Assembly (NCBI GenBank): GCA_949126835.1
Contig: OX421500.1
Span: 30,547,641-30,611,640 of the forward strand
Direction of reading: 5' to 3'
Source: Anisus vortex
Lineage: Eukaryota; Mollusca; Gastropoda; Planorbidae
Length of the DNA: 64,000 nt
Below, in pieces: positions 1 through 64,000 of this stretch. Each line of letters starts with the position of its first letter. The first letter of the stretch is position 1. The position numbers were made by a program, and so were the translations under genes. Below the pieces are notes generated by a model, which worked only from the letters and a program-made list of their open reading frames with translations, was not told the DNA's origin and ran no database searches.

Positions 1-147
1 TATGACTATATGTATATTACACACACACAAATATTAAACTTCTATTGTATATGACTATATGTATATTACACACACACAAATATTAAACTTCTATTGTATA
101 TGACTATATGTATATTACACACACACAATTATTAAACTTCTAAACAG
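1..147 (+). repeat. 49-bp tandem repeat, 3 copies, ending at a splice acceptor
   Basis: Units begin at 1, 50 and 99 with TATGACTATATG and include a CA run. The last copy diverges at its end to make the acceptor ...TTCTAAACAG just before the exon at 148. The array may extend left of the window. Confidence 0.9.
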
Positions 148-253
148 ATGCCAACACCTACGGTCCAGATATACAGAATAAATTCCCCCAAGTTTTCCCG
201 GAAGTTCCAATGGTAGGAGATGACATCTACATAGAATGTTTAGCTTTTGGGAG
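148..253 (+). CDS. Contactin A exon: Ig3, first half
   Basis: The acceptor AAACAG precedes it and the donor GTAACT follows. It reads [19 protein letters not shown], then a short stretch with the first Ig cysteine (IYIECLAFG). It is the same length (106 bp) and phase as 49442-49547 in contactin B. It is entered in phase 1 from an exon outside the window. Confidence 0.87.
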
Positions 254-3200
254 GTAACTCAATTTATATTTCTAATAAAACATTATTAGCTCCCTTCATT
301 TATGAATCTTACAGAACCATTATTGACACTGATATCAAATATAAAAACTGTTTTCTCTGTCTACAAAATAAAAGTTCATATTTCTTTATTATTATTATTA
401 TTATTTTATTACCATATTTTTTTAAGCAAAATTTTAGAAACCCAAAAGATATTGTATCTATAAAGAACGATTCGCAAATAAAACAATTACCAGAATATTT
501 GAAACTTTAGTAATACAATTTTTCATTTGCTATCAAATGCAAAAAAACAAATAAAAAAAAACAACAACACATTAATCTTTTAATTTTTTATTGGCTTTTT
601 TTTTTTCACCATAATAGTCGTGTTTAAAATCTATCCGATTGGCAAAGGAAAAAAAATGTGTCTTGACGGTTATAATTTAAAACCCAATAATCATAATTTA
701 ATTTAGTCATAAACATTCAAAACGCTGAAAGTTTAGACATTATTTTTTTTTATGATTCTACTTTAAGAAGACATGAGAACATGTCAATATAATAACATTA
801 ATTTTTTCAAAAGGAATTCGACTCTAAATGTTGATTTTTAATTTAAAAAAAAATGTTCATACAAATTATTTTCTTTAATAACCGAGATTAAAATGGCCCA
901 GTAGTGATAACCCGACAAATTCACTCGGTACTGTAAGCCTTGGCCTCGATAGACCAACAGGTTAAACTTTTAATACAGTCTATCGAAAAATATATTATGA
1001 TTTTCGTTTCTCAAATATCACCTCCAGGTTACCTCTGGAATACCGTTGGGTAAGGGAGGGCGGACAGCTGAGTCGTGGCTCTTACCTGATGGACCACAAC
1101 CGCGTGTTGGTGCTGCCCAGGACGGCTCTGTCGGACACTGGTCTCTACACCTGCATTGTCCGGTCGCAGTACAACATAGCCAACAAAACAGTACACCTTC
1201 AACTGAAAGGTCATAGTGTAGTCCTTATAGTAGCATAACTAGAGGGGGGGGGCGCCATCATTTGGAAAGGCGCCAAAATGGACACTTTCCTGGCCTTTAT
1301 TAGCCTATTACCAAAAAAAGCTAGCTTTTTTCTTAATAGGCTCCACTAGGGCACCTTTACCAGGGGATTGTGTGTACAACTTTAAAATAAAGATAAAAAA
1401 ACCTATAATATGATTAAGTTTCAACAACACTCAATCTATGTTGTTTTTATTTGTATTAGTTTTTATCACTTTATTACTATTCAATTTGAAGGATATACTT
1501 CCAAATTTTGCTACATTTACTCTTTTGATCACCCCCCCCCTATATCGTGTCTCTAATTGCCGCCACATTTATCCATATAAAAAAAATTATCACTATTATG
1601 AAAGACTTTGACTACAAAAGAAAAACAACTCTATACATCTAGTCTATTAAGAGCCTCTGGTCTGTCATTAGCCATTGATTCTCCACAGTAGTCATATTCA
1701 TGACATCCATCTCTTAGCCGTTTGTTCTCCATCAACTTGTGATCTTTCCATTCTTTCCATTAACTTGAGTTATCCATGACAATACTGTCCCGTTAAGTGT
1801 TAAGTATATCGATAGCTGTTGATAATCGATCTCGACCAAATTGAAAACTAGCGTACTGCAAAAGCATCACATTTTGGAATTTTCTTCCTATGTATTCAAC
1901 AGCAAAACCTTATTTTCCTTTCCCCCTACAACATCAACATTTGGATGAAGGGTCCAGTCTTACCTGGACTTGTTATACAATAGCCATGCCCAAACCTGTG
2001 TACACCTGGTATAGAAATGGTGTCGCTTTGAAGACTGGGGATGTTGAGGGAATCAAGGTAAGTTATCATGTATGTCTGTCTGTTGTCTGTCTACCATTCA
2101 ATCATTCTACCAATCCATCTGTCTGCCTGTCATTCAATCAATCTATCTGTTCTTCTGTTTGTTGTTTGTCGATCATCCAATCTATATATACCCATCCGTC
2201 TATTGCTTGTCTGTCAGTCAATCAATCTATCTGTCCATCTGTCTGTTGTATGTCTGTCATTCAATCAATCTATCTGTCCATCTGGCTGTTGTCTGTCATT
2301 AAACCAATCTATCTGTCCATTTGGCTGTTGTCTGTCATTCAACCAATCTATCTGTACATCTTTCTGTTGTCTGTTGTCTGTCTGTCAGTCAACCAATATA
2401 TCTGTACATCTTTCTGTTGTCTGTATGTCATTCAATCAATCTATCTGTACATCTTTCTGTTGTCTGTTTGTCATTCAACCAATCTATCTGTACATATTTC
2501 TGTTGTCTGTTGTCTGTCTGCCATTCAATCAATCTATCTGTCCATCTTTCTATTGTCGGTCTATCATTCAACCAATATATCTGTCCATCTTTCTGTTGTC
2601 TGTTATTTAATCAATCTATCTGTTCACCTGTGTGGTGTCTGTCCGTCATTCAATCAATATATCTCTCCATTTAGTGTATGGAATGAGATGGTATCAACTA
2701 GTACATTAACTTAAATATATTCCTTCTCAAGATATCCAGAAACACTCTGACAATAGATAAAGTTGAGGCAGCAACACACAGCGGAATGTACCAATGTGAG
2801 GCTTCCAACCAGTTTGGGCTGGCCAGGTCATCCGCTCAGCTTAGGGTTCTTTGTGAGTACATACTTGTGTGTGCATGTGTGTGAGCGTTTGTTTGTCAGT
2901 TTGTTTATATGCGTGGACTTGTCAGTGTGAGAGTGACCCTACCTCTGCTAGCATGTATAGGTTATTTTTTTTAATTTTTTAAATGAACAATCGAGCTGAA
3001 CCAGTTTGTGTGTCTATTTATCGGCTTCTAAAACAACTAATCACAAGAAACTGTAGAACATTTCCAACTTGAATGCTCTAAGCTAATCTACCTCAGACAC
3101 ACTCCTCCCCCCTCCCCCGCCCTCAACCTAACATTATCAACACAATATACAGCAATAGAGAATAACTTAAAAAAGACATGTTTATATGTTTGTCTGGCAT

Positions 3201-6200
3201 TAGTTGCAAGAGAGCAATCTGCACTGCATACTGGTTAACAGAAGAAGAAATATTTTTTTAAAAATATGAATTCTGGAAAATCTCCTCTAGAAATTTACTT
3301 CTGAAATTATACCTCCGGAAATTGACCTCTAGAAATTTAATTCCGAGATTTACTTTTAGGATTTTACCTCCAGAAATTTACCTCTACAAATTTACACCTA
3401 GAAGTTTACCTCCAGAAATTTACCTCTACAAATTTACACCTAGAAGTTTACCTCCAGAAATTTACCTCTACAAATTTACACCTAGAAGTTTATCGCCAGA
3501 AATTTACATCTAGAAATATACCTCTAGATTCTAAATTTTTATTATTAACTTTAGACTTTAATCGATTTTGCGCCCACAGCCTTTGCGCCCACGTTTAGCC
3601 GCCATCCAGTTGAGAAGTTCAAGCCGGCTGCTCTCGGAGGAAACGTCACAATCTCTTGCCGACCAGAGGCGGCCCCCAGGGCTACAGTCAAGTGGCTGAG
3701 GGGCAGCGTAGAGTTAACCAGCGTGAAGCCCAACGGTGATCTAGAGCTCTCTGCCCTGACCAAAGCTGACGAAGGGGAGTACACCTGCGTGGCGACAAAC
3801 CCACTGGGGGAGATGAAAGTGACCTGTTGGTTGGAAATACAAGGTAATTAAGACAGGTAAAAGCAACAACTGAACTATTCTTAACCCTTACAGTCCCGGG
3901 CGCGTATAGAGCGGAACTGAAGGCAGCATAGATAGAAGTAGGTCGGTACGGGAAGGGTTAAACTGTTTGGGTTTTGTTCGATGTTGTGGGTCTAATGGTT
4001 TCTATTTCATGTTAATTCTGTTTTTCTTCCGGAACTAGCGCTGATGGGATACCAGAAATTAATTTTGATAAAGTAGAAGCGGCTTGCAATTGTGATTGTA
4101 GCACATTTGTTTTGCACGTAATTTCCATATTTAGATATGGGGAATCTGAGGAAACTCTCATTACATTGATCTATTGGGGAACATAGCCGCTAAAACAGAC
4201 AACTTTAGAGTTTATACCGTGGACTATAAAGTGTGAATACTTTCAGCACTCATTACAACATTAGTTCTCATCTGGTTCTATTCTGCTTAATCGGCAATAC
4301 GCCCAAGTATGTCAAATATACTCCAAATAAAATTTAATTTATCAAGACCAATGGACTCCAAATATTGTGCCAGGCACCCTAGGGAGCAGCGGGGTCTTTA
4401 CAATGGGGTTCTGGGATTCTGCAACAACTACATTTTTGGATTCAACGCGGTATGATTTAAGAGTTTGGGATTTGCACCATGGAAAAACTTCTCTTCCGAT
4501 AGAGCGCCGCACATGGAAAGAGTTTGTAAACCACTTTCCTTATCCCTTATGCGAGAACAAATGAATATAAGTACTCTTTCTTCCCGAGTGGCATTCGGGC
4601 ATGGAATGGGTTGACTGAACAAACCAGGAAAACCAGTAACTGAACATTATTTAAAGCATTAATAAAAATGCAAAACTAGACTCGGACCACGGATAAGCGT
4701 AGGACGCAATAATCTTCTTTATAGAAGGAGAGTCTGTAGTGTATAAGATAAAACAACTCGTTTACAAAAACAATAAATACAACAGCAATAATAATTGGAT
4801 GTTCTTTTGGTTTAATTCGCATTTGTTTATTGCGATAGGTGAAGTTGTGTTTACAGAGAGGCCGGTGGACGTGGAGATAGAACAGAACAGCACGACTTAC
4901 CTCCCTTGTAAAGTCTCCTACGACCAGAGCAAAGTGGACGTGACGTACGAGTGGCGGTTCTTTTCTCACGCCATAGACTTCACAAGTAGTAGTGACGAGA
5001 GGGCGCACTATGCAATGGTTTGTCTGCACGTGTTGTGTGTTGCACGTGTTGTGTGTTGCACGTGTTGTGTGTTGCACGTGTTGTGTGTTGCACGTGTTGT
5101 GTGTTGCACGTGTTGTGTGTTGCACGTGTTGTGTGTTGCACGTGTTGTGTGTTGCACGTGTTGTGTGTTGCACGTGTTGTGTGTTGCACGTGTTGTGTGT
5201 TGTACGTGTTGTGTGTTGCACGTGTTGTGTGTTGCACGTGTTGTGTGTTGCACGTGTTGTGTGTTGCACGTGTTGTGTGATGCACGTGTTGTGTGCTGCA
5301 CGTGTTGTGTGCTGCACGTGTTGTGTGTTGCACGTGTTGTGTGTTGCACGTGTTGTGTGCTGCACGTGTTGTGTGATGCACGTGTTGTGTGTTGCACGTG
5401 TTGTGTGTTGCACGTGTTGTGTGTTGCACGTGTTGTGTGTTGCACGTGTTGTGTGTTGCACGTGTTGTGTGTTGCACGTGTTGTGTGTTGCACGTGTTGT
5501 GTGTTGCACGTGTTGTGTGTTGCACGTGTTGTGTGTTGCACGTGTTGTGTGTTGCACGTGTTGTATGCTGCACGTGTTGTGTGTTGCACGTGTTGTGTGT
5601 TGCACGTGTTGTGTGCTGCACGTGTTGTGTGCTGCACGTGTTGTGTGCTGCACGTGTTGAGTGTTGCACGTGTTGTGTGCTGCACGTGTTGTGTGCTGCA
5701 CGTGTTGTGTGCTGCACGTGTTGTGTGTTGCACGTGTTGTGTGCTGCACGTGTTGTGTGTTGCACGTGTTGTGTGTTGCACGTGTTGTGTGTTGCACTTT
5801 TTGTGTGTTGCACGTGTTGTGTGTTGCACGTGTTGTGTGTTGCACGTGTTGTGTGTTGCACGTGTTGTGTGTTGCACGTGTTGTGTGTTGCACGTGTTGT
5901 GTGTTGCACGTGTTGTGTGTTGCACGTGTTGTGTGATGCACGTGTTGTGTGTTGCACGTGTTGTGTGCTGCACGTGTTGTGTGTTGCACGTGTTGTGTGT
6001 TGCACGTGTTGTGTGCTGCACGTGTTGTGTGTTGCACGTGTTGTGTGTTGCACGTGTTGTGTGCTGCACGTGTTGTGTGTTGCACGTGTTGTGTGTTGCA
6101 CGTGTTGTGTGCTGCACGTGTTGTGTGTTGCACGTGTTGTGTGTTGCACGTGTTGTGTGCTGCACGTGTTGTGTGTTGCACGTGTTGTGTGCTGCACGTG

Positions 6201-9200
6201 TTGTGTGCTGCACGTGTTGTGTGTTGCACGTGTTGTGTGTTGCACGTGTTGTGTGCTGCACGTGTTGTGTGTTGCACGTGTTGTGTGCTGCACGTGTTGT
6301 GTGCTGCACGTGTTGTGTGCTGCACGTGTTGTGTATTGCACGTGTTGTGTGCTGCACGTGTTGTGTGCTGCACGTGTTGTGTGTTGCACGTGTTGTGTGT
6401 TGCACGTGTTGTGTGTTGCACGTGTTGTGTGCTGCACGTGTTGTGTGTTGCACGTGTTGTGTGTTGCACGTGTTGTGTGTTGCACGTGTTGTGTGTTGCA
6501 CGTGTTGTGTGTTGCACGTGTTGTGTGTTGCACGTGTTGTGTGTTGCACGTGTTGTGTGTTGCACGTGTTGTGTGTTGCACGTGTTGTGTGCTGCACGTG
6601 TTGTGTGCTGCACGTGTTGTGTGTTGCACGTGTTGTGTGTTGCACGTGTTGTGTGTTGCACGTGTTGTGTGCTGCACGTGTTGTGTGCTGCACGTGTTGT
6701 GTGTTGCACGTGTTGTGTGCTGCACGTGTTGTGTGTTGCACGTGTTGTGTGTTGCACGTGTTGTGTGTTGCACGTGTTGTGTGTTGCACGTGTTGTGTGT
6801 TGCACGTGTTGTGTGTTGCACGTGTTGTGTGTTGCACGTGTTGTGTGTTGCACGTGTTGTGTGTTGCACGTGTTTTGTGTTGCACGTGTTGTGTGTTGCA
6901 CGTGTTGTGTGTTGCACGTGTTGTGTGTTGCACGTGTTGTGTGTTGCACGTGTTGTGTGTTGCACGTGTTGTGTGTTGCACGTGTTGTGTGTTACACGTG
7001 TTGTGTGTTGCACGTGTTGTGTGTTGCACGTGTTGTGTGCTGCACGTGTTGTGTGCTGCACGTGTTGTGTGCTGCACGTGTTGTGTGTTGCACGTGTTGT
7101 TTTTTTTTGCACGTGTTGTGTGTTGCACGTGTTGTGTGTTGCACGTGTTGTGTGTTGCACGTGTTGTGTGTTGCACGTGTTGTGTGTTGCATGTGTTGTG
7201 TGCTGCACGTGTTGTGTGCTGCACGTGTTGTGTGCTGCACGTGTTGTGTGCTGCACGTGTTGTGTGCTGCACGCGTTGTGTGTTGCACGTGTTGTGTGTT
7301 GCACGTGTTGTGTGTTGCACGTGTTGTGTGCTGCACGTGTTGTGTGATGCACGTGTTGTGTGCTGCACGTGTTGTGTGTTGCACGTGTTGTAATATCTTG
7401 TCAGCATTAATTCATAGGAACCTTAGTTGTTGTTGTTTGGTGTTTTTTTGTTGCTTTTTTTTGGGGCGGGGGGGGGGAAAAGGGGGGAGGAGGAGAGATA
7501 CACATTTTTTGCCAAAGAATATAATAACACTATATCTTATAAGGTCCTTATTTTGCTGAATTTGTAAATATATGTTCGATTTGGTCCAATATTTGTAAGA
7601 AATGTTAATATAGTTAATAATTAATTCTTATTTTCAACAATTTCGATTTATTTCTTTATGATTGTAAAACATTAGCTGTAAAAAAATGTCGATTTAATAA
7701 CTGCAAAAAAAAGTGTAAATATTGTTACCTTATTTTTTCTAAAATGTAAAGACCGGTCCAACATTTTAATAATTTTCATATGATTGTACGATATCAGTGC
7801 GTAACAATTGTGGCTACTTATATGTCTGTCCAATATATGACTTTAAATGTATCCTAATAGTCTAAAATGTTGACAAAATTTTAACATGGGTCCAATCTCT
7901 CTTATTCTGTATCACCCCCGCCATGCCACCTTATCCTGGGCCAGCCAACTGATTTCATGCCATGTTTTATTAATGGCCTTCGCTTCCTAATCAATGGTTC
8001 TTCTCCAGGTTCCAATTGGTTTTTCCATCTTTTTTTTTTCTGATGGTGTCCATTTCAAGGTAATGCTTGGAAGTCTCTTTCTATCCTCGCCCAACGGGGT
8101 CTCTACAGTATAATATGGAATAAGAAAAAAGCGAAGAATGTGGTCCAACCATCTCCATCTTCTTTTCTTTATTTCTTCTTGGTCCAATGTATAACTATAA
8201 TTATCTCAGAATAGTCCAAAATTTATTCCAAAACTATTAGATCTTTGACTCCTACATCTATACAAGTATGTTTATCCATACATTTCAAATATTCTCAGCC
8301 AGAAATCTCTGCAGGCTCGGGAAAGCTGTACATCATAGCATCACAGTTTCGACACGCGGGTCGCTACACGTGTGTTGTCAAGTCTGTGTATGGCGCCTTA
8401 TCACACACTGCCTACGTCACAGTCAGAGGTAATTCTAAGTCAGGGGCATCCCCACACACACTGGTATTAGATCCTTGACCCGTGCCCTCTAAATATTGTA
8501 TATAGGGCCACCAGGTTAAAGTAATGTGTATATAATAACAAGTAAGTAAAGTGTTCCATGTCGGTCCATGAGATATTGAAGTTGCGTTTACTCATTTCCG
8601 TTCCCACTACAAAGCATATGGATTATGTGGCCAGTACAACGCCAGGATGCCTTTACATTTTTCCCCAACTAAAATCAGTCACCCATTACAGATAGCTAAA
8701 CTCAGGAACACATTCAGGACCAGAAGAATAAAAACCCAGGACGGTTTAACCTTAGATTCGAACCCAAGAACATAGGAATAGAAATCCGAGCGCGCTGTTG
8801 CTAAATCACTATGACTCATACTAACTCAACCGTAGCTTTATCTTTCATACCACTAATCCTGCTGAAATGTATTGGACTATGAAAGGATGGTGACTATTGC
8901 TTGGCAGTTAACCGTTTCAAGCAGCTTAAAGTTGTAGAGTATTCTTCATCGGATCAATCATAGTGTTTAGGGCAAGTCAACCAGCGTTTACAAGTCTCCG
9001 AGGCCACGGCATACTGTGGGAATTGTGTGCCCAAACTACTTCATGTCTCGAACTATACGTCTTTGCAGTGGCGTAGCTAGGGCCATCTGCGCCCGGGGAC
9101 ATGACACAAAGTCTGCGGCCCTTCTCGGACAGACAACGAATAAAAGACAAAAATGTATACATGAAAAATAATAAACTGCTACTTGAATAGGTGGGTCTTC

Positions 9201-12200
9201 AGCCGGCCCCTGAAGGTGTCAAAGCTAGGGCTCTGTCGAAGCTGTAGTGGGAGGGCATTCCAGGCGGACGGGCTCACGTATGGGAATGCTCGTTCGCCAG
9301 CGGACACCAGTTTCACACGGTGGCCGAGACTGTATTCATGAGACTGTAGTCACCTGCTATTCTTAACTGCTAAGCATACGCTCTTTTACTTTTAGCTTTT
9401 CGTTCAAATTACACTTGTGAACAGATTTTATCGCACATGAAAGCTGTTTTAAGCATACAAAAAGATCACTTACACTCATTGATTGATACATTAAAAATAG
9501 TTTTTTTATGCTCATCTTCTTTATTTAAACATACATAAAAGCAATTCTAAAACAATTTTTTGTATTATTAATTTAATAAATATAAGAGACTTATTTAATA
9601 GCACTATATTATGTAATTTCTGTAATTATTAATGTTTAAAATATAAACTCCTTAAATGGACAGACAATTAATGCAGGAAATGTTTATTTACAACTGTTTA
9701 ACGTAAACTAGGCCCTATTTTTATCCTCTAATAAAATAAACCTTGTAATGAATACTATAATGTTGGATTTATATAAAGAAATAATAATTAGTCAGTAATA
9801 TTTGTTATCTTACAAAACATAACTGGTTTGGCATCACTATTGAATCAAATGTCTTGAAATGTGGACACGTTTTTAAATAAAGGGAGATAAGTAACCCATT
9901 TTATTTGAGCTAATATTTCTAATTTGTTTCTTTTCTTTTCTTTCTTTTAAAAACAATAAATGGCTTACAATTTATAACTTTGAAATGATAAAACAGAAAA
10001 TTATATAAGTATTATATGACTGAAGTATGTAAATCTATATTTTCAAACATTTCATTAAGTACCCAATTTGCATGATTACAACTTATCTATTCAACCTGTA
10101 TAATTGTTAAAACCAACTGCCACTTTCAGTATATGAAGAAGATTATTTGAGCCCGAACTGATCTTTGTTTAAAAAAAAAGCCATCAGCAATTCTACATTG
10201 TGGATGTGTTATTTGTTTATGAGTAAAATGGCGCCCCTTAATGCTCAATGGGGGCGCCAAAATCATGCTTGCCAATTGGTTTGTAATTAAGATATTTGTG
10301 GAGCTCCTAAATTCAATCTTGCAAACGTATTTGGGATACATTAGTTTACATCAAAATAAAATTATATAATTAGTTTTAATACTCATTTTGGCGCCGCTTA
10401 ACGTGGCGCCCGGGGACATATGTCCCTCCCTAGCTACGCCAATGCGTCTTTGTAACCCACATGTATGACTGAGACGAAATTTGATTTCGCTCTACAATTG
10501 TTTAATTTTGTTTATACTGAAAATGGCAGTAATATTACGGAAAAACATGTGGTATAAATATGATCAATAATAAGCGAAAGTTATAAATATAAAAATAAGA
10601 TCAGTAAATGAGCCCGTAGCGATGTTATATGATGACATGAATAACGAAAGAATATAAAGCGGACGTTCTATAAAGTTGTTTTGTTCTGTCTAGCGTAATA
10701 TTGCCTTCTTGAATTATAAGACTATTGTTTGCAATAAATTAACTTTTAACCAATGTAGACATTTAAAATTCAATGAAAACACCATCGTTTTGAAACCTGC
10801 ACATTCTGGAAGCCCCCAACCATATCGCTTTTCGGCCTTTGGCTAAGATCAAAGTGTAGCATGACCCCAAGCTAGTAGCGGCACCAAGAATTATTGATGT
10901 GGTCTAGAGACAGTGCGATGGGTTAAAAAGTCGAAGCCAGAGTTTTCTTCTGGATCACATTGGGATTTATCTCAAGTCACCTCTATGTGTAATAAATTTC
11001 ATGAATCTATTTAAGAAAACACATTGTTTATTATCAGCCAACAAATACCATGGTAGACAACATGTATTTTAACTGTTCAACCTTTTGCTCCATTAGATTT
11101 AAGAAAACTTGAATAAGAGTCAATAAAAATAATGATTACACACAAAGGATTCTATGGTAAAAGTGAAAGTATAGATGCATTGCCCACGACATACTAGGAG
11201 ATGATGATGCCAGTACGATTCCAGTTTTCTTTGTCTTTGTCCAACTAAAGTTCTTTTTTATATAAAGTGAAGTATCCCGTCGGACCAAATTGGAAGTAGC
11301 ATTCACCAGTTTCTGTGGCCACGGCATACTGGATAGTTGTGTGGCCAACACAAAGCACAGCCGCCTTTACTTTACCCCAACAAAGGTCAGGTACCCATCA
11401 AAGCGCAAATAGATTTAGGGACACCCTCCAGACCCGAGAAACAAATCCTAGCCCTCACCAGAATTCGAACCCAGGATCTTTCGTACCCTACCGCCGTGAC
11501 CCAAATGCATATTTTTATCACATAATGTGATGGTTACTTCCTTAGACTGTCCGCCAACTCAAGCTCACCACTCTATGTTGTTGTTTTTACCAGATCACAG
11601 CAGCTTTGAAGTTTTCATTTGTTTCTTTGTCTATCTTCTACAGGGCCCCCGGGTGAGCCCGCCGGTGTTCATGCCAGACAGAAAAACGACGCCGAGCCTC
11701 AAAACCACGACAACCTGGCCATCTGGTGGCAGGACGGGGAAATATACGGCTACCCGATCACCAAATACACAATACAGTACCTGTCTGTTGAAGACCCGGA
11801 CAATTGGATCAATTTGGAAAAAGGTGTTTCACGTATTAGTAACGATTTTATAAGAAAACGTTTGTAGGAATCGAAATTTAGATGCACGAAGTGCTTATTT
11901 GAGATGTCATTTACACTGCGTAATGGATATTTCAAAACATCTACCGTAACTGGTGAAATAATAAATGACAAATTATGGGAACAATGACAAATGATCAATG
12001 TTAATTTTCTAAAATATTAAATGATAAATAGCGATTTAGACAAATAGTCATTTGGAAATTGTCCAAATATTAAAAGAATAAACTGGTAAATACTAAAGTA
12101 GAAAGTAAAAAAAAATAATTGTAAATTAAAACAGAAGACAAATTGTACATGATAAATTATTAAAAATATCACATATAATGTATAGTCAAATAGACAATGA

Positions 12201-15200
12201 TAAAAGGTAAAAAAATATATTAATGTTCTTTTTATAAAAAAAATGATAATCAGAAAAAAAGACAAATTTATTAAATGGATTTATTGTATTAACAATACAA
12301 AAACAATAGACATTTAACAACTAAAAGGGATCGAATTCCATTTTCCATTATTTAACTAATTTAGTTCATACATTGCTACACATGACTCATGTTTTCCTAT
12401 CACTGCCAGATATCTCCTGTCACACATTGCAACACATGACTCATGTTTTCCTATCACTGCCAGATATCTCCTGTCACACATTGCAACACATGACACATGT
12501 TTTCCTATCTCTGCCAGATATCTCCTGTCACACATTGCAACACATGACTCATGTTTTCCTATCTCTGCCAGATATCTCCTGTCATACATTGCAACACATG
12601 ACTCATGTTTCCCTATCTCTGCCAGATATCTCCTGTCACACATTGCAACACATGACTCATGTTTCCCTATCTCTGCCAGATATCTCCTGTCATACATTGC
12701 TACACATGACTCATGTTTCCCTATCTCTGCCAGATATCTCATGTCATACATTGCAACACATGACTCATGTTTTCCTATCTCTGCCAGATATCTCCTGTCA
12801 TACATTGCAACACATGACTCATGTTTCCCTATCTCTGCCAGATATCTCATGTCATACATTGCAACACATGACTCATGTTTCCCTATCTCTGCCAGATATC
12901 TCCTGTCATACATTGCAACACATGACTCATGTTTCCCTATCTCTGCCAGATATCTCATGTCATACATTGCAACACATGACTCATGTTTCCCTATCTCTGC
13001 CAGATATCTCATGTCATACATTGCAACACATGACTCATGTTTTCCTATCTCTGCCAGATATCTCCTGTCATACATTGCAACACATGACTCATGTTTCCCT
13101 ATCTCTGCCAGATATCTCCTGTCATACATTGCAACACATGACTCATGTTTTCCTATCTCTGCCAGATATCTCATGTCATACATTGCAACACATGACTCAT
13201 GTTTTCCTATCTCTGCCAGATATCTCCTGTCATACATTGCAACACATGACTCATGTTTCCCTATCTCTGCCAGATATCTCATGTCATACATTGCAACACA
13301 TGACACATGTTTTCCTATTTCTGACAGATATCCCTGTAGCATCCGTTGTATCAAACATACATACCACCTGGAGAAAGTTTAACGTCGTTGGCGGACTCTC
13401 TCCAGGTACGGCTTACCAGTTCCGGGTAATGGCCGGAAGTGATCAGACCGGATATGGTGCACCAAGTTCTGGAACCACCAGTGAGTACATGAACCGTTTC
13501 CTTGGCCATCGCGTGCAAGGGGATACTGTGGCCAAAAAACAATCAGAACTGATTTCCGATTTTAAAGATGCCATGCACCATTCAGAGGTGGGCTGGTGCC
13601 ATTGCAATCCCTGAGGGAAGAATAGTTTAACGTTTTTCTTTAAAGTAAGTAAGTCAGGTATCCCGTCGAAACAAATGGATCCATTGTGCCAATGAAGCAG
13701 CGTTGACTAGTCTCCGTGGCCACGGTATATATGGGGAATGTGTGTGGCCAGCACAATGCCCATCCGACTTTTTTACTTTACCCCATCTAAAGTCAGATTC
13801 CCATTAGGGCTAAGTAGACCCAAGGGCACCCTTCAGGCATTTAATCCCCAGGCTCTTGGTTTGTTCTCGAACGCTCTACCAATAAACTCCTGTGTCATTG
13901 GATCATTGTTACATTTGTGTTTAACACTCATTGCTTGTATACACAGATACATATGTTAACCACTGCCTGTTTCTATTTGATTATTGTTTTTTGTATACTT
14001 TTCTCTCCATCACAGAATGGTACAACATGAGAACCGCTGCTCCAATCTTCGCTCCGCCTAATGTAGGAGGCGGGGGTGGCAGTGTGGGCCTGTTGAGAAT
14101 CACCTGGGATGTGAGTGGCACAATTTAAAAAACGTACAAAGAATACCTGTTCTATTTTGGGAATCTTGTGTGTGATCCTATCTATGACAATGTTTCTATT
14201 TATAGCACTTACCCAGAAGTCAATGGGGTGCACCGAATATCCGGTACGTTTTGTATTACCGACGTAAACAAGAGGATGACAGTAACCGGAAGTGGGAAAG
14301 GGTGAGTAAAAATGGTTACCTTCTTTTAAATACTTGCGACACGCATACACATTCAATAACAGTTAGTATGTCTGGTCTAGACTTAGTAATGATAGTATTC
14401 TCGACATGCCAATTTGATCCATAGGCCTATGGATCTGTAATGGCATGCTAAGATATTGTGTGGCCAGCACAATACCCAACCGCCTTTACTTCTCCCTAAC
14501 TAATGTCAGGTATACATCAGGACCGTGTAGACTCTGGAACACTCTGTTCAGACGCAGGAACAAACACTAGCCTCCACTACAATTTGAACCCTGTACCTTC
14601 GGTATGCCATCCGAAAGCGCAGCCACCGTATCTCATATCATTAGTAATGGACTACACATATACCCGTGGACTACACATATACCCGTGGACTACACATATA
14701 CCCGTGGACTACACATATACCCGTGGGGCTTTCCCATGTTTTAAACCATGACTTTTATAGTGAGTTTGCAACTAGTAAATATTGGTCAACGTTTTAACAG
14801 AATGAGATTTAGTGATCAGTCTTTACAATGTTTACTTCCAGTTTACATGATTTACATATATGTGACTTTGTTTAGTTTAAAGTTTAATTAAACTGTAACA
14901 CATGCACATGCATATAATTTCTGAATGAAATTTTGGAATATTACACGACCTAATAACCATATTACACTCGCCCTAACTGTTCCAGGGCTACCCTAAGAGC
15001 CCATTACCCCAAAGCTTAAGTATATCTTATCTAATATTATCTTATATATTACAGACGCTCCTTCTATAAAGAAGATTATTGCGTCATACGCTCATATTTC
15101 AAAACGAAATGGCTACGATTAATGACTCGCGTGTTAGCAGTAGTCTATATATTATGTCAATGTTTTAACCGTTGTTTATTAATATTGAAATATCACGGCT

Positions 15201-18200
15201 GCATGAAAGACTGGAGGATTCTTTGAAGCATCATTACACCAGAACTCTCTTCGACCTCTAATTTATTCATTAATCACGATTTATTATGCTGAACGATGAT
15301 AACTGTCATTAATTGATAATGGTTGTTAAGGATCAACGATAATTAATGATGGTTAATGATGGTTTATGGTGATGTTCGATGTCGAATTGTGATGATTTAT
15401 GATTAATCACGATAAATGATGATGATGAATTATAAATGGCGAGTGCTAATATACCTCCGTGCTTACCAACTATTACTAATGGTTAATGATCTATTTTTTT
15501 TTACTTTCCTGTCCCGCCCAGTCAGAAGAGTTGAAGGGAACCGAGTACCACACTGTGGTCGGAACAGAGTTTTACTATACACAGTACGAGGTCAAGGTTC
15601 AAGCCATCAACGACGTGGGGCCCGGGCCCAACTCCACGACGACCATCGTCTACTCCGCTGAAGACAGTGAGTTTCTCTTGCTTCCCTTTTCACAACACAA
15701 CATTATTATTATTTTTGTGTGTATATGAAACAGTGGCGTTCTACTTATGTGATGAATTTTTTTTAAATGGCTATTGTGGGGTGGAGACGTCGTGCGAGAT
15801 ATTTTATTCTATAGTATTACAAATTGGCGGTCCACTCGCTCTGGTGATCGGGTTGGAAGGGGGCATGGCGTTCCGAAGGTCCTGGGTTCGAATCCTGGTG
15901 AAGACTAGGATTTGTTCTAGGGTTTGGAGTTTGAAGGGTGTCCCACATTCTACCCAGCGCTGATGGGTATCCGACTCTAGTTGGGGTAAAGTAAAGGCAT
16001 TGTGCTGGTCACACAATCCCTTAGTACGCCGTGGCCACAGAAAATGGTGAAACTGCTTCACTGGCCCTATGGATCAGTTTGGTCCGACGGGATACTTTAC
16101 TTTTTTTTTTCACGCTGATTAAGGAACAGTTGGTTTGGTGCGGCGGTTGGTGCGGCGGTTGGTGCGGCGGTTGGTGCGGCGGTTGGTGCGGCGGTTGCGA
16201 TTCTATGCTAATTGACGCCATGACAATTTTCTTTCTAGTGCCAACAAATGTGATGCCTATCTACGATACCTTTGAGGTCCTCAACGGGACGGCAGCCATG
16301 GTTCACTGGAAGCCTGTACCTAACACACGTGAAGCTGCAAAAGGAACCGTCTTCGGCTATCAGGTGAGTTGCATTTCAGAGTATGACTACATACTCATTC
16401 ATACGAACTCATTCACAGTGTTAGCGGTTAACAGAAAATTGGCATTTTGACATTCGACTGCCAACTGGAATTTATCTACGCAATAATAACCTACTATAGT
16501 ACTCAGATAAACAACGGGACAAAAACACTGCACTTATCCCATATAAAAGAACAAATGCATATAAGTACTCTTTCTTCCCGAGTGGCACCAGGGCATGGAA
16601 TGGGTTGCTATAACAAACCAGGATAACCAGCAATTTAACATCATTCAAAACACCGATCGAAATGCAAGTCTAGTCTCAAACCATGGTTGAGCGTAGGGCT
16701 CAATAATCTTCTTTATAGAAGGAGCACCTTTAACCAAAGACTATAATGAGATGGACCGCTTGCTATAATATTTCTACTATTTGATGACTAGAATGACTTC
16801 TTTTCGGAATTCCCGATTCCCTTTTGCGCTGAACACTTCCGTTTTATTTAGTGGCTTTGAATTTCTCAATTGAGAATTAAAATTTAAAGTTGTATAAACT
16901 GGGAGAGTAGAAGTCATTTAAGACAGCTTTATTGGTTGCGCGCGGAAAAAAGAACGTATAAGCTCTTAAAATAGAGCACATGGTCCATCTTATTACAATA
17001 TTTGCTTTAACATATAAGATAAGCTATTTTCTATAACATCTTGGTTAACTGCCAACTAACATTGAGACATATGTTGTTTATATTACTGTAAAGGAACACT
17101 TTCAATGTACACGATCTAATTAATATACTCTCTAGGTCAATTACTGGGAAGAGCCAACCACTCTTTGCCTCGGGATGAACGAAAAGGAGGCGCTGTTCAA
17201 TCGTTACTATGGCGACGTGAGCAGCGGACTTTTGATCGGGATGGAGCCGGAAGGACATTACTGCTTCAACTTTCAGTTTATAAACCACGCTGGGATGGGC
17301 TCCAAGACAGACAATTACAATTTTAACCTAAACTTGAGACGTACGTTTATTTATTTTCTTCATATAAACAAAACCAGCCAATTATGTTTTTGGAAGCGTG
17401 ACATTTAGAGTGGGGCACGGTAGTCAAGCGGCAACGCATTCGACTGGCGATCCGAAAGTCCTGGGTTCAAATCCTGGTGGCGCCGGAATATTTTCCCAGG
17501 ACTTTGATGGTGTCCCTGAGTCTACCCAGCTCTGATGGGTACCTGACGTTAGTTTGGGTAAAGTAAAGGCGGCTGGGCATTGTGCTGGCCACACCCCCCT
17601 TAGTATGCAGTGGCCACAGAAACTGGCGAACGCTGCTTCACCAGCCCTATGATCAGTTTGGTCCGACGTTTACTTTACATGTAGAGTACAATTAATTGAT
17701 ATTTTCTATTTTATTCTTGATGTTGTTGTTATTTCATGTCAAGTATTTTTAATGTTGATTGGTATTTTTTTACTTGTTCAGCGCCCAATTATTATCCTGA
17801 ATTTGTCACAGTCATGTCACACGGCAATGACAGCGTGCGACTGCTGTGGCGCGGTGTGACAGTCAAACTGGGGGAGGAGACCATGCAGGGCTACAAGGTA
17901 GTGAGACTGGGTCTGCTCATTTTTTTATCCAAATAATTTATGTCGACATGCGTACGCTCACTTTAGGTGAACTTATGATGGTTCAGTGGCATACAACATA
18001 CAACATACAACATACAACATACAACATACAACATACTACATACTACATACAACATACAACATACAACATACAACATACAACATACTATAAACAAAATCAA
18101 ATGTAGCATTTAACAAACACGTAAAAACCGACGTTTGTTGTATGAATCCTTTATAGCCATTTTCATTATTGTCAAGGTTGAGTTTATAGTCAAAGAGAGA

Positions 18201-20343
18201 TAACTTATGTAATCTTTCAATCACCATGAAAATACAGTTAATGATTATATTAAGGGAGTTAATTTGACTGTATATTTACAGATTTAAAGTTTAAATAAGC
18301 TATTTCTCTTTGACTATAAATTGAACCTTGACACTTATGCATGATCTTTTAGAACAGCGGTTCCCAACCTGTGGGTCGCGACCCCTTTGGGGGTCGAACG
18401 ACCATTTCATGGGGGTCGCCAACGACCATCGGAAAACACTTATTTTTGTATGGTCTTATTGAGGCTTTCCACAACAACATGTACAGCACAGTACTCTTCG
18501 ATGGCTCCACCTCAGAACCCTCCCCAGTGTGTAGCGGGGTCAAACAGGGACGTTTCCTGGCACCAACACTCTTTAGTCTGGACCAGGGAATGGCAACCTT
18601 TTGATAATAGTGGACCAAAGTGGGATTTCAAATTCATTCAGCGTGCCAACAGCCTAAAAGTCACCCTGCATTAGAACTTATAGAACTATTTCTAATAGAA
18701 GTCACTTTAATAGTTGTTGTTGTTTTTTTAGTCTTCTGCGTAAACATCTTTTGGTGTAACCAGTCTAGGACGGTCGTAGGCTGCCGATCCCTAGTCTAGG
18801 GTCTAGAGCATAGGTTCTCAACGGGGGCGATATCGCCCCCCAGGGGGCGATGAGAAGCTTTAGGGGGGCGATAACATTCCCGGGGGCGATGAAGGGCAAG
18901 TAAGCGGTACATACGTACCTGCTATAATTTCAACAACTCTACTATTTGAATCGATTAGTTTTTGGATGAAATATGATGTAAACGCAAGTGCTACTAAATA
19001 TCTGACACCCCGCAAGTAGGCATACATATTATTGAACAAAAAAAAATCGCAATGACTTTTCGATGAAGTAGGGGTTAGTACTTGGCAAATATGTTATGCG
19101 GCCGTCTCGTCTTATGGTTGGTTCACCGGACTGTCGCCTTGACATCGGCTAATATTACTCTTTTGATCTGTTTTACCGAGATGTCCTTTAATGCGTTTCA
19201 ATCCTTTGTAATGAGGTTACCACAATGGCTAAGCGGTATAAATACGTAGTAATTGTACAAACTGGGTAGCTATTAAAATGCTTGAAAATATTCATATAAA
19301 TTCTTTAGTCATATAATATTTATACAATTTTCAAATAATTTTTACAGTTATTCATAGTTATTAATTTCAAGTCATTCAGTTTTTTATAAAAGAAAAACAA
19401 TTTGAAATATTACCTCAAATGAAAAGGGTTAATTATCTCCCTTTAATTAACAAATGTTTCCGCTAAAATTAAGTTGGGGGGCGGTGAGCGGAAAAAAAAT
19501 GTAAAAGGGGGCGGTGAGCCGAAAAAGGTTGAGAACCTATGGTCTAGACTCTAGAGTCTAGAGTCTGGACTAATCCTATTTTTCTTTACAGTCTGCAAAC
19601 CTTAAAAATAAGGCTTTTCAAAAATGTGTATTGCATTCTATTTCAAGCTGTTTCTTTCGTATTATAAAAAATAGAAGTAAATGCGTACGATTGAAAACAA
19701 GCTAGTAAATAAAAAGGTGTTTTAAAACTTACATTTATAATAGAAAAATCATTTATTGATTGTTCATTTTACGTATTTTTATCAATTTGAGTACCGGTAC
19801 TGGTATACGCATATACAATATTTGTTTTTTTTTTTTTTACATGCCAATTTTATAGTAAAAAATGGTTTACTAAAATCATTGCCCTAGAGACTTAAAATCA
19901 GAACAATTATCTCCCTTGATTAGATTTAGTAAGACTTTTATTTATTTATTTTTTAAATATCGGGCTACCTCACCTTGATTTTTTTTTAAAGAAATTAAAA
20001 GAATATGATTTAAAAAAATATACCAAAATTACATGTCAATTTTTAATAGGGTCAAGGAACCATTTCATGGGGGTCACCTAAGACTACCGGAAAATACATA
20101 GGCCTTTTTTATCAGCCACATACGAGCACAGATTAAGTGGCCTATATTTCTATTATGTGCATACGATTACCCGGCGTGATGAAATCAGCGCACCAACCAC
20201 ATGACATACCTACTTTAAACAGTTGCGAAAACAGTCGAATGCGCCGAACTACTATTTCACACTGAAGTCAGATGGTTGTCGAGAGGGAAAATGTACAAAC
20301 TTTTTTTCAGCTTCGTGATAAACTCAGAACTCTTTAACTTTCA

Positions 20344-20383
<40 letters not shown>

Positions 20384-23300
20384 TAGTATAGTGCCCATCT
20401 TTAAATGGGTTAGTTTGTCAACACGAAGTTGGCAAGACAAAAAAATAAAAACCGCGTCATGGAGTCATCTCATTTGATTTTACACTCCGACTATTCCCCT
20501 AAGCTGTCGTGACTGATGCCTTGCCGTTTGTGTTTCTTTTGTTTCCAACTTTATTCCTGATTGGTATGCTTGAATTTTAAGTGTTCATGCCAGTGGCAAG
20601 CCAACCCTGGGTACCTGTCTTGTAAATTCTAAAATTAAACATCTTCATTGAAAGTACTGTGAGACTTTGTTAGTGCTTTCAAAAGTAACACCTAAACCAC
20701 ACACACACCACCACACACTGGTAGCACGAGTGGGGTTGTTCGCAATTTGGTGTGTGCATTGACAAGCAGAGACAGGTACGCCAGGAAAGGAGAGAGCTGA
20801 TGTGCATTGCCTTCCCAAGAGAGAGAGATGTCCTAGCAACTGATGGAGGATCGTTATAATATACTTTCAAGGCTTTCGCAGTTGAGCGAAAGACTTGAAG
20901 AGATTGAAGCAAAGAAGCGGATAGATGTCTCGGAGAGAGAGCCTGGCAGTATGTATAAGCACCACCAGCGCAGCGGAAAATTTGCACCGCCTGGTTTAGT
21001 GTGGAGGGGGACTTTGTCAAAGGTGTTTCCATATAGAAGCAAATTCTACCCATATAATGAGCAGGACGTGCCTGTCTGCACCTCTTGCTGGGAACCAGGA
21101 CACATAAAAAGGCGTTGCACATTGAGTCATCCAAAACTAGCGCCCCCCGGCATGCGGTGTCGAGTGCTGGCAGGGTCTTCCAACGACTCTCCACCAAAGC
21201 GTAAGAAAAGAAATGTTATGGCTGCTAATGTGACAGGAACAGTCAAATGGTTAAATGTCAAACGCGGATATGGATTTATCAATCGTGAGGACACAAAGGA
21301 AGATGTGTTTGTGCACTATACAGCCATTATAAGAAACAACCCAAGAAAATACCTTAGGAGTGTTGGTGATGGTGAAAAAGTTGAGTTCGATGTTGTTGTA
21401 GGCGAGAATGGTAATCAGGCTGCGAATGTAACGGGTCCAGATGGTTCCAATGTAAAAGGCAGTAAATATGCCCCTGATCGTCGCAGATTAAGTCATAGAG
21501 GGTATCCACAGAATGGTACAGGGGACAGACCAAGAAGGACATTCCAAGAGGATAAGGCTATGGTAACAGACTATACATCCCAGCAAAGAAATAAAAGCCA
21601 GGTGCTTCCCAACAACAGACATTCATCATGTGTACCACATTCTGGTGCCGGCAATGGGAGGACACATTTTTCCGAACGTCGACCAACAGATATCGATAAG
21701 CCTCAAGCCCACGACACCCTAAGGCCTGAACCAGTGACTGCTACCCTGGCGAGCAACGAGCCTCCTGCCCACATTCAACAACAAAATGAGTCTCAATATT
21801 CGTCACGGCTGCAGGCATGGCCTCCGAGTACTTCCACAAAACTTCAAGGGATAACCAGTATGAATGTAACCACACAAGAGACTAGGTGTCAGCCAACACC
21901 CACAGTGCCTTTGTTGTTCTTGCTGTTGGCTGCTTTCCCAGTGGCACATGCCATTCTTGGGCTCATGAGTGAGCAGTTTAGAATGTTTTAAACTGTAGCG
22001 CCCCGGGACGGGTCGCATCAGGCTGGGGAGTCTGTAGTATAGTGCCCATCTTTAAATGGGTTAGTTTGTCAACACGAAGTTGGCAAGACAATTAAAATAA
22101 AAACCGCGTATTATGGAGTCATCTCATTTGATTTTACACTCCGACTATTCCCCTAAGCTGTCGTGACTGATGCCTTGCCGTTTGTGTTTCTTTTGTTTCC
22201 AACTTTATTCCTGATTGGTATGCTTGAATTTTAAGTGTTCATGCCAGTGGCAAGCCAACCCTGGGTACCTGTCTTGTAGATTCTAAAATAAAACATCTTC
22301 ATTGAAAGTACTGTGAGACTTTGTTAGTGCTTTCAAAAGTAACACCTAAACCACACACACACCACCACCACAATAATAATAATAATGGTCATTTCTTATA
22401 GAAAGACAGTAAGACAGCAGTTCAAAGCACTTTATGGCGATAAAAGTGAACTGCAAAAAATAACTTACTTTGTTGACATTTGTGAAATCTTTAATGAGTA
22501 AAATTTATCACTGCAAGGAGCAGTTAATTTTTGTAACAAACCTTAATTTGTCTGAAAAGATCGGATGATTCGAAAAAAAAAACTTTAGCTTTGGCATCAA
22601 AATTGGATGTAAAAAAAATGTGGGTGCTGCTTAACATGACATTAATCCAGTTAAAAGGATTACGATAATGATTTTTGTGAAAGAACACTTGCACATGCTT
22701 GTAGACGAAATTTCATCGTACCATTTCTAATTTATCTGACACTTCATTTGCACTCGAAAGAAGGTCATGCACAGTCAAATTTGAAGATGTTCCTGAGACA
22801 ACACAATAAAAGTTCATTTAATGTATTAGCTACTAATTTCTCTACAATGTCAATTACAAAATTCAGCATCAAGTGTTTGCAGTCATATACTTTCCTCTTC
22901 CATCTCCAACAACATATCTTTGTGAAACAGTGCTTTCCAGTTTGTTGATGATTAAATCTAATTAAAGAACTAGACTTGTTGTGAAAGATGATCTTCATTG
23001 TGTAATCCAATGAGAAAAACGCAGTCACAATCTAACACTGACGTTGTGTTGTAATTAGGGATGTTAAGACCGGTTTGTTTTCAAAACCGGTTTTCGGTTC
23101 TATAAAACCGGTTTAAAACCGAATTTCGATTCCCCAACCCTCATCCCCCCCCACCCGCAATGTCACAAGGCACAGGCCGACATCTAATCGATGAGCCGAC
23201 ATTTGGTTTGATGTTGTTTTTATCGCAAGCCATAGTTGGTATTTGGAGAAAAAAAAAAGAAACACAATATCTAAGACTAAATAGTATTAGCAAGGCATTT

Positions 23301-24572
23301 CAAGAATTGTTTTGCGTGAATCCAACATTATTTTTTTGTTTATATTTCCATCAGAACCAATAAAAAAATAAAATAAAGGGTGTGCTACTTGAAGTAATGA
23401 TTACCTTCCAACCAACAAACCGAAATCCGGTTTTTAAAATCAAAACCGGTTCTCAGATTCAAAACCAGAATCCGGTAATCCGGTTTTCGTTTAACATCCC
23501 TAGTTGTAATTAGAAAAAAATATTTCACACTATATAATTTCAAATAGATTTTTGTGATTAAATCACTGTGCTTTAATTATGTTCAATTCGTAACACTGAA
23601 AATACATCCTGTATATGAGATATTTACATTACATTTTATAACAATAGCACATTACAGTTATAAGGTACCGACGAAAAAAAGTTTATGGTTGGGGGTCGCC
23701 ATAATGTGAAAAGCTGTATAAAAGAGTCGCGGCATTTAAAAGGTTGAGAACCACTGTTTTAGAAGTTTGTGCTCTTCATTATTCACAAAGGAAGAAACCC
23801 ACAAAAAATCAAAGTTTATAGAACTAGAAATGATTTTGATATAACGGGAAATCCCTTGGCTATATACATGTATGTCAGTCATCAGCAAAAAAAATAAATA
23901 ATTCAAGTTCGTTTAATAAAGATTTCAAAATGCGCACCATAGAGATTCATAAAAAGAAAAAAAAAGAAAAAAGATAAATTGTGGGTTGGGGTGAAAGGAT
24001 GTGGCTGAAACTATGAAATAATTGTGAAATGAAACAAGTAAAGTATATGTTTGACGTTTCAGTTCGATAGAAAATCGTAAAATGAATATATGTCAATAAT
24101 AATTAGCCTTTTAAATATCAGGATGTAAGCTAAAAAAGTTGTTTCTTGGAAAGTTTGCGAAGTTAACATAAACAATTTTCAAAAGACTTATAAAAAAAAC
24201 ACACACACTTAAACAAACGTGTGTGTTAATAAAAGGAAATCTATAGAAATATTTGTATAGTTTCTTCATAGTATTGTGGAAACCGTAGATTGAAATACAA
24301 ATAGTGAAATAAACCAAGTTGAACAAATAGTATATTACTGTAAAGTTTATGTTTCGTTCAGGGATTCAGACTTTTTTTTTCGTATACAAATTAACAAACA
24401 TTAATTGCGCTTTGTTTGCTATATAAATCAATATGCTGAAGACGCACTTATTCCGGTTGCAGTATTCACCTGTAGTGCTGTACATCTAGTGATTTTCGTC
24501 TTTTATTCGTTGTCTGTACTCTGTAACTGTTGACAGCACATAGAACTGTTTCCAACGGGATATGCGCTATAC

Positions 24573-24605
<33 letters not shown>

Positions 24606-27600
24606 GCCTACTATCTTTATTTTTGTTTTAATTGGCTCAGCAATTTCCATCTTGTCCGCCCTCAGGCCATGTGGTGGGACGCAAGAGAACACATCCGGTC
24701 CGCCAAGGTGACCATGTTTCCCGGGGCCACGCCCACCGGTGTTCTCCACGGCGTGGAGAGGAATGTCCTTTACAAGGTCAGGGTTCAAGGCTACGGCATT
24801 GGCGGTGACGGCAGAAAAAGTCCTCCTGTCCTTTTTACATTAGGTGAGATATTAAAGATGTAGTGTGTATAACATAATCTTTCTGAGAACCTCGGGGTAC
24901 ATCTCAAACTTAGGGTTTCGGTTCGCTTATAAAACTGGCCGTGGGATAACATAGTCTAGTGGTAGTGCGTAGAATGGCTGATTCGATGGCTTTAATTCTG
25001 TTAGAAAAGGATAGGCTACCAGGAATCTTTTTCCGTAGGTAAGGATGCATTTAAGTCTACCCACAACTGAATACTACCTGAACTGACATAGGTAATAGGA
25101 AATACCCATGGGTGGGCATTGTGTTGGTCTCACAGTCCCATTGATTGCGTAGCCAAAACAAAATCACCGAACTAGCTCCACTAACCTCATAAGCCTCATG
25201 TTTGATTCGTCTTGTCATCTTTATGCTTAAATTTTTTTTCCCTACAAAAATTGCAAAGTGTATTTGGTTTAAGGTTTGATAATTAAAAATGATTACGTTA
25301 AATAGATGTACGATTACAGAAAAGACTTTTCGCCAATTATTTATTTTTACAAACAGATGCTATATATGTATATGTAACAAGCTGATCATTTCCCGTTTCG
25401 GGTGAATAGAGCTTCTGTCAATGTGCTCTATTTCATCCACTGTCTCCTGCCGCTTACTACGTTTGTTATAGCTCTTTCCGATCCCCTGGGCGACTTTCCC
25501 CAACATTGCAGAGCCATGTCTATTTTGGGGCGTCTTCTGTGCTTTATGCCTTTGTGTTTCCAGTCTATGGCTTGTCAATGAACAATGTTTAATTGCCACA
25601 AAGTACCTAGGCACAATAAAGGCATAGTTACATAGTAATACATATATATATAATACACAAAAATAATGAAAACAATAATAATTGTCAAAGTCTGACTTTA
25701 TTTCGTGATAATCTGGTACATCCGGACCTAAAATCTGTCAAGAAATCGATGACCCTGTTTTATGAATATATTATAAGTAATATAAGGGCTCATTATAAAA
25801 TTAATTTGTTTACTATATAACAAAACGTAAAGTTTTAATGTTAAAAAAGAAAAATTAAGGTTTTACTAATATACATAGAATAGGTCAGGGATCGGCAACC
25901 GTTTGATAACAGTGTGCCAAACTAGGATTTCTAAATCATTCAGCGTGCCAACAGCCTTAAAGTCAACCTGCTCTATTATACTTATTTTATTATTTTTTAT
26001 AAGAAAATTAATTTAACTCCGTAGCAAAACCAAAGAAAAATTACATAGAAAATCCTTAAAGGGTTTTATATTTAATAAAAATATTAGTATAGATCTAACT
26101 TGTTTGTGATTATCATCCTTTTTATTTGCATTTATACCCAAAAAAAATTTTGTACACCAAACTTTCATGTTTTATATTCCTGATGGTAATTATTTCGTAA
26201 ACATTATCGTTTGGCTGTCAAAATAAGGTTCTAGAAATGAGAAACTACTGATATTAATTTATTTTATTTATTTATCAGTTTAAATGAGATTATTTTACAA
26301 TTTGTTTGAATTTAATCAATGTAATGTTACTGTATAAGACGGTTGACATATATTGTACGTTAAGCGAAATTGATACGTAGTAATGATACAAACTGGGTAG
26401 TTAATATAATTTTAAAAGAATGTGCATATAATTTTTAGTCATATAATATTTATATAATTTTCAACTACCTTTACAGTTTGGTCATTATTAAGTTATAAGT
26501 TGTAGGTCACTTAGTCTTTTATAAATGAAAAATAAGAAACATTATATTAGTAATACTAGCGCATATAAAACGGGTTAATTATCTCCCTTTAATTAAAAAA
26601 AAAATTTAGTTTCTAAATTTCATTCAATAGCGATGCCAGACAAGTTATGTTTTGTCATAAAACAATTTTTAATATTACTGACTAATTATTATTTCTTTAA
26701 ATAAAATAAAGCATTATGGTATTCATTACAAGAGTAAATTATTAGAAAATTAAAATTTATTAACGTTAAATAGTTGTAAAGAAACATTTCCTGCATTAAT
26801 TGTTTGTCCATTTAACCTTAAGGAGTTTATCTTTTTATCATTAATAATTACAGAAAATGCATAATTTAATGCTATTAAAAATTCTCTTATATTTATTAAA
26901 TTAATAAAAACTATTTTTTTTTAGAATTACTTATATTTATGTTTTATTATAGAAGATGAGCATTAAAACTCTTTTAACTGTAATTAGTCTGTATCAATTA
27001 TTGAGCGCCTTGTCTTGAATGCTATTCGCTAATTTATAATGGCAGATACATATTTAGTCATTTTTGAGTAGTCAAGTGTAAGTGACCTCTTTGAATGCTT
27101 ATCACAGCTTTCATGTGCAATAAATACTGATCACAAGTGTAAGATGAACCAAAAGCTGAAAGTAGAGCGAATGCCAAGCAGAGAATAACAGATAACGTTC
27201 CTTCAAGATTTTCCCGCAAACTGATGCCCATTTTTGAAATGTTTAAAATTCAACCGGTTGCGTTTTTAAATCGTCAATATCCCTACACTTGAAAAAACAC
27301 CTTAACATATACATTTAAGAGGTTATAAAAAGATCAAGCCAGTTTGGCTTGATGGGGTATAAAAAAAGGAGTCCATGAATTTGAATGTCGTTCCTTTGTT
27401 TAGAAAACTACGCTTTGAGTGTTTCGATGTACTTCTGAAAAAGCCCAACTATATATCTTAATATACTTAATAAAGGAAAGTACATATAGTTAAATGTTTT
27501 GAAACTGGTGCGAGTTCAACTCACTGAAATGTGTCGCTCTGTCATTCAGAAACATCGGCTTCAACAGTCAGTTTTCATAATTCAGAACCGGAAAATGTTT

Positions 27601-27929
27601 GTTTCTTCATCAATATAAGGAGATCTCTCGCGTGCCATTGAAAATCGCTTTGCGTGCCAAGTTTGGCACGCATGCCTTAGGTCCGACCCTTGTAATAGGT
27701 TATGAAAACATATGGAGTTCGTGATTGATTAATAACATTTTGAAGATGTTATTAAAATGAAGTAATGTTGTTTTTTTTTATAAATTCCTTGTGTTTTTCA
27801 GAAGGATCAATTTTAACCAATCCGGAAACGGAAGAGATTATGAATTCCGCACCATCACCGGAATCCCTGTCATCGTTGTCATTTTTCATTGTCATAAATG
27901 TCATCACATGTAAATTTGTTCACCACTGA
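148..27929 (+). CDS. Cont: Contactin A, 5'-partial, 17 exons, Ig3 to GPI signal
   Basis: Neural or septate-junction type Ig/FN3 adhesion molecule of the contactin family, expected at the cell surface. Seventeen exons joined by GT-AG introns give 2558 coding bases: two bases completing a codon, 851 codons and TGA at 27927. Domain order is Ig3, Ig4, Ig5, Ig6 and FN3-1 to FN3-4, then a hydrophobic tail resembling a GPI-attachment signal. The Cys/Trp/Tyr-x-Cys pattern of Ig domains and the Trp/Tyr pattern of FN3 domains are visible. The first part (lectin-like domain, Ig1, Ig2) must lie left of the window. The order and exon lengths match contactin B downstream. Exon joins were chosen by matching the two paralogs and checking phase, not by transcript evidence. 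A secreted rather than GPI-anchored product is possible if the tail is not a signal. Confidence 0.88.
254..1027. other. Intron, AT-rich, no recognised content
   Basis: This stretch shows T-rich and A-rich runs and nothing I can identify as a gene or repeat family. The short ORF starting at 247 reads through the splice donor and is not real coding sequence. Confidence 0.6.
1028..1209 (+). CDS. Contactin A exon: Ig3, second half
   Basis: Reads [10 protein letters not shown] with the core Trp, then [18 protein letters not shown] with the closing Tyr-x-Cys. The donor GTCATA is non-consensus after the GT. It is 182 bp, identical in length to 49960-50141 of contactin B. Confidence 0.87.
1210..1902. 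other. Intron, no recognised content
   Basis: AT-rich, with a G run near 1243 and a C run near 1532. I see nothing else in it. Confidence 0.55.
1903..2057 (+). CDS. Contactin A exon: Ig4, first half
   Basis: Reads [17 protein letters not shown], then [19 protein letters not shown] with the Ig4 cysteine and Trp. The donor AAG|GTAAGT is strong. It is 155 bp, the same as the contactin B exon at 51958. The reading frame stays open far past the donor only because the following repeat lacks stops. Confidence 0.88.
2070..2690 (+). repeat. Variable tandem repeat after the Ig4 donor
   Basis: About a dozen imperfect copies, roughly 39-47 bp, of a pyrimidine-rich unit (ATCTGTCCATC...CTGTTGTCTGTC...CATTCAATCAATCT). 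It begins about a dozen bases after the donor at 2058 and fills nearly the whole intron. All three + frames stay open for 75-270 codons, which is an artefact of the repeat. Confidence 0.88.
2732..2852 (+). CDS. Contactin A exon: Ig4, second half
   Basis: Reads [15 protein letters not shown], then [20 protein letters not shown] with the second Ig cysteine. It ends in phase 1 at donor GTGAGT. It is 121 bp, the same as contactin B 52679-52799. Confidence 0.88.
3280..3535 (+). repeat. A+T-rich tandem repeat near the Ig5 acceptor
   Basis: Repeats of short units such as AAATTTACCTCTACAAATTTA with a 42-bp higher period between about 3370 and 3500. The array stops some 45 bp before the acceptor of the next exon at 3579. 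Confidence 0.8.
3580..3843 (+). CDS. Contactin A exon: complete Ig5
   Basis: One exon carries the whole domain: [19 protein letters not shown] with Cys and Trp, then [12 protein letters not shown] with the closing Cys. It is 264 bp, identical to contactin B 54855-55118. The donor is GTAATT, phase 1. Confidence 0.9.
4360..4735 (+). mobile_element. LINE 3' end fragment
   Basis: At about 4555-4612 the + strand encodes [16 protein letters not shown], the C-terminal signature of reverse transcriptases in CR1/Jockey-like LINEs. A 3' UTR ending in the small hairpin CTTCTTTATAGAAG follows (about 4711). The same tail occurs at 16540-16725 (+), at 31280-31430 (-) and partly at 15050-15080 (-). Confidence 0.65.
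4839..5017 (+). CDS. Contactin A exon: Ig6, first half
   Basis: Reads [19 protein letters not shown], then [10 protein letters not shown] with the Ig cysteine and Trp, ending in AHYAM at donor GTTTGT. It is 179 bp, the same as contactin B 56343-56521. The donor is followed within 8 bp by a 2.4-kb minisatellite. Confidence 0.88.
5026..7391 (+). repeat. 16-bp minisatellite with a CACGTG palindrome, about 148 copies
   Basis: The unit is GCACGTGTTGTGTGTT; position 15 varies T/C/A. Nearly every unit contains the E-box CACGTG. Rare changes include CACTTT near 5798, a T-run interruption near 7100, GCATGTG near 7190 and GCACGCG near 7270. Sixteen is not a multiple of three and the unit makes no stop in any frame, so very long ORFs appear in all six frames. 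None is a gene. Confidence 0.97.
7392..7904. other. Intron, AT-rich, no recognised content
   Basis: Contains a G/A-rich run near 7464-7500. The rest is AT-rich and I see no gene or repeat family in it. Confidence 0.5.
7905..8190 (-). pseudogene. LINE reverse transcriptase C-terminal remnant
   Basis: On the minus strand it reads [11 protein letters not shown], then [19 protein letters not shown] and [11 protein letters not shown], followed past a stop by residues resembling [16 protein letters not shown]. This is the usual end of LINE polyproteins of the kind that finish ...GHVLRM...WTP.G.R..G.P..TWRR...AQDR..WR. It is broken by a stop and heavily truncated. Confidence 0.7.
8299..8428 (+). 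CDS. Contactin A exon: Ig6, second half
   Basis: Reads [17 protein letters not shown], then [20 protein letters not shown] with the closing Tyr-x-Cys. It is 130 bp; the contactin B exon at 57098 is 133 bp. Phase 0 in, phase 1 out at GTAATT. Confidence 0.88.
8970..9065 (-). mobile_element. tRNA-derived SINE fragment, minus strand
   Basis: Contains the family's conserved tail on the minus strand (CCACGGCATACT...GTGTG...). It is interrupted at 9066 by the hAT-like element. Confidence 0.55.
9066..10444. mobile_element. hAT-like non-autonomous element with exact 8-bp TSD
   Basis: Begins CAGTGGCGTAGCTAGGG and ends CCCTAGCTACGCCAATG, an inverted terminal repeat. It is flanked on both sides by CGTCTTTG (9058-9065 and 10445-10452). 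No transposase ORF is seen. It contains a reversed LINE tail at its left side. Related ends occur at 46045 and 46955. Confidence 0.85.
9186..9352 (-). pseudogene. CR1-type LINE reverse transcriptase C-terminus
   Basis: The minus strand reads [20 protein letters not shown], then [15 protein letters not shown] and a stop. This is the terminal motif of CR1/L2-like reverse transcriptases. It sits inside the hAT-like element as a nested relic. Confidence 0.75.
10824..10860 (+). pseudogene. U2 snRNA-like 5' fragment
   Basis: ATCGCTTTTCGGCCTTTGGC followed by TAAGATCAAAGTGTAG resembles the first ~37 nt of U2 snRNA. The branch-site recognition region and everything after it are absent, so this is a truncated pseudogene or SINE head rather than a functional U2 gene. 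Confidence 0.55.
11267..11505 (-). mobile_element. tRNA-derived SINE, minus strand
   Basis: On the minus strand the Pol III B-box region reads GGTTCGAATTCTGG. The family tail (CCAGTATGCCGTGGCCACAG... to GTCCGACGGGATAC) is recognisable. It lies 138 bp before the FN3-1 exon. Confidence 0.8.
11644..11823 (+). CDS. Contactin A exon: FN3-1, first half
   Basis: The PPGEPAGV linker that opens the first FN3 domain is followed by [18 protein letters not shown] with the core Trp. The donor is AAAAG|GTGTTT, phase 1. The contactin B counterpart at 58476 carries LALWWQDGETHGYPVTKY. Confidence 0.88.
11824..12367. other. Intron part, AT-rich, no recognised content
   Basis: Very AT-rich. Many short ATAA/TAAAT repeats but no identifiable element. 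The acceptor array follows directly. Confidence 0.5.
12368..13327 (+). repeat. 54-bp tandem array, ~17.8 copies, each with a splice-acceptor-like end
   Basis: The unit runs CATACATTGCAACACATGAC, TCATGTTTCCCTATCTCTGC, CAGATATCTCCTGT. Each copy has a pyrimidine tract plus CCAG|ATATCTC, matching the true FN3-1 acceptor at 13327 (TTTCTGACAG|ATATCCC). The array is open without a stop in the coding frame from 12373 into the exon at 13328. Units differ mainly at C/T or A/T positions. Confidence 0.95.
13328..13480 (+). CDS. Contactin A exon: FN3-1, second half
   Basis: Reads [18 protein letters not shown], then [20 protein letters not shown], the typical F-G region of an FN3 domain (Tyr-x-F-R-V). 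It is 153 bp, identical in length and phase to contactin B 59747-59899. The start may shift upstream in steps of 54 bp if copies of the preceding array are used as acceptors. Confidence 0.87.
13655..13880 (-). mobile_element. tRNA-derived SINE, minus strand
   Basis: Same family: TCCGTGGCCACGGTATATATGGGG and GTGTGTGGCCAGCACAATGCCC (fragments of the minus-strand tail). The tRNA-like head is degraded. Confidence 0.7.
14016..14110 (+). CDS. Contactin A exon: FN3-2, part 1
   Basis: Reads [17 protein letters not shown], then a five-glycine run and [10 protein letters not shown] with the core Trp. It is 95 bp, identical to contactin B 60119-60213. The donor GTGAGT is strong. Confidence 0.88.
14206..14301 (+). 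CDS. Contactin A exon: FN3-2, part 2
   Basis: Reads [18 protein letters not shown] and NRKWER. It corresponds exactly in length (96 bp) and phase 0 to contactin B 60316-60411 (YNVYYRRQ). Short intron (95 bp) upstream. Confidence 0.87.
14398..14625 (-). mobile_element. tRNA-derived SINE, degraded, minus strand
   Basis: The GTGTGGCCAGCACAAT and TTACTTCTCCCTAACTAATG blocks of the family are present. The tRNA-like end near 14590 is eroded. Confidence 0.65.
14645..14727 (+). repeat. 19-bp tandem repeat, about 4 copies
   Basis: Copies of ACTACACATATACCCGTGG follow one another without spacers in the intron. Confidence 0.9.
15522..15666 (+). CDS. Contactin A exon: FN3-2, part 3
   Basis: Reads [19 protein letters not shown], then [20 protein letters not shown], the F and G strands of FN3-2, ending VYSAED at donor GTGAGT. 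It is 145 bp, identical to contactin B 61366-61510. Confidence 0.88.
15835..16108 (+). mobile_element. tRNA-derived SINE, plus strand
   Basis: The tRNA-like head has B box GGGTTCGAATCCTGG (about 15885). The family body CTACCCAGCGCTGATGGGTA and tail GTACGCCGTGGCCACAGAAA follow, with end GTCCGACGGGATACTTTACT. Confidence 0.85.
16135..16198 (+). repeat. 12-bp tandem repeat (GGTGCGGCGGTT), about 5 copies
   Basis: GC-rich units directly follow the SINE end and finish about 40 bp before the acceptor at 16238. Confidence 0.92.
16239..16363 (+). CDS. Contactin A exon: FN3-3, first half
   Basis: Reads [17 protein letters not shown], then [18 protein letters not shown] with the core Trp, ending FGYQ at donor GTGAGT. 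No counterpart lies in the window for contactin B, whose next exon should be to the right of 64000. Confidence 0.86.
16540..16725 (+). mobile_element. LINE 3' end fragment
   Basis: Encodes [19 protein letters not shown] before a stop, then a 3' UTR ending in the same CTTCTTTATAGAAG hairpin as the copy at 4360-4735. It is 5' truncated. Confidence 0.68.
16736..17000. mobile_element. Foldback-type MITE, degenerate copy
   Basis: Starts GACTATAATGAGATGGACCG and ends with TGGTCCATCTTATTACAATA, a partial inverted repeat. Internal blocks (TTCGGAATTCCCGATTC, TTCCGTTTTATTTA) match the foldback element at 39630-40110. Confidence 0.6.
17136..17340 (+). CDS. Contactin A exon: FN3-3, second half
   Basis: Reads [20 protein letters not shown], then [20 protein letters not shown] (F-strand region with Tyr), ending FNLNLR at donor GTACGT, phase 1. 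Two cysteines inside the FN3 fold (LCLG and HYCF) could pair, which is unusual for FN3. Confidence 0.86.
17410..17675 (+). mobile_element. tRNA-derived SINE, plus strand, fairly intact
   Basis: The head GGGGCACGGTAGTCAAGCGG (A box) and GGGTTCAAATCCTGGTGGCG (B box) are clear. The body CTACCCAGCTCTGATGGGTA and tail GTATGCAGTGGCCACAGAAA follow. Confidence 0.87.
17782..17897 (+). CDS. Contactin A exon: FN3-4, first half
   Basis: Reads [15 protein letters not shown], then [20 protein letters not shown] and GYK at donor GTAGTG, phase 0. The Trp of the B strand is present. Confidence 0.86.
17990..18090 (+). repeat. Short tandem repeat (CATACAA/CATACTA)
   Basis: About 14 copies of a 7-bp unit CATACAA, with CATACTA variants. 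Confidence 0.9.
18455..18575 (+). pseudogene. LINE reverse transcriptase fragment
   Basis: Reads [20 protein letters not shown], then [15 protein letters not shown]. The (G)VKQG...LAPTLF block is the conserved RT motif preceding the catalytic region of non-LTR reverse transcriptases. Only about 40 codons remain. Confidence 0.75.
18584..18794. mobile_element. hAT MITE of the CAGGG-TCGGCAACC family
   Basis: Left end CAGGGAATGGCAACC and right end GGCTGCCGATCCCTA resemble the termini at 25886-27692 and 31720-31921. Flanking duplication is imperfect. Confidence 0.55.
18809..19541. mobile_element. hAT-like MITE (CATAGGTTCTCAACGGGGG family), 733 bp
   Basis: Left end CATAGGTTCTCAACGGGGGC, right end GGTTGAGAACCTATG. 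Flanks GTCTAGAG and GTCTAGAC (7 of 8 matching) suggest the target duplication. A second copy is at 36210-37350. Confidence 0.8.
20382..20717 (+). repeat. 5' LTR
   Basis: Direct copy of 22033-22372. It includes GGGTACCTGTCTTG and an A-rich AAAAAAATAAAAACC stretch. The boundary at the CA-rich end is uncertain by a few bases. Confidence 0.85.
20719..20736 (+). promoter_or_regulatory. Candidate tRNA primer-binding site
   Basis: TGGTAGCACGAGTGGGG starts one base after the 5' LTR. The leading TGG complements a tRNA CCA end. I cannot name the tRNA. Confidence 0.5.
20843..21991 (+). CDS. Gag-like CCHC zinc knuckle fused to a Y-box cold-shock domain
   Basis: Intact 382-codon ORF from ATG to TAA between two LTRs. 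Residues 5-27 are Leu/Glu-rich and could form a short coiled coil. Residues 79-92 form a CCHC knuckle (C79, C82, H87, C92; [14 protein letters not shown]) typical of retroelement nucleocapsids. A KRKKR patch (119-123) may be a nuclear signal. Residues about 130-212 are a cold-shock domain of the Y-box (YBX) type, with RNP1 KRGYGFI and RNP2 DVFVH and the block [15 protein letters not shown] basic, polar tail follows, and a hydrophobic segment lies at about 355-375 near the end. Both domains bind single-stranded nucleic acid, so an RNA-packaging or RNP role is likely by inference. It has no introns, consistent with origin from mRNA. It could alternatively be a host gene that acquired LTR flanks. 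Confidence 0.85.
22033..22372 (+). repeat. 3' LTR
   Basis: Near-identical to 20382-20717. Differences include the AATTAAAATAAAA stretch and GTATTATGG versus GTCATGG. It is followed by an (AAT)n run matching the left flank. Confidence 0.85.
22430..23050 (+). pseudogene. Degenerate hAT transposase (ZBED5/FAM200-like)
   Basis: Around 22895-23010 the + strand reads [17 protein letters not shown], then a stop and [12 protein letters not shown], close to the hAT C-terminal dimerisation motif (TYLCE..FS.L..IKS..R..L...DDL). Upstream pieces such as [18 protein letters not shown] agree with the same family. Several stops and frame changes make it a pseudogene. Confidence 0.7.
23056..23502. mobile_element. 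MITE with exact 8-bp TSD and ACCGGTT-rich arms, 447 bp
   Basis: Starts TAGGGATGTTAAGACCGGT, ends CCGGTTTTCGTTTAACATCCCTA with inverted ends of about 12 bp. Flanked by GTTGTAAT on both sides (23048-23055, 23503-23510), fitting hAT preference. It is inserted in the older hAT-like element just after the transposase relic. Confidence 0.88.
24430..24604 (+). mobile_element. CR1/L2-like LINE 3' end
   Basis: Begins with LKTHLF (CTGAAGACGCACTTATTC) and ends GATATGCGCTATACAAGTA followed by (TTA)n, a common 3' terminus of L2/CR1-like elements. It finishes about 60 bp before the next exon. Confidence 0.75.
24666..24843 (+). CDS. Contactin A exon: FN3-4, second half
   Basis: Reads [20 protein letters not shown], then [20 protein letters not shown] and VLFTL at donor GTGAGA, phase 1. 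The previous intron, at 6.8 kb, is the longest in this gene owing to transposon insertions. Confidence 0.88.
24940..25205 (+). mobile_element. Old tRNA-derived SINE, plus strand
   Basis: The A-box-like TAGTCTAGTGGTAGTGCG and body blocks TGGGCATTGTGTTGGTCTCA survive. Highly diverged. Confidence 0.55.
25575..25645 (-). repeat. Interspersed repeat end (TTCATTG tail family)
   Basis: TCAATGAACAATG then TTGCCACAAAGTACCT and CAATAAAGGCATAGT, shared with two copies at 62017 and 62368. The (TTCATTG)n tail on the minus strand suggests a retroposon 3' end. Confidence 0.6.
25886..27692. mobile_element. Non-autonomous hAT-like element, 1.8 kb
   Basis: Left end CAGGGATCGGCAACC; right end GGCACGCATGCCTTAGGTCCGACCCTTG (in parts). 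Flanks GAATAGGT and TAATAGGT agree at 7 of 8 bases. No transposase ORF. Its core shares blocks with the elements at 9066, 18809, 36210 and 46045. Confidence 0.8.
27802..27929 (+). CDS. Contactin A last exon: C-terminal tail with probable GPI signal
   Basis: Reads [19 protein letters not shown], then [17 protein letters not shown] and KFVHH before TGA. A small-residue-rich stretch followed by a hydrophobic run fits a GPI-attachment signal, as expected for contactins. The run is short and ends in a polar KFVHH, so the signal is not ideal. Confidence 0.8.
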
Positions 27930-29799
27930 CAAAAGCTTTGATGAATATGAGAGTTAGTTCTTTTTTTGTGTGTCAGTTTCACCAGTACACAAGTTGTAGC
28001 ATCGCCAAATGGTTCAGCCAGACCGGATCTCTGAACTCTGATCATAGACGCAAACACAGTGTTTGTAATGAACGTCTCTTAATGTTGCCCAGACGTACGC
28101 TGTAGATATAAACAACTGGTGTGTGTTGTCTGTGTTAACATTGCATTCTTACTAATGTACATATTCTGTGAATGTGTGCGCGCTATGCGCGCGTTTGTGT
28201 TCGTGTGTAATGTGTGTGTGTTCAATGGGGGGAGGGGCAACTATAGCGCGCCTCCTGTGGTGCGTGAATCCTTTGTATTGCCATGTCATTTGTAAAATAA
28301 CATTAATTTTTAAATAACAATCAATTTGTCACACATAAGAAATAGTGTATAAACAGCATGTAAATTATCAATTCACATTTAGAGATATAAAAAATATCAC
28401 CTAGGAGTCACAGTTAACCATATTTCTTTCTACAAGTCTGAGTGAAAGAGTGAGGAAAATGGTGAATTGTTGATAGCCATAGGTTAGCAACTTAAAAACT
28501 TGATATTTTTGTTATAGCTTACGAGGATGACGACTGCTATTCTATAATACATTAATGTACATTCTATAATATTTTATTTGAATCAGTTTGACAAAAAAAA
28601 CAAAACAACAACAACAACGAATAAATGGAGGTCTCCCAGTTGTAAACATTGTACTAGCTTGTCATGGCCTTTACACAGGAAACTCTAACTAGACATTTCC
28701 TCCGAAAAATTCAGAGCCCTTACTCTGGAGACTTAAAACCTTTCCTTTATTTTCAGGTGTATTTCAGTAGATTCACTAGTTGTTGTTTTTGTAATAGTAA
28801 ATCCAGAGACATCAGTAGATTATGTCAATTCAGAATTAGAATCTTTTTCATTGCTTTTGTCATGTGTGTCACGTTTATCACGTTCGTCAGTTTTGTCATT
28901 TGTGACATATGTGTCATTTTTTGGTCATGTTTATCATATGTGTCTTTTTTTTTTGTCATATGTGTCGTGTGCTATTTTAAGTCAATAAATGTTTATGCAT
29001 TTTTTAAATATGTTATTTTAGTGCAAAGCTTATCTGACAGTTTTGAAAGTAAACAAAAATGTTTCAGTCAAATTATAAGCAAAATATGTGATATAGAAAT
29101 GTTCATGTCAATTTATGCATAATAGTTTATAATGTTTGTAAGACAAAATACAAATGTATCAACTAGAAGCCTCTTTCTTTTATATTTTCAATAATATGTC
29201 TATATAATATAAGTGTGTCTGTATGTGTGTGTTTGTATCTGGGGTGACAGCTTGATGGAGTACGTGAGTGAATGAGTGTGTATGTGTGTGTGTGAGTACA
29301 TTTGTTGTGTACAATACAATACCGTTTAAAGAGATTATTTTTAGGCCTACATAATATACTCGTGTGCTAATATTGTTACGTGAAGTTTACTTTTCATTAA
29401 ATATGAAAAGATATTTCATTAAGTGCTAAGATTATTTAGAACATAGCTTAAAGTCGAAACGCTTATCTAATTCACATTAAAACAATAAGACTGACAATTT
29501 CTGGTCTGCTCAGAATTACAGAGTCTGGCAAATTATGACCGGAGATGTTAAATTATTTAAATGTAACACTAGGGGTCTTATTTTTTTTTAAACCAGATAT
29601 TTAATAAACTAAAATCATTGTATATTATTTACTGTATTGTTAGACAGGGATTTGATTAAACAAAAAATTGTTATAAAAGTAAATAACTCGGCTTTGCGTG
29701 AAATACTACGCACCCATCCAACCCACCCACACACACTCCCATAAAAGTAGACATTGGATGATCACCCCTCCCTTCCATATTAATATAAAAAAAATGTAA
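27930..29799 (+). other. 3' flank of contactin A; 3' UTR of undefined length
   Basis: AATAAA occurs at 28620 and again near 28983. Either could be the polyadenylation signal but no end can be fixed. GT-rich microsatellite at about 28170-28225 and 29215-29300. I see no other gene. Confidence 0.5.
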
Positions 29800-30058
29800 G
29801 TACCCGTCGGACCAAATTGATGATAACGCCTGTGGAGCAGCGTTCACCAGTTTCAGTGGCCACGGCATACTAGGGGATGTGTGGTCAGCACAATGCCCAG
29901 CCGCCTTATTTTAGCCCAACTAATGTCAGGTACCCATCAGAGCTTGGTAGAGTCAAAGACACTCTCTAATCCATGGAAAAAATCCTAGCCTTCATCAGGA
30001 ATTGAACCCAGGTTTCACTGTACGCCAGTTGACCGCCCTGCCGCTCGGCCGCCGTGCA
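29800..30058 (-). mobile_element. tRNA-derived SINE, minus strand
   Basis: Ends in the tRNA-like head GTGCACGGCGGCCGAGCGGC (minus strand). The tail TAGTATGCCGTGGCCACTGA and GTCCGACGGGTACTT are clear. Confidence 0.85.
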
Positions 30059-30179
30059 CAATTCCATATTGATATGACGCAGTGTTAAATTTTTCAACAC
30101 GGCTACTACACAGAATAATTTTATTTAAACAATACAACAAAGAGATAAGTGTGTTGAAACAAATACAATAATACACATG

Positions 30180-31060
30180 TAATCTGGGGGAGGGGGGGGG
30201 GCGAGAGAGCTCGAGTCAAGATATCCTGCTTACTAACTGATTAGCTTCAAGATGGATACAGTGTCAGATAGGAAGAGAGGAGGAGAGGGGTGGGGGTATC
30301 GTTAGGATTATGAGTAATACAACTATTGTTTAAAGGGAGGACAGCAGACAAACATAGGCGTAGTCACAGAGGGGGGGGGGGGGTGGAGTGGTGGCACGCG
30401 CACCCCTCCCATCGCTACATTTTCTCCTAATCGAATATTTAAAAAACAAAAGATTTCTTTTTATTATTATTTTTTTCAATGTTTAATAAATCTAATTTTA
30501 CGTTTCACCATTGATAAATAGATGCAATCTTAGTTGTTCAATATTGTATGGGGAAATTGCGCATCAGTTCTGATTATTAGCATCCTCTTGCCCTTATTCG
30601 TGCACTACTTTCCCCATAATACTATAGTATTCTCATCCACATGTTGTACTAGTTGTCTTCTGTTATCCCCCTACCCCGAACTGCCTAGCACTATTTGCCC
30701 CGCCCCCCCCTGCATCCCCTAATTGCAATCCCAGCTAAGCCAGTGATTATTATACAGTTTACCTCATAAAAATTTTGTTTAATGAGAATTTTAAACTTTA
30801 AAAATATGAGATTGATGTATTTTATCAACCTAATTGTTACGTTTCAACTATTGAGAAATATTAATTTCCCCAAAAGATTAGGAAAAATTGAGCAAAAGCT
30901 CAAATCTAGGGTTACCTTGCCCTACTGGTGTGCATTATCTTCCCCCATCCCCCACACGAATTGCACTATGGCCCCTCCCCCAATAACACCATGTTGATAT
31001 TCCATATTCCTACGTCCACAACCTTGCACTATTTGCCCCCCCCCCCCCTTACGCCAAACC
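30180..31060. repeat. G-rich and C-rich low-complexity stretches
   Basis: G runs at about 30186-30200 and 30370-30382. Three diverged blocks of TTGCACTATTTGCCCC-like sequence with C runs between 30640 and 31050. I see no coding potential. Confidence 0.7.
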
Positions 31061-31279
31061 ATTAGCAAATGCAGACAATACCTACTATCACGGCATCACT
31101 ATAACATTTGTAATTTCACTTAAAATATTTGGAGGTAATTCTGTCAAGATGTTTTATACCTGAAGACATTTTCAATAACAGACAATTCTTCCAGAGATGT
31201 CGAGGATGTTTGCGAGTGCTATTTGACCCTGTGACGAGATTTTTTAAAAAGAAGACATATTTATAGAGAAGAAGTATCT

Positions 31280-31430
31280 TATCTTATAATATATTACAGA
31301 CGCTCCTTCTATAAAGAAGATTATTGCGTCTTACCCTCATCCGTGGTCCGAGTCTAGTCTTGCATTTGTTATTAGTGTTTTAAATGATGTTAAGTTACTG
31401 GTTTTCCTGGTTTGTTCAGGCATTGGAAAG
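31280..31430 (-). mobile_element. LINE 3' end fragment, minus strand
   Basis: Reverse complement of the tail seen at 4735 and 16725, including CTTCTATAAAGAAG and ACCAGGAAAACCAGTAAC. Confidence 0.65.
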
Positions 31431-31539
31431 TAAATGATAGCGAGCAATGAAAATAAACGTAAAATTTATAGACCCGATTCAAATACTTACAATAGTATTA
31501 TGACCTGATAGAAAACCACCAAAGGCTATAATATCTATG

Positions 31540-31995
31540 GGGCACGCTAGCCTAATTGCAGCGCGCTCGGGTAGCTTACCAAAAAGCCCAGTTTTAAATC
31601 CTGGTGAAGGCTAAGATTTGTTTCCAGGACTGTATGGTATCCTTAAGTCGGACCATCTCTGATAAGTACCTGACATCAGTTGGGTCAAAGAAATGGATTA
31701 CGGGCGTTGTGCTCTAGTACAGGGGTCGGCAACCTATGCAATGTGTGCTAGACTTGGCACGCAAAGTATTTTTCATTGGCACGCGGAAGTCTCCTAAAAA
31801 GGCAATTCAAGTCTCTTGCAACGCAAAACTAAATTGCATGATGACTTCTAGGCTGTTGGCACGCTGAATGAATTAGAAATCCTACTTTGGCACACCGTTA
31901 TCAAAAGGTTGCCGATCCCTGCTCTAGTATGTCGTGGCCTAGTAAAACTTGTGAACGCTGCTTGACATGTCCTATAGATCAAAGTGCTGTGACGG
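31540..31995 (+). mobile_element. tRNA-derived SINE interrupted by a hAT MITE
   Basis: The head GGGGCACGCTAGCCTAATTG runs to GGGCGTTGTG before the insertion, and the tail TGTCGTGGCCTAGTAAAACT resumes after it. The insertion occupies 31720-31921. Confidence 0.82.
31720..31921. mobile_element. 202-bp hAT MITE with exact 8-bp TSD
   Basis: Ends CAGGGGTCGGCAACC and GGTTGCCGATCCCTG are inverted repeats of each other at nearly every base. CTCTAGTA flanks both sides (31712-31719, 31922-31929). Confidence 0.92.
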
Positions 31996-32414
31996 AGATA
32001 CATACTTAGTTTACCATAGGCAATCGCCTGGTCTGGAAAATCGAAACAAGCAAAAGCCCAATTTTTGTATGAATGTTCGATTGAATTTCACTTACGTAAA
32101 GCTATGTGAAATGTATCATAAAGATGAGTGTAGATTTTACCTCCTTGTGCCGACAATTAGCGCTCATAAAATAAAACACAACGGTGTGTAATGTAGAACC
32201 TAATCAAACTGACCTAAATTTTCAAGCGATAAACAAAACAACGCGATCAACCTGTTATCTTCTGCTACTACTACTACACGGCAGCCATCTTGCTAAAATA
32301 CAAAAAGCAGGAAATAAGGGGCGATAAACAACGATGGCGTGCAATTTAGGATAAAGTGTTTGTGTTTCATTTTAAATCGTTTTCCAAACCAAAGAAAAAC
32401 GAATTATACTTCTT

Positions 32415-32515
32415 TTTCATTTGACATAGAACATAAAACATTTGACATAGAACATGAACATTTGACATAGAACATAGAACATTTGACATAGAACATAGAA
32501 CATTTGACATTGAAA
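32415..32515 (+). repeat. Tandem repeat, about 5 copies of CATTTGACATAGAACATAGAA
   Basis: Units are about 21 bp with small deletions. Confidence 0.85.
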
Positions 32516-32692
32516 TGTTTTAAGATATTAGAAATTTCAAAAACAAGTGTATGGATTTATTTTCTTTCTAAAGGTGAGTTCATTTGACAACTAAATGAAT
32601 GTTATTTATCATTAAATATTAATCTGTGGAAATGGGTTTAGTGGAAGATCTATCTAAAACTGTTATTTTCGTTTCATCTAGTAACCTCCCTT

Positions 32693-32731
32693 CACTTCTC
32701 GGACTTTTTGTTTTGGCTAAGATAAAAAGTA
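32693..32731 (+). pseudogene. Weak U2 snRNA-like 5' fragment
   Basis: CACTTCTCGGAC, extra T-rich bases, then TTTTGGCTAAGAT, resembling U2 5' sequence with an insertion. Much weaker than the one at 10824. Confidence 0.3.
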
Positions 32732-33732
32732 TCGTACGCTTGTGTCGTACACTTTGATCTCAGAAGGCGGTCGAATCGACCAAATTTCTGTCAATCAATC
32801 ATGGCTAGAGGAAACGGTCGGGACACACACCAGGTCGTGGTATATGTTCGAGACTTGTGAGGCTAGAAGCTTGCTTAGTCTTCTTCCTGGTTCACAACAT
32901 GGTCGTCTGGACTATGGCTCGTCTGCACTCGGTGCTCATGCTTGTTCATGAGAGTGATAGTGTAGAGATTGAAACAAGCTGCTTCAAGGCTGACAGGCCT
33001 TTCGGGGGCCCATACCTGTAGAATGATGTTGTTCAAAAACGTATGAGCGAATCAGGTCCCCAGGATAGGCAAGGAGCTCGATAGTGTTATGACGCGCCTA
33101 TAAAAATATTTTTCTTAAAGTAGCACTTTTCCTTTTCAAACCAAAGTTTAAATAATACTATTACAGAACTGAACTAGATATGCTCCCAATAAGTGATATG
33201 GAAATATGTAGCCGGAGCAATGCCTATCAGTTTTCTCTTTCTGTTGGACTATAGCCATTAACATTTGGTTTGGCAGTCTTTTGCAATACAAGAAGAAGAA
33301 AAAACTGACTAAACAAGCTAAATTGCCCGGAGTTGCCCGGGAAAAAATTAAATAGGTCTTTATAAGTTACAGAAAAAAATTCCATAAACTACAATGAACA
33401 GAAAACTATAGATCTAATCATTTTAAAAATATAATTATTATTTACTGAAATTACTTTCGAAAGTAATTTAAAATAAATTGTATAATCAGGTTAAAAAAAA
33501 GACAAGTCTTTTTATTTAACAAAAAGTTTAGACTATCCCTGGATGAGAATCGAACACCCATCTCCCGCATGCGTCTAAAATAATAAAAGGCTAATTGTTA
33601 GATTTTACTCACGGAAAACATTTATAGTTTATAGGATAGCTATAAGTCCTAAAATTCTTTACAATCTTCAAAGACAAGTACCGGTAATATTAATGGAAAT
33701 ATGTAAAAAAAATATTGTAGAGAAAGAAAAAA

Positions 33733-33808
33733 AGCCATCTGTGGGGAATAGAACCCAGCTCATCCACATGGCAGTCCTGGAATCTAACCACTCAGCTAGG
33801 GAGGACAC
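33733..33808 (-). pseudogene. tRNA-like sequence, pseudogene or SINE head
   Basis: The minus strand has A-box-like TAGCTGAGTGGTTAGA and B-box-like GGGTTCTATTCCCC at tRNA spacing. The acceptor stem does not pair, so it is not a functional tRNA. Confidence 0.5.
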
Positions 33809-34504
33809 ATCGATAATCGAGATCGTAAAAGTAAAATAATACGAGGCAAGAAGGCCACGTGTCTTTAAATGAACCAATGGGGATCAAGTACCACACACAC
33901 AGTCTACTTCATATATATAGAGATCAAATCGAGACCTTGTCGGTATCAAGGGAAAGTTCATCCACACGGCACAACGGTCCTCAAATGTGTATGATATTAA
34001 CAAATAGTCATTTTATTACTAGCTATGAACTATGTTTACTCAAGTCGTTGTTAAATTCGAGGTGTAGGCCTAGGTACGTATGTGCTAATTGAGACAATAT
34101 TGAATTTGACTTTTTGATTACGTGCATCGGTATTTGTCTACGATTGTTAATACTGATATATGAATACAATTACTATTCATATACTATTGCTGAGGCCTCC
34201 AGTTCTGTTGATTGTATTTGCCAAACACGCCATGCCTCGGACAGGAACAGGCTGTTTTTCCCATAGTTCCTTCACATATTTCATTATCACATGAGACAAG
34301 ACTGTCTTTAGGCACCCATGAATTTCAAAATGTATTTTTTAAAAGAAAATTGTTTTATGAATTTTTATTATTATTATTTTATATTTTTTCTAAAAGCAAA
34401 ATGTGTTTACTAAATTCAAAATGACATTATATTATCAAAACGTCCGAACCTGTTTTTGACAGCTAATTTATACTCATTTAAATTTATTACTTCTTCATGC
34501 ATTT

Positions 34505-34657
34505 CCAATGGGCCGTATTGCTGTTGAGAGTTAACACCCTTGCCCCTTACACAAGTCAATATTTTATGACTGACTTGTAATTTACAAGTCAGTCATAAAA
34601 TATTCACTTGTATAAGGGGCAAGGGTGTTAACTCTCAACAGCAATACGGCCCATTGG
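34505..34657. repeat. Near-perfect inverted repeat, ~75-bp arms, 3-nt loop
   Basis: Left arm CCAATGGGCCGTATTGCTGT... reads back as the right arm ...ACAGCAATACGGCCCATTGG, with about two mismatches near the middle. The centre is TTGTAATTTACAAG. Confidence 0.95.
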
Positions 34658-34805
34658 ATTACCAACGGTTTATCTCATTATCTAATACATACAATAAAAT
34701 AGTGTACAAGCATAGATTTGTAAACCCAAAGAAATTCTCACGTGACTTCTTAAAATGTCTTGCATTAAGTCAATACTTTCATCATCACAGTGTAACATTT
34801 CTTAA

Positions 34806-35071
34806 AGTACCCGTCGGACCGAATTGATCCATAGGTCCGATGAAGCAGCGTTTACTAGTTTCTGTGGCCACGGCATACTAGGTGATTGTGTGGCCAGCAC
34901 CATGCACAGCCGCCTTTACTTTACCCCAACCAATGTCAGGTACCCATCAGAGCTGGGTAGACTCAGGGACACCCTCCCGACCCGGGAAAAAATCCTAGCC
35001 TGCACCAAGATTCGAACCCGGGACCTTCGGCTCGCCAGTCGAATGCGTTGCCGCTCGGCTACCGTGCCCCA
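34806..35071 (-). mobile_element. tRNA-derived SINE, minus strand, well preserved
   Basis: Minus-strand head GGGGCACGGTAGCCGAGCGG, B box GGGTTCGAATCTTGG and tail end GTCCGACGGGTACTT. The best copy of the family in the window. Confidence 0.9.
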
Positions 35072-36201
35072 TGTAACATTTCTTAGTCACATTAAAAATA
35101 TTGTAGTAAGATTTGTTTATATTTTTACAAAATATACGACTGTATAAACTAAAAAGAAGGGAGGGTAAATTTCGGCGTTGCAAGAGAGATATAGTCTAGG
35201 CTATTTTGGTTAGTTAATATTTGTATTACTTCCGGTTTCTAAGTTTTCGATAAAAATGAACAAAAACTAAATACCGAAAGAAACTTTCTCACTGCAGTTT
35301 TTATTGCTTTTTTTTTCTTCTCTCTTAACAAAACACATTGTAGACATTCGTTACTCCGTCATTTTGACGGGAATAACCGCTAGTATATGTACAATTACCA
35401 AACTATGCCAATCGCCATGTAAACATGTTGGACAGTAGGAACAGTAAATAAACTATCCTATCAACCCATTACATTCCACCATTCCATCTCTGTTAGATAT
35501 TTAAGATTGTTGAATAAGATTGCGTTAAATAATATGCAGATAGATGAAAAGTTCTGGAATGAATCTTACTTACTAACTTATAAGTCTACAGACGTTCCTA
35601 CAGAACAGTACAGATATAAGATTATTACGTTCACTAGGCCCAAAACGGCTGCAGGGCGGAAGGACTGGAACCTTGGCCTTTTGATTGACTGTCTGGTGAA
35701 CTAATCGCAGGACCAAATTTATGGGACTCTAAAAAAAACGGACGAGCCCTAATGGTACTATAGTCCAGTGCGTAACGTATTAGAGTAACCTCAAAGGGGG
35801 CGGGGCACCCAAAGCTCTGTCCCTTGGAAGATTATCGTGGTGGCTCGCCCGTATACCTGCAATGTCCCCCGGTAGCAGAAATCCTATACTATAGGTACAG
35901 ACATCCAGGCACAGGGAGGTTCTTCGAGACTGGTTCGCAACGTCCTTTCTACTACCTCCCCACCGGCGCCACAGGCCTACCTGGTGTGCAATGGATAGCT
36001 GGACACCCGTAGCCGCTGTGGGAGCTGGCTCCATGCGTTCGCTCGCCGATGTAATCTATAGGTGATCGTATCTGCGGTTTACACACTTTGCCAACTTTGA
36101 GGCTCATTGGTACAGAAGTGAACTGGATGACCAGCCGGCCTCACTGAAGACACAACAATATTGCAAAGATTGAGTGTTTTTTAAGTATTTGGAGTCTCAG
36201 A
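35072..36201. other. Intergenic, no recognised gene
   Basis: A GC-richer block at about 35795-36060 has short ORFs on both strands but no family resemblance that I recognise. The rest is AT-rich. Confidence 0.45.
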
Positions 36202-36209
36202 GTTTAGAG

Positions 36210-37350
36210 CATAGGTTCTCAACGGGGGCGATGTCGCCCCCCGGGGGGTGGTGAGAGGCTTTAGAGGGGCAATGACATTCCCGGGGGCGATTGGGGGGCG
36301 GTGAAGGGCAAGTGGGTGTTACAAACGTACCTGATATAATTTGAACACCTCAGCTATTTGAATCGATTAGTTTTTGGATGAAATGTGATGTAAACGCAGT
36401 TGCTGCTAAATATCTGATATTCACATCGATATCCCCCAACAGTATGCCTACATATTATTATATTAATAAGAAATAGGAATCGCAATGACTTGTCGATGAA
36501 GTAGGGGTCAGTATTTGGCAAATATGGTGTGCGGCCGGTTGGTCCTGTGGTTTGTTCACCGGACTGTCAACCCTGCTGACCGATCACTGTCGCTCTAACA
36601 TCTGCTAATAATAATGATATTATGATATGTTTTACCGAGATGTCCTGAATGATTTTGAACCTCTAGGCAGTCAAGATGAACTAAAGTTAAAAGGTAGAGA
36701 TAAGTTGTAATCATACAAACTGGGTAGTTATTGTAATGCTTGAAAATATACATTAAAATTTTTTTAGTCATATTATATTTATATAATTTTCAAATATTTT
36801 TTACAGTTTGATCATTTCAAAGTTATAAATTGTAAGCCATTTATTTTTTATAAAAGAAAATAATATAAATATTTGCTCAAATAAAACGGGCTAATTAACT
36901 CCCTTTAATAAAAAAAATTTTTCCACATTTGATTCAATAGTGATGCCGAACAAGTTATGTTTTGGAATATAACAAATATCACTGATTATTAGACCTAAGG
37001 CTTTTGCAACCAATATTGAAACAAAAAAAGACAAATTGCTAGCAATCAGTGCCAGCAACACACCAGCCAAACGATTCACATTAATATTGATTTATTTAAA
37101 CATTAAACCTTTTGATTAGGCAATTTTTTTATCTATTAATTCTTACAATATGTTTCCTTTTCAGTTTTTTTAAAGATAATTAAGCGCACAAAAAGTCTAG
37201 TCCGCCTAAATAAATTGCAGAAACTATAGTACAGACGGGCGGAAAGAGGGGGGAGGGAGTGGGCGCTAAAAGAAAATGGAGGGGGAGGGCGGTGAGCGAA
37301 AAAAAAAATATAAAAGGGGGCGGTGAGCCGAAAAAGGTTGAGAACCTATG
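36210..37350. mobile_element. hAT-like MITE (CATAGGTTCTCAACGGGGG family), 1141 bp, exact TSD
   Basis: Ends CATAGGTTCTCAACGGGGGC and GGTTGAGAACCTATG, flanked by GTTTAGAG on both sides (36202-36209, 37351-37358). Longer sibling of 18809-19541. Confidence 0.9.
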
Positions 37351-37493
37351 GTTTAGAGAGACAAGAATTTGTCTAATTGAATACAGGAAAAAAACCTTAA
37401 TGAGTTCTTTCTGACTGACACTTGTATTGCTGCATTCAGCAGAGGTTTTGGATAGAGAATATATATGTAAAACAAAAAGCTCTAATTGGACTT

Positions 37494-37998
37494 GAGGTAT
37501 ACCAAAATTCGGTTTCGGTTTCCGCGTTCAAAGTAGGCAAATGGCCTCTTCCGGCGTAGTTTTGCTTTCGGCCGAAGCCAGAAAGTTAGCTTTTCGTTTG
37601 CTTTCGGTTGCGGCCGAAAGTGCTATTTCGGTTATCAACCGTATATTTATTTTAACTTTCAAAATTCAGACTGCAGCGCTAATGCTGCATATTTTACTAT
37701 GCTTATTGATAATTTCATTTAGTTAAACTGCTGCGAATTATTCTGTTTGATGTAGAAAATTGAAGTTAATAATAAACGTATTATTTAATCACCCCAAAGA
37801 ATGTCGAAAAAATGGAGTGTGGAATTACAGTGAAGTCTTTTAAAATATTTTGTTTATTTTGATTTATCTTTCGGTTTCGGTCGAAGGTGTTAATAAACTT
37901 TTGGTTTCGGCTTCAGTTTCGGTAGCAAGTCAATTTATAACTTTTGATATGGTTTCGTTTTGGCTGAAACCAAAAATTTGGTTTCGGTCGACCTCTAG
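37494..37998. mobile_element. MITE-like element with TTCGGTTTCGG arms
   Basis: Left GAGGTATACCAAAATTCGGT and right ACCAAAAATTTGGTTTCGGT, then CGACCTC, are imperfect inverted repeats. The interior is rich in CGGTTTCGG and GCCGAAA palindromic blocks. No clear target duplication. Confidence 0.6.
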
Positions 37999-38167
37999 AT
38001 GATTCATTACTTGTAAAAAGCAAACTATCTATATAAATTGTAGTTATATTTGTAACAGCAATTTACATATTTTAAATAACACTCTATTTTAATATAATGT
38101 ATTACTTTTGTATTACATAACATATTGTGTTATTTTATTACATTGTACTGTAAATTGTTCTCTTAGA

Positions 38168-38231
38168 ATGATTTCGTTATTACCATTACTATTACTGACT
38201 GCAAGATTAGTCTCATCACAACAGATAGATG
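38168..38231 (+). CDS. Contactin B exon 1: start codon and signal peptide
   Basis: MISLLPLLLLTARLVSSQQI: short N-region, leucine-rich core and an SS|Q-like cleavage region. The donor GTAAGT is strong, phase 1. No obvious TATA box can be assigned upstream in the AT-rich flank. Confidence 0.8.
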
Positions 38232-41091
38232 GTAAGTAAAAATACATTATTTTTTTTAAGTCAATCAAATACTCTAAGTAGTATAAATAATTTCTCTATT
38301 TATTTTGAAAGACTGTTCAACAATCGACCTAATCAATATCATAATAGATATGGATCAATAATTACTACCTAACATTAGTTATACCCATATTAGAATATTC
38401 GTCTTATGTATAGGACTCCTCAATTTAAAGAAAACTTTAAAAAATTTAACAAATTCAGAAAAGAGATGATAGGTTCATTAGTAGCGAATATTGAAAACTG
38501 ACAAGATTAATACAAACAGTTGAATCACTAAACCTAGAAACAAGCTCTACTTCAGCGGAAGAGATGACAGGCATGAACATGGTGTTGGATTTCTGGTCCA
38601 CAAAGACACCATGTCGGGACAGTCAGCATCGGTGGGGAGACAAGTCACCAATCTTCGCTTTGCAGATGACATAGATGGCTTAGCTGGCAGTGAAGATGAA
38701 CTGAGGGAGTTAACAGCCAAACTGGAGATAACATCATTAGCGTATGGCATAGAAATAAACGCTGAAAAGACCAAAGTTATGGCAAACATGGAGTTTGAAT
38801 CCGAAATACAAGTGGGCGGTCAGAGGCTCGAGAAAGTCTCCTCCTTCAAATATCTGGGATCCATAATATCTGATGTAGGATCCAAGCGGGAAATTCTTGC
38901 AAGAATAGCCCAAACAACTGATGCACTTTGCAAGCTAAAAAACATCTGGCGAAGCAAGACAATCTCGCTTTACTCAAAGATTCGACTGATGCGCTCCCTG
39001 GCGATGGCAGTTTTTTTGAACGGCTGTGAAACATGGACAGATCTCCAGAAAAGAATCAGAGCCATGAAAATGAGATGCCTACTTAAAATTTTAAACATCT
39101 CCTACAAAGATCGAGTTACAAATGAGGCTGTCCGCGAGCGAATCACCTACGTCATCGGCCCTCATGAGGATCTACTCAGTGCCATTAAATCCAGAAAACT
39201 CCGATGGTATGGGCATGTGGCAAGATCCGAAGGCCTGGCGAAAACCATCCTGTAGGGCACAGTGCGAGGTGGAAGAAAGAGAGGCAGGCAGAAGAGACGA
39301 TGGGATGATGACATCAATGAGTGGATCGGCTTGTCTCTTGCAGACTCCCAGAGGGCGGCGAAGGACCGAGACAAATGGCGCAAAATTATGCAACTGTCAA
39401 AAAATGGTGCCCCAACGACCCTCGCTCGGGTTATGGGATAGAAGAAGAAGAAGAAGAAGAAACACTAGAGGACAGAAGGGCGAAGAGTAAAATAGTAATA
39501 ATACATAAATCATTAAATTCTAACATAGAACTACGGCTATGTAGTAATCTATGTCGATGCTCAGAAAGGCAGAGATTGCAAACACATGAAAACCAACAAC
39601 TTAACATTAATTAAAACCTTCATAAAAAAATTGTGGGTTAGACCATAGACAATAATATACATGGACCGCTTGCTTTAGTATTTCTGCTATATGATGACTT
39701 GAAACACTGATGTTCGGAATTCCCGATTCTAAATAACGTAATTGCTATACAGGAAATAAAGTTATTGATATACAAGTTCCGTTTTATTTAATCGCTATGA
39801 TTTTCTCAATGAAAAATTAAAATCGAAAGTTGTACAGAGCGGAAACATTTATAGATCAGTGTTGTGTGCGCACGGAAAAAGATCATAAGCTCTAAAAATA
39901 GAGCAGGCGGTCCATCTTATTATAATCAATGATAATAGGATTAATAGGCCTACAAGTATTCATTTGAAGTCGAAAAAATGCGATTTAATAAAACGGAACT
40001 TGTATAACAATTACTTCATTTAGAATCGGGAATTGCAAAAAAAAAAAAGAAGATAATAGCATAAAAAACTAAAGCAAGCGGTCCATGTATATTATAGTCT
40101 ATGGTTAGACCGCAACCACGGTTAAACGTAGGACGCATTACTCAACTGTATAGTATAAAAGATCCTTGTATTTTGAAAAAAACCAACTTTGCGTCACATT
40201 GAGCATAAAATTAGCTTATATAAATATGTGTGTGTGTGTCTCCAATGACTTCTACCTTACCTATGCTCGTCCGTATGAGTATTCCATTATGAATATATTC
40301 TATCTATGTTGTTTGTATATATTACATAATCCCACACACACGCAGAATGCCCTAACTCATGGTTTGAGACCAGTGGCTATTGTTATGATTTTGTGTTTCG
40401 GCCCGCGAGAACTTACCAGGAAGCCACAATCGCCTGTCAGATGACCTCGTCCACTCTGGTCAGCGTCAAGTCAGCCGGAGAGCACGGCTTCGTGCAGAAC
40501 TGGTTAAACAACCACGACCCAGAAAGGTTAGTGAGAAATTATTATAACCGATGCAGAGCATCGTACTGGCCACACTAGTCTCCACCGAACTCAACAGATT
40601 ATTATTTCTTGTGTGTGCCTGATAATGTAGAATTTGAACAATTTAGACATCGGTCATTGTCATTAGATTCTCTTGATGTTTTTGTGGATGGAAGACAAGT
40701 TTTAGTTAGCCTCTAATGTTTAAGTAATAGTTCAGTACCTTTTTTTGGAATTTTCTTCTATATTCTATGCAATGATATAACTTTTGTTTTCAGTTCATAC
40801 CAGCAAGAAATATTTAAAAGCTCCATACGTTTTCATAAACAACTAGTGAAGCCAAGAGTGCAATAAAAATATAAAAAGGCATATTATCATAGTGAAAATA
40901 ATAATACATTTGTTTTAAATTTCGTTTCCAACTAATATATTGTAAACTCAGAGCGCCTTTGTTTACTTATTTTTAAGTAATGATGCAACCTGTTTGCCTG
41001 AGCTGATTGGGGGAGTGAATTCAAGACTTTCAAACCAAATGTGGAGATGGCTCTCATGCCAGCGGTCTTCAAAAAGAAATTCAGCATTTCT

Positions 41092-41139
<48 letters not shown>

Positions 41140-43544
41140 TTTTAGTTTCATAGAGAATCTAGATTAGTTGAGTTTGGCAGAAGACATTAGCTTGTGCCGT
41201 CAAACCTCATTTTCTGTTGACTTGGGAGAACTATGTGTCCCTGTTCTTATTCATTGCCTCAGTTTTCCTTAACTGAAGCTGATACTAGCTAGTGCCAAAA
41301 GGGCAAACATAATTTCTTATTCTTTATGTCATATAAACACTATATTTATTCCAATTTAGGTGTGTTTTAGGTATGTATATTTGAGTGTATAGATTGAAAA
41401 AAATTGGATTCTTTACATTGATTCTTTAAAAAAAAACACAATAATTCGGTTTCAATCGGTTTTGGATTTCGTCGAAAGTGTTCTTTACATATTTTTGACC
41501 TAACCGAGATTGACTGAGCATGTATTTTGTTTTTAAAGAAGGACCTACATACACTTTACATTTAATTAATTGTCAGCTTGAAAATTTCGTCACTTTAATC
41601 ATGCATGGTTATTAACTGCATTATTGTTTAAATAATTTGTGCACAATTCGACACATTTTGTTTAAAATAGGCCTATGTAAAATCAGAAACACTCATGCTC
41701 TTGATTCTAGAGCTAATAAAAAAAATTCTTTAACATTTAGATCAAAAGTGTTAATATGTCAGACGGAAGAACTAACTAGCCTAAATCAAACTACCGCACA
41801 AAGAAACATATAAACCAACTTTAGGAATTTTTTAATGTAAATTTGTTTTACTACATTTCGAACTGCAGACAAGAATGGCTGACTAGCGGCTACAGAGACG
41901 ACAAAGGGCAGATCACGTGGGACTCTGACGGCAGTCTCGTTACCGCAGACTACTTTCCAGACGACGCAACGCGCGCAGGACAACAGGACGATGCTATGAC
42001 GCTTCTTAAGAATGACGTCATAGTCTATAAATATTACGGTAAATTTATCATATACGTTTTATTTAAAAAAATTAGACCATTACATTGAAAGTCCCAAAAT
42101 GTATTCCTTATACTGTACCGAATACCAGCTCTTAAAAAAAAAAAAAACAAATGTTAGATCCTAATAGATTTACAAAATATTTAAGCTTAAGCTTAAATTA
42201 ATAGTTAAATTTAAAATTAACTTAAATTTAAAATATCTATTGAAACACATGCATAAGAGGGAGTAATGTTTTATTAAGCCTTGTCAAGCTGCAATAATAT
42301 TATTATGTCTGAACAAAAATCTTCATGTTTAACTTCTGATGTTATAGTTATGAGTAATTATATCTTTAATAGAACACTTTAAACTAAAACTATTGTCTGT
42401 TAACGTGTTTGTGGTGAACTCTATAACCAAACATACAAAGAGATTCTATTTAATTTCCCTTTTGAAGCAAGCTATTTCAAAATCTGCCAGAGAAAAATGT
42501 GATTGTCATACACAAACCCACTTTCAAATCAATACTTAAAATATTTCTAAATTTATTATTGCGTATTTTTATCTATTACTATTTATGGATGTGAAGCCTA
42601 TAAAGTTTAACTAATTCGTATGTCTGTATCTTACAGCGTCTTCAAACACATACTTATGGGGCTGGAGCAGACTAATGAAGTCATTGCCGTACATCTGTCA
42701 GATGAATAAGACAGAGGTCTGGAAGTATTATCAACAACAACGAGATTTCTGTAAGTATTACCAAAACTGGTCTTCTGTAGCTAGTCTAGATCTTACATAA
42801 TGCACGTAATCAGTTCTTGTTCATTCATTGCTAGAATATCTTAATATGATTTCTCTAAAATTATCTTTTAAGATCACGTCTTAAAGATTAATATCTGTAT
42901 CGCTCTTATTTTATTTTTGTTAGATATTTCTTAATTAAGGAGTATTGACATTTTAACTTAAAATTACTTTACATAATTAAATACGTTTTAGTTTGTAAAA
43001 CATTTAAAGTAAAATGAAACGGTAGAAGATGAAAGATTATTGGATACATACAAAGTACATTGTTTTAATCTTTTAAGAAATTATATTTTTAACTCAAAAA
43101 GATTTTAATCCCAAGAAACGACATTAAAACCCCAATGAATTTATTTAAATGCCATATTTATCCTATGACATGATAATATAAACCATACTATTGCATTAAC
43201 TTACAAATGGAAACCATATTTTTTATCCCATGGACTTGCCAAGGAAACCATATTTATCCCTTGAACTCAAATACAGAAGTTTGTCTTTATCCTCAGCATA
43301 CGGAAAGAATGGCACAGACCCCAACAGTTTGGACTTCGGGCCCCGCATAGTGTCCCAGTCACAGGATACAGTGTTCTATCAGTCCAGTAACGGGATGACG
43401 CCAGTGACACTTGATTGTGTGGCCACCGGAAAGCCAAACCCTACCTACCAGTGGTACAGGAAAGCACCAAGCCAGTAAATAGAGATTTATTTTTATTAAT
43501 TCCTTCATTAGGTTAAATTACACACTTTACAAATCCCTACTAAT

Positions 43545-43585
<41 letters not shown>

Positions 43586-43643
43586 TCTCTCTCCCTCTCC
43601 CTCTCTCTCTCCCTCTCTCTCTCTCTCCCCCTCTCTCTCTCTC

Positions 43644-43696
<53 letters not shown>

Positions 43697-44855
43697 GGTG
43701 TAATTTGTAAAATTATATTTATTCATGGTCACTAATTAATAAATTTAGAATAAAGAAATTAATGAGTTAGTAAACGCAATTTATTCGTCTAGTATAGTAC
43801 CCCTCGGACCAAACTGATCATAGGGCTGGCAAAGCAGCGTTCACTGGTTTGTGTGGCCACTGTATACTAGGGGATGTGTGGCCAGCACAATGCCCAGCTG
43901 CCCAGCCGCCTTTACCCCAACTAATGTCAGATACCCATCAAAGCTTGGTAGACTCAGGGACACCCTCAAATCCTGGGAAAAAAATCATAGCCTCGACCAG
44001 GATTCGAACCCAGGACCTTAGGATCGCCAGTCAAACGCGTATGATTGACCCTTATTTTACGTCTCAATTAGAATGTTACAAAAACAGCCTAGATGTAATG
44101 TGTAGAAAATTAGTTTTCTACTGCAATATTTTTATTAACATTATGTCAAATACTTAATTATTGCTTTTTACTACCCTTATTAAACATATATCTGTTGTTT
44201 AAAATAATAAAATTCTAAATGTAGCCTTGTTGACATCCAAATAGCTTAAAGCCCTTTCTTCCTAAATGTTAACAAGCGCCCCCCCCCCCATTGCGCCCCA
44301 ATAGCATCAGATTTTACGCCCCCCCCCCCCAACCCATAAGCTTTAATCCCTTCTAAGAGTACTAGTATTATTTTATATATATATATAAAACATAATCTAG
44401 ATCTGTGCCAGAAATGTTAAGTGCAGAAAACAATGCAAGATACAGTATATCTGCTGGAAGACTTCAAATCACTAAGGTAGGAGTATCACTTGACCTAGTT
44501 TAAGAATTACTGTGCATTTTGCAATGTGCAATCTAATGGCATTACTGTTTGGTGGTCTGAAAGCTTAGTGCTAGAAGATATTTAAAAAAAACATTAAGGT
44601 TTTCCTTTTTAGACTAGCTGGTCCGTAGGGCAAGTGAAGCAGCGTTCACAAGTTTCCGCGGCTTACAGAGAATGTTTAGGAATGTCGCCATAATGACTTG
44701 ACTATTTCCAATCATTGTGTCAGGCACCCAATCTGGGTGTTGGGTGGAATCAAGGATACCCTCTAAACGTAGTTAGTGGCAAGGGGAAAAACTCTTGCTT
44801 TAACCTGGATTCGAACCCGGAACTTTCAGAATAGCAGCGCTAGACCAGCTAGAAG

Positions 44856-44891
<36 letters not shown>

Positions 44892-47800
44892 TGTAATCAC
44901 TTTTATTACACCACTGTTAGATAAATACTATAACTCTAGTCTTCATAATCCAAAAAAACAGCATACACTTTTAAACAATACTGCTCCATGGAACTAGTAT
45001 TGGCAGCTTTAACACAAGGGATTTGTGGCATCATTATAATGCCTATTCGTCTCAACGAAAGTCCCCTACGTAACTAAGGCTATGTATGATTTTGAGCTGG
45101 TTAGAATCAGGGTTACACTTGGGTAGAATCAGGGACACACTTGGGTAGAATCAGGGACTCAGTGGGCTAGAATAAGTGATGCACTTCGAACAGAAGTATT
45201 CAGAATTGAAAACTGACCGAACAAAAGGTTACCCCCTTTGTCCGATTTCTGTCATTTAGCAATCACCAATATCGTTAGAAAAAAAAACGTGAAGAATCAT
45301 AAGTTTTTTTCTACCTTTTTCAGCCTGACCCCAACGTTGATGCCAGCACATACACCTGTGTTGCAAGTAACAAGCTTGGCAGCGTAGTATCTAACCCTAT
45401 TCTGCTTACGTACGGATGTAAGTGATCGTACTCCATTCAATCGCAGCTTATGATTGTAAGAGTGGTAGGTATGAGATGGTGGGGACGGGTAAGACAGCCG
45501 ATTGCAATCCCTTTCTATCAAAGTGTTTAGGAATGGCAGAAAAGTCTGGAACTCTCGCAGCGTCTATAAAAGTCTGGAACTCTCGCAGCGTCTATGAGTC
45601 AATCCAGCTAAAATGGTAGGAATCAAAGGCGCGTGAGCATTGTAATGGGAACACGATCCCTTATGTGTCCCACTGAATGCTATCTCACTGGCAATGTAGA
45701 TCAACAGGACTAAAAAGGGATACTTTAGTTTTTATTTCAATATATTCATGAATGTTGTGTTGAAAACTGCTTGTAGATGTATTCTTTATTCCCTTTAGAT
45801 ATAGCAGAGTTTCCTAATGTTCAGACAAGTGCAGTGGAAGCAATAATGTACATGGGGAAAATGTTAACGTGCAATCCACCTCAATCTAAACCAGGTAATG
45901 ACATAATGAATTTGTGTCGTCTAAATATCAGTACGAAGCTGTATGGTAGTTCCTTTTGAAAAAGTTTTTAGTAGGCACGCTGGCCTTGCGGCAGCGCCAT
46001 CGGCTGGCGTACAGAAGGTCCTGGGTTCGAATCCTGCTGCAGGCCAGTGGCGTAGCCAGGTTTTGACGCTAGGGGGAGCGAACTTCTAGGTAAAAGGCCC
46101 CACTTTTAGCAATTTTTCCAGATTAATAGATGAACTAAGAATTCAAAAAGTAATTTAATATTATATAAATATTATGAGTAATATAATATATGCATATTTT
46201 CTGAACATTACATTAACTACCCAGTTTACATGATCACTTTGTATCAATTATACTAGACAATTATTAAATGCTTAAATATTTGCTTTATAAATGCAATAAA
46301 TTCAAGAACATCTCAGTTAAAAACTGAGATCAAAATATTATAACTAAAATTAGCAGATAATAGGTATGTTCTTGACAACAAAATGATAACCTTTACAAGA
46401 TATTGACCATAAATGTGAAAGTTTGGTGATATAATTTTGTATTTGGTATAAATGCTAATAAAAAGGATGATAATCACATATAATTTTTTTTTTACATTAA
46501 ATATAAAACGATTTAACGATTTTCTCTATAGAGTTTCTTTGCTTTTGGCCTTTAGCTAGCTACGATTTAAATTACTTACTTGTCTTAAAAGAAAAAAAAG
46601 TATAATAGAGCAGGTTGACATTTAGGCTGTTGGCACGCTGAATGATTTAGAAATCCTAGCTTGGCACACCATTAGCAAAAGGTTGCCGACCCCTGCTAGA
46701 GTATGACCTTCACTTTGTATCAAATTAGATTAAACTAAAATTAACTAGATCTAACAAGGTTCATTATTCATATTGTAACAAATTTAATTGTTGAAATGCA
46801 ATTAAAATTTAAAAAAATATTAGAAACAGTATAAATTGTGCTTTAAGGATTGTTAAAATTATTAAATAATTTTTTCCCGAAAAGGCGCTTTTTTTTCGAA
46901 AATGGTCGTAGGGGAACGGCCGCTCCCCCTGCCCCCCCCCCTGGCTACGCTACTGCTGCAGGCTAGGAATTTCGCCCGGGTCTGGGGGGGGGGAGATGTC
47001 TCTGAGTCTACCCAGCTCGGATGGGTACCTGACATTAGATGGGGTAAAGTAAAGGCGGCTGTACATTGTGCTGGCTACATAATCACCTATTATGCCGTAG
47101 CCACAGAAACTGGTGAACGCTGCTATACCGGCCCAAAGGATCAATTTGGTCTGACAGGATACTCTACTTAGTCCCTTTCAAAAGTTATACAGTTACTTTG
47201 ATTAGAAAAGTGAGTAGTAATCCCTGCTGTTTTGAAGAACTATAGTTTTATTATAATCTAACTTATTGGCTAAGTCTTAATCTTTAAGTACTCTAATATA
47301 TATATATATGTTGTGGAGTATGTAAAGCTAATAGCAAGTTAAAGCAAAAACAATCATATTGTGCAAAGGTAAGAAGGGGTAATAATTAAAAAAACAATCA
47401 TAAACAAACTTGCTTTTCAGAGTCTTTTAAATTATAAATGTTTGGCTCAAAATTGTAATTGTCATTTCACCTATTTATCCTTTGTCTACAAATATAGAAT
47501 GAAGACTTCAATGGCGCTGTTAATTTAGAAACAATTGCCGGAATGTTACCAAAATATAAACAGACTAAATTCTTCTTAAATTATTCAGTACAATGTCATT
47601 CTGAATCAATGTATTCTATGTAACTCAAAGAAATAAGACACCTGGTAATGGATTTTTTGTGTGTGTATCTTTGATTGAGTAGACCGGCGCTTCAACTGGT
47701 TCAAAAATGACTTCAACTTCATAAGGCCAGAGTTTAACCCTCAGTACTTCATCTCGAAGGATGGAAACTTTTACATCTCAGAAGTCCATACGTCTGACCA

Positions 47801-50800
47801 GTGAGTAAATTTATATCAAGATTTATTATTATGTGGTGGTCTAACGGCAGCGCGGTTTCCTGGACTCGCTACATAAATTTGGGTATTTTTCTCTATACCA
47901 TCAAAATGAACTTGGCTTATTTTTCTAGATAACTAACATAATTTTAGCATTTTCTTTCCACAATTTCAATGAAACGTACAAATAATTTGATTTTTTTCAG
48001 GGATGAGTACTTCTGCATGGTATTCTTAGCTCCAAGAAATGGCGAAGTGCTGGCTGGAGACAAACCACCAGTCAGGACCTCTCTGGGCAACAATTTGAGA
48101 GTCCGTGGAGAAAGTATGTTTATTGTATTGGCTTAGAAAGTCTTTCAGCACATTCATTTATGTATAAAGCATTTACTAGTTTAGTACTGATACCGAACCA
48201 ACCTTTTGGATCTCAAGTTCACTTACTGTAAGGCAAGGATTGAATTAGTCACGGCTATAGGTAGGTGGTGGATGCGCTTCTGTTAGAGGGAAAACGCCAT
48301 GTGGCACCACTACATCCGCGTACGCATTCTTAGGATACATTCCTTAAGTCGGAAGTGCGTAGTGCCAAATCATTGAACTAGAATCTAAACTCTACACTAT
48401 TCTAGACTTTCATATTTTGATATTAAGTCAGACTTACTATAATTATGTGGATATATGGATCGATGGAATTTTTGAATGGATTCATAAACGAGTGAAGAGA
48501 TAAATGGATTAATGGGTGTATGCTTCGGCAGATAGATAAACGGATAGCTGGATCTATGGGTGGGTGTAAAGGTGGATGGATAATAGGGCGTTTGCAATCC
48601 CGTGACAAAAAGCACGTGATTTGTGTTTACTTTGAGTAATGGTGTACAATTAAATATGGCCGCTGTATTAATAAAGTTTCATATAGGCTCGAGCTTTTTT
48701 TAAATGATGTGTTGTGTTTTAAGTCTTATTAAGATTTAAGCTGTATTATGTATGTTCAATAAAATAGGCTATTTTATTATTATCATAGACATAGATCATA
48801 GACGATGTGAGCCTAATAGTGACTTGACTAGATAGCCTATTCACCAACAATATCACTTGACATCGTAGCCTAGCCTACGAAACATTAAAAGTGTAGGCCT
48901 ATAAAGTGAAATTGAAAGTGTAAATAGGTCTAGCCGGCCCTAGCCTAATCACATTAATCAATTAATCTACAGTACTACTATTTACCTCCTTATTTTTGAG
49001 TAGGATAGCCAATATTCAGATGTGAATTTTGCATGATAAAGAAGTACTTCTTTTTTACCACGTTACGTTTGTACCTCAAGTGGGTTCTATATTTACACAA
49101 ATACGTCACTAAATTTACACAAAAAAATTAAGCTCCGCCCACTGAAAATGCTCTATTGAATGCGTCGTTAAATTTGATGAATAAATACATGTATTGATGG
49201 ATAAATGGGTGGATGTAGTTTAACTGAATACATGAAAAACCCATATTTTATAAATAGTTCATATGAAAGAAAATTGACAGATAGACAGAGAAACATGAAA
49301 AAAGGTGAAGTAGATGAAGATAGATTCAACAAGAAAAGGGATGAGAGGCAGAGAGAGAAATATAAAAGGAATATATTATTTAAAAAATGTATTGCATTTC
49401 TTCAATGATAAATTCGTTATATTAATTGCGTATTTCTTCAGACGCCAACACTTATGGTCCAGACATCCAGCCAAGATTTCCTCAACATTTTCCGGAGTAC
49501 CCGATGGTAGGCGACACGGTAGAAATTGAATGCTTGGCTTACGGGAGGTAAATTTGTTTGGCGATTTCTATGAATTGACTGGTAAATCAAACAAGCTCCT
49601 TATACTGCTTTTGAAAACAAGAAATGTATTCATATATTTGTCTTCCTATTGAAAAATTGATAAATAGATTAATAGATATAATAAAGTCAAAAACCTTAGA
49701 TTGTCAAAGTATACAGTTAGACCGACCCAGCAGACATAGACAAACAAATAGAAAGATGGATAGATCTATAAAGAGATATAAAAAAAGAAAATAGATAAAT
49801 AGATACATTTAAGTGTAATGGAACGGCGGGTTGAAGATAGGTGCGCGAATGGATAAATGGATAGATGGATGAATGGATAGATGGATGACAATATAGATGA
49901 ATAAACGGAAGAATGATCCTATCTAACATACATTACATAACCACCAACCTCCTAAACAGACTGCCTCTTTACTACTCGTGGGTGAGAGAGGACGCCCCGC
50001 TCAACCCTAAAGCCTACACCCAAGATCACAACCGAGTGCTGGTCATACCCTCGGCAAGGCTCGAGGACCGAGGAACCTACTCCTGTATTGTCAATGGCGA
50101 CAGGAACGCAGCCAACAAGTCAATTGTTCTCAGTTTGTCAGGTAAGGAACAACTAAAGGATAGATTCTCAACAAGTCGATGGTTCTCAGTTTGTCAGGTA
50201 AGGAACAACTAAAGGATAGATTCTCAACAAGTCGATGGTTCTCAGTTTGTCAGGTAAGGAACAACTAAAGGATAGATTCTCAACAAGTCGATGGTTTTCA
50301 GTTTGTCAGGTAAGGAACAACTAAAGGATAGATTCTCAACAAGTCGATGGTTCTCAGTTTGTCAGGTAAGGAACAACTAAAGGATAGATTCTCAACAAGT
50401 CGATGGTTCTCAGTTTGTCAGGTAAGGAACAACTAAAGGATAGATTCTCAACAAGTCAATTGTTCTCAGTTTGTCAGGTAAGGAACAACTAAAGGATAGA
50501 TTCTCAACAAGTCGATGGTTCTCAGTTTGTCAGGTAAGGAACAACTAAAGGAAATAATCTCAACAATTCTATTGTTCTATGTTTGTCAGGTAAGGAACAA
50601 CTAAAGGATAGATTGTCAACAGTGGTTTTGTTTAGGCGAGAAGGATTTGATTGATCTCCCACAAATAAGATTGAATGTATAAACTGGCGCTACCTTGATT
50701 AGACATTGGACTCTTGTCCAAAAATAAATTTGATACATTTGTATTTAAAAATGTATAACGACAAATTACGTTTAAAGGTGTTTTTACTTTAAGATAATTG

Positions 50801-53800
50801 TTGAATTTTTTTGTCTGTTTTGAAAAATAATCCTCCTCAACATACGAACAATCAATGCAGGAGAAGTTTATTTACAACTGTTTAACGTAAATTAATTTTA
50901 TACCTCGAATTTCATCTTGAAATAAACACCATGATGCTGAATTTGTATAAAGAAATAATAATAAATAAGTAATTTTAAATTTATAAAGAAATAATAATTA
51001 ATAAGTAATTTTAATTATGTTTACAAAACATAACCAGTTTATCATCACTCTATAGAATCAAATTTGGAAACCTAATTTTTAATAAAAGGGAGATAATAAA
51101 CCTGTTTTCTTTGTGTTAATATTTGTAAAAAGCTTCTTACTTTTTTTTATAAAAGAATAAATAGTTTACATTTTATACTCTTAAATTTAGGTAATTACAA
51201 ATGATAGTGAAAATCATTTAAATATCATATGACTAAAGAGATTATAATATTATTTAAATAAACAAATTATGTACATTTTTAAACATTACACTAACTACTG
51301 GGTGTGTGTGATTACTACGTATCTATACCTCCTAAGTATTGTTTTTATCTTGTAAGCCATTAGCTTTCAAAAACAATAAATGAAATCTCAGTTAATATGA
51401 GATCACAACATTACGTATTTAAAGCAGGATTAATAATTGTTTATGTACGGAAACAGTTTACTGAACTGAAGATGAACATTTTAGACATTAATTTTTAAAT
51501 TAAAATTTAGTAATGAATATTTATAATTTTGTATAAATGCAATTCAAGAAGATGCTAATAACAAACACACTTGAACGATTTTTTTTCTATAAATCTCCTT
51601 TGCTTTTTTGCCTTGATCTAGCTACGAGCTTAAATAAATATTCTTATAAAACAAAATATTATAGAGCAGGTTGACTTTCAGGCCTTAGGATTGTTAAATG
51701 ATTTAGAAATCCTACTTTTCACACTATTAGCAAAATTTCGCAGACCGTAAGAAATTTTTGAAAAGTAAATAAATAGTGTTTTTTTTTTTTAATACAATGT
51801 AGCATTTCATTATTTTGTTTACGCCTGCAATAACTTATAACTGTTTTATTAAAGATAATTCTATAAACATATGACATGCGCATAGTTCGTGTGACATTGT
51901 AATTACTCTATTCTCTCATTATATATTTTTCATAATTGTCTGCGACTCCCGCTGTAGCGCTCCCAAGTTTTCCATTCCCGCTCCAAGATCAGTTCCAGGA
52001 CAAAGGCGCGTCGCTGACGTGGACTTGTAACGCCCTTGGAATACCCAAACCATCTTATGCCTGGTACAGAAATGGCGGGATTCTGACCAATGATGACAAC
52101 TTGGGTCTCAAGGTAAACATACCTTAAACATGTTTTACTCGTACAAAATGTCTTATAGCATCAAAGTTGTAGGAAATGTCAAAATGTCTTATAGCATCAT
52201 CGTTGTAGAAAAATGGACAGCAAATTTGTTCTTTTTATCAAATAAAGGGGGGGGGGGCTGCAAAAATAAAAATTCAAAATTGAAGTTGGCAATTACACAC
52301 GTATACTTTTATTGTTGCTTTGAAGCTGAGAGAAAATGTGCCTAAAACCTCCGACAATCTCAGGTGTCGCGGGAAGGGCGGCTTAAATTTGGTTGTCTTT
52401 GAATGTGTACTTTAACGTCTCGTTAAATATTACACTAATCTGAAAACTCATAATTTTCGAAAGTGTTGGAAAGGAGGGGCCCAGCACATAATTTTGATTC
52501 GCACAAATTTAATTTTTATATGGTGGAAGAGATTTCCATAGAAAAGGTTTTTGATGTTTTGGCCTTTTGATGTTGTTATAATCCTCATCTTATAATGTTG
52601 TTATAATCCTCATCTTGATTAGTTTTTCTTTCTGGTTTCTCACTGATAAATTACCAAAGGCTACGATTTTTTCCCCAGGTATTTCGAAATCAACTTATCA
52701 TTGACAAGTTGGATCCCGTTAAACACAATGGGGTTTATCAATGTGAAGCTTTTAATACCTTTGGGACAAACAGATCCAGTGCTGAACTCAGAGTTTTATG
52801 TAAATCTATCTCTGTATTCTGTTACTTTCGTATTGTTTCATGTCAATGTGTTACTTTCGTATTGTTTCAAGTCAATGTGTTACGTTCGTATTGTTTCATG
52901 TCAATGTGTTACTTTCGTATAGAGCGTTCTCGGTGGGCGTGGCTTAGATTTTTAATGACGTATTTGTGTAAATAGAAGCCACTTTTGGTGTACAAAAATG
53001 GTGAAGTACTTCTTTATCATGCCAAATTCACATCTGAATATTGGCTATACTACTAAAAAATAAGGAGGTAAATATTAATTGATTAATGTGATTAGGCTAG
53101 GGCCGGCTAGACCTATTTACACTTTCAATTTCACTTTATAGGCCTACACTTTTAATGTTTCGTAGGCTAGGCTAATGTCTAAGTAGGTCAAGTGATAGTT
53201 GTTGAATAGGCTATCCAGTCAAGTCACTAATAAACTCACATCGTCTATGATCTATGTCTATGATAATAATAAAATAGCCTATTTTATTTAACAGGCATAA
53301 TTAAGACTTAAAACACAACACATCATTTAAACAAATGCTCGAGCCTATATTAAACTTTATTAATACAGCGGCCATTGTTACTTGTACACCATTACTCAAA
53401 GTAAACAAAAATCACGTGCTTTTTGTCACGTGATTGCAAACGCCCTATTGTTTTAAGTCAATGTGTTACGTTCGTATTGTTTCATGTCAATGTGTTACTT
53501 TCGTATTGTTTTAAGTCAATGTGATACGTTCGTATTGTTTCAAGTCAATGTGTTACGTTCGTATTGTTTCAAGTCAATGTGTTACGTTCGTATTGTTTCA
53601 AGTCAATGTGTTACGTTCGTATTGTTTCAAGTCAATGTGTTACGTTCGTATTGTTTCAAGTCAATGTGTTACGTTCGTATTGTTTCAAGTCAATGTGTTA
53701 CTTTCGTATTGTTTCAAGTCAATGTGTTACGTTCATATAGTTTCAAGTCAATGTGTTACGTTCGTATTGTTTAAAGTCAATGTGTTACGTTCGTATTGTT

Positions 53801-56800
53801 TCAAGTCAATGTGTTACGTTTGTATTGTTTCAAGTCAATGTGATACTTTCGTAATGTTTTAAGTCAATGTGTTACGTTCGTATTGTTTCAAGTCAATGTG
53901 TTACGTTCGTATTGTTTCAAGTCAATGTGTTACGTTAATATTGTTTCAAGTCAATGTGTTACGTTCATATTGTTTCAAGTCAATGTGTTACTTTCGTATT
54001 GTTTCAAGTCAATGTGTTACGTTCATATTGTTTTAAGTCAATGTGTTACGTTCGTATTGCTTCAAGTCAATGTGTTACTTTCGTAATGTTTCAAGCCAAT
54101 GTGTTACTTTCGTAATGTTTCAAGTCAATCTGTTACGTTCGTATTGTTTCAAGTCAATGTGTTACTTTTTATATTTGCTGAACAGAAACCTGTGCAAAAT
54201 GTAAACAATTTTCTAACTCAAATTTTTATGTTGATACTATACAAGGATTTAAATATAAAAGAGCTGTATTTGAGTATTTCATTTTGCACTTTTCGGCTTT
54301 CGTTTTTTAAATTAGACGGGTCAAGAATTCGTGGGTCCCGGGTAATAACATGTACTTATTACTTCAGACATAATTTTTAAACCCTATGACTATCTCGCAA
54401 TATGATAAGGCTTTTAGTTCTACATCTAACAAGGCTTGGCAAGTTATAGTAAAGGTTAATGATCTCATGATAAACCTATCTTTATGGAGTTGGAATTAAT
54501 ATATTTTTAAAGATCACTGAATGAACCTATCTACAAATAAACCTTTTTTATCCTTTCAATCCGTCTCCATCAGCTAGCATTTTTATAAGCCTTTCCTTAA
54601 CGCCACACAGAAACAAGGCAAAATGTATGCGATATCTATCTAGCTGATGCTAGATTAGCTAAGCAAGAAATGTTTTTGATAAAAGAAAAATATAAGAATT
54701 TTAAAATATTCATTTTAAAGAAAAATATTTTATCAAATATATTATTTATTGGTATTTTTTTTAATTGCCTTGCATATTTTGTGACACTGTAGTACTGATT
54801 ATGTAGCTCAATCTATGGATGATCTGATTTCTAGAATTGTGAATTTCCCTGTAGCTTTTTCACCCAGTTTTGCCAACAACCCTGTGGAGGCCACAAAACT
54901 CGGAGCTGAAGGCGGAAACGTCACCATTGCGTGCAACCCCGAGGCGGCGCCGAGGGCTCAAATCAAGTGGCTGAGAAACGGGGCGGAGGTCGGGCGCGTG
55001 CTGCCCAGCGGCGCCCTGGAGCTGACCGCCCTTGCGAGGTCACAGTCGGGGAAGTACACGTGTGTGGCGACTAACGAAATGGGCGAGGCGAGTTCTTCGT
55101 GTGAGTTGACCATAGTCGGTAAGTTGGACATACTGCAATCAAACATCAACTTAGCGTTGATTAGCTTTCGCTTGTAACATTTTGATTGACCGCAATGTTC
55201 GTGAATACCTCTTCCCGTATTCATTTTGGACACTTCAACTTTTGTATAGCGTCATTGACATTTAGGACCTAAAAGACTAAACAGATCCGTCTAATAGTTG
55301 TTACTGTAACCTATACAAAGAGATTGTGCTGGCAATTCAATGCAGCGTCTCCGTTACTTTCAACAAAACAAGAGCACGATAGTTAGTAACTAGTTAATGT
55401 TCTTTGAAGTAACACTTAAAGTCAATCCAGTGAACAAACCCTTTGTCCAGATTTTATTGGTCTCATTGTGCTGCCTCTTTAAAAAAAAATACCACCTCAT
55501 GTGTATTAAGCTTTATTTAATTTATCATTTTTAGTTTGATACTAAATCATCGTTTTTAGTGTAATTCTAGTTGTGTTTTTTTTAAGTTTTTAAACAAAGC
55601 TCTTTTTTTTTTATTGTTTTATTCTAAACTAGAAATATTGTTTGGTTTTATTGTTATTTTCTTTAGTTTTTACTTACCTTTTTTATGTACTTTCATTCAA
55701 TTTTATTGTTTGGTTACTTGAATGTAAATGTCTAAGAAAAATGACATTAGAATGTTAGACTTCTCTACATCTGGCCCGAAAGTCTGGAATCGGCTGCAAA
55801 TCCAGCCAAGGCAGACAAGTTATATCATTCTTTTAAATGATTTTTAAAAAACATTATTTTAAAGAGTTACCTTAGTTAAACATTTGTACTCCCCCAACTC
55901 TTTTACTTGTATATTAAGTCGGTAAATACTCCATTCATTTTCTGTGTCTTATGTTTATAGCGTCAAGTTTTAAGATTATTCATTAGCTCTATATCCTTTG
56001 ATGTAATCAAAAAATATATAGGCCTATATATATATATATATAATTATTTAGCCTAGAGGATTATATCCATGTTCTTGCATTAGAAAAAAAAGGCTTTATG
56101 CACGTTTTTGTTGCTTAATATCAAATGCTTGCTGAGCTTACATTATGTTTTTGGCAACGCTATATAAATAACAATTGTATTATTATGTAGATGTGCTTTA
56201 TTATATCTGCATATTCATATTGGCAAAGTCAGGCTGGTTTTGAACATGTCATATTAAGCCAAGTATCATTTCTTACACATATAACACTTTAAGTTACACT
56301 AACTAAACAAAATCAGTCAAATATTTTGTAAACCTCTACCAGGTTCTGTGGTGATATCTGAAGCTCCTGCACACTTGGACATCAGCCAGAACGAGACGGC
56401 CATGCTTCGGTGCACGGCGTCCTACGACATGAACAAACTGGACGTTGTCTACAACTGGAAGTTCTACTCCCACACCATTGACCTGAGCTCTGGCAGCGAG
56501 GATCTGGTGCACTACTCTATGGTAAGTAACACAGGTAGGCAAGACTAGAACTAGTATCTGGTGCACTACTCTATGGTAAGTAACACAGGTAGGCAAGACT
56601 AGAACTAGTATCTGGTGCACTACTCTATGGTAAGTAACACAGGTAGGCAAGACTAGAACTAGTATCTGGTGCACTACTCTATGGTAAGTAACACAGGTAG
56701 GCAAGACTAGAACTAGTATCTGGTGCACTACTCTATGGTAAGTAACACAGGTAGGCAAGACTAGAACTAGTATCTGGTGCACTACTCTATGGTAAGTAAC

Positions 56801-59800
56801 ACAGGTAGACAAGAACTGGGATATACCTTGGATTTAGGTTTGAAGGTTCTTCTTGTGTGGCTAGGTCCAGAAAGTGAGCATTGAAAAGTGGGTTCTCCGA
56901 GATGTCGCGTCTAACACCAAAAACTCCACAGGTCCCCAGATAACAATTTATTTATGTCATACTAATCGGTTTTGACTATTGTTAAAAATATTTTCGTTTT
57001 GAGTTTGACGACTTATCTAAGCTCGAACTAACAGTTGAAAAAACTATTATAGATATATATAATATTTGAATATATATAATATGTTTGATTCCTTTAGCCA
57101 TACAAAGATGTCGAGAGATCGGGAATGCTGTACATCATAGCTGCAGGGTTTGAACACGAGGGCGAGTACACTTGTATAGTATCATCAGTCATTGGATCAA
57201 CGAGGGCAAGTGCCTTTGTTACTGTCAAGGGTGAGTGCACTGTATTTTTATTTCTTACCGGGATGGCTTTTGGCTTTTATGAAGCAGCAATGATATGTTG
57301 ATCTAAACTGTGTGAATGTTTGTATGTGTGTGTGGATGTATGTGTGTAGTGTGGGTTTGTGTGTGTAATCGAGAGGTTAAAACGTAAGGACCAGAAGTAA
57401 AAAAAAAGATGAAGTATTTACCATATAATAGCTACGATATAAAGGATCAAGTTTTGCAACACATATAAATCTTGAGGACAATTTAATTGTCTAGCCTTAC
57501 ACATTATTACATGCAATAATTTAAATTAGGGCGTGGCGGTCTAATGGGAGAGTAATGGGCTGACAATCGAGATTCAGGGGTTCGAATCCATGTTAAAAGC
57601 ACACTTACACACACCCCTCCCTCGTCTACCCAACTCTTATGACATTCTTATGTGGGTGAATTCAAGAATGTTGGAGATTGTGCCGGCCACTTAATCGACC
57701 ATCTTCTTATGTAACCCTAGAAAACTGTTTAATTCGCTTCACAAGCCCAAAGAACAATTATTGTCTAAAGTCTAAATGATACTTGACTGTTTTGTCACCG
57801 TTATTATTAAAAATTATGATCTTAGTTCCAGTTTGAAAAATGCGAGGCAATTCTAATAATTGTCTTGAAAATCAAATATACAAGGTTACTGATTGAGAAA
57901 TTATTATCCTCTATGCAAGATGTGTTTTGTGCTTTTTTTTTATGTACATAAAAAGAATTTTTAAATGAAAAAATAGGCGTGTTTAATACTTGCGTGAATT
58001 TCAATGAGTGCAGAGTGTTTAATAAATATCAATTAAGATTCCATTATCTATGCACTTCATAACAAAAGCCTAGCTGGTAAAGTCTTAAAAATTATCTTCA
58101 GATCTGTCCAGTTCATTGTTTTAAAACATTTTATAGTAGTTGACCTGTGTATCTGTTGTATTCGTAAGTGTTTACAGTGTAACCTGTCGATTACATATAC
58201 TGGATTGTCGCTCTTTGAATAAAATGTGTTCATTTCATATAATATAAGAAATACTGTGTTGTTAATGAAGTTTGAGAATAAAACAATACAGTAATATTGA
58301 AACGAAAACTTAACATAGGGCCTAATGTATTTGAAACAGGTTTACGGTACAAATTTTTTGTAAATGCTTAATTAAGATGACATTAAATAATATCCCTGTA
58401 TGGAAATTTATAGATGTTTCAAGTTTTTTTTATTACTTTAAACTGGACTATACAAGTTGGTTTCTTCTATTGTAGGTCCACCTGGTGAACCTGGCGGTGT
58501 CCACCCTAGACAGAACACCAACAGTACAGACTTCTATTACGGCAACCTGGCTCTGTGGTGGCAGGACGGAGAGACCCATGGGTACCCCGTGACCAAGTAC
58601 ACCATTGAATACCAGAACTACTGGGACAGAGAGTGGACAGTACTGAAACAAAGTTAGTATATTTATGCATAGAGATGTAGATTTGAATTTACACATTTTA
58701 TTTTTAAACACTGGGAAGTCTTTAATATCTCTTAAAAATCCACAATGATGATTAACATTGAATATGGAATAGCTTTACACCATACCGAATGAAAGTAGCA
58801 TACAATAAAAATTTCTGAATCAGAATAAAAGCATTTTTGCTCGAATTTAAGTCACCTTATGGTGAGCCATTTAATGATGAGTAAATACCCACTAATTAAA
58901 CGTATAGCTCCTTTCACCAAATCGTTGTTGTTTATAAGTGTTATAAATCTTTTAAGTATATGATATAATTATCGACACTTATTGGTCGAAAAAATTGTAA
59001 GGTTAAATTGGCTTATTTTACAAGGATTTAAATTTAAAAGACTGTACGTGATCTAATGGCAGTTTAAAGACCAAGACATATCTTTTATTTTTAGAAACCT
59101 AGTTACGTAATCAATGGCAAGCATAGAGAAGACTTTCATCAAAACATTTTGCCATCTTCGTTCAAAAGGCTTTGAAACACTCTCATCCTTATTTTGTTGT
59201 TATTGTGTTGTTGTTTTTTTTAATTTTGTGATGTTCATTTGTACAGCATGACTGTCCATTCTTTCACATCCATCATTCTCTCTGCACCATGTATCCATAA
59301 GTGTGGATATTAACCTACCAAATTTTATTCCAATTCATAAACCATTATCCAATGGTTGTTTATCCCAGCGCCATCTTACAATTTTATATTACATTTGTAG
59401 ATTTAAAAATTGGACTTCAACTGCATTAAACCCAAATAAAGCAAATATATAATGCGGGTACCTTTTCGATGAATTTTATTAAATTGTACTGACTCTAGAT
59501 AAAGATAGTATTTTCTGGAATATTGTCAACAGATTCATTTATTACGTAAAATCCTTTCATAGAAGTTAATATGAAATCTATTTTCTAAAAATACCAAGCA
59601 TTTGAAGGGAATGGTGTCAATCTATTGTATTTATTTTAATGTATAGAGATGGTATTATCTATCTATATGTTTTCGCCCAGACATATCACATACCAGTTTG
59701 TATTATTGATCTGGTATGTATTATCAATCTATATTTTTTCGTCCAGACATACCAGTTCACGAGAGTGTGATCGACGACTACCCAGAATGGAGAGGCACCG

Positions 59801-61510
59801 AGATCACAGAAGGTCTGTCTCCAGGCACTTCCTATCAGTTCAGGGTCAAGGCCGGAAACAACGAGCTAGGATTCGGCCCTTCAAGCTACGGACCATACAG
59901 TATTTACTTTATATTTCTATTTATTATAATCATTGTCATCATTACAGCACAAGCATCAGTGCAAATAATATTGATAAAGTCTCTTAGTCTTTGTTTTAAT
60001 ACTCGAGACTCATAATTCACTTTAAGATTGATTTACTTTTATGATATAACTATTAGAAAAATAGTTAACAAAATTAAAGTTCATATCTCAGTGATCGATT
60101 GTTGCCTCCTCTTCTTAGAATGGTACACTATGGCTTCTGCTGCTCCGTCTTACGCTCCAGAAAATGTTCATGGTGGCGGAGGAAGTGTAGGCCTATTAGT
60201 CATCAAGTGGGAAGTGAGTAGAGACATTAAAGCAACAAGTACATTCTACCCTAAGATGTATACTATAGTGTATATTAATTTAAAAAAAAACAACGCATAT
60301 TTTCTTTGTTTCCAGCCACTGTCTAAAGGTCTGTGGGGAGGTCAAACAATTAGCTACAATGTCTACTATAGACGACAGACAAACACTGGCGAGGAAGACA
60401 AATGGCAGGCTGTGAGTCTATTCACTGATTCTGATTATAAATAGACTTATTTTTATGATAGCCAGTATTGTTTTGTTGTAATATCGAGTGGGAGATGGCA
60501 AAAGACGCTAACCAGCGCCCTGGGTAAGCTTGAATTACGGCCTCTTTTTAAAGTATTGTAAAAAAATAATATTTACAAAGCAAATCAATAGAGAAATTCG
60601 ATTATTATCTGGATGATATGAATGTATTATCTGAGGTTTAATCTTCGCTTATTACCTTGGTCTTCTTATATTTTTGTTTATTTTGTGAGCTAATTTTTCG
60701 GGGCTTTTTTCCGGAGTAATTTTTTTTAATATGACATTAAATTAAAAGGCCTGTACATGATCTAATGACAGTGTCAAAACCAAAAAAAATCTTTCGGGGT
60801 TTTTGATATTTTTAGAAATCTAGTTAGCTTACGTAATTGCCAGTATAGAGGAGCTTTCACCAAAACATTTTGCCATCTTCATTCATAGGGCTTTGAAACA
60901 CACTCATCCTTATTTTGTTGTTATTGTGTTGTTGTTTTTTTATTGTGATGATGATCATTTGTATAGCATGTCTGTCTATTCTTCCACCATCCAGAATGAT
61001 CACTGCACGCTGTTTCCATTAGTGTGGATATTGTCCTCCGAATTTGTATGCTAATTCATAAACCATTATCCAACGGTTGTTTATCTCAGCGCCATCTTGC
61101 TTCCGTGTGGGTTGAGTGGTGGGTACAGACAACAGTGAGATTATGTGATCAGTGCAATGTCCAGTCACCTTACTTTTTCTTGACTGATCTATTTTGAGCA
61201 AAGGGAGGAAAGTTTGATATTATAGATATCAATACATTGACAATGACAATACATCGATCTGTCGCTAGACCACGCTTTATGTAAGAGAAAATAATACTTG
61301 ACAAGTATTGTAAAAGGAAATTGCATTAGGGAATAATGTCATCTATAATGAACTGCTTGTTTCAGAAAGAAGGTCTTTCCGACACTTTTCTGCACGTCAT
61401 TGTGGGGAGTATATATTACTATACACCATACGAAGTCAAAGTTCAAGCAGTGAATGAAATAGGCAAAGGGCCAAACTCTACAGTAGCCATTGTGTACTCG
61501 GCAGAAGACG
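38168..61510 (+). CDS. Cont: Contactin B, 3'-partial, 22 exons, signal peptide to FN3-2
   Basis: Second contactin-type adhesion gene, head-to-tail with contactin A. Twenty-two exons total 3010 bases (1003 codons plus one base). They encode a signal peptide, a C-type lectin-like domain, Ig1-Ig6, FN3-1 and FN3-2; FN3-3, FN3-4 and the C-terminus lie beyond 64000. An N-terminal lectin-like domain followed by six Ig and four FN3 domains is the plan known for Drosophila Contactin. The start ATG at 38168 is chosen because it is followed by a textbook signal peptide and a phase-1 donor matching the next exon. A further non-coding 5' exon is possible. Joins rest on consensus splice sites, phase and the match to contactin A. 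Confidence 0.88.
38540..39462 (+). pseudogene. RTE-like LINE reverse transcriptase, internally deleted
   Basis: An endonuclease-like piece (HEHGVGFLVHKDTM) is joined directly to the RT palm FADD box (LRFADDIDGLAGS), then SFKYLGSIISDVGS, NGCETW and LRWYGHVARSEG. A TAG at 39253 breaks the frame before GTVRGGRKRGRQKRRWDDD. The 3' end is a (GAA)n tract. It lacks most of the endonuclease and RT fingers, so it cannot be active. It lies in intron 1 of contactin B, same strand. Confidence 0.88.
39630..40110. mobile_element. Foldback MITE with long inverted arms, inserted in a LINE tail
   Basis: Left arm CCATAGACAATAATATACAT, then GGACCGCTTGCTTTAGT, is mirrored at the right by TATATTATAGTCTATGG. Arms share about 140 bp including TTCCCGATTCTAAAT and AAGTTCCGTTTTATT. 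TTAGA flanks both sides. The right flank CAACCACGGTTAAACGTAGG belongs to the LINE tail. Confidence 0.75.
40346..40526 (+). CDS. Contactin B exon 2: lectin-like domain, part 1
   Basis: Reads ECPNSWFETSGYCYDFVFRP, then ATIACQMTSSTLVSVKSAGE and HGFVQNWLNN. This is the N-terminal half of a long-form C-type lectin-like domain (extra N-terminal cysteine pair plus C1). Donor GTTAGT, phase 2. Confidence 0.87.
41100..41140 (+). repeat. (GA)n microsatellite
   Basis: About 15 GA dinucleotides after a short (GATA)n stretch. Confidence 0.95.
41869..42038 (+). CDS. Contactin B exon 3: lectin-like domain, part 2
   Basis: Reads QEWLTSGYRDDKGQITWDSD, then GSLVTADYFPDDATRAGQQD and DVIVYKYY. It has no cysteine and no EPN or QPD sugar-binding motif. 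Confidence 0.85.
42637..42750 (+). CDS. Contactin B exon 4: lectin-like domain, end
   Basis: Reads SSNTYLWGWSRLMKSLPYIC with the terminal C4 cysteine, then QMNKTEVWKYYQQQRDF. Donor GTAAGT, phase 1. Confidence 0.87.
42751..43296. other. Intron, AT-rich, no recognised content
   Basis: Several ATTTATCCC-like short repeats near 43150-43290, nothing else seen. Confidence 0.5.
43297..43474 (+). CDS. Contactin B exon 5: Ig1, first part
   Basis: Reads DPNSLDFGPRIVSQSQDTVF, then TPVTLDCVATGKPNPTYQWY with Ig1 cysteine and Trp. It ends in phase 2 at GTAAAT. Confidence 0.87.
43546..43692 (+). repeat. (CT)n microsatellite, about 145 bp
   Basis: CT repeats broken by occasional CCC. The Arg/Glu ORF on the minus strand is an artefact. 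Confidence 0.97.
43798..44045 (-). mobile_element. tRNA-derived SINE, minus strand
   Basis: B box GGGTTCGAATCCTGG on the minus strand and the family tail TAGTATACAGTGGCCACAC. Confidence 0.85.
44401..44476 (+). CDS. Contactin B exon 6: Ig1, middle
   Basis: Reads SVPEMLSAENNARYSISAGR and LQITK at donor GTAGGA. RYSIS-G-L is the expected C'-E region of the first contactin Ig. The acceptor ATAATCTAG is weak and is preceded by a (TA)n run instead of a clean pyrimidine tract. Frame closes to phase 0. Confidence 0.78.
44617..44850 (-). mobile_element. Degraded tRNA-derived SINE, minus strand
   Basis: B box GGGTTCGAATCCAGG on the minus strand; body strongly diverged. A (TA)n run follows at 44858-44887. 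Confidence 0.65.
45324..45417 (+). CDS. Contactin B exon 7: Ig1, end
   Basis: Reads PDPNVDASTYTCVASNKLGS, the closing Tyr-x-Cys region, then VVSNPILLTYG at donor GTAAGT, phase 1. Confidence 0.87.
45799..45894 (+). CDS. Contactin B exon 8: Ig2, first part
   Basis: Reads IAEFPNVQTSAVEAIMYMGK, then MLTCNPPQSKP with the Ig2 cysteine. Donor GTAATG, phase 1. Confidence 0.86.
45973..47168 (+). mobile_element. tRNA-derived SINE split by a hAT-like element
   Basis: Head 45973-46044 (CTGGGTTCGAATCCTGC B box) resumes at 46956 with CTGCAGGCTAGGAATTT and runs to the GTCTGACAGGATACT end. The insertion is 46045-46955. Confidence 0.85.
46045..46955. mobile_element. hAT-like element in a SINE, exact 8-bp TSD, 911 bp
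   Basis: Starts CAGTGGCGTAGCCAGG and ends CTGGCTACGCTACTG. CTGCAGGC flanks both sides (46037-46044, 46956-46963). It contains GGTTGCCGACCCCTG, the terminus of another hAT MITE family, inside it at about 46680. Confidence 0.9.
47683..47800 (+). CDS. Contactin B exon 9: Ig2, middle
   Basis: Reads RRFNWFKNDFNFIRPEFNPQ, then YFISKDGNFYISEVHTSD. Trp and the D-E strand pattern of Ig2. Phase 2 at GTGAGT. Confidence 0.86.
48001..48113 (+). CDS. Contactin B exon 10: Ig2, end
   Basis: Reads DEYFCMVFLAPRNGEVLAGD with the closing cysteine, then PPVRTSLGNNLRVRGE. The acceptor has a strong T tract. Phase 1 at GTATGT. Confidence 0.86.
48584..49155. mobile_element. TA-flanked MITE, 572 bp
   Basis: Ends TAGGGCGTTTGCAATC and AAATGCTCTA; the body is the reverse complement of 52920-53447 (shared blocks: GGCCTATAAAGTGAAATTGAA, AAGAAGTACTTCTTTTTTACC in parts). 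No ORF. Confidence 0.8.
49442..49547 (+). CDS. Contactin B exon 11: Ig3, first half
   Basis: Reads [20 protein letters not shown], then TVEIECLAYG. Paralog of 148-253. Confidence 0.88.
49840..49918 (+). repeat. GATA/GATG-rich tandem repeat near the Ig3 acceptor
   Basis: GGATAGATGGATGAATGGAT-like units end about 40 bp before the acceptor at 49959. Confidence 0.75.
49960..50141 (+). CDS. Contactin B exon 12: Ig3, second half
   Basis: Reads LPLYYSWVREDAPLNPKAYT, then DRGTYSCIVNGDRNAANKS. Its last bases and donor (TTGTCAG|GTAAGG) are the first copy of a 56-bp tandem array, so the exon end is chosen by homology to 1209. Confidence 0.86.
50117..50620 (+). repeat. 56-bp tandem array, ~9 copies, each with an exon end and a donor site
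   Basis: The unit AACAAGTCGATGGTTCTCAG, TTTGTCAGGTAAGGAACAAC, TAAAGGATAGATTCTC contains the Ig3 3' coding bases and TCAG|GTAAGG. Donor GTs recur every 56 bp: 50142, 50198, 50254, 50310, 50366, 50422, 50478, 50534 and 50590. Confidence 0.96.
50830..51752. mobile_element. Degenerate hAT-like element relic
   Basis: The core CAGGAGAAGTTTATTTACAA, then CTGTTTAACGTAAATT, matches the core of 9066-10444. The right end TTAGCAAAATTTCGCAGACC resembles a decayed GGTTGCCGACCCCTG terminus. No clean ends. Confidence 0.6.
51958..52112 (+). CDS. Contactin B exon 13: Ig4, first half
   Basis: Reads LPSFPFPLQDQFQDKGAS, then LTWTCNALGIPKPSYAWYR and NDDNLGLK at GTAAAC. Paralog of 1903-2057. Confidence 0.88.
52113..52678. 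other. Intron, no recognised content
   Basis: A short duplicated AAAATGTCTTATAGCATCA block near 52147-52200 and a G run at 52247. Otherwise nothing seen. Confidence 0.5.
52679..52799 (+). CDS. Contactin B exon 14: Ig4, second half
   Basis: Reads VFRNQLIIDKLDPVKHNG, then VYQCEAFNTFGTNRSSAEL with the closing cysteine. Paralog of 2732-2852. Confidence 0.88.
52837..54165 (+). repeat. 29-bp tandem array following the Ig4 donor, split by a MITE
   Basis: Unit GTTACGTTCGTATTGTTTCA, AGTCAATGT. Three copies lie before 52919 and about 25 after 53448. The variable position GTTACG/GTTACT recurs. The long ORFs through the array are artefacts. Confidence 0.95.
52920..53447. mobile_element. TA-flanked MITE inside the 29-bp array, 528 bp
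   Basis: Starts TAGAGCGTTCTCGGTGGGCG and ends GATTGCAAACGCCCTA. It is the inverted copy of 48584-49155. The array unit is cut at TTTCGTA and resumes at TTGTTTTAAG. Confidence 0.85.
54855..55118 (+). CDS. Contactin B exon 15: complete Ig5
   Basis: Reads GGNVTIACNPEAAPRAQIKW, then GKYTCVATNEMGEASSSCEL. Paralog of 3580-3843; GC-rich relative to its surroundings. Confidence 0.9.
55755..56190 (+). mobile_element. CR1/L2-like LINE 3' end
   Basis: Encodes SFSTSGPKVWNRLQIQPRQ, the WN.L region of RT C-termini, then a 3' UTR ending GGCAACGCTATATAAATAAC and ATTGTATTATTATG. Confidence 0.65.
56343..56521 (+). CDS. Contactin B exon 16: Ig6, first half
   Basis: Reads APAHLDISQNETAMLRCTAS, then KLDVVYNWKFYSHTIDLSS and LVHYSM at GTAAGT. 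Paralog of 4839-5017. The donor lies in the first unit of a tandem array. Confidence 0.87.
56503..56810 (+). repeat. 54-bp tandem array, ~6 copies, each with the exon end and donor
   Basis: Unit ATCTGGTGCACTACTCTATG, GTAAGTAACACAGGTAGGCA, AGACTAGAACTAGT carries the last coding bases (VHYSM) and ATG|GTAAGT. A TAG follows in each unit in the exon's frame. Confidence 0.96.
57098..57230 (+). CDS. Contactin B exon 17: Ig6, second half
   Basis: Reads PYKDVERSGMLYIIAAGFEH, then GEYTCIVSSVIGSTRASAF. Paralog of 8299-8428, one codon longer. Confidence 0.88.
57528..57775 (+). mobile_element. tRNA-derived SINE, plus strand, diverged
   Basis: A box TGGCGGTCTAATGGGAGAG and B box GGGGTTCGAATCCATG. Body CTACCCAACTCTTATGACAT. 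Confidence 0.75.
58476..58652 (+). CDS. Contactin B exon 18: FN3-1, first half
   Basis: Reads PPGEPGGVHPRQNTNST, then LALWWQDGETHGYPVTKYTI and REWTVLKQ at GTTAGT. Paralog of 11644-11823, one codon shorter. Confidence 0.88.
59029..59365 (+). repeat. Interspersed repeat, copy 1 of a direct pair
   Basis: Shares ACATTTTGCCATCTTCGTTC, CATCCTTATTTTGTTGTTAT and CAATGGTTGTTTATCCCAGC-type blocks with 60739-61095. Class unknown. Confidence 0.7.
59747..59899 (+). CDS. Contactin B exon 19: FN3-1, second half
   Basis: Reads IPVHESVIDDYPEWRGTEIT, then GLSPGTSYQFRVKAGNNELG. Paralog of 13328-13480. The donor GTATTT is weak but conserved in position. Confidence 0.86.
60119..60213 (+). CDS. Contactin B exon 20: FN3-2, part 1
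   Basis: Reads WYTMASAAPSYAPENVHGGG, then SVGLLVIKWE at GTGAGT. Paralog of 14016-14110. Confidence 0.88.
60316..60411 (+). CDS. Contactin B exon 21: FN3-2, part 2
   Basis: Reads GGQTISYNVYYRRQTNTGEE, then DKWQA at GTGAGT. Paralog of 14206-14301. Confidence 0.87.
60739..61095 (+). repeat. Interspersed repeat, copy 2 of a direct pair
   Basis: Diverged copy of 59029-59365 in a nearby intron, same orientation. Confidence 0.7.
61366..61510 (+). CDS. Contactin B exon 22: FN3-2, part 3 (last in window)
   Basis: Reads KEGLSDTFLHVIVGSIYYY, then YEVKVQAVNEIGKGPNSTVA and VYSAED at GTAAGT, phase 1. The next exon (FN3-3) is outside the window. Confidence 0.88.
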
Positions 61511-62016
61511 GTAAGTCGATCGTCATAGCAATTTAGTTATCATATAGGTCTAAGGGTCATAAAGAACTACTAAACACATCGGTCTACTGGTCACATTCAT
61601 CATATAATCTGGACTAATAGAGCACTTCTGCACTCATGGGTCTCATAGGCATGTAAAAAGTTTAAACAACCCAAACGCTCTCATTAAGACTATACCAATG
61701 GGCTAACGCATTGCGAACTATTGCGCGTCTGAAGATTATTGCACTAACGAGGGGCTTCGGTGGGAAGGAAGAAATGTGCGCATCACCCCGTATCACCCCC
61801 GCCCTGGTGCCTGGATGTCCAAACCTATGGTGCATGTACGGCTACTCTCGAGCAGGATCTTGTTGGGCCTTTCTCTTGATCCACCCATTAACCTCGTCAC
61901 GTGCTGGACCTAAGAGCCGGAAGTCTCGTCCGTTGTTGTGGTGTTTTTTTTATTCTTGTTTGAGACAGTTATAGTGGTACTCGTATAGAAAACAAAGAGA
62001 AGGTGGCTGCCTTTCA

Positions 62017-62190
62017 ATGAACAATGAACAATATTTATTTTGCCACAAAGTACATCAGTACCATAAAGGCATAGTCAAAAACATAATTAGAATATTCTAA
62101 CATTAGTAAATAATAGTAAAAGTTACCGAAATAATAAAATTAATAATAATAGATTCATTTTAAGGTATCAAGAAAAGAGAATACCAACAT
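62017..62190 (-). repeat. TTCATTG-tail interspersed repeat, copy 1
   Basis: CAATGAACAATGAACAATAT then TTATTTTGCCACAAAGTACA. About 175 bp repeated almost exactly 350 bp downstream. Confidence 0.85.
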
Positions 62191-62367
62191 AGAAATACAG
62201 TATAGACATAGTAACATAGTTCATGAAAACAATTATAATTTAATAAAAGGTGTTTTAAAATGAAAGTTGTTAATACATGTTAATATATTTAGCATGTCAA
62301 TAAGTCGCATTTACTGTAAGGGCGTTTGGGGAGGGGGGGCATAGAGGCTTTGCGGCGTAAGGTGGCA

Positions 62368-62545
62368 GAGAACAATGAACAATGAACAATATTTATTTTG
62401 CCACAAAGTACATCAGTACCATAAAGGCATAGTCAAAAACATAATTAGAATATTCTAACAATAGTAAATGATAGTAAAAGTTACAGAGATAATAATATTA
62501 AGAATAATATCTTCCTTTTAAGGTATCAAGAAAAGAGAATACTAA
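62368..62545 (-). repeat. TTCATTG-tail interspersed repeat, copy 2
   Basis: Near-identical to 62017-62190. The two flank a stretch with a GGGGAGGGGGGGC run. Confidence 0.85.
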
Positions 62546-62746
62546 CAGAAGTTGGGTGGTGCAAGTTTTAGTTAGGGATAAATATTATAGCTATGTAGCA
62601 GGCGATAATCTAAAATCTATGGTCTCGATACATCGTACGATATCTCCCTAACAACCACACAGGATATCGTGTTTAAATTTTAGACTCTTTTTGGTCAAGG
62701 TTCATCTTAGATTTATAGAGTATTCTTGAAGCCAATAGGTTTAACT

Positions 62747-63729
62747 CAGAGATGGGAAACTATGTCCCGCGGGCCTCATTCGGCTCTGCAACTGATATTA
62801 TGCAACCCTCGAGGGCATTTAGACAAGCACGTAAAAAAACGGTTTTGTCACTTCCCTTTGCTGAATCAAGAAACCATTTCTGGTGAAATGATTGAAAAGT
62901 ACAAAGCCCAATTAGATATAGATGCATTGACACAATTCGGAAGACATTCCAAGAATTCAAGAACTTAGAGCCACAGTCTAATATTATCAGTTCGCCTTTT
63001 AGTGCAAAAGTTGATACAGCCGCAGAAGACATAGAGTAGGAGCTGCTTGACTTACAAGCATGAAGTGAAGGAGAAATTTAAGTCAGATGGTTTTGCTTGG
63101 TTTCTATGTATCATTATCATAAGAATCCGATTCCCAACTTGAAACAACTTTGCAGCTAAACATAAATCATTGTTTGGATCAACAGATAGATCTATATGCA
63201 GAAAAGCATTTATTTATTTTTTTTCCTTAAAAGTCAACAAATCTAAAAATAGGTGTTCATTGTCGGACTGCAACTTTTATGCTGTCATGCGAATTTCGAC
63301 AAATAAACTTACTCCAGATTTCAAGAATATTGTAAAAAATTTCAAGCAGTTCCATGCATTTCATTAGAAATCAATAAATTAATATAGTAATAACGTAGTC
63401 AGTTTGTGTCCAAATTAAAGCCATTGATAGATAATATAAAAGTATTTAAATATAAAGTTGTAAAATCTTTTGAACTATTTAGTAAAAGTTTGTGTTTATA
63501 TTGTAAAATATAACGTATACTTGTATAAGTTTACAAAATTGCATTAACTGGTTATTATATACTGTTTAAAAAATTAATAAATAATTCATAATTACTTATT
63601 GTGATAGGTTACTGTAAACAAATTAATATTTATGCGCCTCCCCCCCCCCCCCAAAAAAAAAAAAAACTACTATAGCTTTACATCATGTGTCAATGTGGTC
63701 CTACGCACACACAAAATTGTCCACCTCTG
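62747..63729 (+). mobile_element. hAT element relic with transposase scraps and exact 8-bp TSD
   Basis: Begins CAGAGATGGGAAACTATGTC, ends TTGTCCACCTCTG. GTTTAACT flanks both sides (62739-62746, 63730-63737). Inside, pieces read FQEFKNLEPQ-like (KNLEPQSNIISSPFSAKVD) and, near the end, LTPDFKNIVKNFKQFH, which match ZBED5/GTF2IRD2-type hAT transposases. The central part is deleted and stops occur, so no active enzyme. Confidence 0.82.
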
Positions 63730-63817
63730 GTTTAACTAAATAAGAAAGCGTACGATGCCACGAAAACGCTTGACAATGAAAGCCACACAATCTTCTAGTC
63801 GTCCCTGCCTACTAAAC

Positions 63818-64000
63818 CGGTGGCCGTGCGGCAGCGCGTTCGGCTGGCGTACCGAAGGTCCCGGGCTCGAATCCTGGTGCAGGCTAGGAGTTTTTCCCGG
63901 GTCTGGAGTCTTCCTAGCTCTGATAAGTACCTGACCTTATTGGAGTAAAGTAAAGGCGGATGTGCATAGTACTGGCCACACAATCCCCTAGTATGCCGTC
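63818..64000 (+). mobile_element. tRNA-derived SINE, cut by the window edge
   Basis: Head GGTGGCCGTGCGGCAGCGCG and B box GGGCTCGAATCCTGG; the tail GTATGCCGT continues outside. Confidence 0.85.

Follow-up and report, generated by a model that had tools for sequence, protein, structure and literature searches.

Why should a cold-shock domain of the Y-box type sit behind a CCHC knuckle in the only open reading frame (ORF) between two long terminal repeats (LTRs) of a snail chromosome? An earlier note on this DNA proposed that a retroelement had captured a host Y-box mRNA, which now served as an RNA-binding, Gag-like protein of a non-autonomous element, with a host gene that later acquired LTR flanks as the alternative. 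We evaluated both proposals in the 64-kb stretch of DNA in which the locus lies (the window, C9:30547641-30611640) and across the genome (863 Mb in 159 contigs), which revealed that window positions 20382-22372 are one copy of a multicopy non-autonomous LTR retroelement with the following parts.

20378-20381, no strand: 5' copy of the target duplication ATAA (from the sequence; ambiguous within an (AAT)n run)
20382-20715, + strand: 5' LTR in its intron-less ("spliced") form, with a splice-like junction at 20580/20581
20719-20735, + strand: primer-binding-site-like (PBS-like) motif TGGTAGCACGAGTGGGG, identical in a larger partner element
20843-21991, + strand: single ORF of 382 codons, a fusion of Gag nucleocapsid (NC) and Y-box
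20858-21118, + strand: Gag C-terminus (coiled coil plus CCHC nucleocapsid), residues 6-92, homologous to that of the partner (tblastn)
21077-21118, + strand: CCHC knuckle, residues 79-92 (from the sequence; sub-threshold Pfam match)
21127-21185, + strand: relic of the partner's -1 frameshift signal, in which one extra A gives the in-frame fusion (50/59 columns identical to partner piece L052)
21203-21675, + strand: host Y-box coding sequence from the end of exon 1 to the end of exon 5, without introns
21233-21436, + strand: cold-shock domain, PF00313 (Pfam search)
21676-21892, + strand: coding segment without a match to the host Y-box locus (no better than shuffles)
21893-22032, + strand: 3' end common to the partner, comprising a hydrophobic ORF C-terminus and the purine-rich tract (72% DNA match)
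22021-22030, + strand: purine-rich, polypurine-tract-like (PPT-like) sequence, similar in other copies
22033-22372, + strand: 3' LTR, spliced form, junction at 22234/22235
22373-22376, no strand: 3' copy of the target duplication ATAA (from the sequence)

The ~336-bp LTRs, the PBS candidate, the purine-rich tract and the one intact 382-codon ORF all lie where the earlier note had placed them. The window LTRs differ by 4 mismatches and 2 gaps over 333 columns, start with TG and end with CA, and have ATAA on either flank, a duplication that, within an (AAT)n run, is not independently definable. A TGG-initial motif, the candidate PBS, recurs after the 5' LTR across copies, and the layout as a whole is not a product of chance because the same layout with paired LTRs recurs at many loci. 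Rfam and tRNA scans of the 64-kb window found nothing. As for the surroundings, immunoglobulin- and fibronectin III-like exon pieces (sub-threshold in Pfam) were seen at 1890-2100 and 13300-13480, and the element may lie inside an intron of a cell-adhesion-type gene. Positions 38611-39255 hold a reverse-transcriptase fragment (RVT_1, E 3.4e-7) that is probably a LINE remnant, and ~148 copies of a 16-bp tandem repeat occupy 5025-7391; the long open frames that they create on either strand are probably not genes.

Evaluating the ORF itself, we found that its cold-shock domain (CSD; PF00313, E 7.7e-25, residues 131-198) aligns far better to Y-box proteins (zebrafish YB-1, E 3.3e-39) than to Lin28 (best E 5.2e-8), in agreement with its first description as a Y-box-type domain. 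The knuckle at residues 79-92 falls below the Pfam cut-off (14.3 bits vs 20.8) yet matches the Gag knuckle of the related element described below. Lin28 proteins carry their CSD first and then two CCHC knuckles; the snail ORF likewise combines CSD and CCHC in one protein, but has a single knuckle that precedes a CSD of Y-box type, and domain type and order together rule out a Lin28 relationship. A Pfam search found no capsid in the ORF, and pol was absent from the element according to the ORF list and a Pfam search. For the middle segment of the ORF we considered a retained Y-box intron or exon 6 and rejected both, as no match beat shuffles. Among 51 candidates, no public protein with the same N-terminus was found at E ≤ 1, and none of the 120 whole-ORF protein matches listed of 1713 covers >46% of the query. 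Viral contigs, in a set that may omit records near the source genome, gave no match to the element.

A protein search of the genome with a snail Y-box query placed Y-box sequence at 24 loci besides the host gene, the window included; all 37 candidates were scored, and the 36 matches divided into 7 to one intron-bearing host gene and 29 to the 24 loci, of which two, on C95 and C97, may be a single locus. We examined 27 copies (the window and 26 further element-matching loci) together with the host gene and 11 LTR-only loci. LTR pairs flank 20 of the 27 copies, with five pairs identical over 651-690 nt and the other 15 diverging by K2P 0.003-0.085. Four-bp target duplications with TG...CA ends were found by script at 12 of the 20 pairs; five of these 12 (window, L014, L015, L025 and L028) are weak, lying in AT-type repeats, and those outside such repeats include CAAA, TTGT, CTAT, CATG and CTCT. 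For the remaining eight pairs, young L021 included, the script gave no duplication. The earlier note had held that its reading would fall if the LTR-like repeats had no paired copies elsewhere, or if the ORF proved single-copy in related species; paired LTRs were found at other loci, and the ORF is multicopy in this genome, the one examined here.

These counts bear directly on two alternatives. A host Y-box retrogene later flanked by unrelated LTR-like duplicates has as its sole favourable point that the ORF is host-like, and the 24 loci, the LTR pairs at 20 of 27 copies and the partner-like sequence on either side of the host segment within one ORF leave it with practically no probability; a host gene or retrogene with later LTR flanks, the alternative first raised, is ruled out by the 24 loci and their paired LTRs. 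Spread of a single capture mainly by segmental duplication, not retrotransposition, could account for the near-identical copies on C95 and C97 (3 changes in 254 codons, with rearranged LTR pieces), which are maybe one locus seen twice or a duplication, but 4-bp duplications with different flanks at 12 of 20 LTR pairs and the heritable loss of an intron-like segment in LTRs make it very improbable for the family.

Many copies are decayed, and L016 has lost much of its ORF, its LTRs still being 99% identical. The five identical-LTR copies retain long Y-box frames (382, 378, 275, 275 and 269 codons), with the last ~20 ORF residues frame-shifted in one of them, L014, and such copies suggest recent activity. 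A tree of 16 internal regions (L016, L030, L034 and L037 were left out as broken or interrupted) grouped the window copy with L013, L014, L015 and L017, plus L028 by midpoint rooting, and placed L018-L027 in a second group, hereafter clade 2. In the clade-2 copies, similarity to the ORF begins only at about residue 19-28, and most of the coiled coil is therefore gone there. Nested elements also occur in Y-box copies: L030 contains a 905-codon ORF, and L033 a 1221-codon ORF between 1040-nt direct repeats.

We next compared the ORF with the host Y-box gene, which lies on C16, has at least 7 coding exons and encodes a protein nearest, among 11 proteins, to that of Biomphalaria pfeifferi (177/187 residues) and then Physella acuta (171/186), which places the source among gastropods close to these freshwater snails. 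ORF codons ~120-278 correspond to host exons 1-5 joined without introns, beginning inside exon 1, with 83-86% DNA identity in the CSD blocks; no homology to host exons 6-7 was found in the ORF. Homology to the host gene runs out one base short of the exon 5 end (window 21675), and a splice from the exon 5 donor into element RNA is possible. Across 16 copies, the element CSD is separated from that of the host by dS 0.73-0.99 and dN 0.08-0.14, whereas CSD dS between clades is 0.32-0.37 (window and L013 vs L022 and L024), and the capture therefore predates the clade split. The NC, frameshift block and tail common to the copies argue for one single capture. Intronless exons, 24 loci, LTR pairs, 4-bp duplications and the larger partner together support what had been proposed from the window alone, namely that a retroelement captured a host Y-box mRNA and was amplified as a non-autonomous element.

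Using the 676-nt LTR of L022 as query, we found, among the best 40 of 129 candidates, LTR pairs ~6.3 kb apart on C17 and C7 that are 87-88% alike, each of the two enclosing an internal region of ~5.6 kb. From the C17 copy we read two pieces: L051, which covers internal bases 1-1,553, and L052, an 81-base piece from the end of gag. The PBS motif of L051 is identical to that of the window copy, and partner nt 1-61 are common to most clade-2 copies at 78-88%; this leader was not detected in the window copy. The Gag of L051 has a PNMA-family capsid match above cut-off (E 9.5e-8), a cut-off missed by its public relatives P0121 (0.019) and P0122 (nothing); a structure model of this Gag was set aside at pLDDT 46.5. 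Its C-terminal coiled coil and CCHC match ORF residues 6-92 at 35% identity (tblastn, E 2.3e-15), and the NC matches the C17 and C7 partners at E 1e-11 and 3.5e-11, such that the N-terminus of the ORF corresponds to the C-terminus of the partner Gag. All 17 candidates for L051 DNA were scored, and the complete or almost complete stretch was present only on C17 and C7, with bases 1-1387 on C4 and a 261-base fragment on C6. The NC motif was also seen outside the Y-box loci at C9:18626893, C1:2067061, C1:4581537 and C5:15254172, which are possible other members of the partner family.

The opposite end of the element likewise leads to the partner. The last 140 internal bases of the window copy match C17:9217527-9217664 and C7:35948214-35948351 at 72%, two 138-base stretches that each abut a partner 3' LTR; all 24 candidates were scored. 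After gag, both partner copies have an open -1 frame of 1350 codons (a stop-to-stop count, which gives 305 for Y-box copies) that spans 9213564-9217613 on C17, by arithmetic ~50 bases short of the 3' LTR. From its size and position we infer that this frame is pol; in an integrase-family search that saturated, neither partner stood among the best 150 of 6123 candidates. The search for an autonomous partner thus yielded a larger element with related LTRs and a common PBS motif, NC, frameshift site and 3' end, and with a presumptive pol.

In L052, the partner gag closes with HVARRCNVHPN and a stop at C_CCA_AAC_UAG; a GC stem follows, and the -1 frame continues. The HPN ending recurs in P0121, a public relative that is 49% identical to this Gag. 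C_CCA_AAC has the X_XXY_YYZ form, in the 0 frame, in the partner and in clade-2 copies, and not in the window copy. A 56-nt block at the site is 54/56 identical in L019, L021 and L022, and an exact 32-mer occurs 5 times genome-wide, in the two partners and three Y-box copies. CCCAAAC is kept in 11 of 19 aligned copies (L018-L027 and L029), in an alignment that leaves out L016 and L030, the latter of which keeps the heptamer. The window copy and L013-L015 read CCAAAAC, the extra A putting NC and Y-box in one frame, and L017 and L028 differ again. In clade 2, three identical-LTR copies included, the knuckle and the Y-box lie in different frames with a potential -1 site between them; the CCHC frame is closed there by UAG (GAG replaces TAG in L024), and without frameshifting the Y-box would therefore be made alone from an internal ATG. 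The stem begins after a ~5-nt spacer and reaches -26 kcal/mol (z -1.29 and -0.48 vs shuffles), with z of -0.45 to -1.49 in 9 of 10 copies folded and +0.79 in L030; since this stability is unexceptional against shuffles, the stem is no more than suggestive as a stimulatory structure. C_CCA_AAG, a different heptamer from the C_CCA_AAC seen here, is described as highly shift-prone in E. coli (PMC5009743).

Within the pol-position frame, the Y-box sits after the first ~20 codons and before a tail matching the last ~30, and this tail match starts at a codon boundary in window and partner alike. Because the knuckle is homologous to the Gag NC of the partner, the capture entered the pol-position frame downstream of NC and not a Gag. 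RNA binding and a Gag function of the protein, as proposed in the earlier note, are putative. Judging from its reading frames, the window clade is one that turned a potential frameshift product into a plain NC-Y-box fusion.

An unexpected finding was that the short LTRs, those of the window copy among them, resemble the long LTR with an intron removed. Short (~260-360 nt) and long (~650-690 nt) LTRs are present in both clades. When the loci were scanned for breakpoints with four long LTRs as references, 14 of them showed a clean large gap, placeable as GT...AG in 12 and not in L027 or L033. The missing segments are GTATGG...TAACAG (369 nt) in L015, L016, L040-L043 and L050, GTAGGC...TAACAG (352 nt) in both window LTRs when set against the 690-nt LTR of L013, and GTATGT...ATGCAG (358-386 nt) in L019, L020, L026 and L030. 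Each gap has three or four equally good placements, and we therefore estimate that GT-AG would arise by chance at ~4/256 junctions. The short-LTR copies L017, L018, L025, L028 and L037 gave no clean gap in the breakpoint scan, and cruder global alignments gave gaps without GT-AG in these five and in L026. The simplest reading is that an LTR intron was spliced out of the RNA and that reverse transcription then carried the shortened form into both LTRs, and the spliced LTRs would in this way support passage of the window copy through RNA.

To connect these structures to function, we evaluated substitutions between copies, as the earlier note had suggested. Comparison of L013 with L022 gave a dN/dS of 0.16 for the CSD (17.8 synonymous changes over 64.6 sites, 11.2 non-synonymous over 208.4; Fisher p 3.2e-6) and of 0.08 for the 52-codon NC, readable in 9 copies (17/36 vs 7/120; p 5.1e-8), which shows that the CCHC and cold-shock domains are under purifying selection between clades, with the caveat that copy pairs are non-independent. 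Inside clade 2, NC dN/dS ranges over 0.28-1.18 on 4-8 changes, and the CSD comparisons have few changes behind them. CSD dN/dS nears 1 in decayed copies such as L030, and the ORF tail is weakly constrained (~0.7). Synonymous divergence between L013 and L022 is ~0.75 in the NC, twice the ~0.34 of the CSD, a contrast that may reflect recombination between clades.

Two other roles for the Y-box can be weighed against these values. The fragment could be passive cargo, captured by accident and hitchhiking, with only LTR, PBS and PPT mattering for movement as in coding-free non-autonomous elements. The commonness of decayed ORFs, the tail dN/dS of ~0.7 and the loss of much of the ORF from L016 between LTRs still 99% identical would fit, but between-clade changes in CSD and NC are strongly biased to synonymous sites and all five identical-LTR copies keep a long Y-box frame, and we regard this as unlikely. 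Alternatively, the Y-box could be a mimic directed at the host, favouring the element by changing how germline mRNPs are masked, translated or silenced. The segment kept is a canonical Y-box CSD, and in clade 2 the Y-box can be separate from the nucleocapsid, as such a mimic would allow; set against this are the lack of detectable homology to host exons 6-7 in the ORF and the conservation of NC along with CSD between clades, which leave this role doubtful, if somewhat less so than passive carriage.

The reading that we hold with considerable confidence is that of a non-autonomous LTR element with a spliced host Y-box mRNA in the pol position of its partner, presumably mobilised in trans, whose NC-Y-box protein likely binds element RNA. 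A partner-like ancestor would have had most of its long pol-position frame replaced by the spliced Y-box mRNA, keeping its LTRs, PBS, Gag nucleocapsid, frameshift signal, 3' end and PPT. We presume an ancestral layout in which NC is translated as part of gag and slippage on C_CCA_AAC, ahead of UAG, would open the -1 frame of the Y-box, because this two-frame arrangement is common to the partner and kept by identical-LTR copies; one extra base in the window clade would then have produced the constitutive NC-Y-box fusion. Element RNA is presumably packaged, copied and integrated in trans by partner proteins (a putative capsid, reverse transcriptase and integrase), and NC-Y-box most likely binds that RNA, which could raise its stability, translation or packaging. 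The coiled coil of the window clade could permit co-assembly with the partner Gag; clade 2 lacks most of it, and such co-assembly is therefore not general. More tentatively, and as something we think may well not hold, the element could be a satellite retrotransposon with its own packaging factor, a stolen Y-box joined to a helper-type NC via the helper's frameshift signal and competing for helper particles, whose RNA also splices inside the LTR such that the spliced LTR is inherited and promoter and leader length evolve by splicing.

Placing the element among known systems, LARDs, TRIMs and TR-GAGs have LTRs, a PBS and a PPT and are mobilised in trans, LARDs and TRIMs being non-coding and TR-GAGs keeping the whole gag. 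The snail element differs from these in its host gene and in the lack of a detected capsid: its 382-codon ORF, with two domains under purifying selection, sets it apart from TRIMs and LARDs, which have no coding capacity, and the window ORF lacks the capsid of the complete gag that TR-GAGs carry. Its paired TG...CA LTRs and a target duplication within the 4-6 bp range agree with the Ty3/Gypsy type, although the window element itself has no pol and so does not have the Gag and Pol of a Ty3/Gypsy element. An intronless host coding sequence with element sequence on both its sides identifies it as gene-transducing. Acute transforming retroviruses combine gag-oncogene fusions with loss of pol and helper dependence, and are infectious carriers of growth-control genes; they share with the snail element a Gag-host fusion without pol, whereas the snail element is amplified in the germline and carries an mRNA-binding gene.

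Among elements with captured genes, crocodilian endogenous retroviruses (ERVs) have taken up KIT-ligand and nectin3 mRNAs, and the report on them rates such capture of host mRNA as relatively uncommon among retroviral elements (PMC4299795). Like the snail element, these LTR retroelements of animals are described as carrying a captured host mRNA and as having intact ORFs under purifying selection, and in the nectin3 case the host gene replaces an element gene; they differ in carrying a cytokine and a cell-adhesion protein, where the snail has an RNA-binding gene behind a frameshift site in a small element without its own pol (PMC4299795). Maize Bs1 is likewise an LTR element with transduced host coding sequence, but from a plant and with segments of three host genes (membrane ATPase, xylan endohydrolase and glucanase), and the description consulted mentions neither an RNA-binding domain nor a frameshift arrangement (PMC13317346). 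PNMA3 and PNMA5 are Ty3/Gypsy-derived, and PNMA3 is reported to -1 frameshift into a non-Pol extension; both are immobile domesticated host genes, whereas the snail element is mobile and its extension is a host Y-box (PMC5009743). Among the open-licence PubMed Central papers listed, none was on a Y-box or cold-shock gene carried by an LTR element. Gene-transducing LTR elements are thus known, and what appears unusual here is the placement of a host RNA-binding gene after the frameshift signal of a helper, together with the apparent inheritance of LTR splicing.

Most junctions of this capture are still visible, with the host mRNA in the centre and helper-like sequence at both ends of one ORF. 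The family therewith offers a testable model for a non-autonomous element gaining a trans-acting RNA-binding function, for retroviral-style transduction in a germline element and for an LTR losing an intron through its own RNA. As the identical-LTR copies suggest recent activity, both expression and mobility should be testable in this snail.
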